In this document: piece after piece, positions 1 through 64,000 of the stretch
How positions within the stretch are numbered: position 1 is the stretch's first letter
Layout: every line of letters begins with the position of its first letter
Assembly (NCBI GenBank): GCA_017303715.1
Contig: JAFLBZ010000002.1
Location: 62,001 to 126,000, forward strand
Reading direction: 5' to 3'
Length of the DNA: 64,000 bases
From: Rhodothermia bacterium
GTDB lineage: Bacteria > Bacteroidota > Rhodothermia > Rhodothermales > UBA2364
The notes under the pieces: model-generated
Told to the model about the DNA's origin: nothing
Database searches by the model: none
The model's input: only the letters and a program-made list of their open reading frames with translations
Translations under genes and position numbers: made by a program

Positions 1-606
1 GATATAACATTGCGCGCAACGCGCAGTCAATTAGTTGATGACATCAATAATGTAGCCCAGACCTCTCTCAAAATTGCGTGGGACAAACTGTCAATAAATG
101 GGCCGTTAGAAACAAATAACGCGATCCGTTCCAGTAATTATGTTCAGGGCATTTCCGGTTGGGAGCTGCGCGCAAATGGCGAGGCAGAGCTGGCTCAGGG
201 GGTATTTAGAGGTAGTGTTTTGTCAGCAACAGGTACATCTCCAAACGTCATAACTGCACTGGTTGGACAGGGTACATTGCATGTGTATCACTTAAATGCA
301 AACCAGCCGAGCGTGTTTGTACGTAACTCCGACATCACCCTAAAGTATCCGTCATCTGATAGGAGAGTATTACTTTCATATGACAAGATCACGATTGGCC
401 CAGACGACCCAAACACCTTCGATGTGCGTCTAACAGGAGCCGGAATTGAGGTGGGATCGGGGCGAGTACCTGTGTACACTCAAGGGGTTGGCATCCCGTC
501 TAATACCTCCGGACGGGATGGCGATATGCACGGTGATACAACGGGTGGAGGGCGTGTTTTGTGGGTAAAAATAGCAGGTCAATGGGTTGAAATCTCGATG
601 GCGTGA
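1..606 (+). CDS. Phage tail tip / tail fibre protein, C-terminal part (5' end outside window)
   Basis: The reading frame is open from base 1 and ends at TGA 604-606, so the gene starts before the window; the TTG at base 10 need not be its start. The visible 201 residues contain the segment '[20 protein letters not shown]', the pattern (G-W-x-L/I-x-x-x-G-x-A-E-x-x-x-x-x-x-G) seen near the C-termini of phage tail tip and central fibre proteins. The tail end is Gly/Asp-rich with 'GQWVEIS'. Family knowledge: such proteins form the receptor-contacting tip of long-tailed phages. No other phage gene is visible, and the next gene to the right is a broken housekeeping gene. Phage-type origin is fairly secure; the exact tail component is not. 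Confidence 0.6.
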
Positions 607-676
607 CGTGTAAAGTAGGGGTAGTCCTAAGCCATGTTTGTTGCGATCATGAGCCGAATTTGTTGCGGTTCGGTTC

Positions 677-1140
677 AAAGGCTGGCTTTCGATGTCGCCC
701 ACGGTTCCCCCAACCTCAATCATTACGACATCGTAAGCACCACTATCACCAAGCTTCCGCATCCAAGATTTGATTTCATCTATCACATGGGGGACGACCT
801 GCACCGTTTTGCCAAGGTATTCTCCGGCGCGCTCTTTTCGGATCACTTCCGAGTAGATCCGTCCGGAAGAAACACTATTTGCCTGTGACATGGAGATACC
901 GAGATAACGCTCGTAGTGCCCCAAGTCGAGGTCTGTTTCTGCACCATCATTGGTTACATACACCTCACCATGCTCGTATGGGTTCATGGTTCCGGGATCC
1001 ACATTAATGTACGGGTCAAATTTTTGGATGGTGACCCGTAGGCTACGGGCTTCTAACAAGCGTCCTAAAGAGGCGATTAAAATGCCTTTTCCGAGGGAAG
1101 ACGTAACGCCGCCGGTCACAAAAATATACTTGGTTTGCAC
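677..1140 (-). pseudogene. pyrG: CTP synthase (pyrG), 5' fragment truncated at a junction with phage-type DNA
   Basis: The product starts at GTG 1140 and reads as a standard CTP synthase amidoligase domain: P-loop '[11 protein letters not shown]' near residue 11, '[19 protein letters not shown]', '[15 protein letters not shown]', '[11 protein letters not shown]'. After codon 154 (about base 677) similarity to the family stops at once, and the frame continues into unrelated residues ('[16 protein letters not shown]') to a stop at 430. Normal CTP synthases have about 540 residues, so the rest of the amidoligase domain and the whole glutaminase domain are missing. PyrG makes CTP from UTP and is normally essential, so an intact copy should exist elsewhere, or the join is artificial. 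The lost part would lie to the left of the phage-type gene. Confidence 0.8.
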
Positions 1141-1313
1141 AAAGAGCTGGGTTTAGGACAAAGGGATGGCAAGAAGAGTTGCCTTCGCAAAATACACTAC
1201 GGACATTCGGTTTAAAGCATCAATTTGGGACGAAAAATCGTGCCAATGGGGCTGCCTTCCTTCAGATTAATCATTTCACCGTCATATAGCATCTTAGGGG
1301 AAACCACATTAAA

Positions 1314-1520
1314 ATGAAAAACAAAATCTCGGATACGGAAGTTCTTAAGCAACTCATCAAAGAGGCTATTTTGGAACTGATGGAGGAAAAACAGGACTTG
1401 TTTAATTCTTTGTTCTCGGAGGCAGTGGAGGAGTACTTCAATACAAGTCATCAACAAATTGCAGACGTCTCGCAGTTTTCAATACCAGAAATGTACCCTT
1501 CGGTTGTTGGGCAGGCATAA
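1314..1520 (+). CDS. Small acidic protein of unknown function (68 aa)
   Basis: ATG start at 1314 follows an A-rich stretch and the gene is closed by a strong hairpin just after its stop. The N-terminal half is a charged amphipathic helix ('DTEVLKQLIKEAILELMEEKQDLFNSLFSEAVEE') and the C-terminal half is polar. This composition resembles small antitoxin-like or helical adaptor proteins, but no toxin gene is adjacent. The neighbours are the pyrG fragment (opposite strand, divergent) and an M48 protease gene (convergent). I do not recognise a family. The length, helical pattern and terminator argue that it is real. Confidence 0.5.
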   Translation: MKNKISDTEVLKQLIKEAILELMEEKQDLFNSLFSEAVEEYFNTSHQQIADVSQFSIPEMYPSVVGQA

Positions 1521-1524
1521 AAAA

Positions 1525-1553
1525 AAGAGGCATCCCGATTAAAGATGCCTCTT
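1525..1553. terminator. Bidirectional intrinsic terminator
   Basis: A perfect 10-bp stem (AAGAGGCATC 1525-1534 / GATGCCTCTT 1544-1553) with a 9-base loop sits between two convergent genes. An A-run precedes it and a T-rich stretch follows, so it can serve both the 68-aa gene (+) and the M48 protease gene (-). Confidence 0.8.
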
Positions 1554-1578
1554 CTTTATGTACAAACGCTTCTTATGT

Positions 1579-3081
1579 TTAGCGAACCAATTTGAGCATT
1601 ACACCCGAACTTACCGTTTGGTTAAGTTGTACTTGATTCATGATGGCAAGGGTTTCTGGGGTTAGGCTGTTGGTGAGTCGTGTCGGCAAGAAAGATTGGA
1701 ATACACCATTTTTGCTTGCTTTTTGCAACGCCAACTTAGAGGGTTGACGATTTAGCTTTTCTTGATCCCGCAAGGCCATAAATCCGGTCACTACCTGATC
1801 AAAAGTATTTTTGTGGTTTGCAATGCTTGCGGCGGCTGCCAGACCCATAAAATGATACACATTACCGCTGTACTCTACAAAGTAAGACCGAATCCCCATT
1901 TGAGCTTGTCCATTTTGATCAACGGAATAGGCATCTACCACGACGCCGGAAAGTCCGTTATTTAACGTTACCGCATTGCTTGCAGTGGTTTTTACACCTT
2001 GGGTGTTGGTTAATTTTGTAGCGGCTTCTCGTGCCGTTTTCACAGATTCAATTGTAAACTTCATTCCGGCGTCTTGTTGGGCATTCACCATCTGAACAGC
2101 CGAACTGCCATTTTGTAATACCCAGCCTTGGGGAACTGGGAACTGAAACTTAAGATCGGGGTGATAAAATACGTTGTTTTCGGTAAAGCCTTGACGTGGG
2201 TTTTCGCCGATGGTGATGCCGTCTATTTGTGTAAAGAACTGCTGTTGGTTCACTTTCGTTAGTTGCATGGTTTGGGCATATTTTTGCTCTAATTGCAACA
2301 TGGTTCCTTCTCTTTCGCCCGGATCGGGGTGGCTGGACATAAACGCAGGAATGGCGTGACCACTGGATTGTTGGATGCGTTTAAGCGATTGGAAGAACCG
2401 AGAAGCCTCGCCCACTTTGTAGCCGGCCATTGCTGCATATTCTACCCCTAAGGCATCGGACTCCCGTTCTGCTTCACGGCCATAGGAGAGGAGTTTTAGG
2501 CTTAGGCCGGTAGAGAGGACTTGTGCCCCCGTTTCGAGCATGTCTTGTGGCAATCCGGCGGCAGCTCCAATGATGACACCCAAAATGGTTCCTATCTGCG
2601 TTCTTTGGTTCCGCCCCATTTGGATGGAGGTATGGCGTGCAACTACGTGCCCGATTTCGTGCCCCAGAACCACTGCCAATTGAGCTTCGTTATCGGTATG
2701 GGCTAAAAGACCGCGTGTTACATAAATATATCCGCCGGGCAGTGCAAAGGCATTTACAATAGGGCTGTCCAAAACCCGAAACGTAAAGGGGGTATTTCGG
2801 ATCTCTTCGGGCGTTTCTGGACGGCGTGCATGGCTGAACTTGAGGATTTCTTGCCCCAATTGGTTAACATAGTTCGAAAGTTTTGCATTTTCATATAGAC
2901 CATATTCTGCTATGATTTCTTGGTCTGTTTGTTTGCCGAGTTCCACCTCTTGTGCCCATGTGTAGGCATAAGACCTTTTATTGCCTGTAACAAGGCTTTG
3001 GTCAAGCGCTCCACATCCCACCATAAAGGTGAAAGTGGCCATAAGAAGACCTATAATTATGTTGCTGTGTTTACTTTTCAT
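1579..3081 (-). CDS. M48-family metalloprotease, lipoprotein
   Basis: The 500-residue product has a lipoprotein signal: hydrophobic segment 9-20, then 'MVGC' with Cys23 as the lipidation residue. A zinc protease core follows: HEIGH at 141-145 carries the HExxH motif, and 'GREAERESDALG' (201-212) supplies the downstream Glu-containing motif that completes the site in M48 peptidases. Residues 163-178 are hydrophobic and Gly-rich. From about 290 there is a separate C-terminal domain that looks like a PsbP-like beta domain. BepA/LoiP-type enzymes of this family act in periplasmic quality control of outer-membrane proteins, and that is the likely role here. The gene follows recF on the same strand with a 41-bp gap. 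Confidence 0.85.
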   Translation of the reverse strand: MKSKHSNIIIGLLMATFTFMVGCGALDQSLVTGNKRSYAYTWAQEVELGKQTDQEIIAEYGLYENAKLSNYVNQLGQEILKFSHARRPETPEEIRNTPFTFRVLDSPIVNAFALPGGYIYVTRGLLAHTDNEAQLAVVLGHEIGHVVARHTSIQMGRNQRTQIGTILGVIIGAAAGLPQDMLETGAQVLSTGLSLKLLSYGREAERESDALGVEYAAMAGYKVGEASRFFQSLKRIQQSSGHAIPAFMSSHPDPGEREGTMLQLEQKYAQTMQLTKVNQQQFFTQIDGITIGENPRQGFTENNVFYHPDLKFQFPVPQGWVLQNGSSAVQMVNAQQDAGMKFTIESVKTAREAATKLTNTQGVKTTASNAVTLNNGLSGVVVDAYSVDQNGQAQMGIRSYFVEYSGNVYHFMGLAAAASIANHKNTFDQVVTGFMALRDQEKLNRQPSKLALQKASKNGVFQSFLPTRLTNSLTPETLAIMNQVQLNQTVSSGVMLKLVR

Positions 3082-3122
3082 GTTGGTATATGTAGTTAGG
3101 GTTGTGTGGAGTACTTTTTTGA

Positions 3123-4241
3123 TCAGGTATTTAACCTATGTGTGATATGGAAGCGCTGATTTTCCGTATCTCCAAAAGAAACAACAGCGCTAAACGTCTT
3201 TTCCTCAACGGCGGTAATGATACATTGTCCAATTTGTTCCGAGTGCAATAAATCTAAGAAGATTTTTGAGCGCTTTGCATCAAGGTCACCAAAAATATCA
3301 TCCAACAACAAGAGTGGTTTTTCATTCATTTGCTCTTCGAGAAAAAAGTATTTTGCCAACTGTAAAGTCAAGCCAAAAGTCCGGTGTTGACCATGAGAGG
3401 CAAACCTACGGATTTCAAGTTTGTTCATCATAAAGATGATTTCGTCACGATGTGGCCCAACCAAGGAGCGCCCCATGTCAATTTCACTGTTTTGTAATCG
3501 GCCTAATTTCTTTCTAAAAACGGTTTCAATTTCAGACTCTTCATCAAATTCTAAGGTCTGATATTTGATAGTGGGGACTTCGCCCACAGCCGCTATTTTT
3601 TGGTGCGCTTGTTCTAAGAACGGTTTAAACAACTGAAAAAAACGAAAGCGTTGTCGGATAATTCGGCTCCCAGTCTGTACCAATTCTTCGTTCCAACTCT
3701 CTAATTCTGTACTATATTTAAGCCGCTGGCGTTTAAGTTGGAGCAAAAGGGCATTGCGTTGCGCCACCGTTCGTTGATACTGCATCAGGTCACGAAGGTA
3801 TGCGGGCTTAACCTGAGAAAGAACATTGTTCAGAAATTTCCGACGTATTTCCGGCCCTTCTCGTGTTAATGCACGGTCATCGGGCGAAAAGAGCACCATC
3901 GGAAATTTCCCAATGACTTCCGCTAACGTGGATTGTGGTGCTTTATTGATAAAGGCACGTTTACCTTCGTTGGCTACAAATATCAATTTGGCCTCTATGT
4001 TTAGGTTATCGTCTCGTATAAACTTTCCGTTTATCTCGAAAAAAGTGGTGTCAAAACGAAGCGCGTATTGGTCTTTAGAGGCTAAAAAACTTTTGGTTAG
4101 ACATAGAAAATGGATACCTTCAAGGATGTTTGTTTTGCCTACACCATTGTCGCCATATAACAAGTTGATTTTATGGCCAAAAGTATAGGAACTGTCTTTG
4201 TGCGATCTAAAGTTCTGAAGGTGGAGGTCTTTTAATATCAT
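3123..4241 (-). CDS. recF: DNA replication and repair protein RecF
   Basis: A 372-residue SMC-like ATPase of normal RecF length. The start 'MILKDLHLQNFRSH' is typical, the Walker A motif is 'GDNGVGKT' (30-37), the ABC-signature/Walker B region is near the C-terminus ('LLLLDDIFGDLDAKRS'), and 'RKFLNNVLSQ' plus 'MGRSLVGPHRDEI' match the family. RecF binds gapped duplex DNA and helps load RecA through RecOR. In many bacteria it lies near oriC, which fits the parS sites 4 kb away. The ATG lies only about 40 bp past a strong hairpin that closes the 44-aa gene, so recF probably has its own promoter in that gap or depends on read-through. Confidence 0.93.
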   Translation of the reverse strand: MILKDLHLQNFRSHKDSSYTFGHKINLLYGDNGVGKTNILEGIHFLCLTKSFLASKDQYALRFDTTFFEINGKFIRDDNLNIEAKLIFVANEGKRAFINKAPQSTLAEVIGKFPMVLFSPDDRALTREGPEIRRKFLNNVLSQVKPAYLRDLMQYQRTVAQRNALLLQLKRQRLKYSTELESWNEELVQTGSRIIRQRFRFFQLFKPFLEQAHQKIAAVGEVPTIKYQTLEFDEESEIETVFRKKLGRLQNSEIDMGRSLVGPHRDEIIFMMNKLEIRRFASHGQHRTFGLTLQLAKYFFLEEQMNEKPLLLLDDIFGDLDAKRSKIFLDLLHSEQIGQCIITAVEEKTFSAVVSFGDTENQRFHITHRLNT

Positions 4242-4282
4242 GTCAGCCCATATAACGTTCGGTGGAGATGTACAAGATATGA

Positions 4283-4312
4283 AAAGAGCCTCTATTTTGT
4301 TAGAGGCTCTTT
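4283..4312 (-). terminator. Intrinsic terminator after the 44-aa gene
   Basis: Perfect 12-bp stem (AAAGAGCCTCTA 4283-4294 / TAGAGGCTCTTT 4301-4312) with a 6-base loop and a T-run on the minus-strand reading. It lies 8 bp past the stop codon of the small minus-strand gene and upstream of recF. Confidence 0.8.
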
Positions 4313-4319
4313 CATTTCG

Positions 4320-4454
4320 TCAGGGATTCGGGCTTGGATTGGGAGGTGGCGTTGAGTTTCCGCCGCCATCACCACTCGGTGCTGGAGGGGGGGTAGAGTT
4401 ACCACCGCCGTCTCCACCCGATGTACCTTCCTCTTTTTTTTCTTCCTCTGCCAT
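4320..4454 (-). CDS. 44-aa Gly/Pro-rich tandem-repeat protein, divergent from the CHAT gene
   Basis: On the minus strand, ATG 4454 to TGA 4320 encodes 44 residues starting 'MAEEEKKEEGTS' and then two copies of a repeat of about 15 residues with the core 'GDGGGNSTPPP' (residues 15-25 and 29-39), ending 'NPSPNP'. The acidic/basic head, the exact protein-level repeat, an ATG start and a perfect terminator 8 bp after the stop argue for a real gene rather than chance. The plus-strand frame over the same bases gives Phe/Pro-rich nonsense. It has no signal peptide and no expected fold; it should be disordered. Its start is 78 bp from the start of the divergent TPR-CHAT gene, so the two may share a control region. 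Function unknown. Confidence 0.6.
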   Translation of the reverse strand: MAEEEKKEEGTSGGDGGGNSTPPPAPSGDGGGNSTPPPNPSPNP

Positions 4455-4532
4455 TTTTTTGGATATTTAATAGGTTTTGTAGTTTGGGTACATTATTTTT
4501 TATAAAACTACCCACTTATCAGACACACCACT

Positions 4533-7256
4533 GTGCTTTCATATAACCTCGTTAGAAAACTTTTTTTATCTTTTTTTATCCTCTTTGTTTTTTGTCGTTT
4601 TTTATCTGCTGAAGAACGTGGTTCTTGTATTAAGTTGGAAAACCGCTGGTTGCAGATTCATCATACCCATGTAGAACTATGGAGTAGAGCGCAAAGACAG
4701 GAGGTGATGGCATTGGCTGCTGTATATCTAAATTGTAAACAAAGCGCCCAGCAGAAGTTTAATGTTTTAATGAGTGGGGCAAGAGCTGCTTATGGCGAGG
4801 GGAAACGTGTTGATGTGGGCTATTTTTTGAAGGAAGCACATAAGTTTCTCCCTGTTTTGTCTGAAAACGATGCCGCCATGTGGCATAGGCTCAAAGGAAA
4901 TGCTGCTTGGGTTGAAAATAAAAAATTTGATGCAGCATGGCATTATGCACAAGCCTTTACGAGGTTTGATTACCTTAAATCGCATTACGAGAAAGCGGCC
5001 ATTAGTCTCAGTATGGCTTTAGTTTGGGAAAATAGCAATAACCCAGAAGTTTCCAGAAAATTCCTTACGTTGGCACAAGATATTATTAACCGTTATAAGG
5101 GGAATCCTTTGGATGTGATTTTTCTTAGAGCACGCATTCATGTTCTTCTTGCCGATAATTTTATTTTGGAAAATGTTGACCTTGGCAAAGGAGCCTTGAA
5201 AGTAAATGAGGCATTAAGTGATTTAATCCCGTTGTTGAAGCAAGATGTAGTTTTAATGAGTAAATATAATAAAAGTAGTTCTTTGGTTAATTCTGTAATA
5301 ACGTTGGGGCAAATATATTTTTATTTAGATGACTATGATAAGGCAGCAGCCTTTTATGAAGAAGCAAAAGAACTGGCTTTTAAAAGTGGATTAACTGAAC
5401 GTCTCGCCTTTATTTATTATCGAAAAGGCCAATTAGAACAACGTTTAGGTCGAACGCAAGTTGCCATATCTTTATTCAAAAAAGCATTAGAACTTGCCCA
5501 GCAAAAAAATGCCCATAATTTGATTCCCCGTATTCAAAATCGGTATGGCTTCTCCCTTGAGCAAATTGGGCAGCTTGCCGAGGCAGAGATAATCTATAGG
5601 AAATATATTACACATGTGGAGAAAACAAGGTCAGAATTGGGTATTAGTGACTTTGGGAAAACTTTTTTCATGAGCAATGAAAATGCAGGTTACTTTGGAC
5701 TTGTACGCATTTTGATGAAAACGGGACGGGAGGCAGAGGCTTTGTATTGGCTAGATGCTACACGAGGTCGTTATCTTCAGAACCTGAATCAATACGCAGT
5801 GTGGGTAACGGGTTTGCCAACTCCACAAAAGAGTAAACTTCACTTCATTGAAACGAAAATGGCTGGACTGCGGGAAAAATCATTGTTAAGGACAAATTCC
5901 CAAACCGATATGGTTCAGCCGTTGCAGACCTATGTTCAACAAACATTGCTCCAAGCCGAAGCGAACCGTATGTGGCAATCAAAACATGCGTCGGTAACTT
6001 TAGAACGTGAGCACTATTCGCCCTACTTTCTACAACACCTTCAACAGAAACTAAAGGAGAACAATCAAGTAGCTCTTTTCTATTACATTGATCGTGAGTT
6101 AGACCCTTCTATAAATCGCAAACTGCAATCCTTTGTGGTTGCCGTTACCCCTCAGAAGCTAAAGGTTGTCTCTCTTCAAATACAAGGGGAAGACCTCGAT
6201 CAAAAAATTAAAATCCTCTATGGACAAAGGGAGCGTTCTACGCACTTAGACCTCGGCGTATTACACCAGTTATATATAGAATTGTTTTTGCCCGTTCAAG
6301 ACGTTATTTCCGGATACGAAAGGGTCGTTCTTTTCAAAGATGACCAGTTGGTGCAGTTGCCCTTTTCTATGTTGGTATCCAATGCTCTAAAACAAAGATA
6401 CAATTACAGCCAAGCCGATTTTTTGGTCAAGCAGTTTGCTTTTTCGCAGGAACTTTCTATCCCGCTATATGTTGCGCAAAAACGTGAACAGACAACCCTG
6501 CAACAAAATTTGATCTTTGGCCGGAGCCGTTTTGGTAGTGCGGAACAATTAGCGCCTCTTCCCGGTGTGTTTCCAGAGGTTAGAAACATTGGTGGAATGT
6601 TGCCTCAAACCCGGATTGGTTTAGATGGAGGTGCAACCGAGTGGGGTTTCAAAAACGAAATGAAGAAAAGCCACCTTATGCACTTGGCGTCGCATACGAT
6701 CTTGAGTCCGAAAAATCCGCTCTATACGTTTTTATCCTTACGGAAGTCTAAAAACAACGATGGAAAACTTTTTCTTTTTGAGTTTTTTCATGAGCGTCTC
6801 CAAACAGAATTAGTTACACTTAGTAGTTGCAACAGTGGGGTGGGGGAACATCTACCGGGTGAAGGGTTTACGGGGATGCAATATGCTCTTCGTTCTGCGG
6901 GCGTTAAAAGTGTGTTGGCTACCACTTGGCCAGCTGTGGACGAAACTTTTCCTAAGATAATGCACATATTTTATCTTGGCCTCAAGAATGGATTGTCGAA
7001 AGATCAAGCGTTACGTTTTGCGCAGCTCCAAATTTTGCAAGCACAAGGTAGCAAAATAGGTAAAAGCCCTTATTTTTGGGCGTCTCTCATGTTGTATGGC
7101 AATGCAACACCGCTCGTCTTTGGGTCAATTTCCGTTACAGCTCGTTCAGGTACGGCTGTGGCCTTTATATTGCTTTTTATGCTGCTAATGACCTGTCAAT
7201 ATCTTGCGCATAAAGAGATGAGAATCGGCTCTAAATTACAAGATTTACTAAAGTAG
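4533..7256 (+). CDS. Exported TPR-CHAT (caspase-like) protein with C-terminal membrane anchor
   Basis: A 907-residue protein starting at GTG 4533, the only start that keeps the signal sequence ('LFLSFFILFVFCRFLSA', about 9-26). Residues 30-430 are helical repeats, with clear TPR pairs around 'ITLGQIYFYLDDYDKAAAFYEEAKELA' and 'AFIYYRKGQLEQRLGRTQVAISLFKKALELA'. The C-terminal third is a CHAT domain: 'HLMHLASH' gives catalytic His721 and 'LSSCNSGVGE' gives Cys766, so the protease dyad is intact. A hydrophobic stretch (about 873-890) and a 16-residue basic tail end the chain. CHAT proteins are C14-clan caspase relatives. The predicted layout puts sensor and protease in the periplasm, tethered to the inner membrane. 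Substrate unknown; the divergent 44-aa gene is the obvious partner to consider. Confidence 0.85.
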   Translation: MLSYNLVRKLFLSFFILFVFCRFLSAEERGSCIKLENRWLQIHHTHVELWSRAQRQEVMALAAVYLNCKQSAQQKFNVLMSGARAAYGEGKRVDVGYFLKEAHKFLPVLSENDAAMWHRLKGNAAWVENKKFDAAWHYAQAFTRFDYLKSHYEKAAISLSMALVWENSNNPEVSRKFLTLAQDIINRYKGNPLDVIFLRARIHVLLADNFILENVDLGKGALKVNEALSDLIPLLKQDVVLMSKYNKSSSLVNSVITLGQIYFYLDDYDKAAAFYEEAKELAFKSGLTERLAFIYYRKGQLEQRLGRTQVAISLFKKALELAQQKNAHNLIPRIQNRYGFSLEQIGQLAEAEIIYRKYITHVEKTRSELGISDFGKTFFMSNENAGYFGLVRILMKTGREAEALYWLDATRGRYLQNLNQYAVWVTGLPTPQKSKLHFIETKMAGLREKSLLRTNSQTDMVQPLQTYVQQTLLQAEANRMWQSKHASVTLEREHYSPYFLQHLQQKLKENNQVALFYYIDRELDPSINRKLQSFVVAVTPQKLKVVSLQIQGEDLDQKIKILYGQRERSTHLDLGVLHQLYIELFLPVQDVISGYERVVLFKDDQLVQLPFSMLVSNALKQRYNYSQADFLVKQFAFSQELSIPLYVAQKREQTTLQQNLIFGRSRFGSAEQLAPLPGVFPEVRNIGGMLPQTRIGLDGGATEWGFKNEMKKSHLMHLASHTILSPKNPLYTFLSLRKSKNNDGKLFLFEFFHERLQTELVTLSSCNSGVGEHLPGEGFTGMQYALRSAGVKSVLATTWPAVDETFPKIMHIFYLGLKNGLSKDQALRFAQLQILQAQGSKIGKSPYFWASLMLYGNATPLVFGSISVTARSGTAVAFILLFMLLMTCQYLAHKEMRIGSKLQDLLK

Positions 7257-7306
7257 ATATTTCTTCCCCAAGTTTAGGACTGAGTAACTTTAAACACTAT
7301 GCACAC

Positions 7307-8215
7307 ATGAATGCCAATCCAGCACTTTTTGCCACTTTAGAAAACCTTACAACGGAGCAACGGAACCTTGCCTCGGAAAATATTGATAAGGCTTCGGTAA
7401 TAGAAATCCTTGAAATTATCAATACGGAAGACCATTTGGTTCCTATTGCAGTACGCCGAGAAATTCCCCAGATTGCCAAAGTTGTTGAGATGGTGGAAAG
7501 CTCTTTTCGATGTGGTGGCCGCCTAATTTATGTGGGTGCTGGAACAAGTGGAAGACTTGGTGTTTTGGATGCATCCGAATGTCCTCCTACATACGGTGTT
7601 CCTCCAGGGATGGTAGATGCAGTGATTGCCGGTGGCCCTGCAGCAGTTTTTCGTTCGCAAGAAGGTGCAGAGGATGTGCCGGAAGAGGGTGAAAAGGCGC
7701 TCCAAAATTTGCAACTTTCTGATAAGGATGTAGTCTGCGGAATTGCAGCAAGTGGGAGAACGCCTTTTGTTTTTGGTGCATTGGCCTATGCTCAGCGTAT
7801 TGGTGCGAAAACGGCATTGGTGACAACCAATCCCAAAAATGGAGACCAGAACATAGACGTCCTAATTTGTCCGGTTGTTGGCCCAGAAGTGGTTATGGGT
7901 TCAACTCGTATGAAGTCGGGGACTGCTCAGAAATTAATCCTGAATATGATCTCTACAGCGGCGATGATTCGTATGGGAAAAGTCTATAAAAACATGATGG
8001 TTGATCTCCAAATGACCAATGAGAAATTGGTTGAACGATCTAAACGCATCGTTATGCTGGCGACTGATGTGACCTATCAGGAGGCACAACGGGTTTTGGA
8101 AGCGGCGAACGGTCATGTGAAAATGGCTATTGTCATGATTCTGAACGGTGTTGATGCTGCCGAGGCTCGTAATCGTATTGAAAAATCGAATGGGTTTGTT
8201 CGTGAATTGATTTAA
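7307..8215 (+). CDS. murQ: N-acetylmuramic acid 6-phosphate etherase MurQ
   Basis: 302 residues, normal for MurQ. It has the SIS sugar-phosphate fold with 'GAGTSGRLGVLDASECPPT' (catalytic-type Glu91), a second acidic residue at 'SQEGAED' (Glu119), 'GIAASGRTPFV' and 'GSTRMKSGTAQK', all family signatures. It cleaves the lactyl ether of MurNAc-6-P to give GlcNAc-6-P and D-lactate during cell-wall recycling. The ATG at 7307 follows the CHAT gene by 50 bp on the same strand. A MurNAc/GlcNAc-type sugar kinase domain fused to RapZ is encoded at 33.2 kb and may belong to the same physiology. Confidence 0.95.
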   Translation: MNANPALFATLENLTTEQRNLASENIDKASVIEILEIINTEDHLVPIAVRREIPQIAKVVEMVESSFRCGGRLIYVGAGTSGRLGVLDASECPPTYGVPPGMVDAVIAGGPAAVFRSQEGAEDVPEEGEKALQNLQLSDKDVVCGIAASGRTPFVFGALAYAQRIGAKTALVTTNPKNGDQNIDVLICPVVGPEVVMGSTRMKSGTAQKLILNMISTAAMIRMGKVYKNMMVDLQMTNEKLVERSKRIVMLATDVTYQEAQRVLEAANGHVKMAIVMILNGVDAAEARNRIEKSNGFVRELI

Positions 8216-8230
8216 ATAAGGTATTTTAGC

Positions 8231-8250
8231 AATGTTTCACGTGAAACATT
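8231..8250. promoter_or_regulatory. parS: parS site 1 (ParB binding)
   Basis: The 16-bp palindrome TGTTTCACGTGAAACA at 8233-8248 is an exact match to the universal bacterial parS consensus, extended here to a 20-bp perfect palindrome (8231-8250). ParB nucleates on such sites to load SMC and segregate the origin region. It lies in the gap after murQ. Confidence 0.95.
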
Positions 8251-8276
8251 TGAACGGGATGAGTAGATGTTTAAAC

Positions 8277-8296
8277 AATGTTTCACGTGAAACATT
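8277..8296. promoter_or_regulatory. parS: parS site 2 (ParB binding), overlapping the annotated mfd start
   Basis: A second identical 20-bp palindrome with core 8279-8294, 46 bp centre to centre from site 1. It covers the first codons of the longest mfd frame, where it would read as 'MFHVKH'. Confidence 0.95.
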
Positions 8297-11200
8297 GTTG
8301 CTGGTTATCTAAAGGGGTCAATAAACCAAATAGTGTAGTGAAAAATCTTGTATCCTTATTGCGTCGGGTAGAACAAAGTCCGCAAATTAATACGTTATTA
8401 CAGAAGGTCGGAGAAAAAAAAATTCTCCTGAAAGGTGTAGTAGGTTCTCTTGATGCGTTAGTGGTCTCTCTGATTTCCAAGCAAAAGCGAGTTGTGGTTT
8501 GTGTGTTGCCGAGCTACGAGGTGGCCTCATACCTGTTTTCTGACTTGTCTCAATTGTTGGGGAGTAAAAACGAGGAAAAGCTATTGCTCTTTGGTGCAAC
8601 CGATCAGCACCCGTATGATACAGATCAAATTGCAGATAACCAACGTTTGGTGCAACGATCTGAAGTTCTTCAGCGGTTGGCAAAAGGGTTTGAAGGTGTT
8701 TTGGTAGTAAGTGCTGACGCATTGGCGGAAATGGTTCCTCTTGCAGACCAACTCGAAAAAACAACGATCCTGTTGAAAACGGGTGATGTCACAGGGCCAG
8801 ATTTATTGGTGGAGGTGTTGTTGGAAATGGGGTTTGAAATGGTAACCTATGTCCAACATCCGGGTGAAATGGCAAGGCGAGGTGGAATATTGGATGTGTT
8901 TTCTTTTGTGGGGAATTACCCAGTTCGGTTGGAGTTTTTTGGAGACGAGTTGGATGCGATTCGCGAATTTGATCCCGCTAACCAGCGATCTGTGAGCCGA
9001 TTAACCCAAATAAACATTGTACCAAATATCCAACAAAAGACCAATCTCGGTGGGAGATCGTCACTATTAACCTATCTTCCAAAAGATGCCGTGTTGGTGA
9101 TTCGGGATATGTTGGATGTGGAAAACACGACAAATAAGCTGTTTAAGAGAGCGGAGGAAGTATATCACAAAAAACAGGACAGCACTTTGTTGCCGCCAGA
9201 AGAACTGTATCTGGATGGAAATCATATTGTCAAGGCTTTTGGCGAATTTAATCAAGTGCATTATGGGAGTTATGTAGGTGAATTGAAAGGAGCCGACGAG
9301 ATTCTGTTTGGAGTACAACCACCACCAGACTTTAATGGGAAAATACACTTTGTTCGGAAAAAGATTGAAACGAATCACCTAAAAGGATGGCAAACCCTAT
9401 TGCTGTGTGATAGCCGAGGGCAAGAAATACGGCTCAGGGAATTACTAAACCCTTATCAAGAACACCATAAAAAAAGTTGGCAGAGAGACGCTGAGGAGGA
9501 AGAAGGGCAAGAAGTAAATGGATTACGTTTTTTGTTGGCCTCATTGGCGCAGGGGTTTGAATGGGCAGAAATAGGAGTTGCGCTATATACGGATCATCAA
9601 ATATTTAACCGCTATCACCGACCAACGGTACGAAAGCAAAAACAGCGATATGGCGGCTTCAGTCTTCGAGAATTGATCAACCTGACGCCGGGCGACTTTG
9701 TGACACATATTGATTATGGCATTGGGAAGTATGAGGGGCTACAAAAAATTGAAGTTCGTGGCAAGCAACAAGAGGTCGTTCGGTTGGTCTTCCGAGACAA
9801 GGATATCTTGTACGTAAACATCAATGCACTTTATAAACTCCATCGCTATACTGGAAAAGAAGGGCATCAGCCACGCTTGTCTAAGTTGGGAACGGGAGAA
9901 TGGGAACGAACGCGAAACAGCACCAAGAAAAAAGTAAAGGATATTGCTCGCGATTTGATCAAATTGTATGCGGAAAGAAAAAAAGCTAAAGGGTTTGGAT
10001 TTACACTGGACTCTGTTTGGTCGCGGGAATTAGAAGCCTCCTTTGAGTTTGAAGATACCCCAGATCAGGCGAAGTCGTGGGATGAGGTGCGGAGGGACAT
10101 GGAAAAAAGCATCCCCATGGATCGCTTGGTGTGTGGTGATGTGGGTTTTGGTAAAACGGAGATTGCGGTTCGGGCGGCTTTCAAAGCCGTACAAGACGGA
10201 AAACAAGTGGCGGTCTTGGTTCCGACAACCATCCTTGCGGCGCAACACTACAAAACATTTACCGAGCGATTGGCACAGTTTCCGGTAACGATAGAGGTGA
10301 TGTCGCGCTTCCAAACGGAATCGCAGATCAAAGAAACCCTAAAGCGACTGAAAGAGCGGAAGGTGGATATTGTGATTGGTACACACCGGATTGCTGCAAA
10401 GCGGATGGAAATGCCCGCGTTGGGCTTGTTGATTATAGACGAAGAGCAACGATTTGGCGTTGCAGTAAAGGAACGTCTTCGGCAGTTGCGTGCGAATGTT
10501 GATACCCTTACCTTAACAGCAACACCCATTCCTCGAACCCTTCAGTTTTCGTTGATGGGCGCGCGCGATTTGTCGTACATCAATACGCCACCGCCAAACC
10601 GACAACCCATCCAAACGGAAATCCATAGCTTTGATAAAAATCTAATCCGCGATGCGATTCTATACGAAACAGGGCGGGGCGGGCAGGTGTTTTTTATCCA
10701 TAATCGCGTACAATCCATCGAAGAAATGGCCACGACCCTTCGGCAGTTGGTTCCCGGGGTGAGGATTAAAACCGCACATGGTCAGATGGAGAGCGACCGG
10801 TTGGAAAAAGAAATGATGGACTTTATGCAGCGGAAGTACGAGGTCTTGGTTAGTACCAATATTGTAGAAAGTGGTTTGGATATTTCCAATGCCAACACCA
10901 TCATCATTAACCATGCAGAGCGATTTGGTCTGGCTGAATTGCACCAGTTGCGGGGCCGAGTAGGACGCTCAAATAGAAAGGCGTTTTGCTATTTATTGGT
11001 ACAGAACATCAAATCTATTACCAAAGAAGCCAAACAGCGGCTTCAGGCCATCGAGCAGTTTTCAGAATTAGGGAGTGGGCTAAATGTGGCCATGCGCGAT
11101 CTTGATATTCGGGGTGCGGGGAATTTGCTAGGCGGGGAGCAAAGTGGTTTTATTGCAGATGTGGGCTACGAGACCTATCAACGAATTCTGGAGGAAGCCA

Positions 11201-11715
11201 TACAAGAACTAAAGTCGGATGAATTTGGGGACTTATTTGGGCATGTCAATCTACCTCCTAAACCACTTACGGAAACGGTGGTTGATTTGGATGTTGATGC
11301 TTATTTACCAGAATATTATGTGGATGACCGTGTTGAACGGCTTAATCTCTATCGCGCACTCAGCGAATGTAAAGAACTGGCACGTCTAAAGGAAATACGG
11401 GAGGAATGGAAAGACCGTTTTGGGCCAATACCGGAAGAGGCCGAAAACCTACTGTTGGTTATGGAGCTGAAAGTGCAGACGGAGCCACTGCGGCTACCCA
11501 AACTTCAATTTAAAAATCAAAGACTCTTCCTGACCATGCCACCGAAAGAGGATGTCTATTTCTATCAAAATATGTTTAAGACTATCCTTGAGAAAGTAGG
11601 TAAGTTGAGTAATAGGTATGTCTTGAAGGATACAGAAGGTAAATTAAGAATCATCATTCAGCAAATACCGGATTTAGAGGCCGCTGTAAAAGTGGTGCAA
11701 AAAATATTAACATAA
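8278..11715 (+). CDS. mfd: Transcription-repair coupling factor Mfd
   Basis: The longest frame has 1145 residues, a full-length Mfd. It has UvrB-like N-terminal modules ('YDTDQIADNQRLVQRSEVL', 'VQHPGEMARRGGILDVF', 'YPVRLEFFGDELDAIREFD'), the RNA-polymerase-interacting CarD-like domain ('LTPGDFVTHIDYGIGKYEG'), a RecG-type motor with Walker A 'GDVGFGKT' (620-627) and 'DEEQRFG' (from 721), 'GRVGRSNRKAFCYLL', and the TRCF C-terminal domain. It removes stalled polymerase and recruits UvrA. Start choice is uncertain: ATG 8278 lies inside parS site 2, while GTG 8338 (codon 21) leaves the site non-coding and still precedes the conserved region. Confidence 0.95.
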   Translation: MFHVKHCCWLSKGVNKPNSVVKNLVSLLRRVEQSPQINTLLQKVGEKKILLKGVVGSLDALVVSLISKQKRVVVCVLPSYEVASYLFSDLSQLLGSKNEEKLLLFGATDQHPYDTDQIADNQRLVQRSEVLQRLAKGFEGVLVVSADALAEMVPLADQLEKTTILLKTGDVTGPDLLVEVLLEMGFEMVTYVQHPGEMARRGGILDVFSFVGNYPVRLEFFGDELDAIREFDPANQRSVSRLTQINIVPNIQQKTNLGGRSSLLTYLPKDAVLVIRDMLDVENTTNKLFKRAEEVYHKKQDSTLLPPEELYLDGNHIVKAFGEFNQVHYGSYVGELKGADEILFGVQPPPDFNGKIHFVRKKIETNHLKGWQTLLLCDSRGQEIRLRELLNPYQEHHKKSWQRDAEEEEGQEVNGLRFLLASLAQGFEWAEIGVALYTDHQIFNRYHRPTVRKQKQRYGGFSLRELINLTPGDFVTHIDYGIGKYEGLQKIEVRGKQQEVVRLVFRDKDILYVNINALYKLHRYTGKEGHQPRLSKLGTGEWERTRNSTKKKVKDIARDLIKLYAERKKAKGFGFTLDSVWSRELEASFEFEDTPDQAKSWDEVRRDMEKSIPMDRLVCGDVGFGKTEIAVRAAFKAVQDGKQVAVLVPTTILAAQHYKTFTERLAQFPVTIEVMSRFQTESQIKETLKRLKERKVDIVIGTHRIAAKRMEMPALGLLIIDEEQRFGVAVKERLRQLRANVDTLTLTATPIPRTLQFSLMGARDLSYINTPPPNRQPIQTEIHSFDKNLIRDAILYETGRGGQVFFIHNRVQSIEEMATTLRQLVPGVRIKTAHGQMESDRLEKEMMDFMQRKYEVLVSTNIVESGLDISNANTIIINHAERFGLAELHQLRGRVGRSNRKAFCYLLVQNIKSITKEAKQRLQAIEQFSELGSGLNVAMRDLDIRGAGNLLGGEQSGFIADVGYETYQRILEEAIQELKSDEFGDLFGHVNLPPKPLTETVVDLDVDAYLPEYYVDDRVERLNLYRALSECKELARLKEIREEWKDRFGPIPEEAENLLLVMELKVQTEPLRLPKLQFKNQRLFLTMPPKEDVYFYQNMFKTILEKVGKLSNRYVLKDTEGKLRIIIQQIPDLEAAVKVVQKILT

Positions 11716-11828
11716 AATATTATCCAAATCTACATGCAAAAAAAGGCAACTTAACATTATAAAAATACTGGCTTGTATTGGGAGGCGTAAATTACCAAAC
11801 TGTTTATTTATAGGAAAAAAGAAAAAAC

Positions 11829-13232
11829 ATGTTTGGATTAGAACCTGCATTATTCATACTGCTCATTATTTGCTTGGTCTGTGCCTTTGCTTTTGAATTT
11901 GTAAATGGTTTCCATGATACCGCCAATGCCGTGGCGACGGTGATTTATACCAAGTCACTTCGTCCGTGGACAGCGGTTATTTGGTCTGGCATCTGTAATT
12001 TCACAGGTGTGTTTATAGGTGGAATTGGTGTGGCGATGGGCATTATCAATCTTTTACCCGCAGAGGCTTTGGTGGCTACGCATGCCGGAGAGGGCATTGC
12101 AATGGTGATGGCGCTTTTGCTATCGGCCATTATTTGGAATGTGGGAACTTGGTACTTCGGGATTCCAGCTTCGAGTTCTCATACCTTAATTGGCTCCATT
12201 CTTGGCGTTGGGATTGCCTTTATGCTCATGGGAAATGATGCCGGCGTAAACTGGAAAAAAGCAGAAGAAACGGGTTTAGCCTTGCTCATATCGCCTTTAT
12301 TTGGGTTTGTGTGTGCAATGGGATTGGTTTTTATGGTGAAAAAGTTGATCAAAGACCCACGGCTTTTTGCCGAAGAAGCATCGGAAGACCCGCCTCCTAT
12401 GTGGATCCGTATGGTCTTGATCGCCACTTGTACTGGGGTTAGTTTGTCTCATGGCTCGAACGATGGCCAAAAAGGAGTGGGGTTGGTTATGCTGATCTTG
12501 ATTCTGATCATTCCGGCACACTATGCCTTGGATCACTCTAAAAACCTGATGACCATGCAGCCAACGGTTGAGCAACTGGAACAAAAACTCGCAGCAATTC
12601 CGGCAGATGTAACACTTGATGAGGCAGGGAAGAAGGTTCTGGAAGGTTCTAAGACAAAAATTGCTGATTTAAAAGTAGTCTTATCGGAATCCAAAGCGGT
12701 AGGGTTTATACCTGAAAAAGAGCATGTTCGGGTACGGGCCGATATTACGAAAACCAGCAAAGACTTGGAAAAAGCACTTGAGTCCGGAAAAATAAAACTT
12801 TCCGATGCAGCGGCAAGTAGCCTTAAGGCCGATCTTAAAAAGTTAAAATCCTATACCGATTATGCTCCATTTTGGGTGATTCTTGGGATTTCTCTATCAC
12901 TTGGCATCGGGACAATGGTTGGTTGGAAGCGGATAGTTGTAACCATCGGAGAACGTATTGGTAAAACACACCTCACGTATGCACAAGGGGCATCTGCAGA
13001 ACTAATGGCCTTCAGTACCATTTTTGCAGCAACTTATTTGGGGCTTCCCGTTAGTACGACACACGTACTTTCTTCCGGTGTTGCCGGAACGATGGTGGCG
13101 CATGGCGGTCTTAGAAACCTTCAAATAGGAACCATACGTAATATCCTTTCTGCATGGGTACTTACCTTGCCTGTTACCATGCTGTTGGCGGGCTGCCTCT
13201 TCTGGTTGTTTAATACGCTATTTGTGGGGTAA
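11829..13232 (+). CDS. PiT-family inorganic phosphate transporter
   Basis: 467 residues with the duplicated PHO4 architecture: 'FVNGFHDTANAVATVIYTKSL' near the N-terminus and 'SHGSNDGQKGVG' in the middle are the family's two signature regions, and the second half ends with 'PVSTTHVLSSGVAGTM'. About ten membrane segments are visible. A polar, Lys-rich coiled-coil-like insertion of about 110 residues lies between the halves ('QPTVEQLEQKLAAIPADVTLD...KSYTDYA', about 240-345), as in several bacterial PiT proteins. It is a low-affinity, cation-coupled phosphate symporter of the inner membrane. Start ATG 11829 follows an A-rich leader; no PhoU-like gene is next to it. Confidence 0.9.
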   Translation: MFGLEPALFILLIICLVCAFAFEFVNGFHDTANAVATVIYTKSLRPWTAVIWSGICNFTGVFIGGIGVAMGIINLLPAEALVATHAGEGIAMVMALLLSAIIWNVGTWYFGIPASSSHTLIGSILGVGIAFMLMGNDAGVNWKKAEETGLALLISPLFGFVCAMGLVFMVKKLIKDPRLFAEEASEDPPPMWIRMVLIATCTGVSLSHGSNDGQKGVGLVMLILILIIPAHYALDHSKNLMTMQPTVEQLEQKLAAIPADVTLDEAGKKVLEGSKTKIADLKVVLSESKAVGFIPEKEHVRVRADITKTSKDLEKALESGKIKLSDAAASSLKADLKKLKSYTDYAPFWVILGISLSLGIGTMVGWKRIVVTIGERIGKTHLTYAQGASAELMAFSTIFAATYLGLPVSTTHVLSSGVAGTMVAHGGLRNLQIGTIRNILSAWVLTLPVTMLLAGCLFWLFNTLFVG

Positions 13233-13446
13233 ATCCCCTCTTATTATTAGGAAGATTTGGCTTTAAAAGCCTCATATATCGGGAAAATGTACGGGGATTT
13301 GTTTGCAACATTTGGTTGAAGTAAATCGGAAAATCACCCATGTCAGTATTGCAGTTGGTCATCGCCACAGATTGATTGGCCATAACTTACGATAAAACAA
13401 ACTCCTACTTAATTTGTTAGAGGCTCTTCCTAATGTCTTTTTGCGG

Positions 13447-15177
13447 TTAATTTGGGTGATTTATTTCCTTGTTCCATGTTGGCCATAGGCTTTCGGCAAT
13501 AAATTCTTTTGCATGTTCCCAATCCTCGTTGCTCAACAATTGCAAGAATCCGGACGTTTTCTCTTGGTGGAGTTTTTTCCAGTCTTTAAATCCGTGCATA
13601 AAAGCATAACCCATCAACTCTGCCGCTTTTTTGGGATTTGTTTGCGCCTTATAACAGGCCGCCCCAAAGTACATATCGGCATAATCCTGTTCTTTCTCAA
13701 AAGGGCTGTCTATGTCGCGAAAAGACTTAATGAGGTTGTTTGCATCGCCGGTTAAAAAGCGTAACAAGCCTTTTTGCCGATGGTCTAAATCGTAGTATGC
13801 TTCCGAGAAAAGCGGGATCGCACGACTTGTTAAATCATGAAAAGCTCCTTCGACGGGAATCAAAATGGCACGTCCAGCAAGGGGCTGATTGCGGTCATTG
13901 GCCGAGGTAAATGTTCCAAACATACGCTTGATTTCACTTCGCGGGACATCGGTAGAATAGAATAAAAAGAAGCCCGGATAGGGTTGATTTTCTTCATCTA
14001 GGCGTGTATGTAGCCGTATAGAAAGTAAAGATTTATCTATTTTAATCGCACGTCCTCGATACAGTGCCGAAGTTGGTGTTACCAAGCCCATAATCGCAAT
14101 ACCGTTTGGGTGAATGCACAAAGGACGTTCGTAGATATCTTTACGGTCACTAGATAAGGTATAGCAATAATAACACCCTGTAATCTGCTTAAGCGCTTTG
14201 ATCGGGTATGTTTTTTCGTTCAATTCTAGTTTCTCAAACAACGCCACCGATTCCATAAAGTCGTCGCGGTTGCCCATGAAAAAGGGAATGAGTTCCTTTT
14301 TATCCCGAATCTTATCAAATAAGTTGGGGTCTTTAAGCAAGATTTCTTTGGGTTCGTGTGTCTTAAAATCCGCCTGAATTCCTTCGTGGTTTTCCCGAAT
14401 ACGGTACAAGCGAATCCGTCCCGCCATAGGGTCCTCACTGCGTTTGCCCTTCCCCGCATAAACGCCTGTAATCACGCCTTGTGGCCAAGGAGACTTTGTC
14501 TCAAAACGATCTTGGAGAACAAAGAAGTATTTGTAATATTTGTGTTTATCAAAGTCGTGTTCACTCAGTTCAAACTCGCCCAGCAATATCCGGCTATGCG
14601 GTACGGGCTTTAACGAACCTTTGTAATTCCGATCTATAGCGGTCATTTTGGAGCGTATTTGCACCTCCCCTTCACCTGTAAGTAGTACCACCAAAACAGA
14701 TAACGTTTGGGTTTCTGGCAAAATAATATATGCCTCGTATAGTCCCGCCAAGTTTGCAATGGTATCGGAGCCTTGTGGATGGAGTGATTGCGTTACTGGC
14801 TTAATAACTTGTTGTACATTGAGCAAATGCGCCGTAACAAATGCCTTAAAGTCCTCATAACCAATATAATTTGCAAGCGCATCGTAGAAAGGTTCTGATT
14901 GTGAGGAGACATTAAAGTAACCATCAGGCTTTTTATTGTGCTCAAGCGAACGTTTGTACAGCCATTCCTCGTTTAATCTCGTCTGGGTTTTTTCGTGAAT
15001 TGCCGTCCGTATATGTGGCAACTCCTTCTTATAAGTTCCTCGTCCATATAATTGACTAATACTAACTTTTTGGTCTCTAAATTTAGACTGATACAAGTCT
15101 GATGATGTAAATTCCTCCATGACCTTATCGTGCAGTAATTTAAAGAGGTCTTCAGGATATTTATCATTGGTAGCCAT
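13447..15177 (-). CDS. 576-aa protein with HTH-like N-terminus and an internally duplicated beta domain, unknown function
   Basis: No named family recognised. Residues 35-115 ('VSISQLYGRGTYKKELPHIRTAI...FYDALANYIGYEDFKAFV') resemble the helical N-terminal module of Bacteroidota signalling proteins that ends in 'L..YIGY.DF..F'. Then come two diverged copies of one domain, about 142-260 and 330-442. Matching landmarks: 'LAGLYEAY'/'ITGCYYCY', 'YKGSLKPV'/'YRGRAIKI', 'YKYFFVLQ'/'PGFFLFYS', 'DPMAGRIRLYRI'/'QPLAGRAILIPV'. The last 100 residues look like TPR-type helices ('KKAAELMGYAFMHGFKDWKKL'). No signal peptide or membrane segment, so it is probably cytosolic. It stands alone, convergent with the phosphate transporter and divergent from the coiled-coil gene. 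A sensor or regulatory role is a guess. Confidence 0.75.
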   Translation of the reverse strand: MATNDKYPEDLFKLLHDKVMEEFTSSDLYQSKFRDQKVSISQLYGRGTYKKELPHIRTAIHEKTQTRLNEEWLYKRSLEHNKKPDGYFNVSSQSEPFYDALANYIGYEDFKAFVTAHLLNVQQVIKPVTQSLHPQGSDTIANLAGLYEAYIILPETQTLSVLVVLLTGEGEVQIRSKMTAIDRNYKGSLKPVPHSRILLGEFELSEHDFDKHKYYKYFFVLQDRFETKSPWPQGVITGVYAGKGKRSEDPMAGRIRLYRIRENHEGIQADFKTHEPKEILLKDPNLFDKIRDKKELIPFFMGNRDDFMESVALFEKLELNEKTYPIKALKQITGCYYCYTLSSDRKDIYERPLCIHPNGIAIMGLVTPTSALYRGRAIKIDKSLLSIRLHTRLDEENQPYPGFFLFYSTDVPRSEIKRMFGTFTSANDRNQPLAGRAILIPVEGAFHDLTSRAIPLFSEAYYDLDHRQKGLLRFLTGDANNLIKSFRDIDSPFEKEQDYADMYFGAACYKAQTNPKKAAELMGYAFMHGFKDWKKLHQEKTSGFLQLLSNEDWEHAKEFIAESLWPTWNKEINHPN

Positions 15178-15697
15178 AGACTTGGAATAGTTTTATCTCC
15201 AAACTGAATAATAAAATATATCAAAAAGAGCATAGATTTTACAAATTTTTTTACATAACCTTGGCTCCTCTGTAACTTGCTATGTTTAAAATCGTCAATT
15301 CACTATTAATTAAAATTGATGCGATCCTATATGTGCGCACAAAAAAGATGTTCACTGCACAATGTGCAAAACAAGGCGCACAGAAGCATTAGGATTCGGC
15401 CCAAAATGCAAAAAATGCTTCTGTTTAGTGATTATTTGCAAATGGGAAGATTCCCATTCTATTTTATTTACAGATTCCAAATCGGAATCAACATTCAACC
15501 TCAATCAACCTCAAAATCATGTATCACTCAACAAACCTGTCTGCCCTCACCGCGCCCTCAAACCGCCACACCTTGAGCAACGTGTGCCCGCCCAAGTTCG
15601 AGATCAACGCTTCCGTACTGTACGCTTTGTGTATTGAGATAGAATTGTACTGGCTTAACAACGACTCCTCTCCACCTCTTCGTAACAAAACATCGCT
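15178..15697. other. 520-bp intergenic region with three hairpins, no convincing gene
   Basis: Short frames exist here in several frames, but none has coding character. The first part (15190-15330) is AT-rich and should hold the promoters of the two divergent genes. The middle has three tight inverted repeats within 110 bp: 15381-15390/15414-15423 (10 bp), 15441-15448/15451-15458 (8 bp) and 15473-15478/15484-15489 (6 bp). The last 200 bp before the ATG at 15698 would be a long 5' leader. A structured leader or small RNA is possible. Confidence 0.4.
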
Positions 15698-16453
15698 ATG
15701 AAACATGATACCAAAATCAGCGGCTTCTTGTTGGGTGTAATTATTGTTGCTGAAGCCGGAAAAAAACTTTTAGGGTCAATCGTTCCGCCGGAAGAACAAG
15801 AAAAAAGGCGCAAACAAAAATATTCGCCTTATTATGACCCTCGCTGGAGAGCGACACCACCTGCATATAACATCCAAGTGCAGGTTATCAATAACTCACC
15901 CATGCAGAGGCAGGATTCCGTAGGGATTACCGCTCCTGCCAAAATTGCGAATACACCTCAGTTATTGCCGGATGCCCCGTCCCAACCCATCCGCCAGACG
16001 TTAAGCGACCGCGACCAAGAAGAGTTGCAACGTTATGCAAAGGGATTAGAACATGCATATTATACCTTGCATGTTAGATTGAAGAGCCTCGAACATGAAA
16101 ACTCTGTACTTATCGAGGAGCATAAAAACTTGAATAGCACCATCGCGCAGATGAAAGCGGAACTCCACAAAGCGAACCATCAAGTGCATATTCAAGAAAT
16201 GCTCGTGCAAAAAAACTTGGTCGCTACTAAGGATATCTTGTATTTACTCGATGAGGAGGTGTCAAATCTGAAACAAAGAATTAGAGATTTAGAATCAACG
16301 TTAGAACAAAAAGATGTCGAGATAGCCAGTCTAACTAGCGTGAAACAGCTATTGATGATGTTGTATAGCCCCAAAGATGGTTCTCCCATTGACCCCAGCG
16401 TCATCCGCTTGAACCCTACCGAGTCTGATTCTGCCTCCCCGTCGAAACCCTAA
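15698..16453 (+). CDS. Coiled-coil protein with N-terminal membrane-like segment, unknown function
   Basis: 251 residues from ATG 15698. Residues 8-28 ('SGFLLGVIIVAEAGKKLLGSIV') could be a membrane anchor, followed by a basic patch ('EEQEKRRKQKY') and a Pro-rich linker. Residues 105-225 form a long heptad-patterned coiled coil ('LKSLEHENSVLIEEHKNLNSTIAQMKAEL', 'LDEEVSNLKQRIRDLESTLEQKDVEIASL'). The tail is Ser/Pro-rich. The layout suits a membrane-tethered scaffold or tether, but no family is recognised. It is preceded by the hairpin-rich leader region and closed by a strong terminator, so it is likely a single-gene transcript. Confidence 0.65.
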   Translation: MKHDTKISGFLLGVIIVAEAGKKLLGSIVPPEEQEKRRKQKYSPYYDPRWRATPPAYNIQVQVINNSPMQRQDSVGITAPAKIANTPQLLPDAPSQPIRQTLSDRDQEELQRYAKGLEHAYYTLHVRLKSLEHENSVLIEEHKNLNSTIAQMKAELHKANHQVHIQEMLVQKNLVATKDILYLLDEEVSNLKQRIRDLESTLEQKDVEIASLTSVKQLLMMLYSPKDGSPIDPSVIRLNPTESDSASPSKP

Positions 16454-16479
16454 TCTTGCTCCACGGAATTTGTTTAAAT

Positions 16480-16510
16480 AAGCTGCCTCGTCTGTTTGAC
16501 GGGGTGGCTT
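16480..16510 (+). terminator. Intrinsic terminator after the coiled-coil gene
   Basis: 13-bp stem allowing G-T pairs (16480-16492 / 16498-16510), 5-base loop, then GTTTTTTATA. It lies 27 bp past the stop at 16453. Confidence 0.8.
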
Positions 16511-16626
16511 GTTTTTTATATTAAATAATCTGAAGTACGTATGTATATGGCTTATTCAAATCGCTATCTTATAGGTCTTATAACATCACCCTTCGACAGC
16601 CATCTCGGCCTGTACCCCAAAAATAA

Positions 16627-19600
16627 ATGAACGCCCCTCAAAGAAGTTTCTTCATGCGTCGCCAAATCTTCTTGGCGTACCACCTTCAAAATGCGCCAAT
16701 TGGGAACCTTCAGGATCTGCAAACTGCGCGCATCATCACGCAAAAAATCAATGCCAATCGCTCACCCGAAAAAACCATACGGGCCAGTGATCTGAGTGCC
16801 GGCGCACTGATTCTGGAGTCTCTCGGAGGCATCATCCATTGGTATAAGCAAAAGGCCGGACGAGACATTCTTCTTGATTCTTACGAAGCCCTTAGACGTC
16901 AGATTGGCGAAGAAGCCCTCCAAAAAACCTTTCTCGCCTTCATCGAACTTTATCCTCCCAAAGCCCTTCTGGATGGACGGATGACGGCAGATCAATACAT
17001 ATCTGGTCGCGAAAGTGCCTTGTTGGAAGAGTTGACCCTCCTTCGGTTGGCCAACGAAAATCCTGCTTTTGCATCTTTACGAGAATTGTTTGACGATACA
17101 GAGTTGGTCAATAATTCACCGTATTTGCGTGTTTATGAAACCCTTCGCACCTATTTGGTTTCTAAAGCGCCCCGCATATCAACAGACAACCTTTCTTCAA
17201 GCCTAAGCGACGAAGAAACAGATTTATGGGAAATGCTCACCCATCTGTTTAGGCGCTATCCAAACTCGCTCGAAGCGCAATTGGCCTTTCTTCGTGGTCG
17301 TTGGGGTTCTCGACTGGCGGATGTAATCCCAGCCTTTGAAATCCGCTTTTTGCGCAGTGAAGACTACATCCGCGAGGAGACGCGCCCTGTTTTTCCGATC
17401 ACCGACGATAACCCACCGCCACCAGCACCTTCGGCATTTGATTGGCAGAAAGGAATGCGGGCCATTATTCAAGAAGATGGCGGAGACGAACCAGAAGCCT
17501 TCAGTGAAGACCTCGACTGGATGCCGAATGTCGTGATGATCGCAAAGTCAACACTGGTGTGGCTCTTCCAACTGTCCCAGCAATATGGCCGTGAAATTAC
17601 ACGATTAGACCAAGTTCCAGACGAAGAACTGGATAAACTCCGGTCGTGGGGGATAACGGCACTTTGGTTTATTGGGATTTGGGAGCGCTCAAAAGCCTCC
17701 GAACGCTTTAAACAGCGGATGGGGAATCCTGAAGCGACCGCATCGGCCTACTCGCTTTATGACTACGAAGTGGCGTCGGCGCTTGGTGGGCGAGAAGCCT
17801 TTTTGAATCTTAAAGCGCGTGCATGGCGTCGTGGCATTCGTATTGCGTCTGATATGGTTCCCAACCACACGGGCTTAGATGGAGAATGGGTCTTACAACA
17901 CCCAGACCGTTTTATCCAGTTGCCTAACTCGCCTTATCCCGCTTATGCCTTCACCAACGAAGACCTATCGGACGATCCCAATATTGGGATTTTTATGGAA
18001 GATCATTATTACAATCGCACAGATGCCGCTGTGGTCTTTAAGCGTTTAGACCGCAGAACAGGTGAAGAACGGTATATTTATCATGGCAACGATGGAACAG
18101 GGTTGGCTTGGAACGATACGGCACAGATCAATTTCCTCAATCCAGAGGCCAGAGAAGCGGTTATCCAAACCATTTTACGTGTTGCACGCGATTTCCCCAT
18201 CATCCGATTGGATGCGGCTATGGTACTAGCGAAGCGGCATATACATCGGCTTTGGTTCCCTGAACCCGGAAAAGGGGGGGATGTAGCCAGTCGTTCGGAA
18301 CATGGCCTCACAAAAGAGGAATTTGAGCAAGCTATGCCAGAAGAGTTTTGGCGTGAGGTCGTGGATCGTGTGGCCATCGAAGCGCCAGATACGCTCCTCT
18401 TGGCGGAGGCATTCTGGATGCTTGAGGGCTATTTCGTGCGCACCTTGGGTATGCACCGCGTGTATAATTCTGCTTTTATGCACATGCTTCGCGATGAGCG
18501 CAACGATGAATTTCGGTTCCAAATTACCTCGACGCTCGAATATGATCCGGAAATCCTGAAGCGGTACGTGAACTTCCTAAATAATCCAGACGAAAAAACC
18601 GCCGTTGAACAATTTGGTAAGGGTGACAAATACTTTGGTGTCACGATTCTGATGCTTACTTTGCCCGGTTTACCGATGATTGGGCATGGGCAAATAGAAG
18701 GTTTATCGGAAAAATATGGCATGGAGTACCGCCGCTCGTATTACAACGAGACGCCCGATTTGCACCTAATGGAACGACACCAGAGGGAGATTTTCCCCAT
18801 TGCCCATAAACGGTATTTGTTTGCTGGCGTAACGGATTTTCGCTTCTACGATTTTCTCCACAATGGCGAAGTGAACACAAACGTGATGGCCTATACCAAT
18901 AGAGCCGGCAATGAGCGCGCCTTGGTACTTTTCAACAATTCGTACCATCGTTCACAGGGTGTTTTCCGTTCTTCTGTAAAGTTCAGGAATAAACAACGTG
19001 AAACCCAGCCTGAAACACCCGTTTTTGAGACTCAGCATGTTGCCGAGGCGCTCGGTTTAAAAAAGGGCACAAAGTGGTTTACCATTTTCCGTGACCAGAT
19101 ATCTGGCTTGGAATATCTGCGCTCGAATGCAGTGGTCTGGGGTAGAGGAATTTCCATCTCCTTGAGTGGTTATCAAAGTATGGTTTTCACCGACTTTCGT
19201 GAAGTAGAAGACACCATAGGGCTGTATCGCGAACTGCACGATAGTTTGCATGGACATGGGGTTTCTAATGTAGAAGAGGAAATTAAATTACGACAGTTAA
19301 GACCGCTACATGAGCCATTTGTAGAGGTGTTGAGCACACTTCTTGAGGCATTTGAAAGTGACGCTCCACTTTATATTGTTCAACCAGAAACCTTTTCTCA
19401 TACCTATGGCGCTTTTATCCGAGAAGCCGCCACCAGAACAGGAGGTGTGGACATAGATCTCGATAGTTTGGTACAAGAAATACAGCAACTTGCAGAAGCT
19501 GTTATTGCCTACGAACACCAACGCAAAGAACACCCAACCCCCGCTTTACCCGAAAATATTCCGGGATGGGGGAATGAAGAACCGTTTCCACACGCCGAGC

Positions 19601-20415
19601 CAGAACATCCCTATTTGGATATGGTTCGGTTCCGAAATGCCACCCTGGCTGGATGGCTGGCCGTGAACCAATTAGGACGTCTTACGAGCAAAAATGGCCG
19701 TAACGTGGGACATAAAAGTCGTGGCTTTATTGAGGCTTGGTTGTTGGACAAACCCATGCACCGCGTGTTTAGGGAACATGGCTTAGGTTCAGAGGATGCT
19801 GGAGTTGCTGTGGTATATGTATGCCTCCTGACCAGCCAGAAAAATTGGTTCAAAACCCACAAAACCAATACCGAGATTTGGCAAAACGTGATCCATGACC
19901 TCTTTAATGACCCTCTAGCCCTGCACTATATGGATGTTCATGAGTGGGGAGGTGTACGCTATTTCCGCAAAGAACGCTTCGAGGAACTCTTGCACCTATT
20001 GGGCGTTTTAGCGAAAAGACAACACCACCGTAGCGGGCATCAAACGCTTTCTAATATTAATGCCCTCTTGGATGGCTTCAGTGTTTTTGCACAACAAGCT
20101 GGCTATCGGTGTGATGCAATACTGGAAACGGATTTTGCAGCCCTCGGCTTGATTCCAAGCGAGCAAAATACCACAACCGATGAGGCCGCCGCCGATTTAC
20201 TCACTCAAACAACCGATACTATGGCTTACAAGTTTGAAGTTTATCAAGACAAAAAAGGGGAATACCGTTTCCGCTTTAAAGCATCTAATGGCCAAGTGAT
20301 GTTTGCAAGTCAGGGCTATGAACAAAAAGCATCGGCCCTGAAAAGCATCGAAAGCATCCGAGCAAATGCCGCCGATGCGATTATTGAGGAGGTGGAAAAC
20401 AAAGAGGACACCTAA
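16627..20415 (+). CDS. GH13 alpha-amylase-family enzyme fused to a C-terminal YegP/DUF1508-like domain
   Basis: 1262 residues from ATG 16627. An N-terminal helical region of about 290 residues precedes a GH13 barrel: region I 'DMVPNH' (409-414), region II 'IIRLDAAMVL' with nucleophile Asp529, region III 'LLAEAFWML' with acid/base Glu594, region IV 'NNPDEKTA' with Asp655, where the usual His of 'NHD' is Pro. The catalytic triad is present. After a beta-rich and then helical part, residues 1199-1262 ('KFEVYQDKKGEYRFRFKASNG') match one YegP/DUF1508 repeat. No signal peptide, so the enzyme is probably cytosolic and acts on intracellular alpha-glucans or trehalose-like sugars; the substrate cannot be read from sequence. 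It stands alone between gaps. Confidence 0.85.
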   Translation: MNAPQRSFFMRRQIFLAYHLQNAPIGNLQDLQTARIITQKINANRSPEKTIRASDLSAGALILESLGGIIHWYKQKAGRDILLDSYEALRRQIGEEALQKTFLAFIELYPPKALLDGRMTADQYISGRESALLEELTLLRLANENPAFASLRELFDDTELVNNSPYLRVYETLRTYLVSKAPRISTDNLSSSLSDEETDLWEMLTHLFRRYPNSLEAQLAFLRGRWGSRLADVIPAFEIRFLRSEDYIREETRPVFPITDDNPPPPAPSAFDWQKGMRAIIQEDGGDEPEAFSEDLDWMPNVVMIAKSTLVWLFQLSQQYGREITRLDQVPDEELDKLRSWGITALWFIGIWERSKASERFKQRMGNPEATASAYSLYDYEVASALGGREAFLNLKARAWRRGIRIASDMVPNHTGLDGEWVLQHPDRFIQLPNSPYPAYAFTNEDLSDDPNIGIFMEDHYYNRTDAAVVFKRLDRRTGEERYIYHGNDGTGLAWNDTAQINFLNPEAREAVIQTILRVARDFPIIRLDAAMVLAKRHIHRLWFPEPGKGGDVASRSEHGLTKEEFEQAMPEEFWREVVDRVAIEAPDTLLLAEAFWMLEGYFVRTLGMHRVYNSAFMHMLRDERNDEFRFQITSTLEYDPEILKRYVNFLNNPDEKTAVEQFGKGDKYFGVTILMLTLPGLPMIGHGQIEGLSEKYGMEYRRSYYNETPDLHLMERHQREIFPIAHKRYLFAGVTDFRFYDFLHNGEVNTNVMAYTNRAGNERALVLFNNSYHRSQGVFRSSVKFRNKQRETQPETPVFETQHVAEALGLKKGTKWFTIFRDQISGLEYLRSNAVVWGRGISISLSGYQSMVFTDFREVEDTIGLYRELHDSLHGHGVSNVEEEIKLRQLRPLHEPFVEVLSTLLEAFESDAPLYIVQPETFSHTYGAFIREAATRTGGVDIDLDSLVQEIQQLAEAVIAYEHQRKEHPTPALPENIPGWGNEEPFPHAEPEHPYLDMVRFRNATLAGWLAVNQLGRLTSKNGRNVGHKSRGFIEAWLLDKPMHRVFREHGLGSEDAGVAVVYVCLLTSQKNWFKTHKTNTEIWQNVIHDLFNDPLALHYMDVHEWGGVRYFRKERFEELLHLLGVLAKRQHHRSGHQTLSNINALLDGFSVFAQQAGYRCDAILETDFAALGLIPSEQNTTTDEAAADLLTQTTDTMAYKFEVYQDKKGEYRFRFKASNGQVMFASQGYEQKASALKSIESIRANAADAIIEEVENKEDT

Positions 20416-20624
20416 ACCCTTTGCATTACAGCCAACATAAGGTTGAAAGACCATATAAACTTGAAAGGGAGACGACCAACGGTTATCTTCCTTTTTCGTT
20501 TTTCGGTGTTGGATAGATTGTACGTTTGTAACGCCAAGAACCGAGGAGTTAAATATATCTATATGGTAGAGTACACCAAGTCCTTCGGGCAAACTAATTT
20601 AGGATAAACAACCCAACGTCTTCC

Positions 20625-21749
20625 ATGAGCCTACATCCAGAAACCCTACTCGCCCATGCTGGTACCTCCGTCGATACCAATAATGGCGCCATTTTACATC
20701 CCCCACAGATGGTAACCACTTTTCATCGTTCGGGGGATGGTTCTTACCCAAGCGGGAATATTTATACGCGCAGTAGCAACCCCACCCGTCGTTTATTCGA
20801 GGAAACCTTGGCAACGTTAGAAGGCGGTGCGGCCTGTGCCGCTTTTTCCAGTGGACAGGCTGCTACAATGGCCATTCTGCAAAGTTTATCGCCGGACAGC
20901 CATGTCCTTATACCGGAGTCAGCCTATTTTGGTATTGGGGCGCTTTTGAGTGAGGTACTGGAAGGTAAAAGTTTGACATTCGACCGCGTGGACATGACCA
21001 ATCTTATAGACGTGAAAGCGAAAATCCTTCCGAATACCCGCTTGATTTGGGTAGAAACGCCCTCCAACCCGCTATGTTTAATCTCGGACATAGAAGCACT
21101 TGCTCGCATTGCACACCAAAACGAGGCAGTTTTAGTGGTGGATAACACCCTCTCTACGCCATTGCTCCAGAATCCACTAAAACATGGAGCAGATTTAGTT
21201 ATGCACTCGGTAACGAAATTCCTGAGCGGACATTCAGATGTTTTGGCTGGTGCTGTGATCGCAAAAGAGGAGACCTTGCTACAAAAAATCCGCCAAGTAC
21301 AAATCTTGGGAGGAGCCGTGATGGATCCCTTTAGCGCTTGGTTGGCGTTGCGAGGGATGCGTTCTCTCGGTGCAAGGATGAGGATTCACCAAGAGAATGC
21401 TCGTCTAATTGCCTCTTTCCTTGCCGGCCACCATCGTGTAAAATGCGTGCATTATCCGGGTCTCGCAACCGGAGATGTTCAAACCCTTGTCGCCCACCAA
21501 ATGTCAGGTTATGGGGGATTGTTTTCGTTCGAGGTGTATGGAACTGCCGAGGATGCGCTCGCTATTACTAGCCGTGTGAAGGTTTTTACACGCGCCACCA
21601 GTTTGGGCGGAACCGAAAGCTTGATTGAACACCGGTATTCCGTTGAGAAGCCACCAACCACAACACCACCTACCTTGCTACGATGTTCGGTTGGATTGGA
21701 ACATCCCGATGACCTGATAGAGGATTTGGCACAAGCCCTAAGTTTTTAA
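20625..21749 (+). CDS. PLP-dependent trans-sulfuration enzyme (cystathionine gamma-synthase / gamma-lyase / methionine gamma-lyase group)
   Basis: 374 residues, typical of the Cys/Met metabolism PLP family. Visible signatures: 'YTRSSNPTRRLFEETLATLEGG' near the N-terminus, 'FSSGQAATMAI', 'WVETPSNPLC', and 'VMHSVTKFLSGHSDVLAG' with the Schiff-base Lys198. The C-terminal 'SLGGTESLIEHR' motif is also present. These enzymes exchange or eliminate gamma substituents of homoserine esters, cystathionine or methionine. The motifs do not separate the synthase from the lyases, so no symbol is given. The 209-bp upstream gap shows no SAM riboswitch that I can recognise. Confidence 0.88.
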   Translation: MSLHPETLLAHAGTSVDTNNGAILHPPQMVTTFHRSGDGSYPSGNIYTRSSNPTRRLFEETLATLEGGAACAAFSSGQAATMAILQSLSPDSHVLIPESAYFGIGALLSEVLEGKSLTFDRVDMTNLIDVKAKILPNTRLIWVETPSNPLCLISDIEALARIAHQNEAVLVVDNTLSTPLLQNPLKHGADLVMHSVTKFLSGHSDVLAGAVIAKEETLLQKIRQVQILGGAVMDPFSAWLALRGMRSLGARMRIHQENARLIASFLAGHHRVKCVHYPGLATGDVQTLVAHQMSGYGGLFSFEVYGTAEDALAITSRVKVFTRATSLGGTESLIEHRYSVEKPPTTTPPTLLRCSVGLEHPDDLIEDLAQALSF

Positions 21750-22022
21750 CTACGTAGCACTGTCTATTGTACGGTACGAATGTCTAAAATAAAAGACACT
21801 CGCACTACTCTTCAAAACCCAAAAACCCGCAAAGTTGGCCTCATATGGGGCTTTCTTTGTTAAAAAGTTGGTTTGGAATGGTTTTGGCAAATAAAACCCA
21901 TAAGCAAGGATGAAAAGGGCATCATCCAGCGTGTTTCCGAAAACACCCATTTTGGAAAACAACTTAAAATCCGCCTGAAAGCCCGATTTAAGTTTAATTC
22001 ATAACCAAAAGGAGTTGCTCCG

Positions 22023-22484
22023 ATGAAACACATGCGAAACCAGACCATCCTGCTGAGTACCCTCGTGCTATGTTTGGTCGCCTCTGCTGGCCAAGTTCAC
22101 GCTCAGCGCGACCGCCGAGACCGTGATTCACGTGGACGCGAAAGCCGTGAAAGCCGTGATCGGTATGAAAGGCCGAGAGACCGCGATAACAACAGGAATC
22201 GAAACAATGTCCGAGATCGTAGTCATGACACCTACCGATATGGTGACGTTTATTACTACGGTGGGCGCTGGGTAGATCAAAGTCGTTACGATCGCTCCGA
22301 TTGGCACGGGCGGTATTATAGCTACCGACATCATCGTCATTGTACTGCCGGACATTGTGTACGGACTTGTAGATATTTTGGTTGGAACTATCGAGGACAT
22401 CATCCCAATTGCCGCCACAATAAATGTGTTCGTTCTTGCAGACATTATCGGAAATCGGGAATTCTGTTTCGGATCTTCCACTAA
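22023..22484 (+). CDS. Secreted Arg/Asp-rich protein with two Cys/His clusters, unknown function
   Basis: 153 residues. The signal peptide covers about 1-28 ('TILLSTLVLCLVASAGQVHAQ'). Residues 29-70 are an Arg/Asp/Asn low-complexity tract. A Tyr/Trp-rich part follows, then two similar cysteine clusters near the end: 'HCTAGHCVRTCRY' and 'NCRHNKCVRSCRHY', both C-x4-C-x3-C with flanking His, about 20 residues apart. That arrangement could bind a metal or form disulfides in the envelope. The start is set by the signal peptide and by a GGAG motif about 8 bases upstream, which is unusual in this window. The next gene also encodes a secreted Asn/Arg/Asp-rich protein. No known family recognised. Confidence 0.6.
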   Translation: MKHMRNQTILLSTLVLCLVASAGQVHAQRDRRDRDSRGRESRESRDRYERPRDRDNNRNRNNVRDRSHDTYRYGDVYYYGGRWVDQSRYDRSDWHGRYYSYRHHRHCTAGHCVRTCRYFGWNYRGHHPNCRHNKCVRSCRHYRKSGILFRIFH

Positions 22485-22525
22485 AGCGTAACCACATGTC
22501 GGACATGCTCCGGCAAAATCGGGTA

Positions 22526-22581
22526 ACGGAGGCCACAGGAAACTCATTTGAGCCATGAACGCCTTCCTGAACGGCCTCCGT
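22526..22581. other. Long-loop inverted repeat between two secreted-protein genes
   Basis: 9-bp perfect stem ACGGAGGCC (22526-22534) / GGCCTCCGT (22573-22581) with a 38-base loop and no T-run. It could be a weak terminator or an intercistronic element. Confidence 0.35.
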
Positions 22582-22621
22582 AACTCCGACCCCACTTTGT
22601 AACTTTTAACCTTTTACCGTC

Positions 22622-23938
22622 ATGAAAAGTCCCCGTTACTTCTCACTTCGCTGGATGCTAATGTTGGTGTTAGTCGGTTTATTGGCTGCTCCAGATGCCT
22701 CCGCACAAAGAGGACGCCGTACTGACAATGGAAGTAGTACACCGCCTCCTGCGAATAACACCCCTGCACCACGTACCGAGAACAACACCTCGCGTGGTTC
22801 GCGGGACCGCGCACCATCCGATAATGACAGCCGCCGCAACCGTGATGACGCTCGTCCATCCACACCACCTGCAACAGTGATTTATCCGCAACGTGGAAAC
22901 GATGGCCAAAACCCGAATGCACGCAACAACGACAACCGTAACAACGACAACCGCAATAACCGAGGTTCACAAGATGGGGGCAGCCGTACCAATGAAGATC
23001 GCGGGACCCGTGACAACCCAAACTATGGCCGCAATAACAATAGTCGCCCCAACAATGGTGTGGACTGGGGCGACCGCAACCGCAACAATCCACCACGAAC
23101 CAACCATAATAGGGTTCGCCGTCCTTGGAATCCACCCCGGTTTGATATATACTTCCACCGTGACTATAGCTATGTTCGTTGGCATCGTCCCATTTGGAAC
23201 GATCGTGGCCGGACAAACTGGCGTTCTAATTATGTCTATAAACAATATGTATATGTGGATGACGGATGGGATTATAATGGGTCGGAACTCGAAATCCGCA
23301 CCCGAATTCGTCAAGAAACGTCTCGTTCTGGCTTTAGTTATGCACGGATTACCTACACCATCACGGGGATAGACCTCTATCGCGATGGCTATCATATTGG
23401 TTCGGTAAATACACTTCCCGGAAACTTCGGACGGCTTTATGCCACCCTTAGCCCAAATGGTGATATCCGATTCGACAACATGACCTATATCATTGGCGAT
23501 CCTGCCTCTGGATTTGAACTGATCAACACGCGCTATACAAACAGTTATTACATTGGCGCTGCTCGGAATGCACGCACTGCTGTACTGGACTTTCGTGCAC
23601 GCCGCGCACACGAGGTGCAATACAGTCACTTTATTAGTGACCGATACTACCGAGACTATACAATGGTACCATTAGTACCAGAAAATGATGAATATGGTTT
23701 TGGCTATACCGTAGCCGGCTTTAACTATAATGATGATTGGTACTACGATGACAACTACGACAACTACCGTGGCGATGATCGCTACCGCTCAGACACTCGC
23801 ACCCGTGTGGGTACTCGCGAAAAAGTAGCGCCCGGAACCACCAATACCTTCCGAAATGGCAATGAACAATCAATCCGTACAGACGAAGGGACAGAGGTTC
23901 GGATGCGTCGCCGTGTGGAAATTGTGAAAGAAAACTAA
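22622..23938 (+). CDS. Secreted Asn/Arg/Asp-rich protein with a C-terminal beta-rich domain, unknown function
   Basis: 438 residues. Signal peptide about 1-28 ('WMLMLVLVGLLAAPDASAQ'). Residues 30-170 are low complexity (N, R, D, P, G) and include the short tandem 'NNDNRNNDNRNN'. Residues 175-340 look like a folded, Tyr/Trp-rich beta domain ('RFDIYFHRDYSYVRWHRPIWNDRG', 'DGYHIGSVNTLPGNFGRLYATLSPNGDIRFDNMTYIIG'). The tail is again Asp/Tyr/Arg-rich. It has the same export signal style and the same compositional bias as its upstream neighbour, so the pair probably works together in the envelope or matrix. The long open frames on the other strand here are by-products of the biased composition. No family recognised. 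Confidence 0.65.
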   Translation: MKSPRYFSLRWMLMLVLVGLLAAPDASAQRGRRTDNGSSTPPPANNTPAPRTENNTSRGSRDRAPSDNDSRRNRDDARPSTPPATVIYPQRGNDGQNPNARNNDNRNNDNRNNRGSQDGGSRTNEDRGTRDNPNYGRNNNSRPNNGVDWGDRNRNNPPRTNHNRVRRPWNPPRFDIYFHRDYSYVRWHRPIWNDRGRTNWRSNYVYKQYVYVDDGWDYNGSELEIRTRIRQETSRSGFSYARITYTITGIDLYRDGYHIGSVNTLPGNFGRLYATLSPNGDIRFDNMTYIIGDPASGFELINTRYTNSYYIGAARNARTAVLDFRARRAHEVQYSHFISDRYYRDYTMVPLVPENDEYGFGYTVAGFNYNDDWYYDDNYDNYRGDDRYRSDTRTRVGTREKVAPGTTNTFRNGNEQSIRTDEGTEVRMRRRVEIVKEN

Positions 23939-23976
23939 GCCCCCAGTATCACACCTCCTCCTTGTGATTGCTGATT

Positions 23977-24011
23977 AACCCCCGTATGGATATCCTCATC
24001 CTGCGGGGGTT
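23977..24011 (+). terminator. Intrinsic terminator after the secreted Asn/Arg-rich gene
   Basis: 8-bp perfect stem AACCCCCG (23977-23984) / CGGGGGTT (24004-24011) followed by TTCACATT. Its right arm lies inside the last codons of the convergent TIGR02757-type gene. Confidence 0.75.
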
Positions 24012-24877
24012 TTCACATTATGTGCATCATGGGAAACGATGGACGACGCATTTTGCCTTTCTTCTAAGGTCGTAGGGCTGCGTCCTAATCGGTCTAAGTC
24101 ATCCTTCTGAGCCTGAACGCCCCATCCGAAGAGCGCAAAGTCGTAGCGAACGGGATCTTCTGGTGAAAGGGTACGGCAAATATCGGTTAGTTCACAAGCG
24201 GCTTTCCAATCGTTCGCCGGACGAGTAAGAATGCCGACATGACGTGCAATCCGTCCGACATGCACATCCAAAGGCAAAACCAATTGATTGGGCCGGATGT
24301 GTTTCCATAAGCCAAAATCCACTGGGCCGGAGCGCACCATCCACCGAAGGAACATGTTGAGGCGTTTACAAGCGCTTCCGTTTTGGGGGCGTGCAAGGTG
24401 TTTTTGTAGTCGTTTTGGTGTTTGGGGTAAAGCAGACATCATCAAGGTAGAAAAACCTTGGATAGCCTCGCCCACATTTGCTGCTTTCACGTGGTGAAAA
24501 CGGGTAAAAATCTGTTCTAAGTTGCCGTGTTCTCGCAACAATGCCGATAGGGCTGCAATCATCCAAAATGCATCTTCTTCGGTAAAAGTCCGGTGCTTAA
24601 ATCCTTTGAGCAGCACTGCATCACGCGAGGGATGGAAATCATAAACAAACTGCATGGGTTTGTACGCCATACGCTCGCAAAGATCGGCCATTTTAAGCAG
24701 CGTCGTTTTTCGTTGTCCCCAAGCCAAAAGCGCGGAAAACAATCCGATTACTGCACGGTCTTCGGGGTCTTCAAAGGCGTGTGGGACCGAGATCGGGTCG
24801 TTTTCGATAAATGTGACTTGCTCGAAGTGAGCGACTTGTTCATCAAGCCACACATGTAGGGGCGAGTCCTGCCTCAT
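23996..24877 (-). CDS. TIGR02757-family protein (DUF2400)
   Basis: 293 residues. Family-like segments include 'EDRAVIGLFSALLAWGQRKTTLLKMADLCERM', 'GFKHRTFTEEDAFWMIAAL', 'CKRLNMFLRWMVRSGPVDFGLWKHI' and 'LVLPLDVHVGRIARHVGIL'. The fold resembles helix-hairpin-helix DNA glycosylases of the endonuclease III kind (the 'PLDVHVGRIA' segment in particular), but I see no Cys cluster for an iron-sulfur centre. Its biochemical role is not established to my knowledge. The ATG overlaps the stop of the upstream flavin reductase gene by 4 bases (ATGA), so the two are co-transcribed and probably translationally coupled. Confidence 0.8.
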   Translation of the reverse strand: MRQDSPLHVWLDEQVAHFEQVTFIENDPISVPHAFEDPEDRAVIGLFSALLAWGQRKTTLLKMADLCERMAYKPMQFVYDFHPSRDAVLLKGFKHRTFTEEDAFWMIAALSALLREHGNLEQIFTRFHHVKAANVGEAIQGFSTLMMSALPQTPKRLQKHLARPQNGSACKRLNMFLRWMVRSGPVDFGLWKHIRPNQLVLPLDVHVGRIARHVGILTRPANDWKAACELTDICRTLSPEDPVRYDFALFGWGVQAQKDDLDRLGRSPTTLEERQNASSIVSHDAHNVKTPAG

Positions 24878-25509
24878 ATCAGGTCTTCTGGGCGAGGCAA
24901 GGCATATACATCAGTTTTGACGCGACTATAATCGGGGCCGCCCAACCGCGAAATAGGGTCTAAATGGTTCAGATCAATCTTGTAATCATGGAACACCTCG
25001 TCTGAAAAGTGCGCCATCAATACACGGCACAAGACCAAATTTCCGCCCATCGGTTGTCCGCCCCAAGAGACTATCTGATCCACTTCACATTCAAAAGCTA
25101 TAGGAGCAGAGGCAATACGTTTGGGCTTCACGAGCGTGGATTCCAGACTTTGGAGACCTGTTTTTTCAAATTCACTCACTTCTGGTGGCCAGTTGGCCGC
25201 GCTTAGGTTCATCTGATCTTGGAGCGCATAAGGAACGATATGAATCACGCATTCTCCTGTAGCTCGCACATTTTGCAGGGTATCTTTACGACGGCCTTCG
25301 ATCGGATTCCCTGTTGGTGCATTAAGGGGCGAAAAGCTGAGGATGGGCGGATTAATGGAGGCAATATTAAAGTAAGAAAACGGGGCTAAATTGAGAACCC
25401 CATCTTCACTTAATGACGATACCCAAGCGATTGGGCGTGGCACAACCGACCCAATCAGCATTTTGTACAAATTGGGGATATTTTCTTTCGTAAAATCTAT
25501 TTGTGGCAT
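24874..25509 (-). CDS. Flavin reductase family protein (FMN-binding split barrel)
   Basis: 211 residues of the DIM6/NTAB type. It begins 'YKMLIGSVVPRPIAWVSSLSEDGVLNLAPFSYFNIASINPPILSFS', the characteristic FMN-binding stretch, and later has 'KDTLQNVRATGECVIHIV' and 'SAPIAFECEVDQIVSWGG'. Members bind FMN and reduce flavin or other acceptors with NAD(P)H; the physiological acceptor here is unknown. The start ATG 25509 has an AAGGAG motif at the right distance. It follows the YbaB gene with an 8-bp gap on the same strand and overlaps the next gene, giving a three-gene minus-strand run. Confidence 0.85.
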   Translation of the reverse strand: MPQIDFTKENIPNLYKMLIGSVVPRPIAWVSSLSEDGVLNLAPFSYFNIASINPPILSFSPLNAPTGNPIEGRRKDTLQNVRATGECVIHIVPYALQDQMNLSAANWPPEVSEFEKTGLQSLESTLVKPKRIASAPIAFECEVDQIVSWGGQPMGGNLVLCRVLMAHFSDEVFHDYKIDLNHLDPISRLGGPDYSRVKTDVYALPRPEDLI

Positions 25510-25517
25510 AATGCTCC

Positions 25518-25868
25518 TTAAAACCCAAATTTACCAAGGTCTAGATTGTTCAGGTCTAATCCGGTAGGCAGACCAGCGGCTTGTTGCATGGCATCTTTGG
25601 CACGTTCGCCCGCATCGGCGAGAGCTTTGTTTACACCTGCTACAATGAGGTCTTCCAACAACTCCACATCATTAGGATCCACCACTTCTTTCTCAATTTT
25701 AACAGAAGTCACCTGCATTTTTCCGTTCACCGTCACTTTCACCATCCCGCCACCAGCTTCAGCAGTTGTGGTTTGTTTTTCCAAATTTTCCTGCGCCTCT
25801 TTCATTTTTTGTTGCATATCGGCCATTCGGCCAAACATATCGGCCATGTTCAGGTTATTGAAGTCCAT
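25518..25868 (-). CDS. YbaB/EbfC-family nucleoid-associated protein
   Basis: The real start is most likely ATG 25868 ('MDFNNLNMADMFGRMADMQQKMKEAQENLEKQT'), giving 116 residues, the family's usual length; longer frames run into the neighbouring gene. The Met/Gln-rich N-terminal helix, 'GGGMVKVTVNGKMQVTSVKIEKEVV', 'VELLEDLIVAGVNKALADA' and a Gly/Leu-rich tail are all typical. YbaB proteins are dimeric DNA-binding factors, often encoded with dnaX and recR; here the neighbours are a flavin reductase gene and a TIGR02757 gene instead. Confidence 0.9.
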   Translation of the reverse strand: MDFNNLNMADMFGRMADMQQKMKEAQENLEKQTTTAEAGGGMVKVTVNGKMQVTSVKIEKEVVDPNDVELLEDLIVAGVNKALADAGERAKDAMQQAAGLPTGLDLNNLDLGKFGF

Positions 25869-25960
25869 AGGTTTTGCTATTTGAAGGTTTAAAATGCGAT
25901 TTTTGTAAGTTACGAGTGTTTTGGAGGCGATAAAAATGGGCTTTTGTGGAAGATATGGTC

Positions 25961-26932
25961 TCAGCCCGTCACCCACGCAGAATCGCCGTTCACGTCCAAT
26001 CCGGCGACCTCACCAGTTTCTTCCAAAAGTAAGTTGTCCTTTTCCCAGACCTTCATTCGTATCGTGGAGCGCAAGGTTTCCGATATTTTTTGGATCATGT
26101 CTCGTTCATAAGGTGCGTGAAGCAAGCCACCTTCGGTGCGCTCGGCAGAGACGGCCATTCGGAATTGCCGATCCGATACCTCGAAGGATACGGTGGTATC
26201 GGTAATGTTTACGTTGTAGAGGCGAGCGCCGGAATATGTCGTCCATTTTTGAAGTCTCCCGTCAGGCAACAACAGTCCAATAATGAACCCACGAAACGTT
26301 CCGGTAGGAAAGGGGATTTTTGCAACCGAGGCACTCAGGCATATGCGGGGCGTCTCGAAGTGGTTGCACTGCATCCAAATATATGCTTCTGGAAAACCAC
26401 TTCCCCAATCTTTTTCCATGTATCCTATACCGCCATCAAAATTGATGTTCTTGCCATCTACCGATAAACTACCGGAAAGCGTGTGGTGTAAACTCGGTAC
26501 GCCGTGATAACACTGCATAAACGGTAACAAACCAAAAGGCCCCATGATTCCCGGAGAAAAAGTAGAGACAGGCCAAGGGGTTACACCGTGTAGATTGATC
26601 TTGCCCGAAATTTGCCGCCCTTCGCTGTTGATTGCAACCGAAAAGGCGTCCCAGCCAAACTGCGAGGAATCCACATGAACCGAGAACGCATCCTTTTCTG
26701 CTTTAAACGCTGATACGGGATAACGGTGATACGTGGCCCTATGATGGCCGTCTAATACTTGAATAAAGCTGTGCGATTTGGAAGGTATTTTGTCTATAAA
26801 CATGCCGGGGATAAACGCAAAAACCTCTTGCCTATCTGCTGTTACCACTTTATAAAACCATCCCTCGAAATAAGGTGGGCGAGCGTTAAAGCCATGAAAT
26901 CGTTCTGGGTGAAAAGTGTTGACGAATGGCAT
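25961..26932 (-). CDS. Tocopherol cyclase-like protein
   Basis: 323 residues. It has the pattern of the bacterial tocopherol-cyclase/AttH-like lipocalin superfamily: 'PPYFEGWFYKVVTADRQEVFAFIPGMFID', 'WPVSTFSPGIMGPFGLLPFMQCYHGVPSLHHTLSGSL', and 'GGIGYMEKDWGSGFPEAYIWMQCN'. The plant enzyme closes the chromanol ring of vitamin E precursors, but bacterial homologues like this occur in species without tocopherol, so the substrate is open; a quinone-like or lipid ligand is a fair guess. It is the first gene upstream of the YbaB run, 92 bp away on the same strand, and divergent from the GNAT gene. Confidence 0.8.
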   Translation of the reverse strand: MPFVNTFHPERFHGFNARPPYFEGWFYKVVTADRQEVFAFIPGMFIDKIPSKSHSFIQVLDGHHRATYHRYPVSAFKAEKDAFSVHVDSSQFGWDAFSVAINSEGRQISGKINLHGVTPWPVSTFSPGIMGPFGLLPFMQCYHGVPSLHHTLSGSLSVDGKNINFDGGIGYMEKDWGSGFPEAYIWMQCNHFETPRICLSASVAKIPFPTGTFRGFIIGLLLPDGRLQKWTTYSGARLYNVNITDTTVSFEVSDRQFRMAVSAERTEGGLLHAPYERDMIQKISETLRSTIRMKVWEKDNLLLEETGEVAGLDVNGDSAWVTG

Positions 26933-27131
26933 AATGCATACAGGTTGGTTAAAAGACAGTATAAAATAAGGTATTTTTTAGGGTAAAAAGCGAATGATTG
27001 TTCGTGTGGCGCAAATAGGGTTTGGGGTTTCGGTATAATTAAATTGTACTTTAATTTGGCGTTTGTACAAAGAAAAAGCCGATTTTTGAAAGTAATTATA
27101 TCCGTTTGCAAAATCTGGTTTGACCACACCC

Positions 27132-27647
27132 ATGCTACACCTCCGCCTAAGACCCGCTACCATCAAGGACTTGCCCTTACTACTATATTGGGACGAGCAG
27201 CCCCATGCCGTAGCCTCAGATCCGAATGACGATTGGAATTGGGCGGAAGAACTACACCGAAAACCCGAATGGCGGGAACAGTTGGTGGCGGAGTTGGATG
27301 GGCGCCCCATTGGTTTTGTGTAATTTATTGATCCCGTCTTAGAAGAAACGCATTATTGGGGCGCTCTACCGCACAGCCTTCGTGTCATAGATATTTGGAT
27401 CGGCGAGGCCATAGACTTAGGAAAGGGATACGGATCCGAGATCATGCGTTTGGCTTTGGAGAGGTGTTTTACAAACCCGCAGGTAGTGGCGGTTTTATTA
27501 GACCCTCTTGTCTCGAATGTACGTGCGATTCGGTTTTATGAGCGTCTTGGTTTCCGATTTGTAGAAAACCGTTGTTTTGACGAGGATTTTTGCGCAGTAT
27601 ATCGCCTTGATCGTGCCGAATGGGAAGCCCAATTCGGTATTAGATAA
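27132..27647 (+). pseudogene. GNAT acetyltransferase (AAC(6')-like) with an in-frame ochre stop
   Basis: Starting from ATG 27132, the frame encodes 'MLHLRLRPATIKDLPLLLYWDEQPHAVAS...GRPIGFV', then TAA at 27321-27323 (codon 64), then continues without a shift as 'FIDPVLEETHYWGALPHSLRVIDIWIGEAIDLGKGYGSEIM...RAIRFYERLGFRFVENRCFDEDFCAVYRLDR' to the true stop at 27645. The joined product (about 171 codons) is a full aminoglycoside 6'-acetyltransferase-type GNAT with the acetyl-CoA loop 'GKGYGS'. The interrupted position is normally occupied by Gln or a similar residue in relatives, so one C-to-T change (CAA to TAA) explains it. Either a recent pseudogene, a sequence error, or read-through. Its end overlaps the TauE gene by 8 bp. 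Confidence 0.8.
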
Positions 27648-28410
27648 AGCCCAATAGAAGTAACACAGCGTATAAAATCAAAAGTAAAGCCACCATTTTT
27701 TGAATTCCACCAATGGTTGCTTTGTGTAGCCATCGGTTGCCGAGGTAAGCACCCAGAAATGCGCAAGCCGCTGCACAAGCCATCAGAGGCCAGTGCTGAA
27801 GTGCGGAAGCATTAAACTGACCCGAATAAACAGCAATCCGCGTAAAGTCCGTCAGGCAAGCAATGGTGATTCCTGTCCCCAAAAATACTTCTTTGGTCAT
27901 GCCTAACCGCACTAAAAACGCCGACCGTAAAGCACCTTGGTGGCCGGAGAGTCCCCCGAAGAAGCCACTCATGATGCCCCCAAGCGGCAACCATTTTGAA
28001 TCGAAGCGGAGGGTTGAAAGGTGTGGAACCCACTCGAAAAGGACAAAAAATACCATCAAAACCGCCATCACCCATTTGAGCGGGTGTAGATACCACGTTT
28101 GACCAAACAGGGAATATTCTCCAAATGTCTCAAGCCCAGACAACAAATCAAGCATATAAGCACCGCCAAAAGCAGCCAACACCGATGGCAGGCCAAACCG
28201 CAAAACCACCGCTTTTTCAGCATTCCGACCTACCAACCACCACTTATACAAATTATTAAGCAAATGCACCACAGCGGTCATCGCCACCGAGGCTTCTAAC
28301 GGAAAAAAAAGGGCAAATGCGGGCAAGAGCAACGTCCCCAAGCCAAATCCAGAGAAAAACGTGAGGCCAGAAGCCAAAAGTGCTACAATCCCGATGAGTA
28401 AAAAATCCAT
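27640..28410 (-). CDS. TauE/SafE-family permease (sulfite/anion exporter type)
   Basis: 256 residues from ATG 28410 ('MDFLLIGIVALLASGLTFFSGFGLGTLLLPAFALFFP'); the upstream in-frame Met codons would add 12 residues not typical of the family. About eight membrane segments are visible, with the family's duplicated pattern: the 'FSGFGLGTLLLPA' loop in half one and 'GGIMSGFFGGLSGHQGALRSAFLVRLG' in half two. Members move small anions such as sulfite or sulfoacetate, or function in thiol/sulfur export; the substrate here cannot be told. Its stop overlaps the end of the GNAT pseudogene by 8 bp, tail to tail. Confidence 0.85.
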   Translation of the reverse strand: MDFLLIGIVALLASGLTFFSGFGLGTLLLPAFALFFPLEASVAMTAVVHLLNNLYKWWLVGRNAEKAVVLRFGLPSVLAAFGGAYMLDLLSGLETFGEYSLFGQTWYLHPLKWVMAVLMVFFVLFEWVPHLSTLRFDSKWLPLGGIMSGFFGGLSGHQGALRSAFLVRLGMTKEVFLGTGITIACLTDFTRIAVYSGQFNASALQHWPLMACAAACAFLGAYLGNRWLHKATIGGIQKMVALLLILYAVLLLLGFI

Positions 28411-28550
28411 TTTTGGTTGGTTTGGTTTTGCAAAAGATACCATCAAAAAAGCAAAATCTGACTTTGGGTGGATTAAAAGATCGTAACCTTTTGGAACAAG
28501 CGCTACTGGTTTCGGTTGGAGTCGTTTTTTATTCCATTTTACCTTGCACT

Positions 28551-29294
28551 GTGATCCGTTTTATTTATTTCGACTTGGATGATACCTTGCTAGATCATCA
28601 TTATGCACAAGAACAAGCATTGGCGGCCTCTTTTGCGGCTTTTGACTGGGGAATGGCTACTTTGACCGAACTCCAAACCGTTTATCACCATATCAATGTG
28701 CAATTATGGACGGATTATGCGCAAGGTAACGTCACTAAAGACGAGCTGAACACCCGCCGTTTCTCCGAGACCATTGCAACTTTAGAGGCTAAAGTTGCAA
28801 TGGAAGCCTTTAAAAGCCATTATTTACACACATATGCTCACCATTGGCAATACATTTCAGGCGCCGAAGCTACCTTTCGTACAGTAGCAAGCCGTGTTCC
28901 TGTGGGGATTTTGACCAATGGTTTTGTGGAAATTCAGTCCGATAAATTGGCGCGATTTCCTGAACTAAGGCGTTTGTCGGCGGCTGTGGTGATTTCTGAG
29001 GAAGTAGGGGTTTTAAAGCCGCACCCAGAACTTTTTCGGTGGGCAACCCAAAAAGCAGGTGTTACGCCCGAGGAAATCCTCTGTGTGGGAGACTCGCTCG
29101 CCTCCGACGTTTTGGGCAGTTTACGCGCTGGATGGCAGGCCGCATGGTTCCGCCGTTCTTCACAACTTGTTGAGGCGCCCAAGGATGCTTTTGTTTTTTC
29201 AGTGTGGCAAGACCTGATACAATTTGTTGAGGCACAAAATAGGTGTCAATCATCCCCTAAACCAGTGGTATCTCAACATCATTTCATCCCATAA
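28551..29294 (+). CDS. YjjG-family HAD phosphatase (non-canonical pyrimidine nucleotidase type)
   Basis: 247 residues from GTG 28551 ('VIRFIYFDLDDTLLDHHYAQEQAL'). The open frame extends further upstream, but that extension shows no domain and overlaps the divergent permease start. HAD motifs: nucleophile Asp8 and Asp10 in 'YFDLDDT', 'VGILTNGF' as motif II, a Lys in 'GVLKPHPELF', and 'VCVGDSLASDVLGSLRAGW'-like 'LCVGDSLASDVLG' as motif IV. YjjG-type enzymes dephosphorylate dUMP and damaged pyrimidine nucleotides. It stands 52 bp before thiL on the same strand. Confidence 0.85.
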   Translation: MIRFIYFDLDDTLLDHHYAQEQALAASFAAFDWGMATLTELQTVYHHINVQLWTDYAQGNVTKDELNTRRFSETIATLEAKVAMEAFKSHYLHTYAHHWQYISGAEATFRTVASRVPVGILTNGFVEIQSDKLARFPELRRLSAAVVISEEVGVLKPHPELFRWATQKAGVTPEEILCVGDSLASDVLGSLRAGWQAAWFRRSSQLVEAPKDAFVFSVWQDLIQFVEAQNRCQSSPKPVVSQHHFIP

Positions 29295-29346
29295 GGCAGG
29301 GAAAAGTTTTAACTTAATTGGTTTCAACAACCTCAACTTCTAAAAA

Positions 29347-30375
29347 ATGCAAGACTTTACCCCGATCTCGGATGTGGGCGAATTTGGCCTAATTACGCGA
29401 ATTGGTCGGATATTGGGCAAACCACGTAACCCTTTACTTGCGGGAATTGGCGACGATGCGGCAGTGTACCCCACAACCGAAACGCAGGTACATGTGGTAA
29501 CTTCCGATATGTTGATCGAAAATGTCCACTTCGATAGGATGTTTCATCCTTTGAGGTACTTGGGGTTTAAGGCCATCTCGGTGAATGCAAGTGATGTATG
29601 CGCTATGAATGCCCTGCCACGTTATGCTACGGTTTCTTTGGGATTGCCGCATAATGTGTCGGTAGAAATGATTGAGGAGTTGTATCAAGGGATGGCGCGG
29701 GCATGTGCGTTGTATGGCATGGATTTGATCGGGGGCGATACCACCGCCTCCAAACAGTTGGTTATTTCAGTGACGGCCATTGGAGACGCGGCCACCGAGC
29801 AAGTGGCGTACCGGAGTGGGGCACGGGTGGGGGATGTACTCTGTGTTACAGGCGACTTGGGCGCGGCGTATGCAGGATTAAAGGTATTGTTAGAAGAGAA
29901 AAAACGGTTCGAGGCGGCAAAAGGGCAAGGTCATGCACCTGATCTAAGCGTATTCGATTATGTAATTCAACGCTCCCTCTCCCCAACAGCACGCTTAGAT
30001 ATGGTAAGAAATTGGCGCGAAAACAACATCGTTCCTTCTTCGGTTATAGACATCTCGGACGGGCTGGCGTCGGAAATCAACCACATTTGTGAGCGTTCTA
30101 ATGCTGGTGCGAGCCTACATATGGCTAAACTTCCTGTGGAAATCTTGACGCGTGAGGTGGCCGAGCAATTTGGAGAAGACCCCGAAACGTTTGCGCTCTA
30201 TGGCGGGGATGATTACGAATTGCTATTCACGGTATCGCAAGAGGAAGTCGCTATGTTGGATGAAAGCCTCTTTACGGTAATTGGTAACATGACCCATCCC
30301 GAAGAAGGCGTGCATTTGGTGTTACAAGATGGCGGGACAATGCCTTTGGAGGCCAATGGATTTCGTCATTTTTGA
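29347..30375 (+). CDS. thiL: Thiamine-monophosphate kinase ThiL
   Basis: 342 residues of the AIRS/PurM fold. Typical signatures are 'GEFGLITRIGR', 'GIGDDAAVY', 'SDMLIENVHFDRMF', 'GFKAISVNASDVCAMNALP', 'GGDTTAS', 'VIDISDGLASEINHI' and 'GGDDYELLFTV'. It phosphorylates thiamine monophosphate to the diphosphate cofactor with ATP. No TPP riboswitch was recognised in the short upstream gap. The stop TGA overlaps the ATG of the next gene (TGATG). Confidence 0.95.
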   Translation: MQDFTPISDVGEFGLITRIGRILGKPRNPLLAGIGDDAAVYPTTETQVHVVTSDMLIENVHFDRMFHPLRYLGFKAISVNASDVCAMNALPRYATVSLGLPHNVSVEMIEELYQGMARACALYGMDLIGGDTTASKQLVISVTAIGDAATEQVAYRSGARVGDVLCVTGDLGAAYAGLKVLLEEKKRFEAAKGQGHAPDLSVFDYVIQRSLSPTARLDMVRNWRENNIVPSSVIDISDGLASEINHICERSNAGASLHMAKLPVEILTREVAEQFGEDPETFALYGGDDYELLFTVSQEEVAMLDESLFTVIGNMTHPEEGVHLVLQDGGTMPLEANGFRHF

Positions 30376-31040
30376 TGAAGACATTGCGAAAATTACGCTG
30401 GATTTTGGGTGCTTTCGTCTTGCTGGTGGGTGTGCTAATGGGGGCGCGTTTTTCGGGAGGAGTGCCCCGATCTTTTCCGGTAATTCCACCTTACGAACAT
30501 CTTACGTTTGTGGGACAGACGAAAACAGCTGCGGCATGGGCGGCCATTTATCAACCGGAAGTTTATGCCGATGCAAAAAGATCAAGAGAACCTATAGAAG
30601 CCATTTGGTTCCAAATACAGCATAAAAAGGGTGTATATTATTTTACCTACCATCCCGTTTGGGCAGATGAAACCCACCCGAATGCGCTCGCCGATGTAGG
30701 ATACCGAATTTGGAGGTGGGCTTTTTATGGCGCACCTTCTGATATTGAGGCCATTACCTTGCGGATTGAAGCGAAGACCGGAAATGTATCGGGTGTGGCT
30801 TACGAAACTGCACGCTTAGACGTCGCATATGATGCTGCCAAACCGGAGCATGTACGGGTTAAAGAAACGCTCAATGCCCCGCTTTTGCCCATTCTGCTCT
30901 ACGTCAGAACGTGGAACCACCTGCTAACAAGACGTTCGCCTAAGGCCGCCTATGCCCAAAAGGCTCGCTTAGAAGCCTTGACGGAGTTGCATTATGTAAA
31001 ATATAAAATGAGTCGGCGTGCCGGCCCTATCATTTGGTAA
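30375..31040 (+). CDS. Membrane-anchored protein of unknown function, coupled to thiL
   Basis: 221 residues from ATG 30375, which overlaps the thiL stop by one base, so translational coupling is likely. Residues 8-25 ('LRWILGAFVLLVGVLMGARF') form a single N-terminal membrane or signal segment. The rest is a soluble alpha/beta domain with 'KRSREPIEAIWFQIQHKKGVYYFTYHPVWADETHPN', 'YRIWRWAFYGAPSDIEAITLRIEAKTGNVSG' and a basic tail. I do not recognise the family. It sits between thiL and menA, a location that suggests envelope or cofactor-related work but proves nothing. Confidence 0.7.
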   Translation: MKTLRKLRWILGAFVLLVGVLMGARFSGGVPRSFPVIPPYEHLTFVGQTKTAAAWAAIYQPEVYADAKRSREPIEAIWFQIQHKKGVYYFTYHPVWADETHPNALADVGYRIWRWAFYGAPSDIEAITLRIEAKTGNVSGVAYETARLDVAYDAAKPEHVRVKETLNAPLLPILLYVRTWNHLLTRRSPKAAYAQKARLEALTELHYVKYKMSRRAGPIIW

Positions 31041-31064
31041 AGTTTGTGACAACCTCCATAAACC

Positions 31065-31943
31065 ATGTCGTCAGCTAAAATTTGGTGGGAAGCCATACGC
31101 CCCAAAACCCTTCCCGCAGCCCTTGCTCCCGTAATCATTGGAACCACGATGGCGTGGTCGGATGGCCTATTTCATCCACCCTCGGCGCTGGTAGCGGCAC
31201 TCGGCGCATTGTTGATCCAAATTGGGACAAACCTCACAAACGACTACGCAGACTTCTTCAAAGGAGCTGATACCGCTGAGCGAAAGGGACCAACGCGGGC
31301 TACACAAGCCGGTCTCTTATCGCCCAATACCGTTCGGAATGGAGCGGTTTTCGCCTTTTTACTCTCGTTTATTTTAGGATTGTACTTGGTTTCTCGTGGC
31401 GGCTGGCCCATTTTTGTTTTAGGAATCATCGCCATCTTTTCAGGCGTCACCTATACCGTGGGCCGTTATGCGCTTGCTTATACGGGACTTGCAGACCTCT
31501 TCGTATTGGTGTTTTTTGGGCCTGTGGCGGTAGGCGGGACGTATTATGTCCAAGCCCTTCACCTTCCCTTATGGCCTGTCCTTGCCGGACTTGGGCCGGG
31601 GCTGCTCTCTGTGGCAATTTTGGTGGTGAACAACCGTCGTGATATGGTGGAGGATGCAAAAGCCGATAAAAAAACGCTTATCGTTCGCTTCGGGCGTACT
31701 TTTGGCAACGTGTGGTACACCCTGTGTGTTCTTATCGCGATTTTGATGCCTGTCCTACTCTACCTGTTGGAGGGAAAACATCCTTTTGTTCTGTTGGAGT
31801 TGCTCATCCTTATTCCAGCCGTGCCCTTGATTCGCGCCTTGTTCAGGGAAGATGGTGTTTCACTAAACCCGCGTTTGGGGGCAACAGCCCGTTTATTGTT
31901 GTTATATAGCATTGTATTTTGTATTGGCTGGGCTTTGCGTTAA
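31065..31943 (+). CDS. menA: 1,4-dihydroxy-2-naphthoate polyprenyltransferase MenA
   Basis: 292 residues, UbiA superfamily. The N-terminus 'WWEAIRPKTLPAALAPVIIGT' and the Asp-rich prenyl-diphosphate site 'TNLTNDYADFFKGADTAERKGPTRATQAGLLSP' are diagnostic for MenA. The second Asp-rich motif is 'VVNNRRDMVEDAKADKKTL'. About eight to nine membrane segments are visible. It attaches the isoprenoid chain to DHNA in menaquinone synthesis. It is 21 bp upstream of menC, consistent with a small menaquinone operon; the remaining men genes are not in the window. Confidence 0.95.
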   Translation: MSSAKIWWEAIRPKTLPAALAPVIIGTTMAWSDGLFHPPSALVAALGALLIQIGTNLTNDYADFFKGADTAERKGPTRATQAGLLSPNTVRNGAVFAFLLSFILGLYLVSRGGWPIFVLGIIAIFSGVTYTVGRYALAYTGLADLFVLVFFGPVAVGGTYYVQALHLPLWPVLAGLGPGLLSVAILVVNNRRDMVEDAKADKKTLIVRFGRTFGNVWYTLCVLIAILMPVLLYLLEGKHPFVLLELLILIPAVPLIRALFREDGVSLNPRLGATARLLLLYSIVFCIGWALR

Positions 31944-31964
31944 ATTCTACAAAACCAAAAGCCT

Positions 31965-32990
31965 ATGTTGCAAGACATATCCCTTTTTCGCTATAAATTA
32001 CCTCTTCGTAACTCGCTATTGATGGGTGGACAATTTCATAAACACCGTGAAGGTTTGTTACTCCGACTGACCGATGTGGATGGCTTTGTGGGTTGGGGGG
32101 AAATCGCTCCATTGTGGGGTTTTAGCAGGGAAACGATTCCCGAAACACTACTGCAATTGGTGCATCTACGTGCAAAAAACAACTCCAACCCACCGCCTTT
32201 GCCATTAGGGACGTGGTATCCATCTGTAAAGTTTGGGTTGGATTCTGCTTTCTCGGATCTCAAGGCGAAAAAAAGCGGCAATCCTCGGTACAATCCCGAA
32301 CACCAAACAGTGACCCTTAACATGCTTTTGGCGGGATCGTCGGAAAATATTTTACGTCGTGCAGAACTGGCCACAAGCTTGGGCTATCGCGCCATAAAGC
32401 TTAAAGTGGGGCAGCAAAAACCTGTGGAGGATGCGTTATTGGTACGGGAGGTTGCGGCTGGTGTGGGAAACAACTGCACCATACGCTTAGATGCCAACCG
32501 TGCATGGAGCCTAAAAGATGCCTTGCACTTTGCCGAACATTTACAAGGTGTACGGATTGAATACATAGAGGAGCCACTTAAAAGTCCGCGTTTTTTGCCC
32601 GATTTTGCCTTACAAACGGGGCTTCCTGTTGCGCTCGACGAGAGTTTGCGCGATAAAGCATGGGAAAGATTACAAAAAAAAAGATTTAGACCCACAGCCC
32701 TCATCTATAAGCCTATGCTCTCGGCACATCCTGCCAAATGGTATTCAGACAGTGGAAGTCCAGTCGTGATTTCGTCTTCCTTTGAAAGTGGCGTGGGTAT
32801 GCAAGCCCTGATAGCCCTTGCTACGGAAGTTTGCACCCCCAATATACCCATTGGCTTAGATACCTATAATTGGTTACAGGAAGATGTGCTTTCGCCGCGT
32901 CTTCCGATGGATGCGCCAGAGGTGGAATTAAAGGCGGTTTTTGACCCGCAATACCAAGTACAAATGACAAAAATCTCTCGCTGCGATTGA
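31965..32990 (+). CDS. menC: o-Succinylbenzoate synthase MenC
   Basis: 341 residues, enolase superfamily, OSBS type. The barrel motifs are visible: 'AIKLKVG' with catalytic Lys145/Lys147, 'IRLDANRAW' (metal Asp), 'IEYIEEPLKSP' (metal Glu), 'VALDESLRD' (metal Asp) and 'LIYKPML' (second catalytic Lys). It dehydrates SHCHC to o-succinylbenzoate in menaquinone synthesis. The pairing with menA supports MenC over the related dipeptide epimerases. Confidence 0.92.
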   Translation: MLQDISLFRYKLPLRNSLLMGGQFHKHREGLLLRLTDVDGFVGWGEIAPLWGFSRETIPETLLQLVHLRAKNNSNPPPLPLGTWYPSVKFGLDSAFSDLKAKKSGNPRYNPEHQTVTLNMLLAGSSENILRRAELATSLGYRAIKLKVGQQKPVEDALLVREVAAGVGNNCTIRLDANRAWSLKDALHFAEHLQGVRIEYIEEPLKSPRFLPDFALQTGLPVALDESLRDKAWERLQKKRFRPTALIYKPMLSAHPAKWYSDSGSPVVISSSFESGVGMQALIALATEVCTPNIPIGLDTYNWLQEDVLSPRLPMDAPEVELKAVFDPQYQVQMTKISRCD

Positions 32991-33041
32991 TTTTTGTTCG
33001 GTATAATAGTGTGTATTTTACGACTACTTAAAGATTCGCTG

Positions 33042-33072
33042 TTTGTTTAAGGAAGAACTTTTTGTATTTTAC
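33042..33072 (+). promoter_or_regulatory. Putative Bacteroidota-type promoter of the tRNA gene
   Basis: TTTG at 33042-33045 and TATTTTAC at 33065-33072 are separated by 19 bp, close to the -33 TTTG / -7 TAnnTTTG consensus of this phylum, and lie 10 bp before the tRNA 5' end. Confidence 0.5.
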
Positions 33073-33080
33073 AAGACTTG

Positions 33081-33154
<74 letters not shown>

Positions 33155-33162
33155 CACCCTGA

Positions 33163-33196
33163 AAGAGGCGTTCTAATGTGCTTTGGAACGTCTCTT
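33163..33196 (+). terminator. Intrinsic terminator of the tRNA gene
   Basis: 11-bp stem with one G-T pair (33163-33173 / 33186-33196), 12-base loop, then CTCTTTTT. It begins 9 bp past the tRNA and overlaps the longest possible start of the next frame. Confidence 0.75.
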
Positions 33197-33246
33197 CTCT
33201 TTTTGGAACGTCCTCTGTTTCCTCTCACACACCAACTTTGATCAAC

Positions 33247-34716
33247 GTGTCTGACCTAAACCGAGAAATTCTTTCCGACTTGTTCCGCCAATGGGCGGGT
33301 ACTACTGATGTCCGTATCGAAGACATTCCACCGTCTGGCTCCGAGCGACGTTATTACCGTTTGTATAACGATACCCATAGCGCAATCGGTGCATATGGCC
33401 CAAACTTGGCGGAAAATCGTGCTTTTTTGACGTTTGCCCGCCATTTCCATGCGCAAGGGCTGAATGTAGCACCTGTCTTGGGCGAACATGAAGACGGATA
33501 TTTGTATCTTGTAGGAGATTTGGGCGATAAATCTTTGTTGGATCATTTGCTCAAAGACTGCAAAGGCAATCCCTTTCCCATGCAAGCCTATCAAAACGCA
33601 TTGGCGGAATTGGTGCGGTTCCAAATAGACGGTGGCGCAGGCTTAGACTACTCGGTTTGTTATCCGCGTGCGGACTTCGACAAGCAGTCTATGGCTTGGG
33701 ACTTGAACTACTTCAAATATTATGTGGCTAAGCTCAAAACCCGCTTCGACGAACAAGCGCTGGAGGATGATTTTAACTGCCTAACCGATTATTTGGGGTC
33801 GGCACGGGCGGACTATTTTATGTACCGTGATTTTCAGGCACGAAACATTTTGTTGGTCAATGACGAGCCATTTTTTATTGATTTTCAAGGCGGACGACGT
33901 GGGCCATTGCACTACGATCTGGTCTCTTTGCTGTTTCAGGCAAAAGCCCGCATCCCCCACGAAACCCGTGCTGCTTTGGTAAACCACTATTTGGATGTAT
34001 TGGAAAGCCGAATTGAGGTGAACCGCAAGGCATTTTGGGACTACTTCATGGGTTTTGTCCTCATCCGGACGTTACAAACCATTGGTGCATATGGCTTCCG
34101 TGGCTGGATCGAACACCGTCCGCACTTTTTGCAAAGCCTACCACCCGCCATCGAGAACTTGGCCTGGTGGTTGGAGAACGCAGATTTGCCCGTTGCGCTA
34201 CCGGAGTTATTGTCTGTGATCCGGCAAATGGTGGAGAACCCCGAAATGCGGCAAGTACCTGCCCTCGTTGAGCCGCCAAAGCCAGAACCCAAAAAGCCTG
34301 AAAACAAGGCATTGCAGGTAATTGTAACGAGTTTCTCGTATAAAAAAGGGATTCCCGAAGACCCGTCTGGAAATGGCGGAGGCTTTGTGTTCGACTGCCG
34401 CGCCATCCACAATCCGGGTAAGTACGAGCCATACAAACGCCTAACCGGAAGAGACCAAGCCGTGAAGGACTTTTTATTGGCGGAGAGTGATGTTTTGTAC
34501 TTCCTCGAAGGTTGCTACCATTTAGTGGATATGCAGGTGGATAAATATCTCGCACGCGGCTTTACCAACTTGATGGTTAACTTTGGTTGCACAGGCGGTC
34601 AGCACCGTTCTGTATTTTGCGCCGACCGCATGGCCGAGCATCTCGAAGAAAAATATGGCGTTACCGTGCTACTTTCTCACGTAGAACAAGAACGGAAAAA
34701 TTGGCAAAACGGCTAA
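33247..34716 (+). CDS. Fusion of an APH/AmgK-like sugar kinase with the RapZ C-terminal domain
   Basis: 490 residues from GTG 33247; a start at 33178 is unlikely because it lies in the tRNA terminator. Residues 1-330 are an aminoglycoside-phosphotransferase fold: 'YRDFQARN' gives catalytic Asp195 and Asn200, and 'FIDFQGGRRGPLHYDLVSLL' gives metal-binding Asp212. This is the pattern of AmgK-type MurNAc/GlcNAc kinases. After a Pro/Lys linker ('EPPKPEPKKPENK'), residues about 350-490 are the RapZ C-terminal domain with 'FDCRAIHNPG' and 'FGCTGGQHRSV' (Cys448, His453). In enterobacteria that domain senses glucosamine-6-phosphate. The N-terminal RapZ P-loop domain is absent. A cell-wall amino-sugar kinase/sensor role is inferred. 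Confidence 0.85.
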   Translation: MSDLNREILSDLFRQWAGTTDVRIEDIPPSGSERRYYRLYNDTHSAIGAYGPNLAENRAFLTFARHFHAQGLNVAPVLGEHEDGYLYLVGDLGDKSLLDHLLKDCKGNPFPMQAYQNALAELVRFQIDGGAGLDYSVCYPRADFDKQSMAWDLNYFKYYVAKLKTRFDEQALEDDFNCLTDYLGSARADYFMYRDFQARNILLVNDEPFFIDFQGGRRGPLHYDLVSLLFQAKARIPHETRAALVNHYLDVLESRIEVNRKAFWDYFMGFVLIRTLQTIGAYGFRGWIEHRPHFLQSLPPAIENLAWWLENADLPVALPELLSVIRQMVENPEMRQVPALVEPPKPEPKKPENKALQVIVTSFSYKKGIPEDPSGNGGGFVFDCRAIHNPGKYEPYKRLTGRDQAVKDFLLAESDVLYFLEGCYHLVDMQVDKYLARGFTNLMVNFGCTGGQHRSVFCADRMAEHLEEKYGVTVLLSHVEQERKNWQNG

Positions 34717-35022
34717 GGTAATTCCTTTTCACACCTTGATTTTTAGAAAAATATGCGTTGAAATTAAGTTGTATTTTTGGAATTTAAGTTACTGTTATGA
34801 TAAGAAGTTAAATCCTTGGAATTTGCCTAATTTCTTTCTGGAAACACCTTAGGTCATCTGTTTTCGATAGGCTCAAGTACCGTGGTAATTACTCACGTTT
34901 ATTGGAATTTTAGACAGACGCCAGTGACAATGTATGCTCGAAATCGGTTTTGTTCGGTCTTAGATAAATCAAAAGGCGTCCTACGCCATTTGAAAAACGG
35001 TTTGCGAATATGGTTGCGTAGG
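34717..35022. other. 306-bp intergenic region, no gene seen
   Basis: Between the convergent kinase-RapZ and PKD-OmpA genes. No frame looks coding. The only structure seen is the short hairpin at 34975-34987; the remainder is AT-rich sequence. Confidence 0.5.
34975..34987 (-). terminator. Short intrinsic terminator after the first PKD-OmpA gene
   Basis: On the minus strand GGCGT-AGG-ACGCC is followed by TTTTGATTT, 36 bp past the stop at 35023. The stem has only 5 bp. Confidence 0.45.
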
Positions 35023-36627
35023 TTAATTACAGCGTTTGGTACTGCTTTCCACTTTACGGTTTTTCAAACATCCGGGTGATAAGTCTTCGTTTTCACAGTT
35101 GATAAAAGATCGTCCTGCACTGGCCGCTATAATTCTGCTGGCCGGAATCCCGTTTTGCGTATAAAAACTTTTGACGGTCAATGCCCGTCTTGTTGCGAGG
35201 TCGTTAGATGCCTCTGGGTAATCAAAATAACCGGAGGCTTGTACGCAAACACTTTTGCAGCGTTGTATAAAACCCACATTGTCCCGCAAGGCAGCCATGT
35301 CCTCTTCGTCCAATACCGCGCTGTTTTGCGAAAAATAAACAGGTTTCAGGTCTAAGCCAATACAAGAACTTTCGCGCGCCACCTCTGCTGCTATTTGGAT
35401 AACTTCTGTTTTCAAGTCTTCCCCACCACAATTTCTGGCTTGTAGTGTCACTTTAAAGTTCCCTGCACGGGGGTATGTATATCTTGGAAATTGCGCAATG
35501 GACGTATTTCCATCTCCGAAATCCCAGATATATTCCATTGGGAGCGTCCCCTCCACTTCTGGGGCAAAACTCACGGTAATCCCATCCCATCCATCCCGTT
35601 TGTGGGTAATGTGCCGGATGACAGGTTTCTCGCACTGGATGGGTGGTTCTTCTACAATAATCTGGGCCGTTCTTGTGTCTGTTCCACCACAATTGGTTGC
35701 CGAAAACGAAACCGTGTAAGTCCCCGATTTAGGAAAACGATGATCTACTACCTTTCCTGTTCCCATGCGCCCGTCCCCAAAATCCCACGTGAGGTCTATC
35801 GGCTGGCTGGCCTCATTCACAGCACCAATCATGGTTGCCGCTCGGTTCGCATTGATTCCTAATGGGGTATTTAATGCTGTAATCCTTACTGGAACGCAAG
35901 AAATTTCATTGGACAAATTATACCTTAGCCCCAATCCTAAGAAACCGAGAATGTCGGTATTGGTCAAGTCTCCGCCCGTATTGGGGTTCCCAATGGAGCC
36001 AAAATCTCGACCGTAATCCGCAGAGTCAGCGGCATCATCTGGCAAGATGGCGGAGATATTCGTCTCGACATAAAGAGCTGCTTGTCTATTGAGCATATAG
36101 GCCAGCCCCAATCCTCCGGTGATACCGATGCCCGGTCGAAAGACTTTTTTTAAGGTTTGAGGGCGATAGTAGTGCCCAAATATAAGATTCCCTCCCAAAA
36201 TAAGGTAGGTTTGCGTGTCTGCTTCGGGATTTAAGATCATCTTACCTTTTCCTACAAATTGGAATCTTCGGGTATCGTCTGCATTTGGTACATACTCATC
36301 AGGCTCAATTTTGGGGTAATTCCCAAGTACCCCTCCGACACTCACTTCATAGCGTTTACTCAACCGATAGCCTGCTTCCAAGCCAAATAAATACCCTCTA
36401 TCTTTGATGTATGTACCCCACTGACCTAATCGGTTATTGTCCGTATCCCCCCCATATGTTGTCCAGCCAAATTTGCTGCTTATAAAAAGTCTTTTCTGGT
36501 CTATTGGTAGCGAAGATGGTAGCTTGATAAGAGGTTGAGCGTGAATAGGCAACACTAATGTTGCGCACATCATCAGCGCAAAGTGTGTCATTCCACGTTT
36601 AGCTTTATGTAAAGATATTTTTTTCAT
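35023..36627 (-). CDS. Outer-membrane-type protein with two PKD domains and a C-terminal OmpA domain (paralogue 1)
   Basis: 534 residues. Signal peptide about 1-31 ('HFALMMCATLVLPIHAQ'). Residues 45-250 look like an OmpA-like beta-barrel ('LFISSKFGWTTYGGDTDNNRLG...YLFGLEAGYRLSKRYEVSVGG'). Two PKD domains follow, marked 'WDFGDGRMG' and 'WDFGDGNTS', each ending 'ATNCGGTD' or 'ARNCGGED'. The C-terminus is an OmpA/MotB-type peptidoglycan-binding domain ('LKPVYFSQNSAVLDEEDMAALRDN', 'SNDLATRRALTVKSFYTQNGI') that ends soon after 'CLKNRKVE'. It would link outer membrane to cell wall. Closely similar to the next gene upstream, from which a terminator separates it. Confidence 0.85.
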   Translation of the reverse strand: MKKISLHKAKRGMTHFALMMCATLVLPIHAQPLIKLPSSLPIDQKRLFISSKFGWTTYGGDTDNNRLGQWGTYIKDRGYLFGLEAGYRLSKRYEVSVGGVLGNYPKIEPDEYVPNADDTRRFQFVGKGKMILNPEADTQTYLILGGNLIFGHYYRPQTLKKVFRPGIGITGGLGLAYMLNRQAALYVETNISAILPDDAADSADYGRDFGSIGNPNTGGDLTNTDILGFLGLGLRYNLSNEISCVPVRITALNTPLGINANRAATMIGAVNEASQPIDLTWDFGDGRMGTGKVVDHRFPKSGTYTVSFSATNCGGTDTRTAQIIVEEPPIQCEKPVIRHITHKRDGWDGITVSFAPEVEGTLPMEYIWDFGDGNTSIAQFPRYTYPRAGNFKVTLQARNCGGEDLKTEVIQIAAEVARESSCIGLDLKPVYFSQNSAVLDEEDMAALRDNVGFIQRCKSVCVQASGYFDYPEASNDLATRRALTVKSFYTQNGIPASRIIAASAGRSFINCENEDLSPGCLKNRKVESSTKRCN

Positions 36628-36768
36628 TTTTATGTCGGATATACAAAGAAACAGGGCAAAATGTTTTGTCTATTTGTTTTTGATTTTTGCTAATGAAATT
36701 ATTGCCATGAGAAAAGATTGGGCAATTATGTGTGGGTGTGTAAAGATACTTAATAGAATGCAAAAACC

Positions 36769-36804
36769 AAAACGGACAAGCAAGGAAACTTACTTGTCCG
36801 TTTT
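36769..36804 (-). terminator. Intrinsic terminator after the second PKD-OmpA gene
   Basis: Perfect 12-bp stem AAAACGGACAAG (36769-36780) / CTTGTCCGTTTT (36793-36804), 12-base loop. It lies 40 bp past the stop of the gene ending at 36845. Confidence 0.8.
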
Positions 36805-36844
36805 GTACAAGGGGTAATCAATCTATTTTTTAAGCAGAAGGCGC

Positions 36845-38446
36845 TTATTTCTTTACAGGGAGAGACTCTGCCCTACGATTTCTACGGCAACCTTTTCCGG
36901 GGTCTTCTTTATCACAAGAAACAGCGTCACGCCCTTTCCCCGAAGTCCCCAAACGGTTGGAGGTGATCCCTTTAGAGATATAAAAATCTGCTACTGCTTG
37001 TGCGCGGCGTTGTGTAATGGTCATTGCGTTTGGCTCTAAGTGATCCGCATAACCATTTATACGGATATTTAGGCTTTGGCAGCCTTTTAATACATCCACA
37101 TTCTCCATAAGCCGGCTTTGTGCATTTGCGTCCAGTTGAGAACTACCAAAGGCGAAATATACAGAATTTAGCTCGGTTATGGCATCACAAGCATCTATCG
37201 AAGATCTCATAATCTCGATGGTTTGCATTCTACGGTCAATGCCAGAAGCGTTTTGTGCTTCCAAGATCACGGTGTAAGTGCCGGGTGTGGTATAGCTGTG
37301 CGTTGGTGTGGCCGCATTAGAGGTACTTCCATCTCCGAAATTCCACCGATACGAAATTGGAGCCGTTCCGCGAACCTCCGAATTAAAGCGGATGACTTCC
37401 CCAACCTTTGCAGAGGTCATCGAAGGTGTTAGCGACACAATGGACAAATTGGGCTGGGCTGTTGCCCCAGAAACGGTGATCGGGAAACTTTCTACATCCG
37501 TCCCCCCGCAATTAGTAGCCGAAAAAGTGACGGTATAGGTTCCGGGCTTTCCAAATTTATGAGAAACATTCATGCCTTGCGCCACCGTTCCGTCTCCAAA
37601 GTCCCAGTAGTATTCTGCGGGCGTGCTTGCGGAGGTGTTAAGGGTAGAAGTGAAGTTGCCTTCTTCGGTGAGCGTCAACGTGCGAGGCCCATTGATTTGG
37701 AGAATGTCTATAGGAGAACAACCTACGCCGTTGCCAATTTTTAGTTTTGCTCCAATACCATAAAAACTTAGCCAATCATGATCTTGGTCATCCCCCGAAG
37801 ACCCAAATTGCTTGGCATAGTCTGCCCCGTCAACCGCAATATCCGGAAAAACCAGTGCATGGTTGTTTTCCAAAACGACGCTCAATCTATCACTCACCTT
37901 CACGTCCAGACCAAAGCCGCCAGAGGGGCCAAAGCCTAATTTTGTGGATTTAGCAGATGTTACAATATCGGTTGTTTTGCCGAACGTCAGGTTTGCCCCA
38001 AGCTGTACAAAGGGGTTTATGGTATTGTCTGGTAAGACATTAAAACGACCAAGTAGGTCTAAGTGCAATCTTTTTTCATCACTGATCTTGCCTTGAGAAA
38101 ATGGAAGCGCAAAAGCCCCTTCACTGGGTTCAATATTGGGATAATGGCCATATTCTCCGGCAAGTGCCACATCAAAGCGCTTTGTTATCGGAAGACCAAT
38201 TTCTAAGCGGCCTGAATACCCAAGTGCTTTTAAATAGTCCCCAATCTCAACCAAAGATATTTTTTTATAATGTGGAATCCCGTCTGTATCACCGCCATAT
38301 ACGTTCAGTCCTCCCATAAGCTTGACATATAGGCTTTTACCGTTTCTTGTTTGTTGTGCAACTTGCGTCGCTGTTTGCCCCATCACTCCCCCGTAAAATA
38401 AAAGCAATAACAGAAGTGCGTGACCAATTTTTTTGATGTTATACAT
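36845..38446 (-). CDS. Outer-membrane-type protein with two PKD domains and a C-terminal OmpA domain (paralogue 2)
   Basis: 533 residues with the same plan as the neighbouring paralogue: signal peptide ('GHALLLLLLFYGGVMGQ', about 7-23), N-terminal barrel ('LYVKLMGGLNVYGGDTDGI'), PKD domains at 'YWDFGDGTV' and 'RWNFGDGST', and an OmpA domain ('LNSVYFAFGSSQLDANAQSRLMENV', 'RRAQAVADFYISKGI'). Both paralogues share 'GTYTVSFSATNCGGTD'-like PKD ends and a Cys pair near the C-terminus ('CDKEDPGKGCRRNRRAE'), so they arose by tandem duplication. It is probably an outer-membrane/peptidoglycan linker. The 258-bp gap upstream is AT-rich and divergent with typA. Confidence 0.85.
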   Translation of the reverse strand: MYNIKKIGHALLLLLLFYGGVMGQTATQVAQQTRNGKSLYVKLMGGLNVYGGDTDGIPHYKKISLVEIGDYLKALGYSGRLEIGLPITKRFDVALAGEYGHYPNIEPSEGAFALPFSQGKISDEKRLHLDLLGRFNVLPDNTINPFVQLGANLTFGKTTDIVTSAKSTKLGFGPSGGFGLDVKVSDRLSVVLENNHALVFPDIAVDGADYAKQFGSSGDDQDHDWLSFYGIGAKLKIGNGVGCSPIDILQINGPRTLTLTEEGNFTSTLNTSASTPAEYYWDFGDGTVAQGMNVSHKFGKPGTYTVTFSATNCGGTDVESFPITVSGATAQPNLSIVSLTPSMTSAKVGEVIRFNSEVRGTAPISYRWNFGDGSTSNAATPTHSYTTPGTYTVILEAQNASGIDRRMQTIEIMRSSIDACDAITELNSVYFAFGSSQLDANAQSRLMENVDVLKGCQSLNIRINGYADHLEPNAMTITQRRAQAVADFYISKGITSNRLGTSGKGRDAVSCDKEDPGKGCRRNRRAESLPVKK

Positions 38447-38704
38447 GGTGGTTTGGTATTTATGTATATAAGTTCGATAGTTTGTTTTGCAACATTGATG
38501 TGATGGGTAAGTTCGAGAAAGGGTTTAAAAAATATCAAATAAGTCATTATTTTTTATATACTTGTCTAAACAATTAATATGTTTGTTCAAACAATTTTGT
38601 ACCATGTATTTTCAGCTAATGTGGCGGTATTCACGGATGGTTAACCCTTACTTCTGCTATCTTCCTTTTTTAAAAGAACTTACCTACAAAACGAAAATTT
38701 CTTT

Positions 38705-40534
38705 ATGAAACAACAACAACTCCGAAATATTGCCATTATTGCGCACGTAGATCATGGTAAGACGACCTTGGTTGACGCGATGCTCTGGCAGAGTGGTACT
38801 TTTAGGGAAAATCAGGATGTGGCAGACCGTGTTATGGATTCGATGGATCTTGAGCGGGAGAAAGGCATCACCATCATGGCTAAAAACACGGCCATTCATT
38901 ATGAAGATTTCAAAATAAACATTGTAGATACGCCCGGACACGCAGACTTTGGAGGAGAGGTGGAGCGAACTCTACGTATGGTAGATGGTGTATTACTTTT
39001 GGTGGATGCAGCGGAAGGTCCGTTACCGCAAACCCGTTTTGTGCTACAAAAGGCGTTGTCGTTGGGGCTGCCTCCCATTATTGTGATCAATAAGATAGAC
39101 CGTCAAGACGCACGCCCCCAAGAAGTTCTTAATGAGATCTATGATCTGTTCTTGGATTTGGATGCAAACGACGAACAAATAGAATTTCCGTATCTATATG
39201 CGGTAGCACGAGAAGGTAAATGTAGCGATGACCTCGAAAAGCCATTAACAGACCTTAAGCCCCTTTTCGAAACCATTATCAACCACGTACCACCTCCAGC
39301 GGGTAGCCCAGAGGCTTCTTTTCAGTTTTTGGTAACGAATGTTATTCCAAACGAGTATTTAGGCCCACTCGCCATTGGTCGGGTAATGCAAGGCAGTATT
39401 CGGAACAAACAACGAGTTGCCCTTTGCAAAACAGATGGATCCCAGTCGTTTATGCAAACAACGGGCTTATTCGACTATGAAGGACTAAAACACGTCCCGA
39501 TGGATTTGGCCGGACCCGGTGACATTATTGCCATTGCTGGAATGGCTGGAATTGGATTGGGAGACTCCATTGCCGACGCCGAGAACCCACAGCCCTTACC
39601 TCCTTTGCATGTGGACGAGCCGACTCTTTCTATGGAGTTTCGGATAAACGACTCGCCATTTGTGGGACGCGAAGGGAAGTTTGTTACCAGTCAGCGTTTG
39701 CGCGAGCGGCTCTATAAAGAAGTGGAGACCAATCTGGCAATGAAAGTGGAAGATACCAGCACCGCCGATACATTTATGGTCTTTGGTAGGGGCGAACTCC
39801 AGATGGCGATTCTAATAGAACAGATGCGCCGAGAAGGATATGAGTTCTCCGTCGGGCAGCCACAAGTGTTGATCAAAATGGTGAGGGGAAGTAAACACGA
39901 GCCTTTTGAACAAATATTGGTGGATGTAGATGAAGCATATAGCGGTGTTGTCATTCAAAAATTGGCTTTAAGGAAAGGAACCATGACCAAGATGATTAAT
40001 CATGGTTTAGGGCGTGTACGTATGGAATTTGAGATACCCAGTAGGGGGCTTATTGGATACCGAACGGAGTTCATGACAGATACCAAAGGAACGGGCCTTC
40101 TTAACCATTTCTTTTTGGCTTATCGTCCGTGGGCTGGCAATATCGTTCACCGGACAACGGGTGCTTTGGTATCGGATAGAAATGGCAAGACGACAGGATA
40201 TGCCATTCTTGGGTTGCAAGAACGTGGCGAGCTTTTTGTAGAGCCTGCGGAAGATGTTTATACCGGCATGATCATTGGGGAAAATGCACGAGATGCCGAT
40301 TTGGATGTAAACATTACCAAGGAGAAAAAGCTGACCAATATGCGTGCGGCCAGTGCCGACTCTTTCGAGAAGCTCATTCCGCCACGTAGAATGTCGTTAG
40401 AAGAGATGATTGAGTTTATCCGTGAAGATGAATTGATCGAGATAACCCCAAAATCACTCCGGCTACGGAAGCGATACCTTGATATTAATGAGCGGAAGCG
40501 ATACATGAACCTCCAGAAGTCCGAACAATCCTAA
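38705..40534 (+). CDS. typA: Ribosome-associated GTPase TypA/BipA
   Basis: 609 residues, usual TypA length. G1 '[15 protein letters not shown]', switch I '[11 protein letters not shown]', G3 '[16 protein letters not shown]', G4 'NKIDRQDA'. The EF-G-like domains and the TypA-specific C-terminal region ('[28 protein letters not shown]') follow. It acts on 50S assembly and stress or low-temperature translation. Start ATG 38705. Closed by a strong bidirectional terminator at 40574. Confidence 0.95.
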
Positions 40535-40573
40535 ACCGGTTTTTTGGGGACTTTATACACTTGGACTTTACAA

Positions 40574-40604
40574 AAAAGGGTTTCGGCAAAACCGAAACCC
40601 TTTT
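40574..40604. terminator. Bidirectional intrinsic terminator between typA and the Ppx-like gene
   Basis: 13-bp perfect stem (40574-40586 / 40592-40604) with a 5-base loop, A-run before and T-run after. It serves typA (+) and the convergent gene ending at 40635. Confidence 0.85.
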
Positions 40605-40634
40605 GTTATGCGTTTACGTGCAGGTATTGTGTTG

Positions 40635-42032
40635 CTATTCGGTTTCTTTTTTATACTGCTCGGTGACGGTATAAACGATATAGCCTGTAAGCCAACCCAC
40701 AACCCCTTGACGTGCAAAGTACAACTTCTTCTTCGGTCCAGATGCACTCCATTCATTCACCAATGCCTCAAGCCAAATGGAGCCAGCGATCAGCGCCTCT
40801 TGTTCAAAGGTAGAGGTTACCCGTCCTACTTCGGTTTTTGCTTTTTCGAAGAGTGCGTCATCATCAATACCAGAGAGGTTAGGATCAATCAATTTTTGAT
40901 AATCATTGATTGCCATTTCTTTGAACCTACGGATATCGGCTGCCGTCAATTCTACAAATATATCATTGATCTTGTCTGCCTTAAGGTAGGTGGCAATAGC
41001 CCAAACAATGCCTCCAGAAAGATAAATGTTCGGGCGATTTTTTAATACAGGGTGGCGATTCACCTCATCCGCGATTTCAGCCTTGAAGCGTCCGTCTATG
41101 AGCAATTTACCCATGTTACCAAACTCTTGTGGTGTGGCATACTGATATTTTTTGATCTCGTTTGCGAACGACTTGGTGCCAAAAGGAAAGGCAATGGGGT
41201 CAAAGGACTCGCCCCCGCTTGTAAAGGCTCCGCCTTTGGTATTGCCACTCCCGACATCGAGTACCGAAACCGTCTGAAGTTGACGCGGTGGGACAATCCC
41301 TTTTGCCAAATATTGCCCCTCTTGCTCTGGCGTTATGTAGTCGAACTTATAACCTGCATTTTTAATGGGTGCTACAATTTGGCCATCGAAGGTCGCTTGT
41401 ACGCCTTTTTTGTCAATTTCCTGCTTAAGCCCACTACTAACAACCACAAAAATGCGGTCTTTCGTAATGGCGTGTTTGGTTTCAGCCTCTGTTAGAAATG
41501 CCTGAACCGCTGCTAATGTTGCCGCATTGGACTGCGAGGAAAGCACCATCGGGTCGGTGTTTTTGGTGTTGTCATACTTTGTAGCATATTCGTATTGCCC
41601 ACGAGCATTTAAGGTCACCCCAATGAGGCTTAGCTTGACCCCTTTGGAGCCAATGTCAATCCCTGCATAAACCTCATCTACGCCACGAATACCACTCGAA
41701 AGGTCACGCACTGCACGCGCACTCACACCCATATTGATGCTATTGTACAACTCAATGGATTTATTAAAAGCACGAATGGCTTCCACATTTCGGCTGGTAT
41801 CGCGGTACAAAAGCCCAAGATACTCTTGCGCTACCGCTTCCCAGTAATAAGCCTTGCGCTGGCGTGCATCTTCGAGGCCACGTTTAAGGTAAAACTCTGC
41901 CTGTTCAAATTGGTTGGCCTCTCGTAACGAGTTTCCGGCCTTTAGATAACGTAAATAGGCATCTGGTAATTGGGCATATGCGGGAATTATGCCAATCAAA
42001 AGAAGAAATACGAAGGTAAGTTTCCGCTTCAT
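40635..42032 (-). CDS. Exported TPR protein with a Ppx/GppA-like ASKHA domain
   Basis: The start is ATG 42032, which gives a clean signal peptide ('RKLTFVFLLLIGIIPAYAQ', 1-21) and 465 residues. Residues 25-100 contain TPR-like helix pairs ('YLKAGNSLREANQFEQAEFYLKRGLEDA', 'VEAIRAFNKSIELYN'). From 122 there is an ASKHA ATPase/exopolyphosphatase fold: 'AGIDIGSKGVKLSLIGV' (phosphate-1 loop), 'VLDVGSGNTKGGAFTSGG' (phosphate-2 loop) and 'IYLSGGIVWAIATYL' (C-terminal loop). Ppx/GppA enzymes hydrolyse polyphosphate or pppGpp in the cytosol; an exported copy has no ATP supply, so polyphosphate or a binding-only role is more plausible. Convergent with typA. Confidence 0.7.
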   Translation of the reverse strand: MKRKLTFVFLLLIGIIPAYAQLPDAYLRYLKAGNSLREANQFEQAEFYLKRGLEDARQRKAYYWEAVAQEYLGLLYRDTSRNVEAIRAFNKSIELYNSINMGVSARAVRDLSSGIRGVDEVYAGIDIGSKGVKLSLIGVTLNARGQYEYATKYDNTKNTDPMVLSSQSNAATLAAVQAFLTEAETKHAITKDRIFVVVSSGLKQEIDKKGVQATFDGQIVAPIKNAGYKFDYITPEQEGQYLAKGIVPPRQLQTVSVLDVGSGNTKGGAFTSGGESFDPIAFPFGTKSFANEIKKYQYATPQEFGNMGKLLIDGRFKAEIADEVNRHPVLKNRPNIYLSGGIVWAIATYLKADKINDIFVELTAADIRRFKEMAINDYQKLIDPNLSGIDDDALFEKAKTEVGRVTSTFEQEALIAGSIWLEALVNEWSASGPKKKLYFARQGVVGWLTGYIVYTVTEQYKKETE

Positions 42033-42435
42033 AATTAATGTAGGTTGTTGTGGAACATGTCCTGAAAACCGAGTGGAGTTGAGGACCGAAAGATAGCTGG
42101 AGTTTTCTATGCTAATAAAGATTTTAATCAAATGCAAGGGTGGGTACTCTTAAGAGCAATATTTTTGCCCTTACGTTTAGCCTCAATACACAATTTTAAT
42201 ATTAGAAAGTTTTTTTTGGTGTCATGTCGCATTTCTTGAGTCAATTGGGTATTAATGTATGTGGTGGTTTAATAGATGACTATGCTCGATCTGCGATTCA
42301 TCGTTATACGAGCAAGTATTCTCTAAAGGCCCGAGGTATCTCCCTGCTTCGGGCCTTCTTGTATTGATGCAACATAAAAAAACCCTCGTACACCTATGAT
42401 GCAGAGGGTTTTTAAGTTCTATACGGCTTTTAGAA
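42033..42435. other. 403-bp intergenic region with two hairpins, no gene seen
   Basis: Holds the upstream region of the Ppx-like gene and the downstream region of sdhB. Besides the sdhB terminator there is a second perfect 9-bp hairpin (AAGGCCCGA 42325-42333 / TCGGGCCTT 42348-42356) without a strong T-run. A 14-codon frame precedes it on the plus strand (ATG 42273) but leads to no gene. Confidence 0.4.
42378..42413 (-). terminator. Intrinsic terminator of the sdhCAB operon
   Basis: 10-bp perfect stem (42378-42387 / 42404-42413) with a T-run on the minus-strand reading, 22 bp past the sdhB stop. Confidence 0.75.
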
Positions 42436-43197
42436 TTACTTACTCGTAAGGATGGCCTTGAAGTATTCCCGACGCATCCGTGCAATGCCTGAAATAGAAA
42501 TTCCTTTCGGGCAGACCGCCTCACACTCCCCATGATTCGAGCAATCCCCGAAGCCTTCTGCCTTCATTTGATCTACCATTGCTATTACGCGGCGTTTTCT
42601 CTCTGGCTGACCCTGTGGTAGTAGGGCCAATTGGCTTACTTTGGCTGCCGTAAACAATGAAGCAGAAGCATTGGGGCAAGCGGCAACACAAGCGCCGCAA
42701 CCAATACAAGCCGCATAGTCAAATGCCTCATCTGCTACTTCTTTCCCAATCGGGGTCGCGTGTGCATCGGGAGCTGAACCTGTTTTGACAGAGACATAGC
42801 CACCCGCTTCTTGAATACGATCGAACGAAGAGCGATCAACAACCAAATCCCGTACAATCGGAAAGGCTTTTGCTCGCCAAGGTTCTATGGTAATAGAATC
42901 CCCGTCTTTATAGTGCCTCATATGCAATTGACAAGAGGCGGTGCGCTGCTGTGGTCCATGCGCCGTCCCATTAATGACAACACCACAACTACCGCAGATT
43001 CCTTCTCGGCAGTCATGATCAAATTCAACAGGTACTTTTCCTTCTTTTGTCAACTTTTCGTTCAAGACGTCTAACATCTCTAAAAAGGACATATGAGGAT
43101 TTACAGTATCGAGACTGTATTGCTCAAAGTTGCCTTTGGCATTCGGGTCGGATTGTCGCCAAACCCGTAGGTGTATGGTCATGTTATCGTGGCTCAT
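42436..43197 (-). CDS. sdhB: Succinate dehydrogenase/fumarate reductase iron-sulfur subunit
   Basis: 253 residues from ATG 43197 ('[15 protein letters not shown]'); a longer frame runs back towards sdhA without conserved residues. All three clusters are present: [2Fe-2S] 'CREGICGSC', [4Fe-4S] '[15 protein letters not shown]', [3Fe-4S] '[15 protein letters not shown]'. It passes electrons between the flavoprotein and the quinone site. Last gene of the C-A-B operon, 66 bp after sdhA. Confidence 0.93.
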
Positions 43198-43263
43198 AGC
43201 ACTTTTTTTCTTGACATCTATAATATAGCCCAACTTACGGCAACAAAGCCGCACCTCTTGACC

Positions 43264-45183
43264 TTATTTATAGCTGCGTTGTGTTAGTTTAACGTTTTCG
43301 AAAACCAAGGCTTCCTTGTGTAAAACAGGCTCGGCGTTATCGCCCATATATTCCCATGAAGATACATAGGCAAAATCATCGTCATTACGCTGGGCTTCGC
43401 CCTCTTCGGTCTGGTATTCTTCGCGAAAATGGCCACCGCAAGACTCCTCCCGATACAAGGCGTCTCGTGCCATCAGTTCCCCTAATTCGAGAAAATCAGC
43501 CACCCGATTGGCAAACTCCAAACTCTTGTTCATGGTATTGGCTTCTCCCGGTACATAGACATTTTTCCAAAAGTCTTCCCGAAGTGCTTGAATGTCTATG
43601 ATGGCTTTTTCCAAACCCGCCTTGTTGCGAGACATCCCCACCTGATTCCACATGATCTTGCCCAACTCGCGGTGATATTCCAAAACCGTTTTGTTGCCTT
43701 TAATCCCCAATAGTTTTTGTATCCGATCGCTTGATTCTTTTTCGGCTTCTTCAAAGGCCGGATGGGACTCATTAACCGCTTCAAGTGAATTGCTGGCGAT
43801 GTAATCGGTTACGGTATAAGGAGCGACAAAATATCCATCTGCCAGTCCTTGCATCAAGGCACTTGCGCCTAAGCGGTTGGCTCCGTGATCGGAGAAATTT
43901 GCCTCACCCAGTGCAAAAAGGCCGGGGATAGTGGTCATCAACGAATAATCCACCCAGAGACCACCCATGGTGTAATGCACGGCTGGATAGATGCGCATCG
44001 GCACTTCGTAGGGGTTTTCTCCTGTAATTCGTTCATACATTTCGAACAAGTTCCCATAGCGTGCTTCAATGGTTCCTTTTCCCAAACGGCTAATTGCGTC
44101 GGCAAAGTCCAAATAAACTGCTAAGCCGGTTTCGCCTACGCCTCTGCCTTCGTCGCAGACATATTTTGCATTCCGCGAGGCGACGTCACGTGGTACTAAG
44201 TTCCCGAAACTGGGATAACGGCGTTCGAGGAAATAGTCTCGGTCTCCTTCTGGAATCTCATTCGGATGTTTTTGGCAGTCTTCTTTTTTCTTGGGAACCC
44301 AGACCCGTCCGTCATTCCGTAGAGACTCCGACATGAGTGTGAGCTTAGACTGATAGTCTCCCGATACCGGAATACACGTTGGGTGGATTTGCGTAAAGCA
44401 GGGGTTTCCGAAAAGCGCTCCTTTTTTATAGGCTTTCCATGCAGCGGTTACGTTTGAGTTTTTTGCATTGGTAGAAAGGTAGAAGACGTTTCCATAACCA
44501 CCCGTACACAGCAATACGGCACTTCCGGAGTGGCGTTCATACTCACCTGTTACCAAGTTCCGACAAATGATTCCCCGCGCTTTTCCATCTACCACCACCA
44601 CATCCAGCATTTCGTGTCGGGCATACATTTGTACTTGTCCGGCATTTATTGTTTTGTTTAATGCACCATACGCACCCAGCAATAGCTGTTGTCCAGTTTG
44701 CCCTCGCGCATAAAATGTCCGCGAAAGTTGTGCACCACCAAATGAGCGGTTATCCAACAAGCCACCATATTCTCTTGCAAAGGGAACCCCTTGTGCCACA
44801 CACTGGTCTATGATGTCCACACTTGTCTCTGCAAGACGATACACATTGGCCTCTCTTGCTCGGTAATCCCCGCCTTTGACCGTATCATAAAAAAGGCGAT
44901 AAATAGAGTCGCCATCTCCAGCATAGTTTTTTGCGGCATTGATCCCCCCTTGGGCCGCAATGGAGTGCGCACGGCGGGCAGAGTCTTGAATACAAAAAGC
45001 TTTTACATTATACCCAAGTTCTGCTAAACTCGCTGCTGCGGCGGCTCCGGCCAAGCCAGTCCCTACGACAATAATGGTGTGTTTACGTTTATTTGCCGGA
45101 TTTACAAGCTTCATATTTTGCTTGAATCGCGTCCACTTCTCGGATACGGGGCCGGCAGGAATGCGCGCATCTAATTTCGACAT
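43264..45183 (-). CDS. sdhA: Succinate dehydrogenase/fumarate reductase flavoprotein subunit
   Basis: 639 residues, the length usual for the Bacteroidota/epsilon-type enzyme. N-terminal FAD site '[22 protein letters not shown]', FAD-linking His in '[18 protein letters not shown]', active-site segments '[11 protein letters not shown]', '[19 protein letters not shown]' and '[10 protein letters not shown]', and C-terminal '[25 protein letters not shown]'. It oxidises succinate (or reduces fumarate) with covalently bound FAD. Placed between the cytochrome b and iron-sulfur genes, 42 bp after sdhC. Confidence 0.95.
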
Positions 45184-45225
45184 AGCGGTTTTCTATATAG
45201 ATGAAAAATTTCCAGTTCTTTTGCG

Positions 45226-45921
45226 TTAAGGCATCAAATTCAAGTATAAGGGAAGCACGAAGAAGCCCAATGCAATGAGAACTGCAAAGAATAAAGCGGC
45301 TACATACATGGTGTTGGAAAGCCGAGAACTCATCACGCCGATGCTCTGGAAAGCACTCCAAAAGCCATGACGGAGGTGAAAGCCCAGTAGCACCATCACG
45401 CCCATATACACAGCTACCCAAAGCGGGTTTGCAAAAACATCTACGACCACCTTATACATGTCCCGCACAGGTTCTACCCCGCCGGGTAACATGGTATCGT
45501 AGTGTGGGCCAAAGCGGAATTGCCAAACATGCAGAATCAAGAACAAGAGTAAAACAGTACCTGTCCAAATCATACTTTTGGATGCGGGGGACATCCGGCT
45601 TGGCGTACCTCCCGAAACATGCATGGCATAGCCTTCAGGACGCGCTTTCTTCTTTTCTTGCGCAATACTAATGCCCAAAATGGCATGGAATAGCACGATC
45701 GCAATAAGACCGATTTCCACAATCACCACCAATGGCCCTAAGCTATGCAATTTGGCGGTATAGGCATTTACGGCATCCGCGCCAATAAAAAAGCCTAAAT
45801 TACCGGCCAAATGCACCACTAAAAACCCCATCAGACCAATACCAGTGATACCTGTAATAAATTTACGGCCTGTTTGTGAACGGTAGAATGTAAGAATTTT
45901 GGATTCTGTAATTTGGCTCAT
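45226..45921 (-). CDS. sdhC: Succinate dehydrogenase/fumarate reductase cytochrome b subunit
   Basis: 231 residues with five membrane segments, matching the single-subunit di-heme anchor of the FrdC/TIGR02046 kind. Likely heme-ligand histidines lie in 'GFLVVHLAGNLGFF', 'IVLFHAILGI', 'LILHVWQFRFGPH' and 'GFHLRHGFWSAFQSIGV'. It anchors the complex and handles menaquinone, which fits the menA/menC genes in the same window. First gene of the operon; the 304-bp upstream gap is shared with the divergent permease gene. Confidence 0.92.
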   Translation of the reverse strand: MSQITESKILTFYRSQTGRKFITGITGIGLMGFLVVHLAGNLGFFIGADAVNAYTAKLHSLGPLVVIVEIGLIAIVLFHAILGISIAQEKKKARPEGYAMHVSGGTPSRMSPASKSMIWTGTVLLLFLILHVWQFRFGPHYDTMLPGGVEPVRDMYKVVVDVFANPLWVAVYMGVMVLLGFHLRHGFWSAFQSIGVMSSRLSNTMYVAALFFAVLIALGFFVLPLYLNLMP

Positions 45922-46225
45922 GGTTTATAACATTGATTTATGCCTAAGTAAACAAGAATAATACTTTCTTGTGGACTTCATCACGTACACAATTACGTTT
46001 CTTGTTCTTTTAATGCTCTTAAATTAAACCATTGTTAAAGTAAAATGTTATCCGTGATTTATAACGAAAGGCAAATTTAGATGAAGATACAGACAAAGCA
46101 CGGTGAAGATGTGCGACAAGCGGTTGTGTCAAAAAAAACCTACAATCCAACCCAAAATTTCCGTACACTTTTCCCATTTTATTCCGTACATTTTCCAAAC
46201 GCTTCATCTCTTTCTTCTAACGACC
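45922..46225. other. 304-bp divergent intergenic region, no gene seen
   Basis: AT-rich spacer between sdhC (-) and the AI-2E-type permease (+). It should hold both promoters; I could not fix a convincing consensus, and a longer frame into the permease from 46103 lacks coding character. Confidence 0.5.
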
Positions 46226-47335
46226 ATGGCACAAAGTTCAAATAATATCCTGCTCCTGTTACTTGGGATACTGGTCGCAATCGCGTTAGGCATCGTGATG
46301 CACCAACTTGCTTCAATACTGCTCCCGCTGATCATCGCGCTCTTGCTCTCGAACTTGTTTTCGCCCATTATGCTTTATTTCAAGAAGCGTAAATTTCCGG
46401 CATTCATTGGGTTGCTGATGGTGTTGTTGGTTTTCGGATTGGTGGTGACCATCTTGGGGTTGTTGATCTATTCTAGTATTGCCTCTTTTGTAGATGGTAT
46501 TCGGATTTATCAGCCCAAACTTACACAACTGGTGGTGGATATGGAATATCAGTTGAGGCAGGTCTTGGGGAATTTTGATATGCGGATAGAGGATATCCCT
46601 TGGCAAGACGCCCTTAGTGTGTCATCCGTTGCCGACTCTGTGACCTCCGGCGTTGGTTCTTTTCTGCACTTTCTAACCAATACCTTTGTCGTTATCCTGT
46701 ACATGATGTTTATTTTGGCGACCTCCGGCCAACTAACTCAGAAGGTGAGGTCGGCATTTCAGCCCGGATATGCCAATGCAATGGCTGGTATTATTGAGAA
46801 TATAGACAAACAAGTCCGGCAATATCTTTTTGTAAAAACCCTTATGAGTTTGTTGATGGGTTTTGTTACAAGTCTTATTCTTTGGCTTATTGGTTTAGAC
46901 TTCCCTGTTATGTGGGGGTTTATCGCATTTTTACTGAACTATATCCCCAATGTTGGTGGCACAATTGCGACAGCGCTTCCTGTGGTCTTGGCTATTTTAC
47001 AGTTCAATAGCTGGGTACAGCCTGTCTTGGTCTTGGCGCTCCCGCTTACCGCCCATATGGTTATTGGGAACGTGTTGGAGCCTCGTGTGATGGCAAACAG
47101 TTTAGACCTGAGCGCCGTTTTGGTGTTGATCTCCCTTATTTTCTGGGGATGGTTGTGGGGGATTGGCGGCATGATTTTGGCTGTTCCATTGACGGCGACC
47201 ATCAAAATCATCTTCGAAAACATAGCCCCTTTGCACCCGCTTTCAGTCTTGATGAGCGGTGAGATACCCTTAAAAGAAGAAGTGATGGACAAGATCGAAG
47301 AGCAACTCGAACCCGTTGATCTTGCACAAAAATAG
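46226..47335 (+). CDS. AI-2E/PerM-family transporter
   Basis: 369 residues from ATG 46226 ('MAQSSNNILLLLLGILVAIALGIVMHQ'); in-frame upstream sequence is not conserved-looking. Typical order for the family: two or three N-terminal helices, the polar central region, then 'GFVTSLILWLIGLDFPVMWGFIAFLLNYIPNVGGTIATALPVVLA' and 'LILGNVLEPRVM'-like 'MVIGNVLEPRVMANSLDLSAVLVLISLIFWGWLWGIGGMILAVPL'. Members export autoinducer-2 or act as cation/proton antiporters; the substrate is unknown. Convergent with ychF. Confidence 0.88.
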   Translation: MAQSSNNILLLLLGILVAIALGIVMHQLASILLPLIIALLLSNLFSPIMLYFKKRKFPAFIGLLMVLLVFGLVVTILGLLIYSSIASFVDGIRIYQPKLTQLVVDMEYQLRQVLGNFDMRIEDIPWQDALSVSSVADSVTSGVGSFLHFLTNTFVVILYMMFILATSGQLTQKVRSAFQPGYANAMAGIIENIDKQVRQYLFVKTLMSLLMGFVTSLILWLIGLDFPVMWGFIAFLLNYIPNVGGTIATALPVVLAILQFNSWVQPVLVLALPLTAHMVIGNVLEPRVMANSLDLSAVLVLISLIFWGWLWGIGGMILAVPLTATIKIIFENIAPLHPLSVLMSGEIPLKEEVMDKIEEQLEPVDLAQK

Positions 47336-47379
47336 CCGTCTTATGGCTTCTTATTCTTTCGTTGGGGTATGAGTTTGGC

Positions 47380-48480
47380 TTAGACGTTAAACAAAAAGTG
47401 GATTACATCTCCATCTTGAACCACGTATTCTTTGCCTTCGGAACGGAGAAGACCTGCTTGCCGTGCGGCAGACTCTGAACCAAGACGCACATAGTCCTCG
47501 TATTTGATCGTTTCTGCACGGATAAAGCCGCGCTCAAAGTCCGAGTGGATGACACCTGCGGCACCAGGTGCTTTTGTACCACGGGTGATAGTCCATGCCC
47601 GCACTTCTTTTACCCCGGCTGTGATGTAGGTAATCAAGCCCAATAAATGATAGGCAACCTTTATGAGGCGTTCTAAACCACTGTTTTCCAAGCCCATGTC
47701 TTCAAGAAACATTTGTTTCTCGTCTGCATCCAATTGGGTCAATTGGGATTCGATTTCTGCTGATACGACCACCACCTCCGAGCCTTCCGTTTGTGCCCAA
47801 GTTGTTACTTGCTCAACATAGGAATTACCCGTCAATATCTCCGATTCAGCCACATTTGCGGCATAAAGAATGGGCTTTGAGGACAACAAAAAGAAGCTAT
47901 CCAAGAGTTCTTTTTCGTGTTCTCCGGCCAAACTCATTGTCCGGACGGATTTTTCGTCTAACAAATGTGCTTGAACCCGTTTTAACAAGTCTAACTCTTG
48001 TGCGGCTTTTTTATCTCCGGCTTTTACCGCTCGCTGTACCCGATCTATGCGCCGTTCTACGCTGTCTAAGTCTTTAAGAATCAACTCCAAACTAATAACG
48101 CCCATATCGCGTGTGGGGTTAACCGAGCCATTCACATGTACAATATTGGGGTCATCAAAACAGCGTACCACTTGGATGATGGCATCTACTTCGCGGATGT
48201 GAGATAAAAACTGGTTGCCCAAGCCCTCTCCCTTAGAGGCTCCCTCTACCAATCCGGCAATGTCCACAAATTCAATGGTGGCAGGAATCACTTTTTGGGC
48301 GTTGACTAATTTCTCCAACACCTGCAAACGCGCATCGGGAACGGCTACAATACCTACATTGGGTTCTATTGTTGCAAAGGGGTAGTTGGCAGCCAAAGCC
48401 GCTTGTTGGGAAGTAAGTGCATTAAAAAGAGTAGATTTTCCAACATTCGGAAGCCCTACTATGCCACAACGTAATGCCAT
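47380..48480 (-). CDS. ychF: Redox/ribosome-associated GTPase-ATPase YchF (OLA1)
   Basis: 366 residues. G1 'GLPNVGKSTLFNALT', G3 'DIAGLVEGASKGEGLGNQFLSHIREVDAI', followed by the coiled-coil insert ('LILKDLDSVERRIDRVQRAVKAGDKK') and the C-terminal TGS domain ('TRGTKAPGAAGVIHSDFERGFIRAETIKYEDYV'). YchF prefers ATP and is linked to translation and oxidative-stress control. Standard length, single gene. Confidence 0.95.
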   Translation of the reverse strand: MALRCGIVGLPNVGKSTLFNALTSQQAALAANYPFATIEPNVGIVAVPDARLQVLEKLVNAQKVIPATIEFVDIAGLVEGASKGEGLGNQFLSHIREVDAIIQVVRCFDDPNIVHVNGSVNPTRDMGVISLELILKDLDSVERRIDRVQRAVKAGDKKAAQELDLLKRVQAHLLDEKSVRTMSLAGEHEKELLDSFFLLSSKPILYAANVAESEILTGNSYVEQVTTWAQTEGSEVVVVSAEIESQLTQLDADEKQMFLEDMGLENSGLERLIKVAYHLLGLITYITAGVKEVRAWTITRGTKAPGAAGVIHSDFERGFIRAETIKYEDYVRLGSESAARQAGLLRSEGKEYVVQDGDVIHFLFNV

Positions 48481-48652
48481 TGGTGTATTATGGGGTTAAT
48501 TATTTTTAACAAGCCTATTAATATACTCGGTCTGGATAAGACCCGCGTGAAATTTCTTGCGAACATCGTTTCTGAATCCGCTTTTTTTATCCTAAATTCA
48601 GCCAATACAAGACCTGAAGTTGGAAGTCCTTTTAACGAATGATAAATTGGAT

Positions 48653-49159
48653 ATGAAAAAAACACTCTTTCTCTTTATGTTGGTGGTTTTTGTACTACCA
48701 GAGCTTGGTATCGCACAAGCCAGCAATAACAATGCGTACAGTCCGCGCCGTGTTTTTCCCCGAAGTTTACAGTTTGGTTTAGGTGTTCTCCCCGGATTAG
48801 GTGCTCAGGCTGGGATTGTGCTTCCTTACGAGATCGTAACCGCCGAAGCAATGGCACAACTTAATTTTACCCCGCCCTATCGCAACAAGGAAACGGCGTT
48901 TCATCTTTCTGCCTCGGTGGGGGGAGCCATCAGGGTTTTAAGCCTCATCAACCAAGTAAACGAACCCATTAACCAGAACTTGGACATAGATGTAGGCTTT
49001 AGGGTTGGGCCGCAACTTAAAATTCCGGCAGAACTAAAATTGAAAGTGGAGCCTTTCTTGCGTGCGGTTACAAGGCTCAGTAGTGGTAACCAAGCCTATT
49101 TTGAGGCAGGTACCAACGAGCCATATTTGCGCATTGGGATGTGGGTACAACTCAATTAA
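48653..49159 (+). CDS. Secreted, probable outer-membrane beta-strand protein, unknown function
   Basis: 168 residues from ATG 48653, chosen because it begins the signal peptide ('KKTLFLFMLVVFVLPELGIAQ'). The mature part has alternating hydrophobic strands ('SLQFGLGVLPGLGAQAGIVLPYEI', 'ETAFHLSASVGGAIRVLSLI', 'LDIDVGFRVGPQLKIP', 'KVEPFLRAVTRLSSGNQAYFEAG') and ends with 'YLRIGMWVQLN', as in small outer-membrane barrels. No family recognised. It is followed at once by a 17-bp tandem repeat and a terminator. Confidence 0.6.
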   Translation: MKKTLFLFMLVVFVLPELGIAQASNNNAYSPRRVFPRSLQFGLGVLPGLGAQAGIVLPYEIVTAEAMAQLNFTPPYRNKETAFHLSASVGGAIRVLSLINQVNEPINQNLDIDVGFRVGPQLKIPAELKLKVEPFLRAVTRLSSGNQAYFEAGTNEPYLRIGMWVQLN

Positions 49160-49160
49160 A

Positions 49161-49211
49161 AAATAACGTTGCGTTTAAAATAACGTTATTTTTAAAATAA
49201 CGTTGCGTTTA
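49161..49211. repeat. Three tandem 17-bp repeats
   Basis: Unit AAATAACGTTGCGTTTA at 49161-49177 and 49195-49211, with a variant (four changes, all within ATTTT for GCGTT) at 49178-49194. The units start two bases after the stop codon of the secreted-protein gene and run into the terminator stem. Confidence 0.8.
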
Positions 49212-49234
49212 GCCTGTTCCGAATAGAGCAGGCT
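49211..49234 (+). terminator. Intrinsic terminator after the secreted-protein gene
   Basis: 9-bp stem with one wobble (49211-49219 / 49226-49234), 6-base loop, then TTTTTG. Confidence 0.8.
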
Positions 49235-49252
49235 TTTTTGTTGTTATGTGCT

Positions 49253-49918
49253 TTAGGCAAATAAACGTTCTTGGTTCGGGACAGTGATGATTTCCCTGTC
49301 AGGAAGTCGAATAGCCGAAAGGGTTCCGAATTGTGGGATGTAATTAAACACGCATCCCGTATCTATACAAATCAGATTTGTTTGCATCAGGACGTGGGGT
49401 TGTGGGGTATGTCCACAAATAACGGTTTTTTCCCACTCGTTAAAATCCGTTCGGAGGTGGCTACGCTCCCAAAGAAAAACCTCCTGATCAAAGAGGGTGA
49501 GGTTTTGTTGAACCGTAAAGCGGGGTTTAAGCCCTCCATGCACAAATAAAAAATCTTCGGCTTCGTAGTAAAAAAGGGTGTCTTGAATAAATCGAACGTG
49601 CTCATCTGGAACATTGTCAAAACCAGCACGGCGATAGCTGTCCATCGTATCTCTTCCACCATTAGACAGCCAAAGCGCTTCCATACCACCATTAAGCATA
49701 TCCAAAAGCATTTGCTCATGGTTGCCACGCAAAAAAACGCAAGTTTGTGATTTGCGATATTCCAACAAAAAATCTATAACGCCTTTCGAGTCCGGGCCTC
49801 GGTCTATATAATCCCCAATAAAAACCAAGATATCGTCCTCGTTGGGCGCTACCTCTTTTAGTAGGGCTTCTAAAGTAACTCGACAGCCGTGAATATCACC
49901 GATTGCAACGAAACCCAT
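49253..49918 (-). CDS. PPP-family metallophosphatase (serine/threonine phosphatase or Ap4A hydrolase type)
   Basis: 221 residues with the complete metallophosphoesterase signature: 'GDIHG' (8-12), 'GDYIDRGPDS', 'RGNHEQM', 'VHGGL' and 'GHTPQ'. These residues bind the two metals and the phosphate. Short bacterial members of this group act as protein phosphatases or dinucleoside tetraphosphatases; motifs alone do not decide. Single gene, 92 bp downstream of nusB on the same strand. Confidence 0.9.
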   Translation of the reverse strand: MGFVAIGDIHGCRVTLEALLKEVAPNEDDILVFIGDYIDRGPDSKGVIDFLLEYRKSQTCVFLRGNHEQMLLDMLNGGMEALWLSNGGRDTMDSYRRAGFDNVPDEHVRFIQDTLFYYEAEDFLFVHGGLKPRFTVQQNLTLFDQEVFLWERSHLRTDFNEWEKTVICGHTPQPHVLMQTNLICIDTGCVFNYIPQFGTLSAIRLPDREIITVPNQERLFA

Positions 49919-50010
49919 TCTATTATTCGCCTTTCGGGTGAGTCTGAAACAGTTTAACGGAAAACCAATATACTTCTAAACAAGCGCAGAAAGACAATGC
50001 ACGCCACTTT

Positions 50011-50505
50011 TTATTCCGATTCTCGAACAACCGTTTTCTGGCGGACGGGATTTGCGGTGGAGATGTCCACAAGGCCGCGACCAGTTTTGCTAATCTTGCC
50101 AGCCTTGGTCAGTTCACCTAAAATAGCATCGAGAATTCCATTAATAAACTTGCCACTTTGTGCCGTACTGTACTCTTTAGCCACTTCGATACATTCATTA
50201 ATGGTTACTTTGGGTGGAATATCGGGGAATCCGAGTAACTCCGTAATCGCAATTCGCATCAATATCCGATCTATTAATGCAATACGGCGTAGTTCCCAAT
50301 TCCTCGTATGCAGTTTGATAATCTCGTTGGTCTCTGATGACTGGTTAATCGTTTGGAGGAACAAACTCGTGGCGAAGGCATGTGCAGCCGGATCCAGCTC
50401 TCGTTTGAGTACCGTCCGAATGATTTCTTGTGCATCAGATCCGCTTAGTTCATAGGCATAAAGGGCTTGCATAACCCGTTCCCGTGCTTGTCGTCTGGTA
50501 CTCAT
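50011..50505 (-). CDS. nusB: Transcription antitermination factor NusB
   Basis: 164 residues from ATG 50505 ('MSTRRQARERVMQALYAYELSG'), the typical NusB start; an in-frame ATG five codons earlier is possible. Family features: 'LIDRILMRIAITELLGFPDIPPKVTINECIEVAKEYSTAQSGKFINGILDAIL'. NusB works with NusE/S10 at boxA in rRNA antitermination. The last 20 residues are a charged extension. Divergent from comEC. Confidence 0.92.
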   Translation of the reverse strand: MSTRRQARERVMQALYAYELSGSDAQEIIRTVLKRELDPAAHAFATSLFLQTINQSSETNEIIKLHTRNWELRRIALIDRILMRIAITELLGFPDIPPKVTINECIEVAKEYSTAQSGKFINGILDAILGELTKAGKISKTGRGLVDISTANPVRQKTVVRESE

Positions 50506-50659
50506 GCTACAATTATTCAATGAATGTATGGATGTTTTCCAAATTGGAAACTACGATTTATGGCATGAAGGGATGATGGAAAATGCTTGGGTAGCGGGTT
50601 ATATACCCTAAAATTTAGGTGTCTATGCAGAAAATCCGCATATAAATCTCATATTCGTT

Positions 50660-53125
50660 ATGGTTGTTGACCAATCGCTTTTTGCCCGCTGGCGGTCTTT
50701 CCCCATGCTTATTGCCGTTATTTTGATGGGCTTGGGCATTGTAGTTTCGCCCTTGGTTTCGGTTTATGGGTGGTTTGTGGCGACAGCAAGCGCAATCCTA
50801 TGGATTTTTGCAGCAGCCTTTTGGCCAGAAAAGAAGTTCGTAACCTTAAGGCCGCTAAGTCGTGCAATCGGGATTGCGGTATTGTGGTTTGTCTTTGGTG
50901 GTTTTAGGATGGGGGTAGAAATTTTTTTGCCGTACAATGAGGTTTCGCAGTTCATCCCCGAAACCAAAGATGCCCATCCAACCCTTCTGCTTGGGACGGT
51001 TAACGACTTCCCAAGCCCGTATCGTAGTGGTATTAAATTTACTGTGGAAGCAAATTATCTTGAGCGGGATGGACGTCAAACACCTACTTCAGGAAAAGTT
51101 TTGGTTTACCTCCGTATAGAACCCGGAATGGGGCATCCTAAGCTAAAATGGGGGGATCACGTCCAGGTCGCCGGTAGAATGGAAGCCCCCAGACCCAAGC
51201 GCAATCCCGCCGATTTTGACTTCGCCAATTATCTTAAATACAAAGGGATTCGGACGGTATTATATGTCCGTGAAGCACAAACCCTTTCCGTGTCCTCCGC
51301 TTCCACCTCGTGGCTACATCGCTCCGTTAACTTTCTTCGTGATAACATCCATCATACCATTACACACTTTGCGCCCAATGAGGAAACGGCAGCAATGCAA
51401 CGTGCTTTGTTGATAGGCGATCGTACAGGGCTTCCGGAGCAGCTAAAACAAGCTTTTAATAATACGGGACTTACCCACTTGCTTGCTGTTTCGGGTTTAC
51501 ATGTCTTGTTGATTGGGATGGTACTCTTTAACCTCCTGCGTCCTTTGCTCGGACGTATTCCCGGTCTAAGTTGGACCAGCATTGAAGTGATCCGTAGTTT
51601 GGCTACGTTCATCGTTTTAATGTTTTTCTTGTGGATTACGGGAGGTAGTCCCTCGGTGGTGCGTGCTGTTGTTATGGCAGCCGTTTTCTTGACAGGAACA
51701 CTTTTACAACGCGAGACATCGGGCTTAAACAGTTTAGGCGTAGCCATGTTTGTCTTGCTTCTTTTACAACCCGAAAATTTGTACGATATTGGTTTTCAGC
51801 TCTCTTGTGCGGCAGTTGCGGGCATCGTATTGTTTCAGTTGGCCATCACCGAGTGGGCCAAACGCTTTCCCTTACAAAATAGTTGGTTAAACGGCCTCGT
51901 CCAGTCCTTAGGCGTTTCGTTGGCCGCAACAGCTACTACGGCTCCGATCTTGCTCTTCCACTTTGGCCAAGTTTCCTTGGCGGGTTTGTGGCTTAATCTT
52001 TTAGCGATCCCACTCTCCAATCTGGCCATTTTGTCGGTTTTGCTTATGGTTGCCTTTCATCCGGTATCCTTTTTTATTGCAAAAGGCTTTGCTACGACGG
52101 CAAATATGTTCACCGATTTGTTTACGTCCTTTGTGTCGGTGAGTGATCGTCTTTTTGGAGGCTTACAGATTCAATATTTTTTGACCGACTTTTTGTTTGT
52201 TATTAGTTTTGTTCTGATCCTATTAATGCTTGTCCAATGGTCCTTTCCTCGGATACGCTACCGTGCTGCCATTGTGTCAAGTTTTTTTGCTTTATTAGGC
52301 GTCGCAATCCCTCGTATTTCCTCTGGGATAAACCCACAACTAACCATTACCTTTTTTGATGTTGGTCAGGGGGATGCAGCCTTGATAACTTTTCCGAATG
52401 GGCGTAATCTGCTCATAGATGCAGGAGACCGAAATGAATTTTATGATGCAGGGTCAAACACCATTCTGCCGCACCTCAGACGGTTTAACCAGAAAAGAAT
52501 AGATGCCGTTCTGATCTCGCATCCGCATCAAGATCATATGGGCGGCTTATTCACCTTGTTGCAGGAAGTAGAGATCGGTCATGTTTTTACCAATCAACAA
52601 CCCTGCAGGAGCGAAATCTGTCAGAAAGTAGATTCTCTTGCAAGTGTGCGCCAAGTCCCAATTTCGGGCGTACAAAAAGGGATGGCCCTAAAAATGGACA
52701 ACACCGTTCAAGTAGAAGTGCTCTCACCAGCATTTAAGCCACTTGCTCACCAAGATGTCAATAGCCACTCTGTGGTGTTACGCATACAGTATGGCCGACA
52801 TCAATTTCTTTTTATGGGGGATGGTACTGCATTTACCGAGCAAGAATTGTTACGCTCAAGTGGGGTTGAGTTGGCTGCTGACGTCGTTAAGGTTGGGCAT
52901 CATGGTTCTGCAACAAGTAGCACGCCCGAATTTATCAAACAGGTAGTACGTCGGAAGACAAAAGCTGTTGTGAGTGTTGCAGAAAGAAATGTTTATGGTC
53001 TTCCGAATGAGGGCGTTCTGGGAAGATGGCGATATTTCGGAGCGGATGTTTTGGAAACCCGTTCAGAAGGTGCAATTGTGTTTACATCCGATTCGCAAAG
53101 CCTCTCGCGTGTCCATTGGCGATAG
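50660..53125 (+). CDS. comEC: ComEC/Rec2-type DNA uptake channel
   Basis: 821 residues, full-length three-part architecture. An N-terminal OB-like DUF4131 region ('AHPTLLLGTVNDFPSPYRSGIKFTVEANYL') lies between membrane helices. The Competence domain follows with 'ALLIGDRTGLPEQLKQAFNNTGLTHLLAVSGLHVLLIG'. The C-terminal metallo-beta-lactamase-like domain has 'FFDVGQGDAALITFPNGRNLLIDAG', 'SHPHQDHMGG' and 'KVGHHGSATSS'. It forms the inner-membrane channel for single-stranded DNA during transformation, with the C-terminal nuclease-like domain probably degrading one strand. Start ATG 50660. It is the last clearly core gene before the accessory region. Confidence 0.92.
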   Translation: MVVDQSLFARWRSFPMLIAVILMGLGIVVSPLVSVYGWFVATASAILWIFAAAFWPEKKFVTLRPLSRAIGIAVLWFVFGGFRMGVEIFLPYNEVSQFIPETKDAHPTLLLGTVNDFPSPYRSGIKFTVEANYLERDGRQTPTSGKVLVYLRIEPGMGHPKLKWGDHVQVAGRMEAPRPKRNPADFDFANYLKYKGIRTVLYVREAQTLSVSSASTSWLHRSVNFLRDNIHHTITHFAPNEETAAMQRALLIGDRTGLPEQLKQAFNNTGLTHLLAVSGLHVLLIGMVLFNLLRPLLGRIPGLSWTSIEVIRSLATFIVLMFFLWITGGSPSVVRAVVMAAVFLTGTLLQRETSGLNSLGVAMFVLLLLQPENLYDIGFQLSCAAVAGIVLFQLAITEWAKRFPLQNSWLNGLVQSLGVSLAATATTAPILLFHFGQVSLAGLWLNLLAIPLSNLAILSVLLMVAFHPVSFFIAKGFATTANMFTDLFTSFVSVSDRLFGGLQIQYFLTDFLFVISFVLILLMLVQWSFPRIRYRAAIVSSFFALLGVAIPRISSGINPQLTITFFDVGQGDAALITFPNGRNLLIDAGDRNEFYDAGSNTILPHLRRFNQKRIDAVLISHPHQDHMGGLFTLLQEVEIGHVFTNQQPCRSEICQKVDSLASVRQVPISGVQKGMALKMDNTVQVEVLSPAFKPLAHQDVNSHSVVLRIQYGRHQFLFMGDGTAFTEQELLRSSGVELAADVVKVGHHGSATSSTPEFIKQVVRRKTKAVVSVAERNVYGLPNEGVLGRWRYFGADVLETRSEGAIVFTSDSQSLSRVHWR

Positions 53126-53714
53126 CTGATCCGAACTGTCTAAGGTGAAATCCGAGTTTTAAGTTTGGCTCAATTATGATTTCAAGTTGTTACTACTGTT
53201 CTGACGTTTTAGTTTTTGTATTTAAATTGGTATCTTGAGACATTTCCACTTTAAACACAAAATGTGATGAGCAAACCTTATAAAAAGATCAAATTAACAG
53301 ACAACGATGCTGTTGTGATTTCTGTGGTTCTGACTTTCTTCCAAACCGTTGAAGCAAATTCCACTTTGGCGATTTCCGACAAAAAAACGTGTGTGATGGT
53401 ATTTTGAAGAAACACAGTTTCAAGTTCCTATGTCCCAATTTCTTGATGATACAATTTGAAAAGTGAGGAAGTGTCTAAAAATGTCTTCATCGCGTCTCAT
53501 CTCTTTCTTCAATTACGGCATCACTAAATGACCCATTGAACGATTCGAGTTGCTTACGGCTTTTTGCGAAAGAAAAATCGGATAATGTCAAGCTGCTTCG
53601 TTGCCCCAAGATACGCACGCCGCACGCGCTTCGCCAAACGCGACGATGCCAAGAACGCAAAACGGCAACCATGATGCGTGGCTGCCGTTATGTGTTCGTA
53701 GTGTCGTTGTTGTT
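53126..53714. other. 589-bp intergenic region with decayed sequence and one copy of a repeat
   Basis: A 46-codon frame (ATG 53267 to TGA 53405, 'MSKPYKKIKLTDNDAVVISVV') may be the remnant of a gene; nothing recognisable follows. The right part (about 53600-53690) resembles the DNA around the second repeat at 54544 over roughly 90 bases, including an identical 31-bp hairpin. Confidence 0.45.
53659..53689. repeat. 31-bp hairpin direct repeat, copy 1 (terminator-like)
   Basis: Identical to 54544-54574. It folds as an 11-bp stem with one mismatch and a 7-base loop. On the minus strand it is followed by TTTT and lies 25 bp past the nucleotidyltransferase stop, so it can act as that gene's terminator. 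Confidence 0.8.
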
Positions 53715-54152
53715 TTAAGCTAAATTTTCAAGATCGTCTAAATCCTTTCTGCGTCCGCTTGCCTTTTTATTGATCAGTAAATCCTCAAAACCGATGAAAT
53801 GGAAAGGAATATCCTCTATCATGAGTGTTTTTCGATTTTGACGGCATATCTCAAAATTTAAATTTCCAGATATGCTCCCCATGACATCAATACGAAAAGG
53901 TGGATAACCCATTTGTAGTACATTATCTGGATTTTGAAAGTCCGCGATAGTCAATCCATAAGATGAGAACCCAAACGCTTCTACCGTTTTTAGAACCTTA
54001 TGAGCATTTTCGGGTGTGGCATTGACCCAAATATCTAAGTCGCCTGTAAAACGTGGGTGCCCATGAATGGTAACGGCATATCCACCAACGATCAAGTATT
54101 CAACTTGATTTTCGTTTAACAATGCGATAAACTCTTTGAAATCCTTGTCCAT
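53715..54152 (-). CDS. Nucleotidyltransferase-like protein (minimal/AbiEii-like, DUF6036 type)
   Basis: 145 residues. The N-terminus carries the polymerase-beta nucleotidyltransferase signature 'YLIVGGYAVTIHGHPRFTGDLDIWV', with Gly23-Gly24 and metal-binding Asp38/Asp40. The rest ('GYPPFRIDVMGSISGN', 'IPFHFIGFEDLLINKKASGRRKDLDDLENL') matches small stand-alone members that commonly pair with a short upstream partner. The 61-aa upstream gene overlaps it by 53 bp, so the pair is one transcript. Such pairs are widespread in accessory DNA and look like toxin-antitoxin or abortive-infection modules; that role is not shown here. Confidence 0.85.
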   Translation of the reverse strand: MDKDFKEFIALLNENQVEYLIVGGYAVTIHGHPRFTGDLDIWVNATPENAHKVLKTVEAFGFSSYGLTIADFQNPDNVLQMGYPPFRIDVMGSISGNLNFEICRQNRKTLMIEDIPFHFIGFEDLLINKKASGRRKDLDDLENLA

Positions 54153-54285
54153 GTCCGATAAGGCTTAGATAGCGTTGGCGTAGAATATGAAGTGCCTCTA
54201 AACGAGCTTCTGCTGTTTGCTTTTTCCAATAATCAAAATCGGATGGTTGTTGATGAAGCGGCACGATACGAAGTTCTTTTTTCAT
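54100..54285 (-). CDS. 61-aa partner protein of the nucleotidyltransferase
   Basis: 'DFDYWKKQTAEARLEALHILRQRYLSLIG...FQRVYRIVKRK' is the pattern (DFxYW...RLEALxxLRxxY...QRVYRI) of the short proteins usually encoded just upstream of small nucleotidyltransferases. It starts at ATG 54285 and overlaps the partner gene by 53 bp, so expression is probably coupled. Its biochemical role is unknown; an antitoxin-like or adaptor role is inferred from gene arrangement. Confidence 0.75.
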   Translation of the reverse strand: MKKELRIVPLHQQPSDFDYWKKQTAEARLEALHILRQRYLSLIGHGQGFQRVYRIVKRKSS

Positions 54286-54608
54286 GGTTTATTTTGCGAT
54301 TGCCCGTTTTATGAATGATTTTCATAGAGCAGATACATGAAGAAAAGCGAGAATATGGTATATAAAAAGACAGTCGGGGAGAAACCATGTTCTCTCGGTC
54401 TGATATAAAGACAGACCTCTCAACTGTTGCACAAATATACTATTCCGCATTGGAAAAAGCAACTGCTTTGCCCTCTGTTGCCTCGCTACCACGAGATACG
54501 CACACAATACACGCCTACCAAATGCAACGACGCGGCAACATGAAAAACGGCAACCATGATGCGTGGCTGCCGTTTTGTATGTTGGAAAATTTCAAAAATA
54601 CAAGTATG
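54286..54608. other. 323-bp intergenic region with repeat copy 2, no gene seen
   Basis: No frame has coding character. The right half carries a roughly 100-base stretch resembling that at 53600-53690, with the identical 31-bp hairpin at 54544-54574. Confidence 0.5.
54544..54574. repeat. 31-bp hairpin direct repeat, copy 2 (terminator-like)
   Basis: Same orientation as copy 1, 885 bp apart. On the minus strand it is followed by TTTTT and lies 34 bp past the stop of the 79-aa membrane-protein gene. Confidence 0.8.
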
Positions 54609-54848
54609 CTAATTAGCATAAGAATTCAAAACCTTTTGAGCAAAATGTAGCCATAACACCAATAGTAAAAAAAATTTCGTATAACGATACTCTTTAACTA
54701 ACGGCTTAATAGATCTACCCTCTAACAAATCGTCATTAATTTTTGAATCAAGGTCAGTTTTCTTAAGCAGGATACGGAATAATTCAAAAGTAATGGCTAT
54801 TAATATTAATATCCATAAGACTTCGAAAAAGGGTTGTAATATTGACAT
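54609..54848 (-). CDS. 79-aa membrane protein, unknown function
   Basis: Two hydrophobic helices, 'FFEVLWILILIAITFELFRILL' (7-28) and 'YTKFFLLLVLWLHFAQKVL' (56-74), flank a short charged loop ('KKTDLDSKINDDLLEGRSIKPLVKEYR'). The AT-rich base composition matches the lipoprotein gene upstream, from which 25 bp separate it, so the two are probably co-transcribed. A terminator-like repeat follows. Too short for family assignment. Confidence 0.5.
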   Translation of the reverse strand: MSILQPFFEVLWILILIAITFELFRILLKKTDLDSKINDDLLEGRSIKPLVKEYRYTKFFLLLVLWLHFAQKVLNSYAN

Positions 54849-54873
54849 CTTGTTGATATTTTAAAATTAAACA

Positions 54874-55623
54874 TTACCACCAATTCATACAATCACCAAA
54901 GGTATAAGTTGCTGCTGCAACTGCAATAACACCTCCTGCTCTTTTAAGAACCACTTTAACAGTACCTGCTAAAGTAGCGCTAGTAATGCTGCCACTTGCA
55001 TATGATGCTGCCAATTCTTTGAGATAATGAATGCCTGCAAAGTCCAAAAGAGTGTCAACTAAACAGTGTAATACATCGGGAGCTGCAACAGCTAAATTAC
55101 TTTCAACAGAGTTTGATGTTTGAGGTGAACAAGCACAATCTCCCATAATTGAATAAACTTCTGCTATAGTAGATGGTTTTAATTCGCTTATTTGATTATT
55201 ACTTGATCGAGTGGTTTCTTTATGCAATTCCAAGCCAAACATAATCATACCAAAAGGAATAAGGTCTGGATCCTTTAATCCTTTCGGAAAATATTCTTTT
55301 GGGTCCAAGTTTAAAGAACTTAAGAATGAAATGGTAGCAATAGCAAGAGGCTCAATTGTTTGCTCTGAAACTTCATTCAGCTTGGCTGTTTTTTGAAGTT
55401 CGGTTTGGGTTTCGTCTTTTTGTAAAACCTCATTTAAAGTTAGACTTGTTCGTTTTAAAGTATTTGCATAATTGACTATGGTTGTGTTAATATCTTCTTT
55501 CTGCTGAATTTGTGCATTTTGTTCCTGAACAGAAACCGTTTGATCACAAGCGGACAAAAATAATACTATAAACAAGGCACTCATAAATTTCACATGAGAC
55601 CACCAATATAGTTTGTTATTCAT
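54874..55623 (-). CDS. AT-rich accessory lipoprotein ending in a Cys/Trp motif, unknown function
   Basis: 249 residues. Hydrophobic segment 12-24 is followed by the lipobox 'LSAC', with Cys26 as lipidation site. A Gln/Asn/Glu-rich helical part follows, then 'GDCACSPQTSNSVESNLAVAAPDVLHCLVDTLLDFAGIHYLKELAASYASGSITSATLAGTVKVVLKRAGG', and the chain ends 'AVAAATYTFGDCMNWW'. The Gly/Ala-rich hydrophobic end with a terminal Cys and two Trp residues recalls small secreted peptides or bacteriocin-like tails, but I recognise no family. Lower GC than the core genes suggests transfer. Upstream of the 79-aa membrane-protein gene. Confidence 0.55.
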   Translation of the reverse strand: MNNKLYWWSHVKFMSALFIVLFLSACDQTVSVQEQNAQIQQKEDINTTIVNYANTLKRTSLTLNEVLQKDETQTELQKTAKLNEVSEQTIEPLAIATISFLSSLNLDPKEYFPKGLKDPDLIPFGMIMFGLELHKETTRSSNNQISELKPSTIAEVYSIMGDCACSPQTSNSVESNLAVAAPDVLHCLVDTLLDFAGIHYLKELAASYASGSITSATLAGTVKVVLKRAGGVIAVAAATYTFGDCMNWW

Positions 55624-55790
55624 AAGGCTCCTCTCTTTAGGGAATAATGGTTGTGAGTATTAAATTACTTTAAACTAGTTGCGTATAAAATAATTCAATC
55701 ATAAAGAAATTTTCCTCTTGAATCTACCTTTATTCAACCCTATCTTTCAACCAATCTACAAACACTTTTAATCTACTATTGACAACCAAT

Positions 55791-56186
55791 ATGTTAAACA
55801 TTGATTTGGAGAAAATCCGCACCATACGCGATGCCAAAGGCTTTTCCTAAGAATACATGGCAGATCAATTAGGGATTAGCAAGACAGCTTACGGAAAGAT
55901 AGAGCGCGGCGAAACCAAAGCAAGTTTACACCGATTAGAGCAAATCGCAAGCGCCTTAGAGTTGTCATTAGAAGAGTTATTGAGTGGTCAAGTCGTTATT
56001 TACAACAGCCAAAATAAGGTCAGTTCCAATTTTCAGACATTTCAATCAAACGACCAAGAAATCATCGTTTTACAACAGAAAATTGCACACCTTGAAGAGA
56101 AAGTAGCGCTTTTGATGCGCGAAAATGAGTTGCAACGTCGGGTGATAGATGGCTTTTTGCCGCCACATGCAAGCAATCGTCCTTAA
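55791..56186 (+). pseudogene. XRE-family HTH regulator with an in-frame ochre stop
   Basis: ATG 55791 begins 'MLNIDLEKIRTIRDAKGFS', then TAA at 55848-55850 (codon 20), then 'EYMADQLGISKTAYGKIERGETKASLHRLEQIASALELSLEELL' in the same frame to 56186. Together these form a complete Cro/CI-type HTH domain; the interrupted position is Gln in the usual 'FSQEYMA' pattern, so one CAA-to-TAA change explains it. An internal ATG at 55857 would lose helix 1. The C-terminal third ('IIVLQQKIAHLEEKVALLMRENELQRRVI') is a coiled coil. Probably a recent pseudogene in the accessory island, or read through. Confidence 0.75.
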
Positions 56187-56259
56187 CGACTTGTTTCTTT
56201 CACTGACAAAGCCCCACGGATTGGCCAAATCTGGCAAGGTTCATCGCGCACGAAAACGT

Positions 56260-56292
56260 AAACTGGCAACCAAGAGAAGTAGTTGCCAGTTT
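56260..56292 (+). terminator. Hairpin terminator after the XRE gene
   Basis: 11-bp perfect stem (AAACTGGCAAC 56260-56270 / GTTGCCAGTTT 56282-56292) with an 11-base loop. It shares the GGCAACCA motif with the two 31-bp repeats. Confidence 0.6.
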
Positions 56293-56344
56293 ATCTGTAT
56301 TTATTTTCTTATCGTTTCAAAAGCTTAAATCCGATCTCGCGGCC

Positions 56345-56542
56345 TTGTCCTTTGAACATAGCCAGATTGATCCAGAGTTGTACAAAGCCCGCAGTGTAAT
56401 CGAACATAGTTTTGCGTGGTTAGATGGATTCAAAAACGTGTTACTCCGCTTTGAAACCAAAGCTCAACATTGGTTTACATGGTTACAGATCGCCTCTTTT
56501 GTAATTTTCGCTCGAAAAATACACGCTAAAACTAAACTCTAG
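56345..56542 (+). pseudogene. IS5-type transposase, C-terminal fragment
   Basis: The product 'ELYKARSVIEHSFAWLDGFKNVLLRFETKAQHWFTWLQIASFVIFARK' matches the end of IS5-group DDE transposases (pattern VIERTFAWLxxFKxLxxRFE), including the conserved C-terminal Glu region. No ATG, no upstream catalytic part and no inverted repeat are visible, so it is a leftover of an insertion sequence. Confidence 0.7.
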
Positions 56543-56628
56543 ACAACTTCGTAAAAAGGTTCTACCAAAAGCGCTACCGATGGATTAAATTGTATTGCTT
56601 TTTTACTCACTCCAAGCGCAAATATTCG

Positions 56629-56973
56629 ATGAATCACAACATCTCAGGAACACCAAAGCCACCCTATTATGCCGTTATTTTTACGAACAGTCTAAAGGCG
56701 AAGCCACAGGGCTACGAGGAAACCGCCCAACGAATGTTGTCCCTTGCCCAAAATCAAGTCGGTTTTTTAGGAATAGAATCGGTACGAGACGGGTTGGGTA
56801 TCTCGGTTTCCTACTGGGAAAGTTTGGACGCGATCCGTGCATGGAAAACACAAACGGAGCATATGCTTGCACAAGAAAAAGGCCGTAGCGACTGGTATGC
56901 CGCCTACAAAGTCCGTATCTGCCTTGTTGAACGAGATTATGGGTTTGGCTTGGATGATCCCTCCGATGTATGA
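56629..56973 (+). CDS. Antibiotic biosynthesis monooxygenase-domain (ABM) protein
   Basis: 114 residues from ATG 56629 ('MNHNISGTPKPPYYAVIFTNSL'). The core 'GYEETAQRMLSLAQNQVGFLGIESVRDGLGISVSYWESLDAIRAWKTQTEHMLAQEKGRSDWYAAYKVRICLVERDYGF' is a dimeric ferredoxin-like ABM domain. Relatives are heme-degrading or quinol-type monooxygenases, but most are uncharacterised. Its 3' end overlaps the end of the convergent NUDIX gene by 37 bp. Confidence 0.88.
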   Translation: MNHNISGTPKPPYYAVIFTNSLKAKPQGYEETAQRMLSLAQNQVGFLGIESVRDGLGISVSYWESLDAIRAWKTQTEHMLAQEKGRSDWYAAYKVRICLVERDYGFGLDDPSDV

Positions 56974-57461
56974 TGCTCCTGAAAAAAACGGACTCCTTGC
57001 CGAAAGCCCGTAGAAAGGTCTTGGTTAAACGCCTCCTGAAGAAACGTGGGGCGGATGTTGTGGTGGTGGAAAGAATCAAAAGAGATATAAGCAGCCTTCT
57101 CCAAAACCTGTTTTTGCAATTCGGGGTCATAGCCTGTCTTTAGTTCGCCGCCCACCTTTTCGCATAAGAAATAATACTCCAACGCATGAAATGGCTTGTT
57201 GATAAACTCGGAAATATAAAGGAGTTTTTCCACCGAGACGTGTAAGCCGGTTTCTTCTTTTATCTCGCGCTTTAGCGCAACTTCCAGCGTTTCCCCAAAT
57301 TCTACGCCCCCACCCGGCGGCATCCAAAAAGGATTTTCATACAAATCACGAAAGGACACCATCAAAAGCGAAGAGGGGTGGTTTGGCGGATCAAGGATGA
57401 GGCCACACACCCGAACGCGAATTCGGTGGCCGTACTTTGTAATAATCTCGGAACGGGGCAT
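56937..57461 (-). CDS. NUDIX hydrolase
   Basis: 174 residues from ATG 57461 ('MPRSEIITKYGHRIRVRVCGLILD'); the frame is open 11 codons further. The NUDIX box is intact: 'GGGVEFGETLEVALKREIKEETGL', with the REx2EE metal-binding Glu residues. The downstream 'HALEYYFLCEKVGGELKTG' is typical of housecleaning pyrophosphatases. The substrate cannot be predicted. Overlaps the convergent ABM gene at its end. Confidence 0.9.
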   Translation of the reverse strand: MPRSEIITKYGHRIRVRVCGLILDPPNHPSSLLMVSFRDLYENPFWMPPGGGVEFGETLEVALKREIKEETGLHVSVEKLLYISEFINKPFHALEYYFLCEKVGGELKTGYDPELQKQVLEKAAYISFDSFHHHNIRPTFLQEAFNQDLSTGFRQGVRFFQEHHTSEGSSKPNP

Positions 57462-57519
57462 GAGGGGCTGTTTTTTGTCTTGGAATATACGCAAAAGCTG
57501 CCGCTCGTAACGTCACTGC

Positions 57520-57681
57520 TCATTCAACGGCAACTTCTCCATAACGTCGTCTAACGCTGTTGCTTTTTGGGATGGTAAAAAAGGCTGTTCGTAAACACCG
57601 AAAAGCATTCTTATTTCCTCCAAACAGATCCACAAATGCTGCTAATTTTAGAATGATGTCATTATCAGAAGACGCACTCAT
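57520..57681 (-). pseudogene. Truncated PIN-like toxin-type fragment
   Basis: From ATG 57681, which overlaps the preceding stop (ATGA), the frame gives 'MSASSDNDIILKLAAFVDLFGG' and ends after 53 residues. The 'DNDIILKLAAF' start resembles the first strand and acidic site of PIN-like proteins, which normally run well over 100 residues, and the rest does not follow the pattern. It looks frameshifted and shortened. Low certainty. Confidence 0.35.
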
Positions 57682-57926
57682 GTGTCTGCCGTCTCCACAA
57701 GATCGCACCCCATAACCTGATCGAGATATTCTACTTTAGATTCGTCCACGAGTGACGAAACGGTAAACTCCAAACGCTTAGCAAGAAGCCACGCCATTTC
57801 CATAACACCACCCGGAGACTCGGTGATTTCATCCTCCCACCATGCAGGCAAGATTCGGGTGCGAATAAAGGATTTTGGATAACCGATCTCCGCCAGTTTA
57901 TTATAGATTTGATTTGCAGTTGTCAT
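57678..57926 (-). CDS. 82-aa HTH/antitoxin-like protein upstream of the PIN-like fragment
   Basis: ATG 57926 has a good GGGAGGGG motif upstream. 'QIYNKLAEIGYPKSFIRTRILPAWWEDEITESPGGVMEMAWLLAKRLEFTVSSLVDES' resembles the N-terminal helical segment found in XRE/ImmA-type antitoxin proteins ('WWDDE...SPAG...A..LA..'). It ends by overlapping the next frame (ATGA). The pair looks like a toxin-antitoxin module in which the toxin is broken. A longer upstream frame (to 58058) is Cys/Lys-rich and not convincing. Confidence 0.5.
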   Translation of the reverse strand: MTTANQIYNKLAEIGYPKSFIRTRILPAWWEDEITESPGGVMEMAWLLAKRLEFTVSSLVDESKVEYLDQVMGCDLVETADT

Positions 57927-58120
57927 CGCCCCCTCCCTGTTTATGCCGGTAAAAGAGATTTTTATATACAAAATCCCGCAGCCTAATCCCAAAAACCACT
58001 TCAAAAGCCTTGTGCAACAAGTCCCATTCGTTTTTTTGGGCAAAGGCTTGCATTTCATACGCCATATCCCGATCTTAGCCCTTTACCTTCAATTCACATA
58101 TTCATAACACTGTGTAGCAG

Positions 58121-59614
58121 ATGACAACAGCGATTGAATCTAGCGCCGGAACCGCTTCCAATGGCGTTTATACCGTAAAAAATTATATCGGTGGGCAATT
58201 TGTAAATGGGACGAAACGGTCTTTAGACATCTTTTCGCCGATAGATGGCACTAAGTTGGGGCAAGTACCGCTTTCCACTTCTGTAGAATTAGATGCGGCA
58301 GTAGCAGCGGCAAAAGCGGCCTTTCCGGAATGGAGTGCAAAAACCATAAAAGACCGTGTACAGGTTTTTTACCGTTATCGGGCACTGTTGGAAGAACACA
58401 TGGCGGAACTCTCGTCACTGATCCAATTGGAGAACGGGAAAACGTTTGAGGAAGCCCGCGCCGAGATCGAAAAAAGCATGGAACTCACCGAATTTGCCTG
58501 CTCACTTCCACAAATGGTGGCAGGGGAAATTATGGAGGTGAGCCGAGGCGTAGAATGTAGGATTGATCAAAAGCCTTTGGGCGTAGTTGCTTCCATTGCG
58601 CCCTTCAATTTCCCACATATGGTTCCGCATTGGACGATACCCAATGCCTTGGTCTTGGGCAATTGCATGATTTTTAAGCCCTCGGAGGTGGTTCCTATTA
58701 CGGCCAACCGCATTGCCGAGATGCTGAAAGAAGCGGGATTGCCAGATGGCGTATTTAATGTGGTCAATGGCGACCGCGAAATTGTAGAAGCCATCTGCGA
58801 CCACAAAGGCATAGAGGCCGTCTCGTTTGTGGGTTCTACCCGCATTGCCAAGGTGGTGTATCGGCGGGCAACAAACAACCTAAAGCGCGCACTCGCTTTG
58901 GGCGGAGCCAAAAACCACCTGATTGTAATGCCAGATGCCCACCCCGATATGACTGCAAGTAACGTAACAGCCTCTATGTCTGGCTGTGCCGGCCAGCGGT
59001 GTATGGCAGCCTCGGCGATGGTGGGCGTGGGAGACATCGAGCATATCATTGAGCGTATTTGCGACGAAGCGCGGAAGGTGGTTCCAGGGGAAAATCTCGG
59101 CTCTGTCATCAGTCTGGCCGCAAAGGAACGAATTGAACGCTACATTACCGAAGCAGAGGCCGCTGGAGCCAAAGTTTTGGTGGATGGCCGCAATGCCGTT
59201 GTTCGGGGTAAAGAAGGCGGTTTTTATGTGGCTCCTACCGTAATAGACCACGTAACGCCCGAAATGGCGATTGCGCAAGAAGAGGTTTTTGGGCCAGTCT
59301 TGGCCATTATGCGCTCCAGTTCCTTAGACGATGCGTTGGCGATTGAAAACGGATCGGACTATGGGAATGCGGCAGCCGTCTTTACACAAAGTGGTGGCAT
59401 TGCTCGTCGGGTGATGGAGCAGGCCAGCGCCGGAATGATTGGCATTAACATTGGCGTACCTGTTCCCCGCGAACCGTTCTCCTTTGGGGGATGGAACGAG
59501 TCTAAGTTTGGCGTGGGCGATATTACAGGCGTCAGTTCTATTGAGTTCTGGACACAGCGCAAAAAAACATCTATTAAATGGAATCCCGAATCACGTACTA
59601 ATTGGATGAGTTGA
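58121..59614 (+). CDS. mmsA: CoA-acylating (methyl)malonate-semialdehyde dehydrogenase
   Basis: 497 residues. Aldehyde dehydrogenase fold of the MmsA group: 'GQVPLSTSVELDAAVAAAKAAFPEWS', 'ASIAPFNFPHMVPHWTIPNALVLGNCMIFKPSE', 'SFVGSTRIAKVVYRRA', and 'GCAGQRCMAAS' with catalytic Cys294. It converts malonate or methylmalonate semialdehyde to acetyl-CoA or propionyl-CoA. With the aminotransferase, permease and dihydropyrimidinase downstream, it most likely finishes pyrimidine-derived beta-alanine or beta-aminoisobutyrate breakdown rather than valine or inositol catabolism. Its TGA overlaps the next ATG (TGATG). Confidence 0.9.
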   Translation: MTTAIESSAGTASNGVYTVKNYIGGQFVNGTKRSLDIFSPIDGTKLGQVPLSTSVELDAAVAAAKAAFPEWSAKTIKDRVQVFYRYRALLEEHMAELSSLIQLENGKTFEEARAEIEKSMELTEFACSLPQMVAGEIMEVSRGVECRIDQKPLGVVASIAPFNFPHMVPHWTIPNALVLGNCMIFKPSEVVPITANRIAEMLKEAGLPDGVFNVVNGDREIVEAICDHKGIEAVSFVGSTRIAKVVYRRATNNLKRALALGGAKNHLIVMPDAHPDMTASNVTASMSGCAGQRCMAASAMVGVGDIEHIIERICDEARKVVPGENLGSVISLAAKERIERYITEAEAAGAKVLVDGRNAVVRGKEGGFYVAPTVIDHVTPEMAIAQEEVFGPVLAIMRSSSLDDALAIENGSDYGNAAAVFTQSGGIARRVMEQASAGMIGINIGVPVPREPFSFGGWNESKFGVGDITGVSSIEFWTQRKKTSIKWNPESRTNWMS

Positions 59615-60951
59615 TGGCAAACGCACAAGAAATCTTACACAATAACCTGAATTACACCCTCTTTTCGTGGTCTAAGCAATCTGGTCTGAACCCGCTTAAC
59701 ATCCAATCGGCGAAAGGAGTTTACCTTTATACCCGTGAGGGCAAGCGCTACATAGACTTCTCCTCCCAACTGATGAACATGAACATCGGACATGGACATC
59801 CGCGAGTAAAAGAGGCGGTGATTCGCCAAATGGACGAGGTGGCTTTTGTACATCCGGGCATGGTCACTGAAGCACGCGGGAAATTAGGTAAAAAATTAGC
59901 CGAGATTACCCCCGGCAATCTCCGAAAAGTACTGTTCACCAATGCCGGCGCCGAGTCTATCGAGAATGCCATTAAGTTTGCAAGACTCTATACCGGACGC
60001 TACAAAGTGGTAACGCTCTACCAAAGCTATCATGGAGCATCATATGGGGCGCTTTCGGCGGGTGGTGACCCACGCGGCATTCCACATGACCAACAAGGCG
60101 TACCGAACATCATTCATGCAGAGAATCCATATTTTTACCGCTGCCCGTGGCACAGCGAAACGCCGGAAGAATGTGCCCAACGTGCCGCCGATCATATGGA
60201 GCGCCTAATCCAATATGAAGGCCCAAACCAAATAGCGGCTGTTTTGTTGGAGGGCGAAAGTGGAACCAGTGGTTGCATCAAATATCCCGCCGGATACATC
60301 CGTAAAATCCGCGAAATCACCGCCAAATATGGCATTTTATTGATTGCAGACGAGGTGATGAGTGGTTTTGGGCGTACCGGAAAATGGTTCGGGATGGATC
60401 ACCACGAGGTCGTGCCAGACATCATGTGTTTTGCCAAAGGACTTACTTGTGGGTACGTACCACTTGGCGGGATGATGGTAACGGAAGAATTGGCCAATGC
60501 CTTTAACGATCGTCCATTGCCACTTGGACTTACCTATTCTGCCCATGCGGTTGCTTGTGCCACTGCAAATGAAGTCCTTTCGATTTACGAAGACGAAAAC
60601 TTGATCGAAAATGCGGCACAAATGGGTCGGTACATCGAGGCTCAAGTAGCCAAATTAAAAGAAAAGCACCCTTCGATCGGAGATTTCCGAAACACAGGAT
60701 TGCTGGGATGCATCGAATTGGTCAAAAACCGCGAGACCAAAGAACCCATGGCGCCCTTTAATGCCAATGCTTCCGAAATGGCGGTGATGAATAAAGTTGC
60801 GGCCAAATTGGGCGAATTGGGGCTATTTACCTTTGTGCGCTGGGGATACATTTTTACGGCTCCACCACTTTGTGTAACCGAAGCCCAAATAGACGAAGGC
60901 TTAGACATCATTTCTAAAGCCATCTCGATCGCTGACGAACACTGTAATTAA
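59614..60951 (+). CDS. Class III aminotransferase, probably for beta-alanine / beta-aminoisobutyrate
   Basis: 445 residues from ATG 59614, coupled to mmsA by TGATG. Class III PLP fold: 'IDFSSQLMNMNIGHGHPRV', 'TNAGAESIENAIKFAR', 'ILLIADEVMSGFGRTGKWF' with Asp246, and 'MCFAKGLTCGYVPLGG' with Schiff-base Lys275. Substrate specificity is inferred from the operon: the enzyme would move the amino group of beta-alanine (from uracil) or beta-aminoisobutyrate (from thymine) to a keto acid, giving the semialdehydes used by the dehydrogenase gene just upstream. Confidence 0.9.
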   Translation: MANAQEILHNNLNYTLFSWSKQSGLNPLNIQSAKGVYLYTREGKRYIDFSSQLMNMNIGHGHPRVKEAVIRQMDEVAFVHPGMVTEARGKLGKKLAEITPGNLRKVLFTNAGAESIENAIKFARLYTGRYKVVTLYQSYHGASYGALSAGGDPRGIPHDQQGVPNIIHAENPYFYRCPWHSETPEECAQRAADHMERLIQYEGPNQIAAVLLEGESGTSGCIKYPAGYIRKIREITAKYGILLIADEVMSGFGRTGKWFGMDHHEVVPDIMCFAKGLTCGYVPLGGMMVTEELANAFNDRPLPLGLTYSAHAVACATANEVLSIYEDENLIENAAQMGRYIEAQVAKLKEKHPSIGDFRNTGLLGCIELVKNRETKEPMAPFNANASEMAVMNKVAAKLGELGLFTFVRWGYIFTAPPLCVTEAQIDEGLDIISKAISIADEHCN

Positions 60952-61025
60952 TCCGTAAAGGGGCACTTCATTGGATGAATCCATAGTAGAAAGCCCCTTT
61001 TCTCTTTTCTATAATCCCTGTTTCT

Positions 61026-62720
61026 ATGTCGCTCCCGTCAGATGTCTTATCGTCGCCGCTTTATAGCGAAGACCTTGCACCCGTCCCGCCGGAAAAACGA
61101 ACTTGGCAAAAGTGGGATTTGGCCGCACTCTGGGTGGGCATGGCCGTTTGTATCCCTACCTATTTACTGGCTTCTTATATGATGCGGGCTGGTCTTAGTT
61201 GGCAAATGTCATTGTTTATTATTGGGTTAGCAAACTTAGTTATTACCATTCCAATGGCTCTGAATGGTGATGCGGGTGTGCGATATGGCATCCCATTTCC
61301 GGTGATTGGTCGGGCGGCATTTGGTACAAAGGGTATTCATTTAGCCGCGTTGGTGCGGGGGTTTGTGGCCTGTGGTTGGTTTGGTGTCCAAACGTGGATC
61401 GGTGGACTTGCCTTTTATTCGATTTGGAATGTGCTGACGGGAAGCGTGGGTACGCCGGAGCTTTCGTTTGGGAAATTTGTGGCGTTTGCGCTCTTTTGGG
61501 TGGTGAATATTTACTTCATCTGGCGTGGGACGGAGAGCATCAAGTGGTTAGAAGACTTCTCTGCGCCCATTTTGATCGTGATTGGTTTGGTTTTCATTTT
61601 TTGGGGCTATCAACAAGGCGGCTCCATGTCCAACGTCCTGCGGGTGAGCGAGCAAATGCAGCAACCCACTGCGGCCTGGACGAAAAAAGCCATTTCATCG
61701 GCCTCCGACGCGGAATTGGTCTTGATACTCCATCCTTTGGAACGTGTTGATGGAACACGCAAGGCAAGGGATTATCGGGTAATGAGGGCAAATGACACCC
61801 CTTTGGCGTGGCAACCAATCCCGCAAAATGCGACAATAACACTTCCGCGTGAATGGCGAGCAGCCACTAACGAACCCAACATAAAGGTCCAATTCCGCAG
61901 TGACAATAGCCAAACCTCGTCGTGGATTACAGCCTTGCAAGAAAAGCCCGATGCAAGTGTTCCCTTCTGGCAATACGTACTTTGGTTTACGGCAATGGTG
62001 GGTTTTTGGGCTACCATGTCCATAAGCATCTCGGACATTACCCGTTTCGCCAAAAGCCAAAAAGACCAAGTTTTAGGGCAATTTATCGGTCTGCCCGGAA
62101 CCATGATTTTTTACTCCTTTGTGGGCATTTTTGTAACCGCCGCCGCACTCATTGCTTTTGAGGAGGTCCTTGTGAGCGAAGATGCGCCTTGGGATCCTGT
62201 CTCGCTGGTAGCCAAGTTCCAAAATCCGGTTGTGGTGGTTTTCGCGCAAGTGGCCATGTTGATCGCCACCCTAAGTACCAATATCGCCGCCAATGTTATT
62301 GCACCAGCAAATGCCATTTCTAACCTCTTCCCGCAAAAAATCAGTTTTCGTATGGGTGGTGTTTTGGCCGGATTACTGGGTGTAGCCTTGTGCCCATGGT
62401 GGTTGATGGATCAAATCAGCTCCATTTTGGTGTTCGTGAGTGGGCTTTTGGGACCAGTTCTCGGCATTTTGCTCTGCGACTATTTTGTGATTCGAAAAAA
62501 ACAACTCGCACTTGCAGACCTTTACCGCGTGGACGGACAGTATGCCTACGGTGGCTCCGGTATTAACTCGGCAGCAATTATTGCACTTTTGGCCGGTATT
62601 TTAGTAGCGCTTTCAGGGTATTGGATTCCGGCATTGGACTTCCTCTATACACTTTCGTGGTTCTCTGGATTTATAGTGGCCTTTGGCGTGTATTATGCCA
62701 TGATGAGAAACCGGAGCTAA
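61026..62720 (+). CDS. NCS1-family nucleobase permease with a large soluble insertion
   Basis: 564 residues; NCS1 proteins usually have about 450-500. Signatures: 'WQKWDLAALWVGMAVCIPTYLLASYM', 'GIPFPVIGRAAFGTKGIHLAALVRGFVACGWFGVQTWIGG', 'SDITRFAK', 'NIAANVIAPANAISNLFP', 'YFVIRKKQL'. Between membrane helices, residues about 212-308 form a hydrophilic, beta-rich segment ('AELVLILHPLERVDGTRKARDYRVMRANDTPLAWQPIPQNATITLPREW') that ordinary NCS1 proteins lack. It would import uracil, thymine, dihydropyrimidine or hydantoin with a cation. Placed between the aminotransferase and dihydropyrimidinase genes. Confidence 0.88.
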   Translation: MSLPSDVLSSPLYSEDLAPVPPEKRTWQKWDLAALWVGMAVCIPTYLLASYMMRAGLSWQMSLFIIGLANLVITIPMALNGDAGVRYGIPFPVIGRAAFGTKGIHLAALVRGFVACGWFGVQTWIGGLAFYSIWNVLTGSVGTPELSFGKFVAFALFWVVNIYFIWRGTESIKWLEDFSAPILIVIGLVFIFWGYQQGGSMSNVLRVSEQMQQPTAAWTKKAISSASDAELVLILHPLERVDGTRKARDYRVMRANDTPLAWQPIPQNATITLPREWRAATNEPNIKVQFRSDNSQTSSWITALQEKPDASVPFWQYVLWFTAMVGFWATMSISISDITRFAKSQKDQVLGQFIGLPGTMIFYSFVGIFVTAAALIAFEEVLVSEDAPWDPVSLVAKFQNPVVVVFAQVAMLIATLSTNIAANVIAPANAISNLFPQKISFRMGGVLAGLLGVALCPWWLMDQISSILVFVSGLLGPVLGILLCDYFVIRKKQLALADLYRVDGQYAYGGSGINSAAIIALLAGILVALSGYWIPALDFLYTLSWFSGFIVAFGVYYAMMRNRS

Positions 62721-62750
62721 GCATTTTTTTCCATTTTAACTTATTGAACC

Positions 62751-64000
62751 ATGTCTATCCTTATTCAAAACGGTACTATCGTAACAACCGATGCGGTTTA
62801 TCATGCCGATATTTTGGTGGAAGGTGAGACGATCTCGGCGATTGGCCATCATTTAAAAGCATCGCCAGATCGTGTTCTGGACGCGACCGGACTATTGGTC
62901 ATGCCCGGCGGAATTGACCCACACGTACATTTGGACATGCCTTTTATGGGTACTTTCTCCAGCGACGACTACACAACCGGAACCACGGCTGCACTGCATG
63001 GCGGAACCACAATGGTGATTGATTTTGTGCTTCAGACGCAAGGCAAGCCACTCCGCCACGCCCTTGAAGCATGGCAAGGACGCGCCGCCGGAAAAGCATG
63101 TTGCGACTATAGCTTCCATATGGCCGTCACCGATTTTAACGACGAGACCCGCAAGGAAATTCGGGAAATGGTGGAAGACGAGGGTGTTACCTCTTTCAAA
63201 ACGTTTATGGCCTACAAAGGCGCCTTGATGATAGACGATCGGCAGATGGTGGGCTTGATGAATGAGGTGAAAGCACAAGGCGGAATGGTAACAGTCCATG
63301 CCACCAATGGCGATTTGATAGACTTCTTAGTCGCAAAATTCCGTGCAGAGGGCAAACGAGCGCCATTATACCACTATTTGTCTCAGCCCGAAATCACGGA
63401 GGCGGAGGCTTCGGGACGTTTTGCAGACTTGGCAGATTATACGGGCGTTCCAGCCTATATTGTTCACATGACCTGCGAGGGCGCACTGAATCAGGTACGG
63501 CGGGCTGCACATCGAAACCAAAAGGTTTATGCCGAAACCTGCATCCAGTATTTGGTATTAGACGCTTCATTGTATGAGCAAGATTTTGACGGCGCAAAAT
63601 GGGTGATGAGTCCGCCGCTCCGCGAGAAAAAAGACCAAGCAGCACTTTGGGCGGGCATCAATCAAGGAACCGTACAAGTTGTTGCTACCGATCATTGCCC
63701 GTTTAGTTGGGCGCAAAAACAAATGGGCCTCGAAGACTTCTCCAAAATCCCCAATGGTCATCCTGCCATCGAACATCGGATGGAATTGCTGTTCTCGGAA
63801 GGTGTAAACAAAGGCCGGATTTCTCTCCATAAATTTGTGGAGGTAACTTCTACGAATGCGGCCAAAATCTTCGGCATGTTCCCCAAAAAAGGAAATATTG
63901 CCATTGGTACAGATGCCGACCTCCTGCTGTTTGACCCGAACGAAGTCCATACCCTTTCTGCACAAACTCACCACATGAACACCGATTATTCGGCTTACGA
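62751..64000 (+). CDS. hydA: Dihydropyrimidinase (3' end outside window)
   Basis: ATG 62751 opens a frame that runs off the window after 416 codons; the family has about 460. Amidohydrolase metal residues are all visible: 'DPHVHLD' (His58, His60), carboxylated Lys150 in 'TSFKTFMAYKG', His183 in 'TVHATNGD', His239 in 'YIVHMTCEGA', Asp314 in 'VATDHCPFS'. These and 'GTTAALHGGTTMVIDF' fit D-hydantoinase/dihydropyrimidinase. It opens the ring of dihydrouracil or dihydrothymine to N-carbamyl beta-amino acids. The ureidopropionase and dihydropyrimidine dehydrogenase genes expected in the pathway may lie beyond the window. Confidence 0.92.
   Translation, partial: MSILIQNGTIVTTDAVYHADILVEGETISAIGHHLKASPDRVLDATGLLVMPGGIDPHVHLDMPFMGTFSSDDYTTGTTAALHGGTTMVIDFVLQTQGKPLRHALEAWQGRAAGKACCDYSFHMAVTDFNDETRKEIREMVEDEGVTSFKTFMAYKGALMIDDRQMVGLMNEVKAQGGMVTVHATNGDLIDFLVAKFRAEGKRAPLYHYLSQPEITEAEASGRFADLADYTGVPAYIVHMTCEGALNQVRRAAHRNQKVYAETCIQYLVLDASLYEQDFDGAKWVMSPPLREKKDQAALWAGINQGTVQVVATDHCPFSWAQKQMGLEDFSKIPNGHPAIEHRMELLFSEGVNKGRISLHKFVEVTSTNAAKIFGMFPKKGNIAIGTDADLLLFDPNEVHTLSAQTHHMNTDYSAY

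Follow-up and report, generated by a model that had tools for sequence, protein, structure and literature searches.

The gene at positions 13,447–15,177 (reverse strand) of the 64,000-nucleotide stretch of Rhodothermia bacterium DNA analyzed here (the window) most likely encodes a one-component transcriptional regulator that senses a ligand in the cytosol, a reading to which we assign a probability of about 0.5. By sequence comparison, its product belongs to an unnamed Bacteroidota family predicted to have two tandem β-barrels of a size to take up a ligand (the twin-barrel family), within which it is divergent; no description of the family was found in the literature and libraries searched. 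The window copy is an outlier of this family, in which a helical tail has been added and the usual receptor neighbor replaced by a coiled-coil gene. The features are as follows.

13447–15177, reverse strand: gene for a 576-residue protein with an N-terminal module, two β-barrel domains, and a helical tail (open reading frame, orthologs, purifying selection, and family profile, E 1.1e-10)
14803–15177, reverse strand: N-terminal module (N-module), residues ~1–125 (QLYG.G...P...N..WLY...Y.GY..F), mostly helical, a putative DNA-binding head (family alignment; pLDDT ~90 in the window model)
14392–14754, reverse strand: first domain (D1), residues ~142–262, a predicted 8-stranded barrel (AF2; match to Cap15/avidin-type barrels)
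14191–14391, reverse strand: inter-barrel linker, residues ~263–329, longer than in relatives (alignment A9)
13852–14190, reverse strand: second copy of the barrel domain (D2), residues ~330–442 (family D1 profile match at 378–439; model strands at 334–441)
13450–13851, reverse strand: C-terminal helical tail, residues ~443–576 (helices in the window model; only in the genus of the window)
15178–15697, no strand: intergenic region common to the gene and its divergent partner, partly conserved in three species (alignment A10)
15698–16453, forward strand: divergent partner encoding a small coiled-coil protein, its position kept in three species (weak coiled-coil Pfam matches only)

Orthologs with 65–66% identity are present in two other species of the genus. 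The dN/dS ratio is ~0.09 between the window gene and the ortholog 66% identical to it, and 0.115 between the two orthologs, the remaining species pair being saturated; these low values indicate purifying selection, and the 576-residue open reading frame is therefore a working gene. D1 is the best conserved part among these species, being 80% identical to that of an ortholog as against 50% for the N-module, a pattern that would fit retention of the ligand with a switch of target. No transmembrane segment was detected by hydropathy, the best 19-residue value (1.56, as compared with 2.26 in a Cap15 protein) lying inside the first barrel. The helical tail is missing from relatives outside the genus in the family alignment, and its C-terminal 106 residues have no match in Pfam.

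An initial scan of genomes with just the one protein as the query gave no match. A search with a profile of the orthologs then yielded one distant relative, followed by three more, and a scan of genome contigs extended the family to 80 loci from Flavobacteriaceae, Saprospiraceae, Flammeovirga, Labilibacter, Pedobacter, Foetidibacter, and others, with the architecture N-module–D1–D2 in ~410 residues. Matches in L009, L013, L114, and L115 (a PAS kinase, a MazG-like gene, a TonB-dependent receptor, and an SCO1-like gene) were judged to be chance on inspection. Conversely, a profile built from the family only, containing no sequences from the window, found the window gene in its own genome at an E value of 1.1e-10 through the N-module. 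The window protein has both the family-type motif of this module (QLYG.G...P...NGKYLY...Y.GY) and the two tandem domains of ~115 residues. Among 245 genomes of its class, the gene is confined to the genus of the window, a count obtained with profile A7, which includes the window protein and hence shows absence elsewhere, not membership. No relatives were found in viral contigs, plasmids, or phages. A match to one known undivided family, raised by the earlier note as a refutation, did not turn up: the window protein has no usable match in Pfam, NCBIfam, PADLOC, PHROGs, or PDB sequences, and none of 58 family members matches Pfam.

The earlier note had proposed a duplicated domain of about 115 residues ending in P.AGR..L, and the wider family bears this out. 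D1 ends with PMAGRIRL (residues 250–257) and D2 with PLAGRAIL (residues 432–439). Taken by itself, the window copy shows no similarity of D1 to D2 above that of shuffled sequences in pairwise alignment (518 of 2000 shuffles reach its score), whereas in the orthologs the two halves align above shuffles (6 and 10 of 2000). For the wider family, comparison of the D1 and D2 profiles by hhalign gave a score of 33.6, against a mean of 11.9 and a maximum of 18.4 in 60 column-shuffled control trials. The family D1 profile, moreover, picks up residues 378–439 of the window protein, within D2, with the same P.AGR end motif. Sequence comparison thus identifies D1 and D2 as homologous, secured by the orthologs and the wider family rather than by the window copy alone.

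Both domains are predicted to fold as β-barrels. The AF2 model of a family member from Zobellia (mean pLDDT, 88) has eight strands in each domain. The model of the window protein is weaker (mean pLDDT, 60; N-module, ~90; D1, ~60; D2, partly below 50), and its input alignment A9 was picked among 400 random subsets for seven aligned anchor residues, which biases it towards the family layout. Within this limit, its strands at residues 145–261 and 334–441 agree well with the domain boundaries drawn in the earlier note (142–260 and 330–442); in the Zobellia prediction the two domains come out as barrels, not as differing folds. For D1 of the Zobellia protein, the top natural structural match is the cyclic-dinucleotide receptor Cap15 (Z-score, 9.5; 90 of 108 residues; 2.4 Å), ranked below two designed barrels, with the next natural match at a Z-score of 7.7; for the low-confidence window model, Cap15 (10.3) ties with streptavidin (10.2). 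A tandem pair of domains of the ligand-binding type, as suggested from the sequence at the outset, is well supported by the homologous duplicated barrels and by their fold match to Cap15, avidin, and lipocalin barrels, and D1 and D2 likely form a tandem ligand-sensing pair. A barrel fold in common with Cap15 does not show a common ligand.

The N-terminal module fared differently. It had been taken as HTH-like and typical of Bacteroidota signaling proteins, but its profile found only the twin-barrel family in 178 genomes of the phylum, to which the module thus appears specific in the genomes sampled. It has no sequence match in Pfam or the PDB and none to a known DNA-binding family, and the HTH-like label is not established; the fold searches, run with whole models, were filled by barrel matches, not by the N-module.

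In 70 of 75 loci, relatives of the window gene stand head to head with a TonB-dependent receptor gene, mostly at a spacing of 60–185 bp. Counted by cluster, the arrangement holds in 32 of 34 at 70% identity and in 7 of 8 at 50%; since the seeds of the scan already had a receptor neighbor, the figure may be too high where close relatives are concerned. The receptor neighbor persists in members just 24–35% identical to the query. Behind the receptor lies an NCS1-type (nucleobase-type) permease together with a ~350-residue protein in 45 loci, or a hydantoinase/oxoprolinase-type protein in 21 loci. The ~350-residue protein (positions 1388–2443 of L020 and equivalents), kept between receptor and permease in these 45 loci, has no Pfam or NCBIfam match. 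The intergenic regions of the hydantoinase type contain conserved, regularly spaced TTCC elements (2.9 per region, compared with 0.94 in shuffles; GGAA directly before the gene start was trimmed as a probable ribosome-binding site). Those of the permease type have a different, AT-rich palindromic element in about half of the cases, usually 25 bp before the gene. Both elements are candidate operators only.

The description of the window gene as standing alone holds in part. No head-to-head TonB-dependent receptor is present there, the nearest candidate on the contig lying ~130 kb away, with ~30 such receptors elsewhere in the genome. The gene nevertheless has a conserved divergent partner, the coiled-coil gene, which starts 520 bp off in the opposite direction and is followed by an α-amylase-type gene for 1262 residues, in an order kept in three species. 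The latter protein (window positions 16,627–20,412) combines an α-amylase catalytic domain with a C-terminal DUF1508. For input and output, both unknown in the earlier reading, the TonB-dependent receptor operons that stand head to head with the relatives now give a partial lead.

Because of this head-to-head layout, of which regulation is the best single reading, we propose that the helical N-module would bind the DNA between the gene and its divergently transcribed neighbor, and that the tandem barrels would bind a small molecule, thereby altering the action of the N-module. In relatives, the target would mostly be the head-to-head receptor operon, serving to import and degrade nitrogen-containing compounds, and the barrels would recognize the substrate taken up or a derivative of it; the window copy retains the architecture, has the coiled-coil gene as a different partner, and has gained the helical tail. 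This proposal draws on the family membership at E 1.1e-10, the repeats, the barrels, the head-to-head receptors, the intergenic elements, and the conserved divergent partner in the window, while the absence of a hydrophobic segment like that of Cap15 also counts for a cytosolic sensor. Against it stand the N-module with no match to a known DNA-binding family and, in the window, the lack of an adjacent receptor and the lower conservation of the N-module (50%) than of D1 (80%). In addition, a head-to-head position can also mean common expression without regulation, and the elements conserved between the genes could instead belong to promoters or serve another factor as binding sites.

The main rival explanation, possible though doubtful in our estimate, is that the protein is a cytosolic ligand-binding or adaptor protein acting through protein–protein contact, for example with the import machinery or the coiled-coil partner, and not through DNA, the head-to-head arrangement reflecting co-expression only. 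The failure to match any known DNA-binding family agrees with such an adaptor, as do the helical tail and coiled-coil neighbor of the window copy, which suggest protein contacts; however, tight head-to-head spacing with conserved intergenic elements across divergent clusters is how a regulator and its target are usually arranged. It seems very improbable to us that a transferred gene has lost its receptor operon and left the window copy as a remnant with no present role: the restriction to one genus among the 245 class genomes and the missing adjacent receptor would suit a remnant, but purifying selection in the two measurable of three species pairs and a divergent partner kept in three species argue against it.

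The Cap15 match raises the further idea, improbable on balance, of a nucleotide second-messenger receptor, possibly linked to defense, whose barrels, like those of Cap15 and OptE, would bind cyclic dinucleotides. Cap15 is indeed the top natural match of D1 (Z-score, 9.5; 10.3 for the window model), and S-2TMbeta proteins use barrels of similar kind to bind cyclic dinucleotides (PMC12657218). Yet the window model ties with streptavidin barrels, and a sequence kinship of D1 and D2 to Cap15 was looked for and not found, the profile comparison falling within the shuffled range. No PADLOC match was obtained, and the Cap15/S-2TMbeta profile (PF18153) matched neither the window protein nor anything else in its genome. 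The neighbors serve nutrient uptake, and the identified ones include no nucleotidyltransferase. Fusions of the single domain to nucleases, TIR domains, or proteases, which the earlier note had named as pointers to defense or signaling, were absent from 178 genomes, giving no such pointer to defense. A combined version, in which twin Cap15-like barrels let a family of cytosolic regulators respond to a nucleotide-type second messenger and so control TonB-dependent uptake operons throughout Bacteroidota, seems to us quite improbable; if true, it would link a defense-type receptor fold to nutrient import. As a separate observation, L015 encodes at positions 1324–1914 a 196-residue protein without a Pfam match, whose N-terminal hydrophobic segment and one barrel-like domain form a layout like that of Cap15.

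If the regulator reading is right, the family would provide the probable regulator of a class of uptake operons that recurs in Bacteroidota, and an instance of a Cap15-type barrel used in tandem outside defense; as candidate ligands, the adjoining permeases and hydantoinases suggest ring compounds rich in nitrogen. Among known systems, streptavidin/avidin and lipocalin-type barrels resemble D1 and D2 in being meander β-barrels of comparable size, and they score on a par with Cap15 for the window model, but they are mostly secreted single-barrel binders with no sequence relation found. Cap15 (S-2TMbeta, PF18153) is alike in its small closed 8-stranded barrel. It differs in having two transmembrane segments before the barrel and in lying among CBASS neighbors, whereas the twin-barrel proteins, with no detectable sequence relation to it, have tandem barrels behind a helical N-terminal module and no such segments, and lie among nutrient-uptake genes. 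From one-component regulators they differ in the N-module, which belongs to no recognized DNA-binding family, in the use of tandem barrels as the sensor part, and in that their regulation is presumed from the gene layout; they share with them an N-terminal module ahead of C-terminal domains of ligand type, and a gene placed head to head with that of the likely target.
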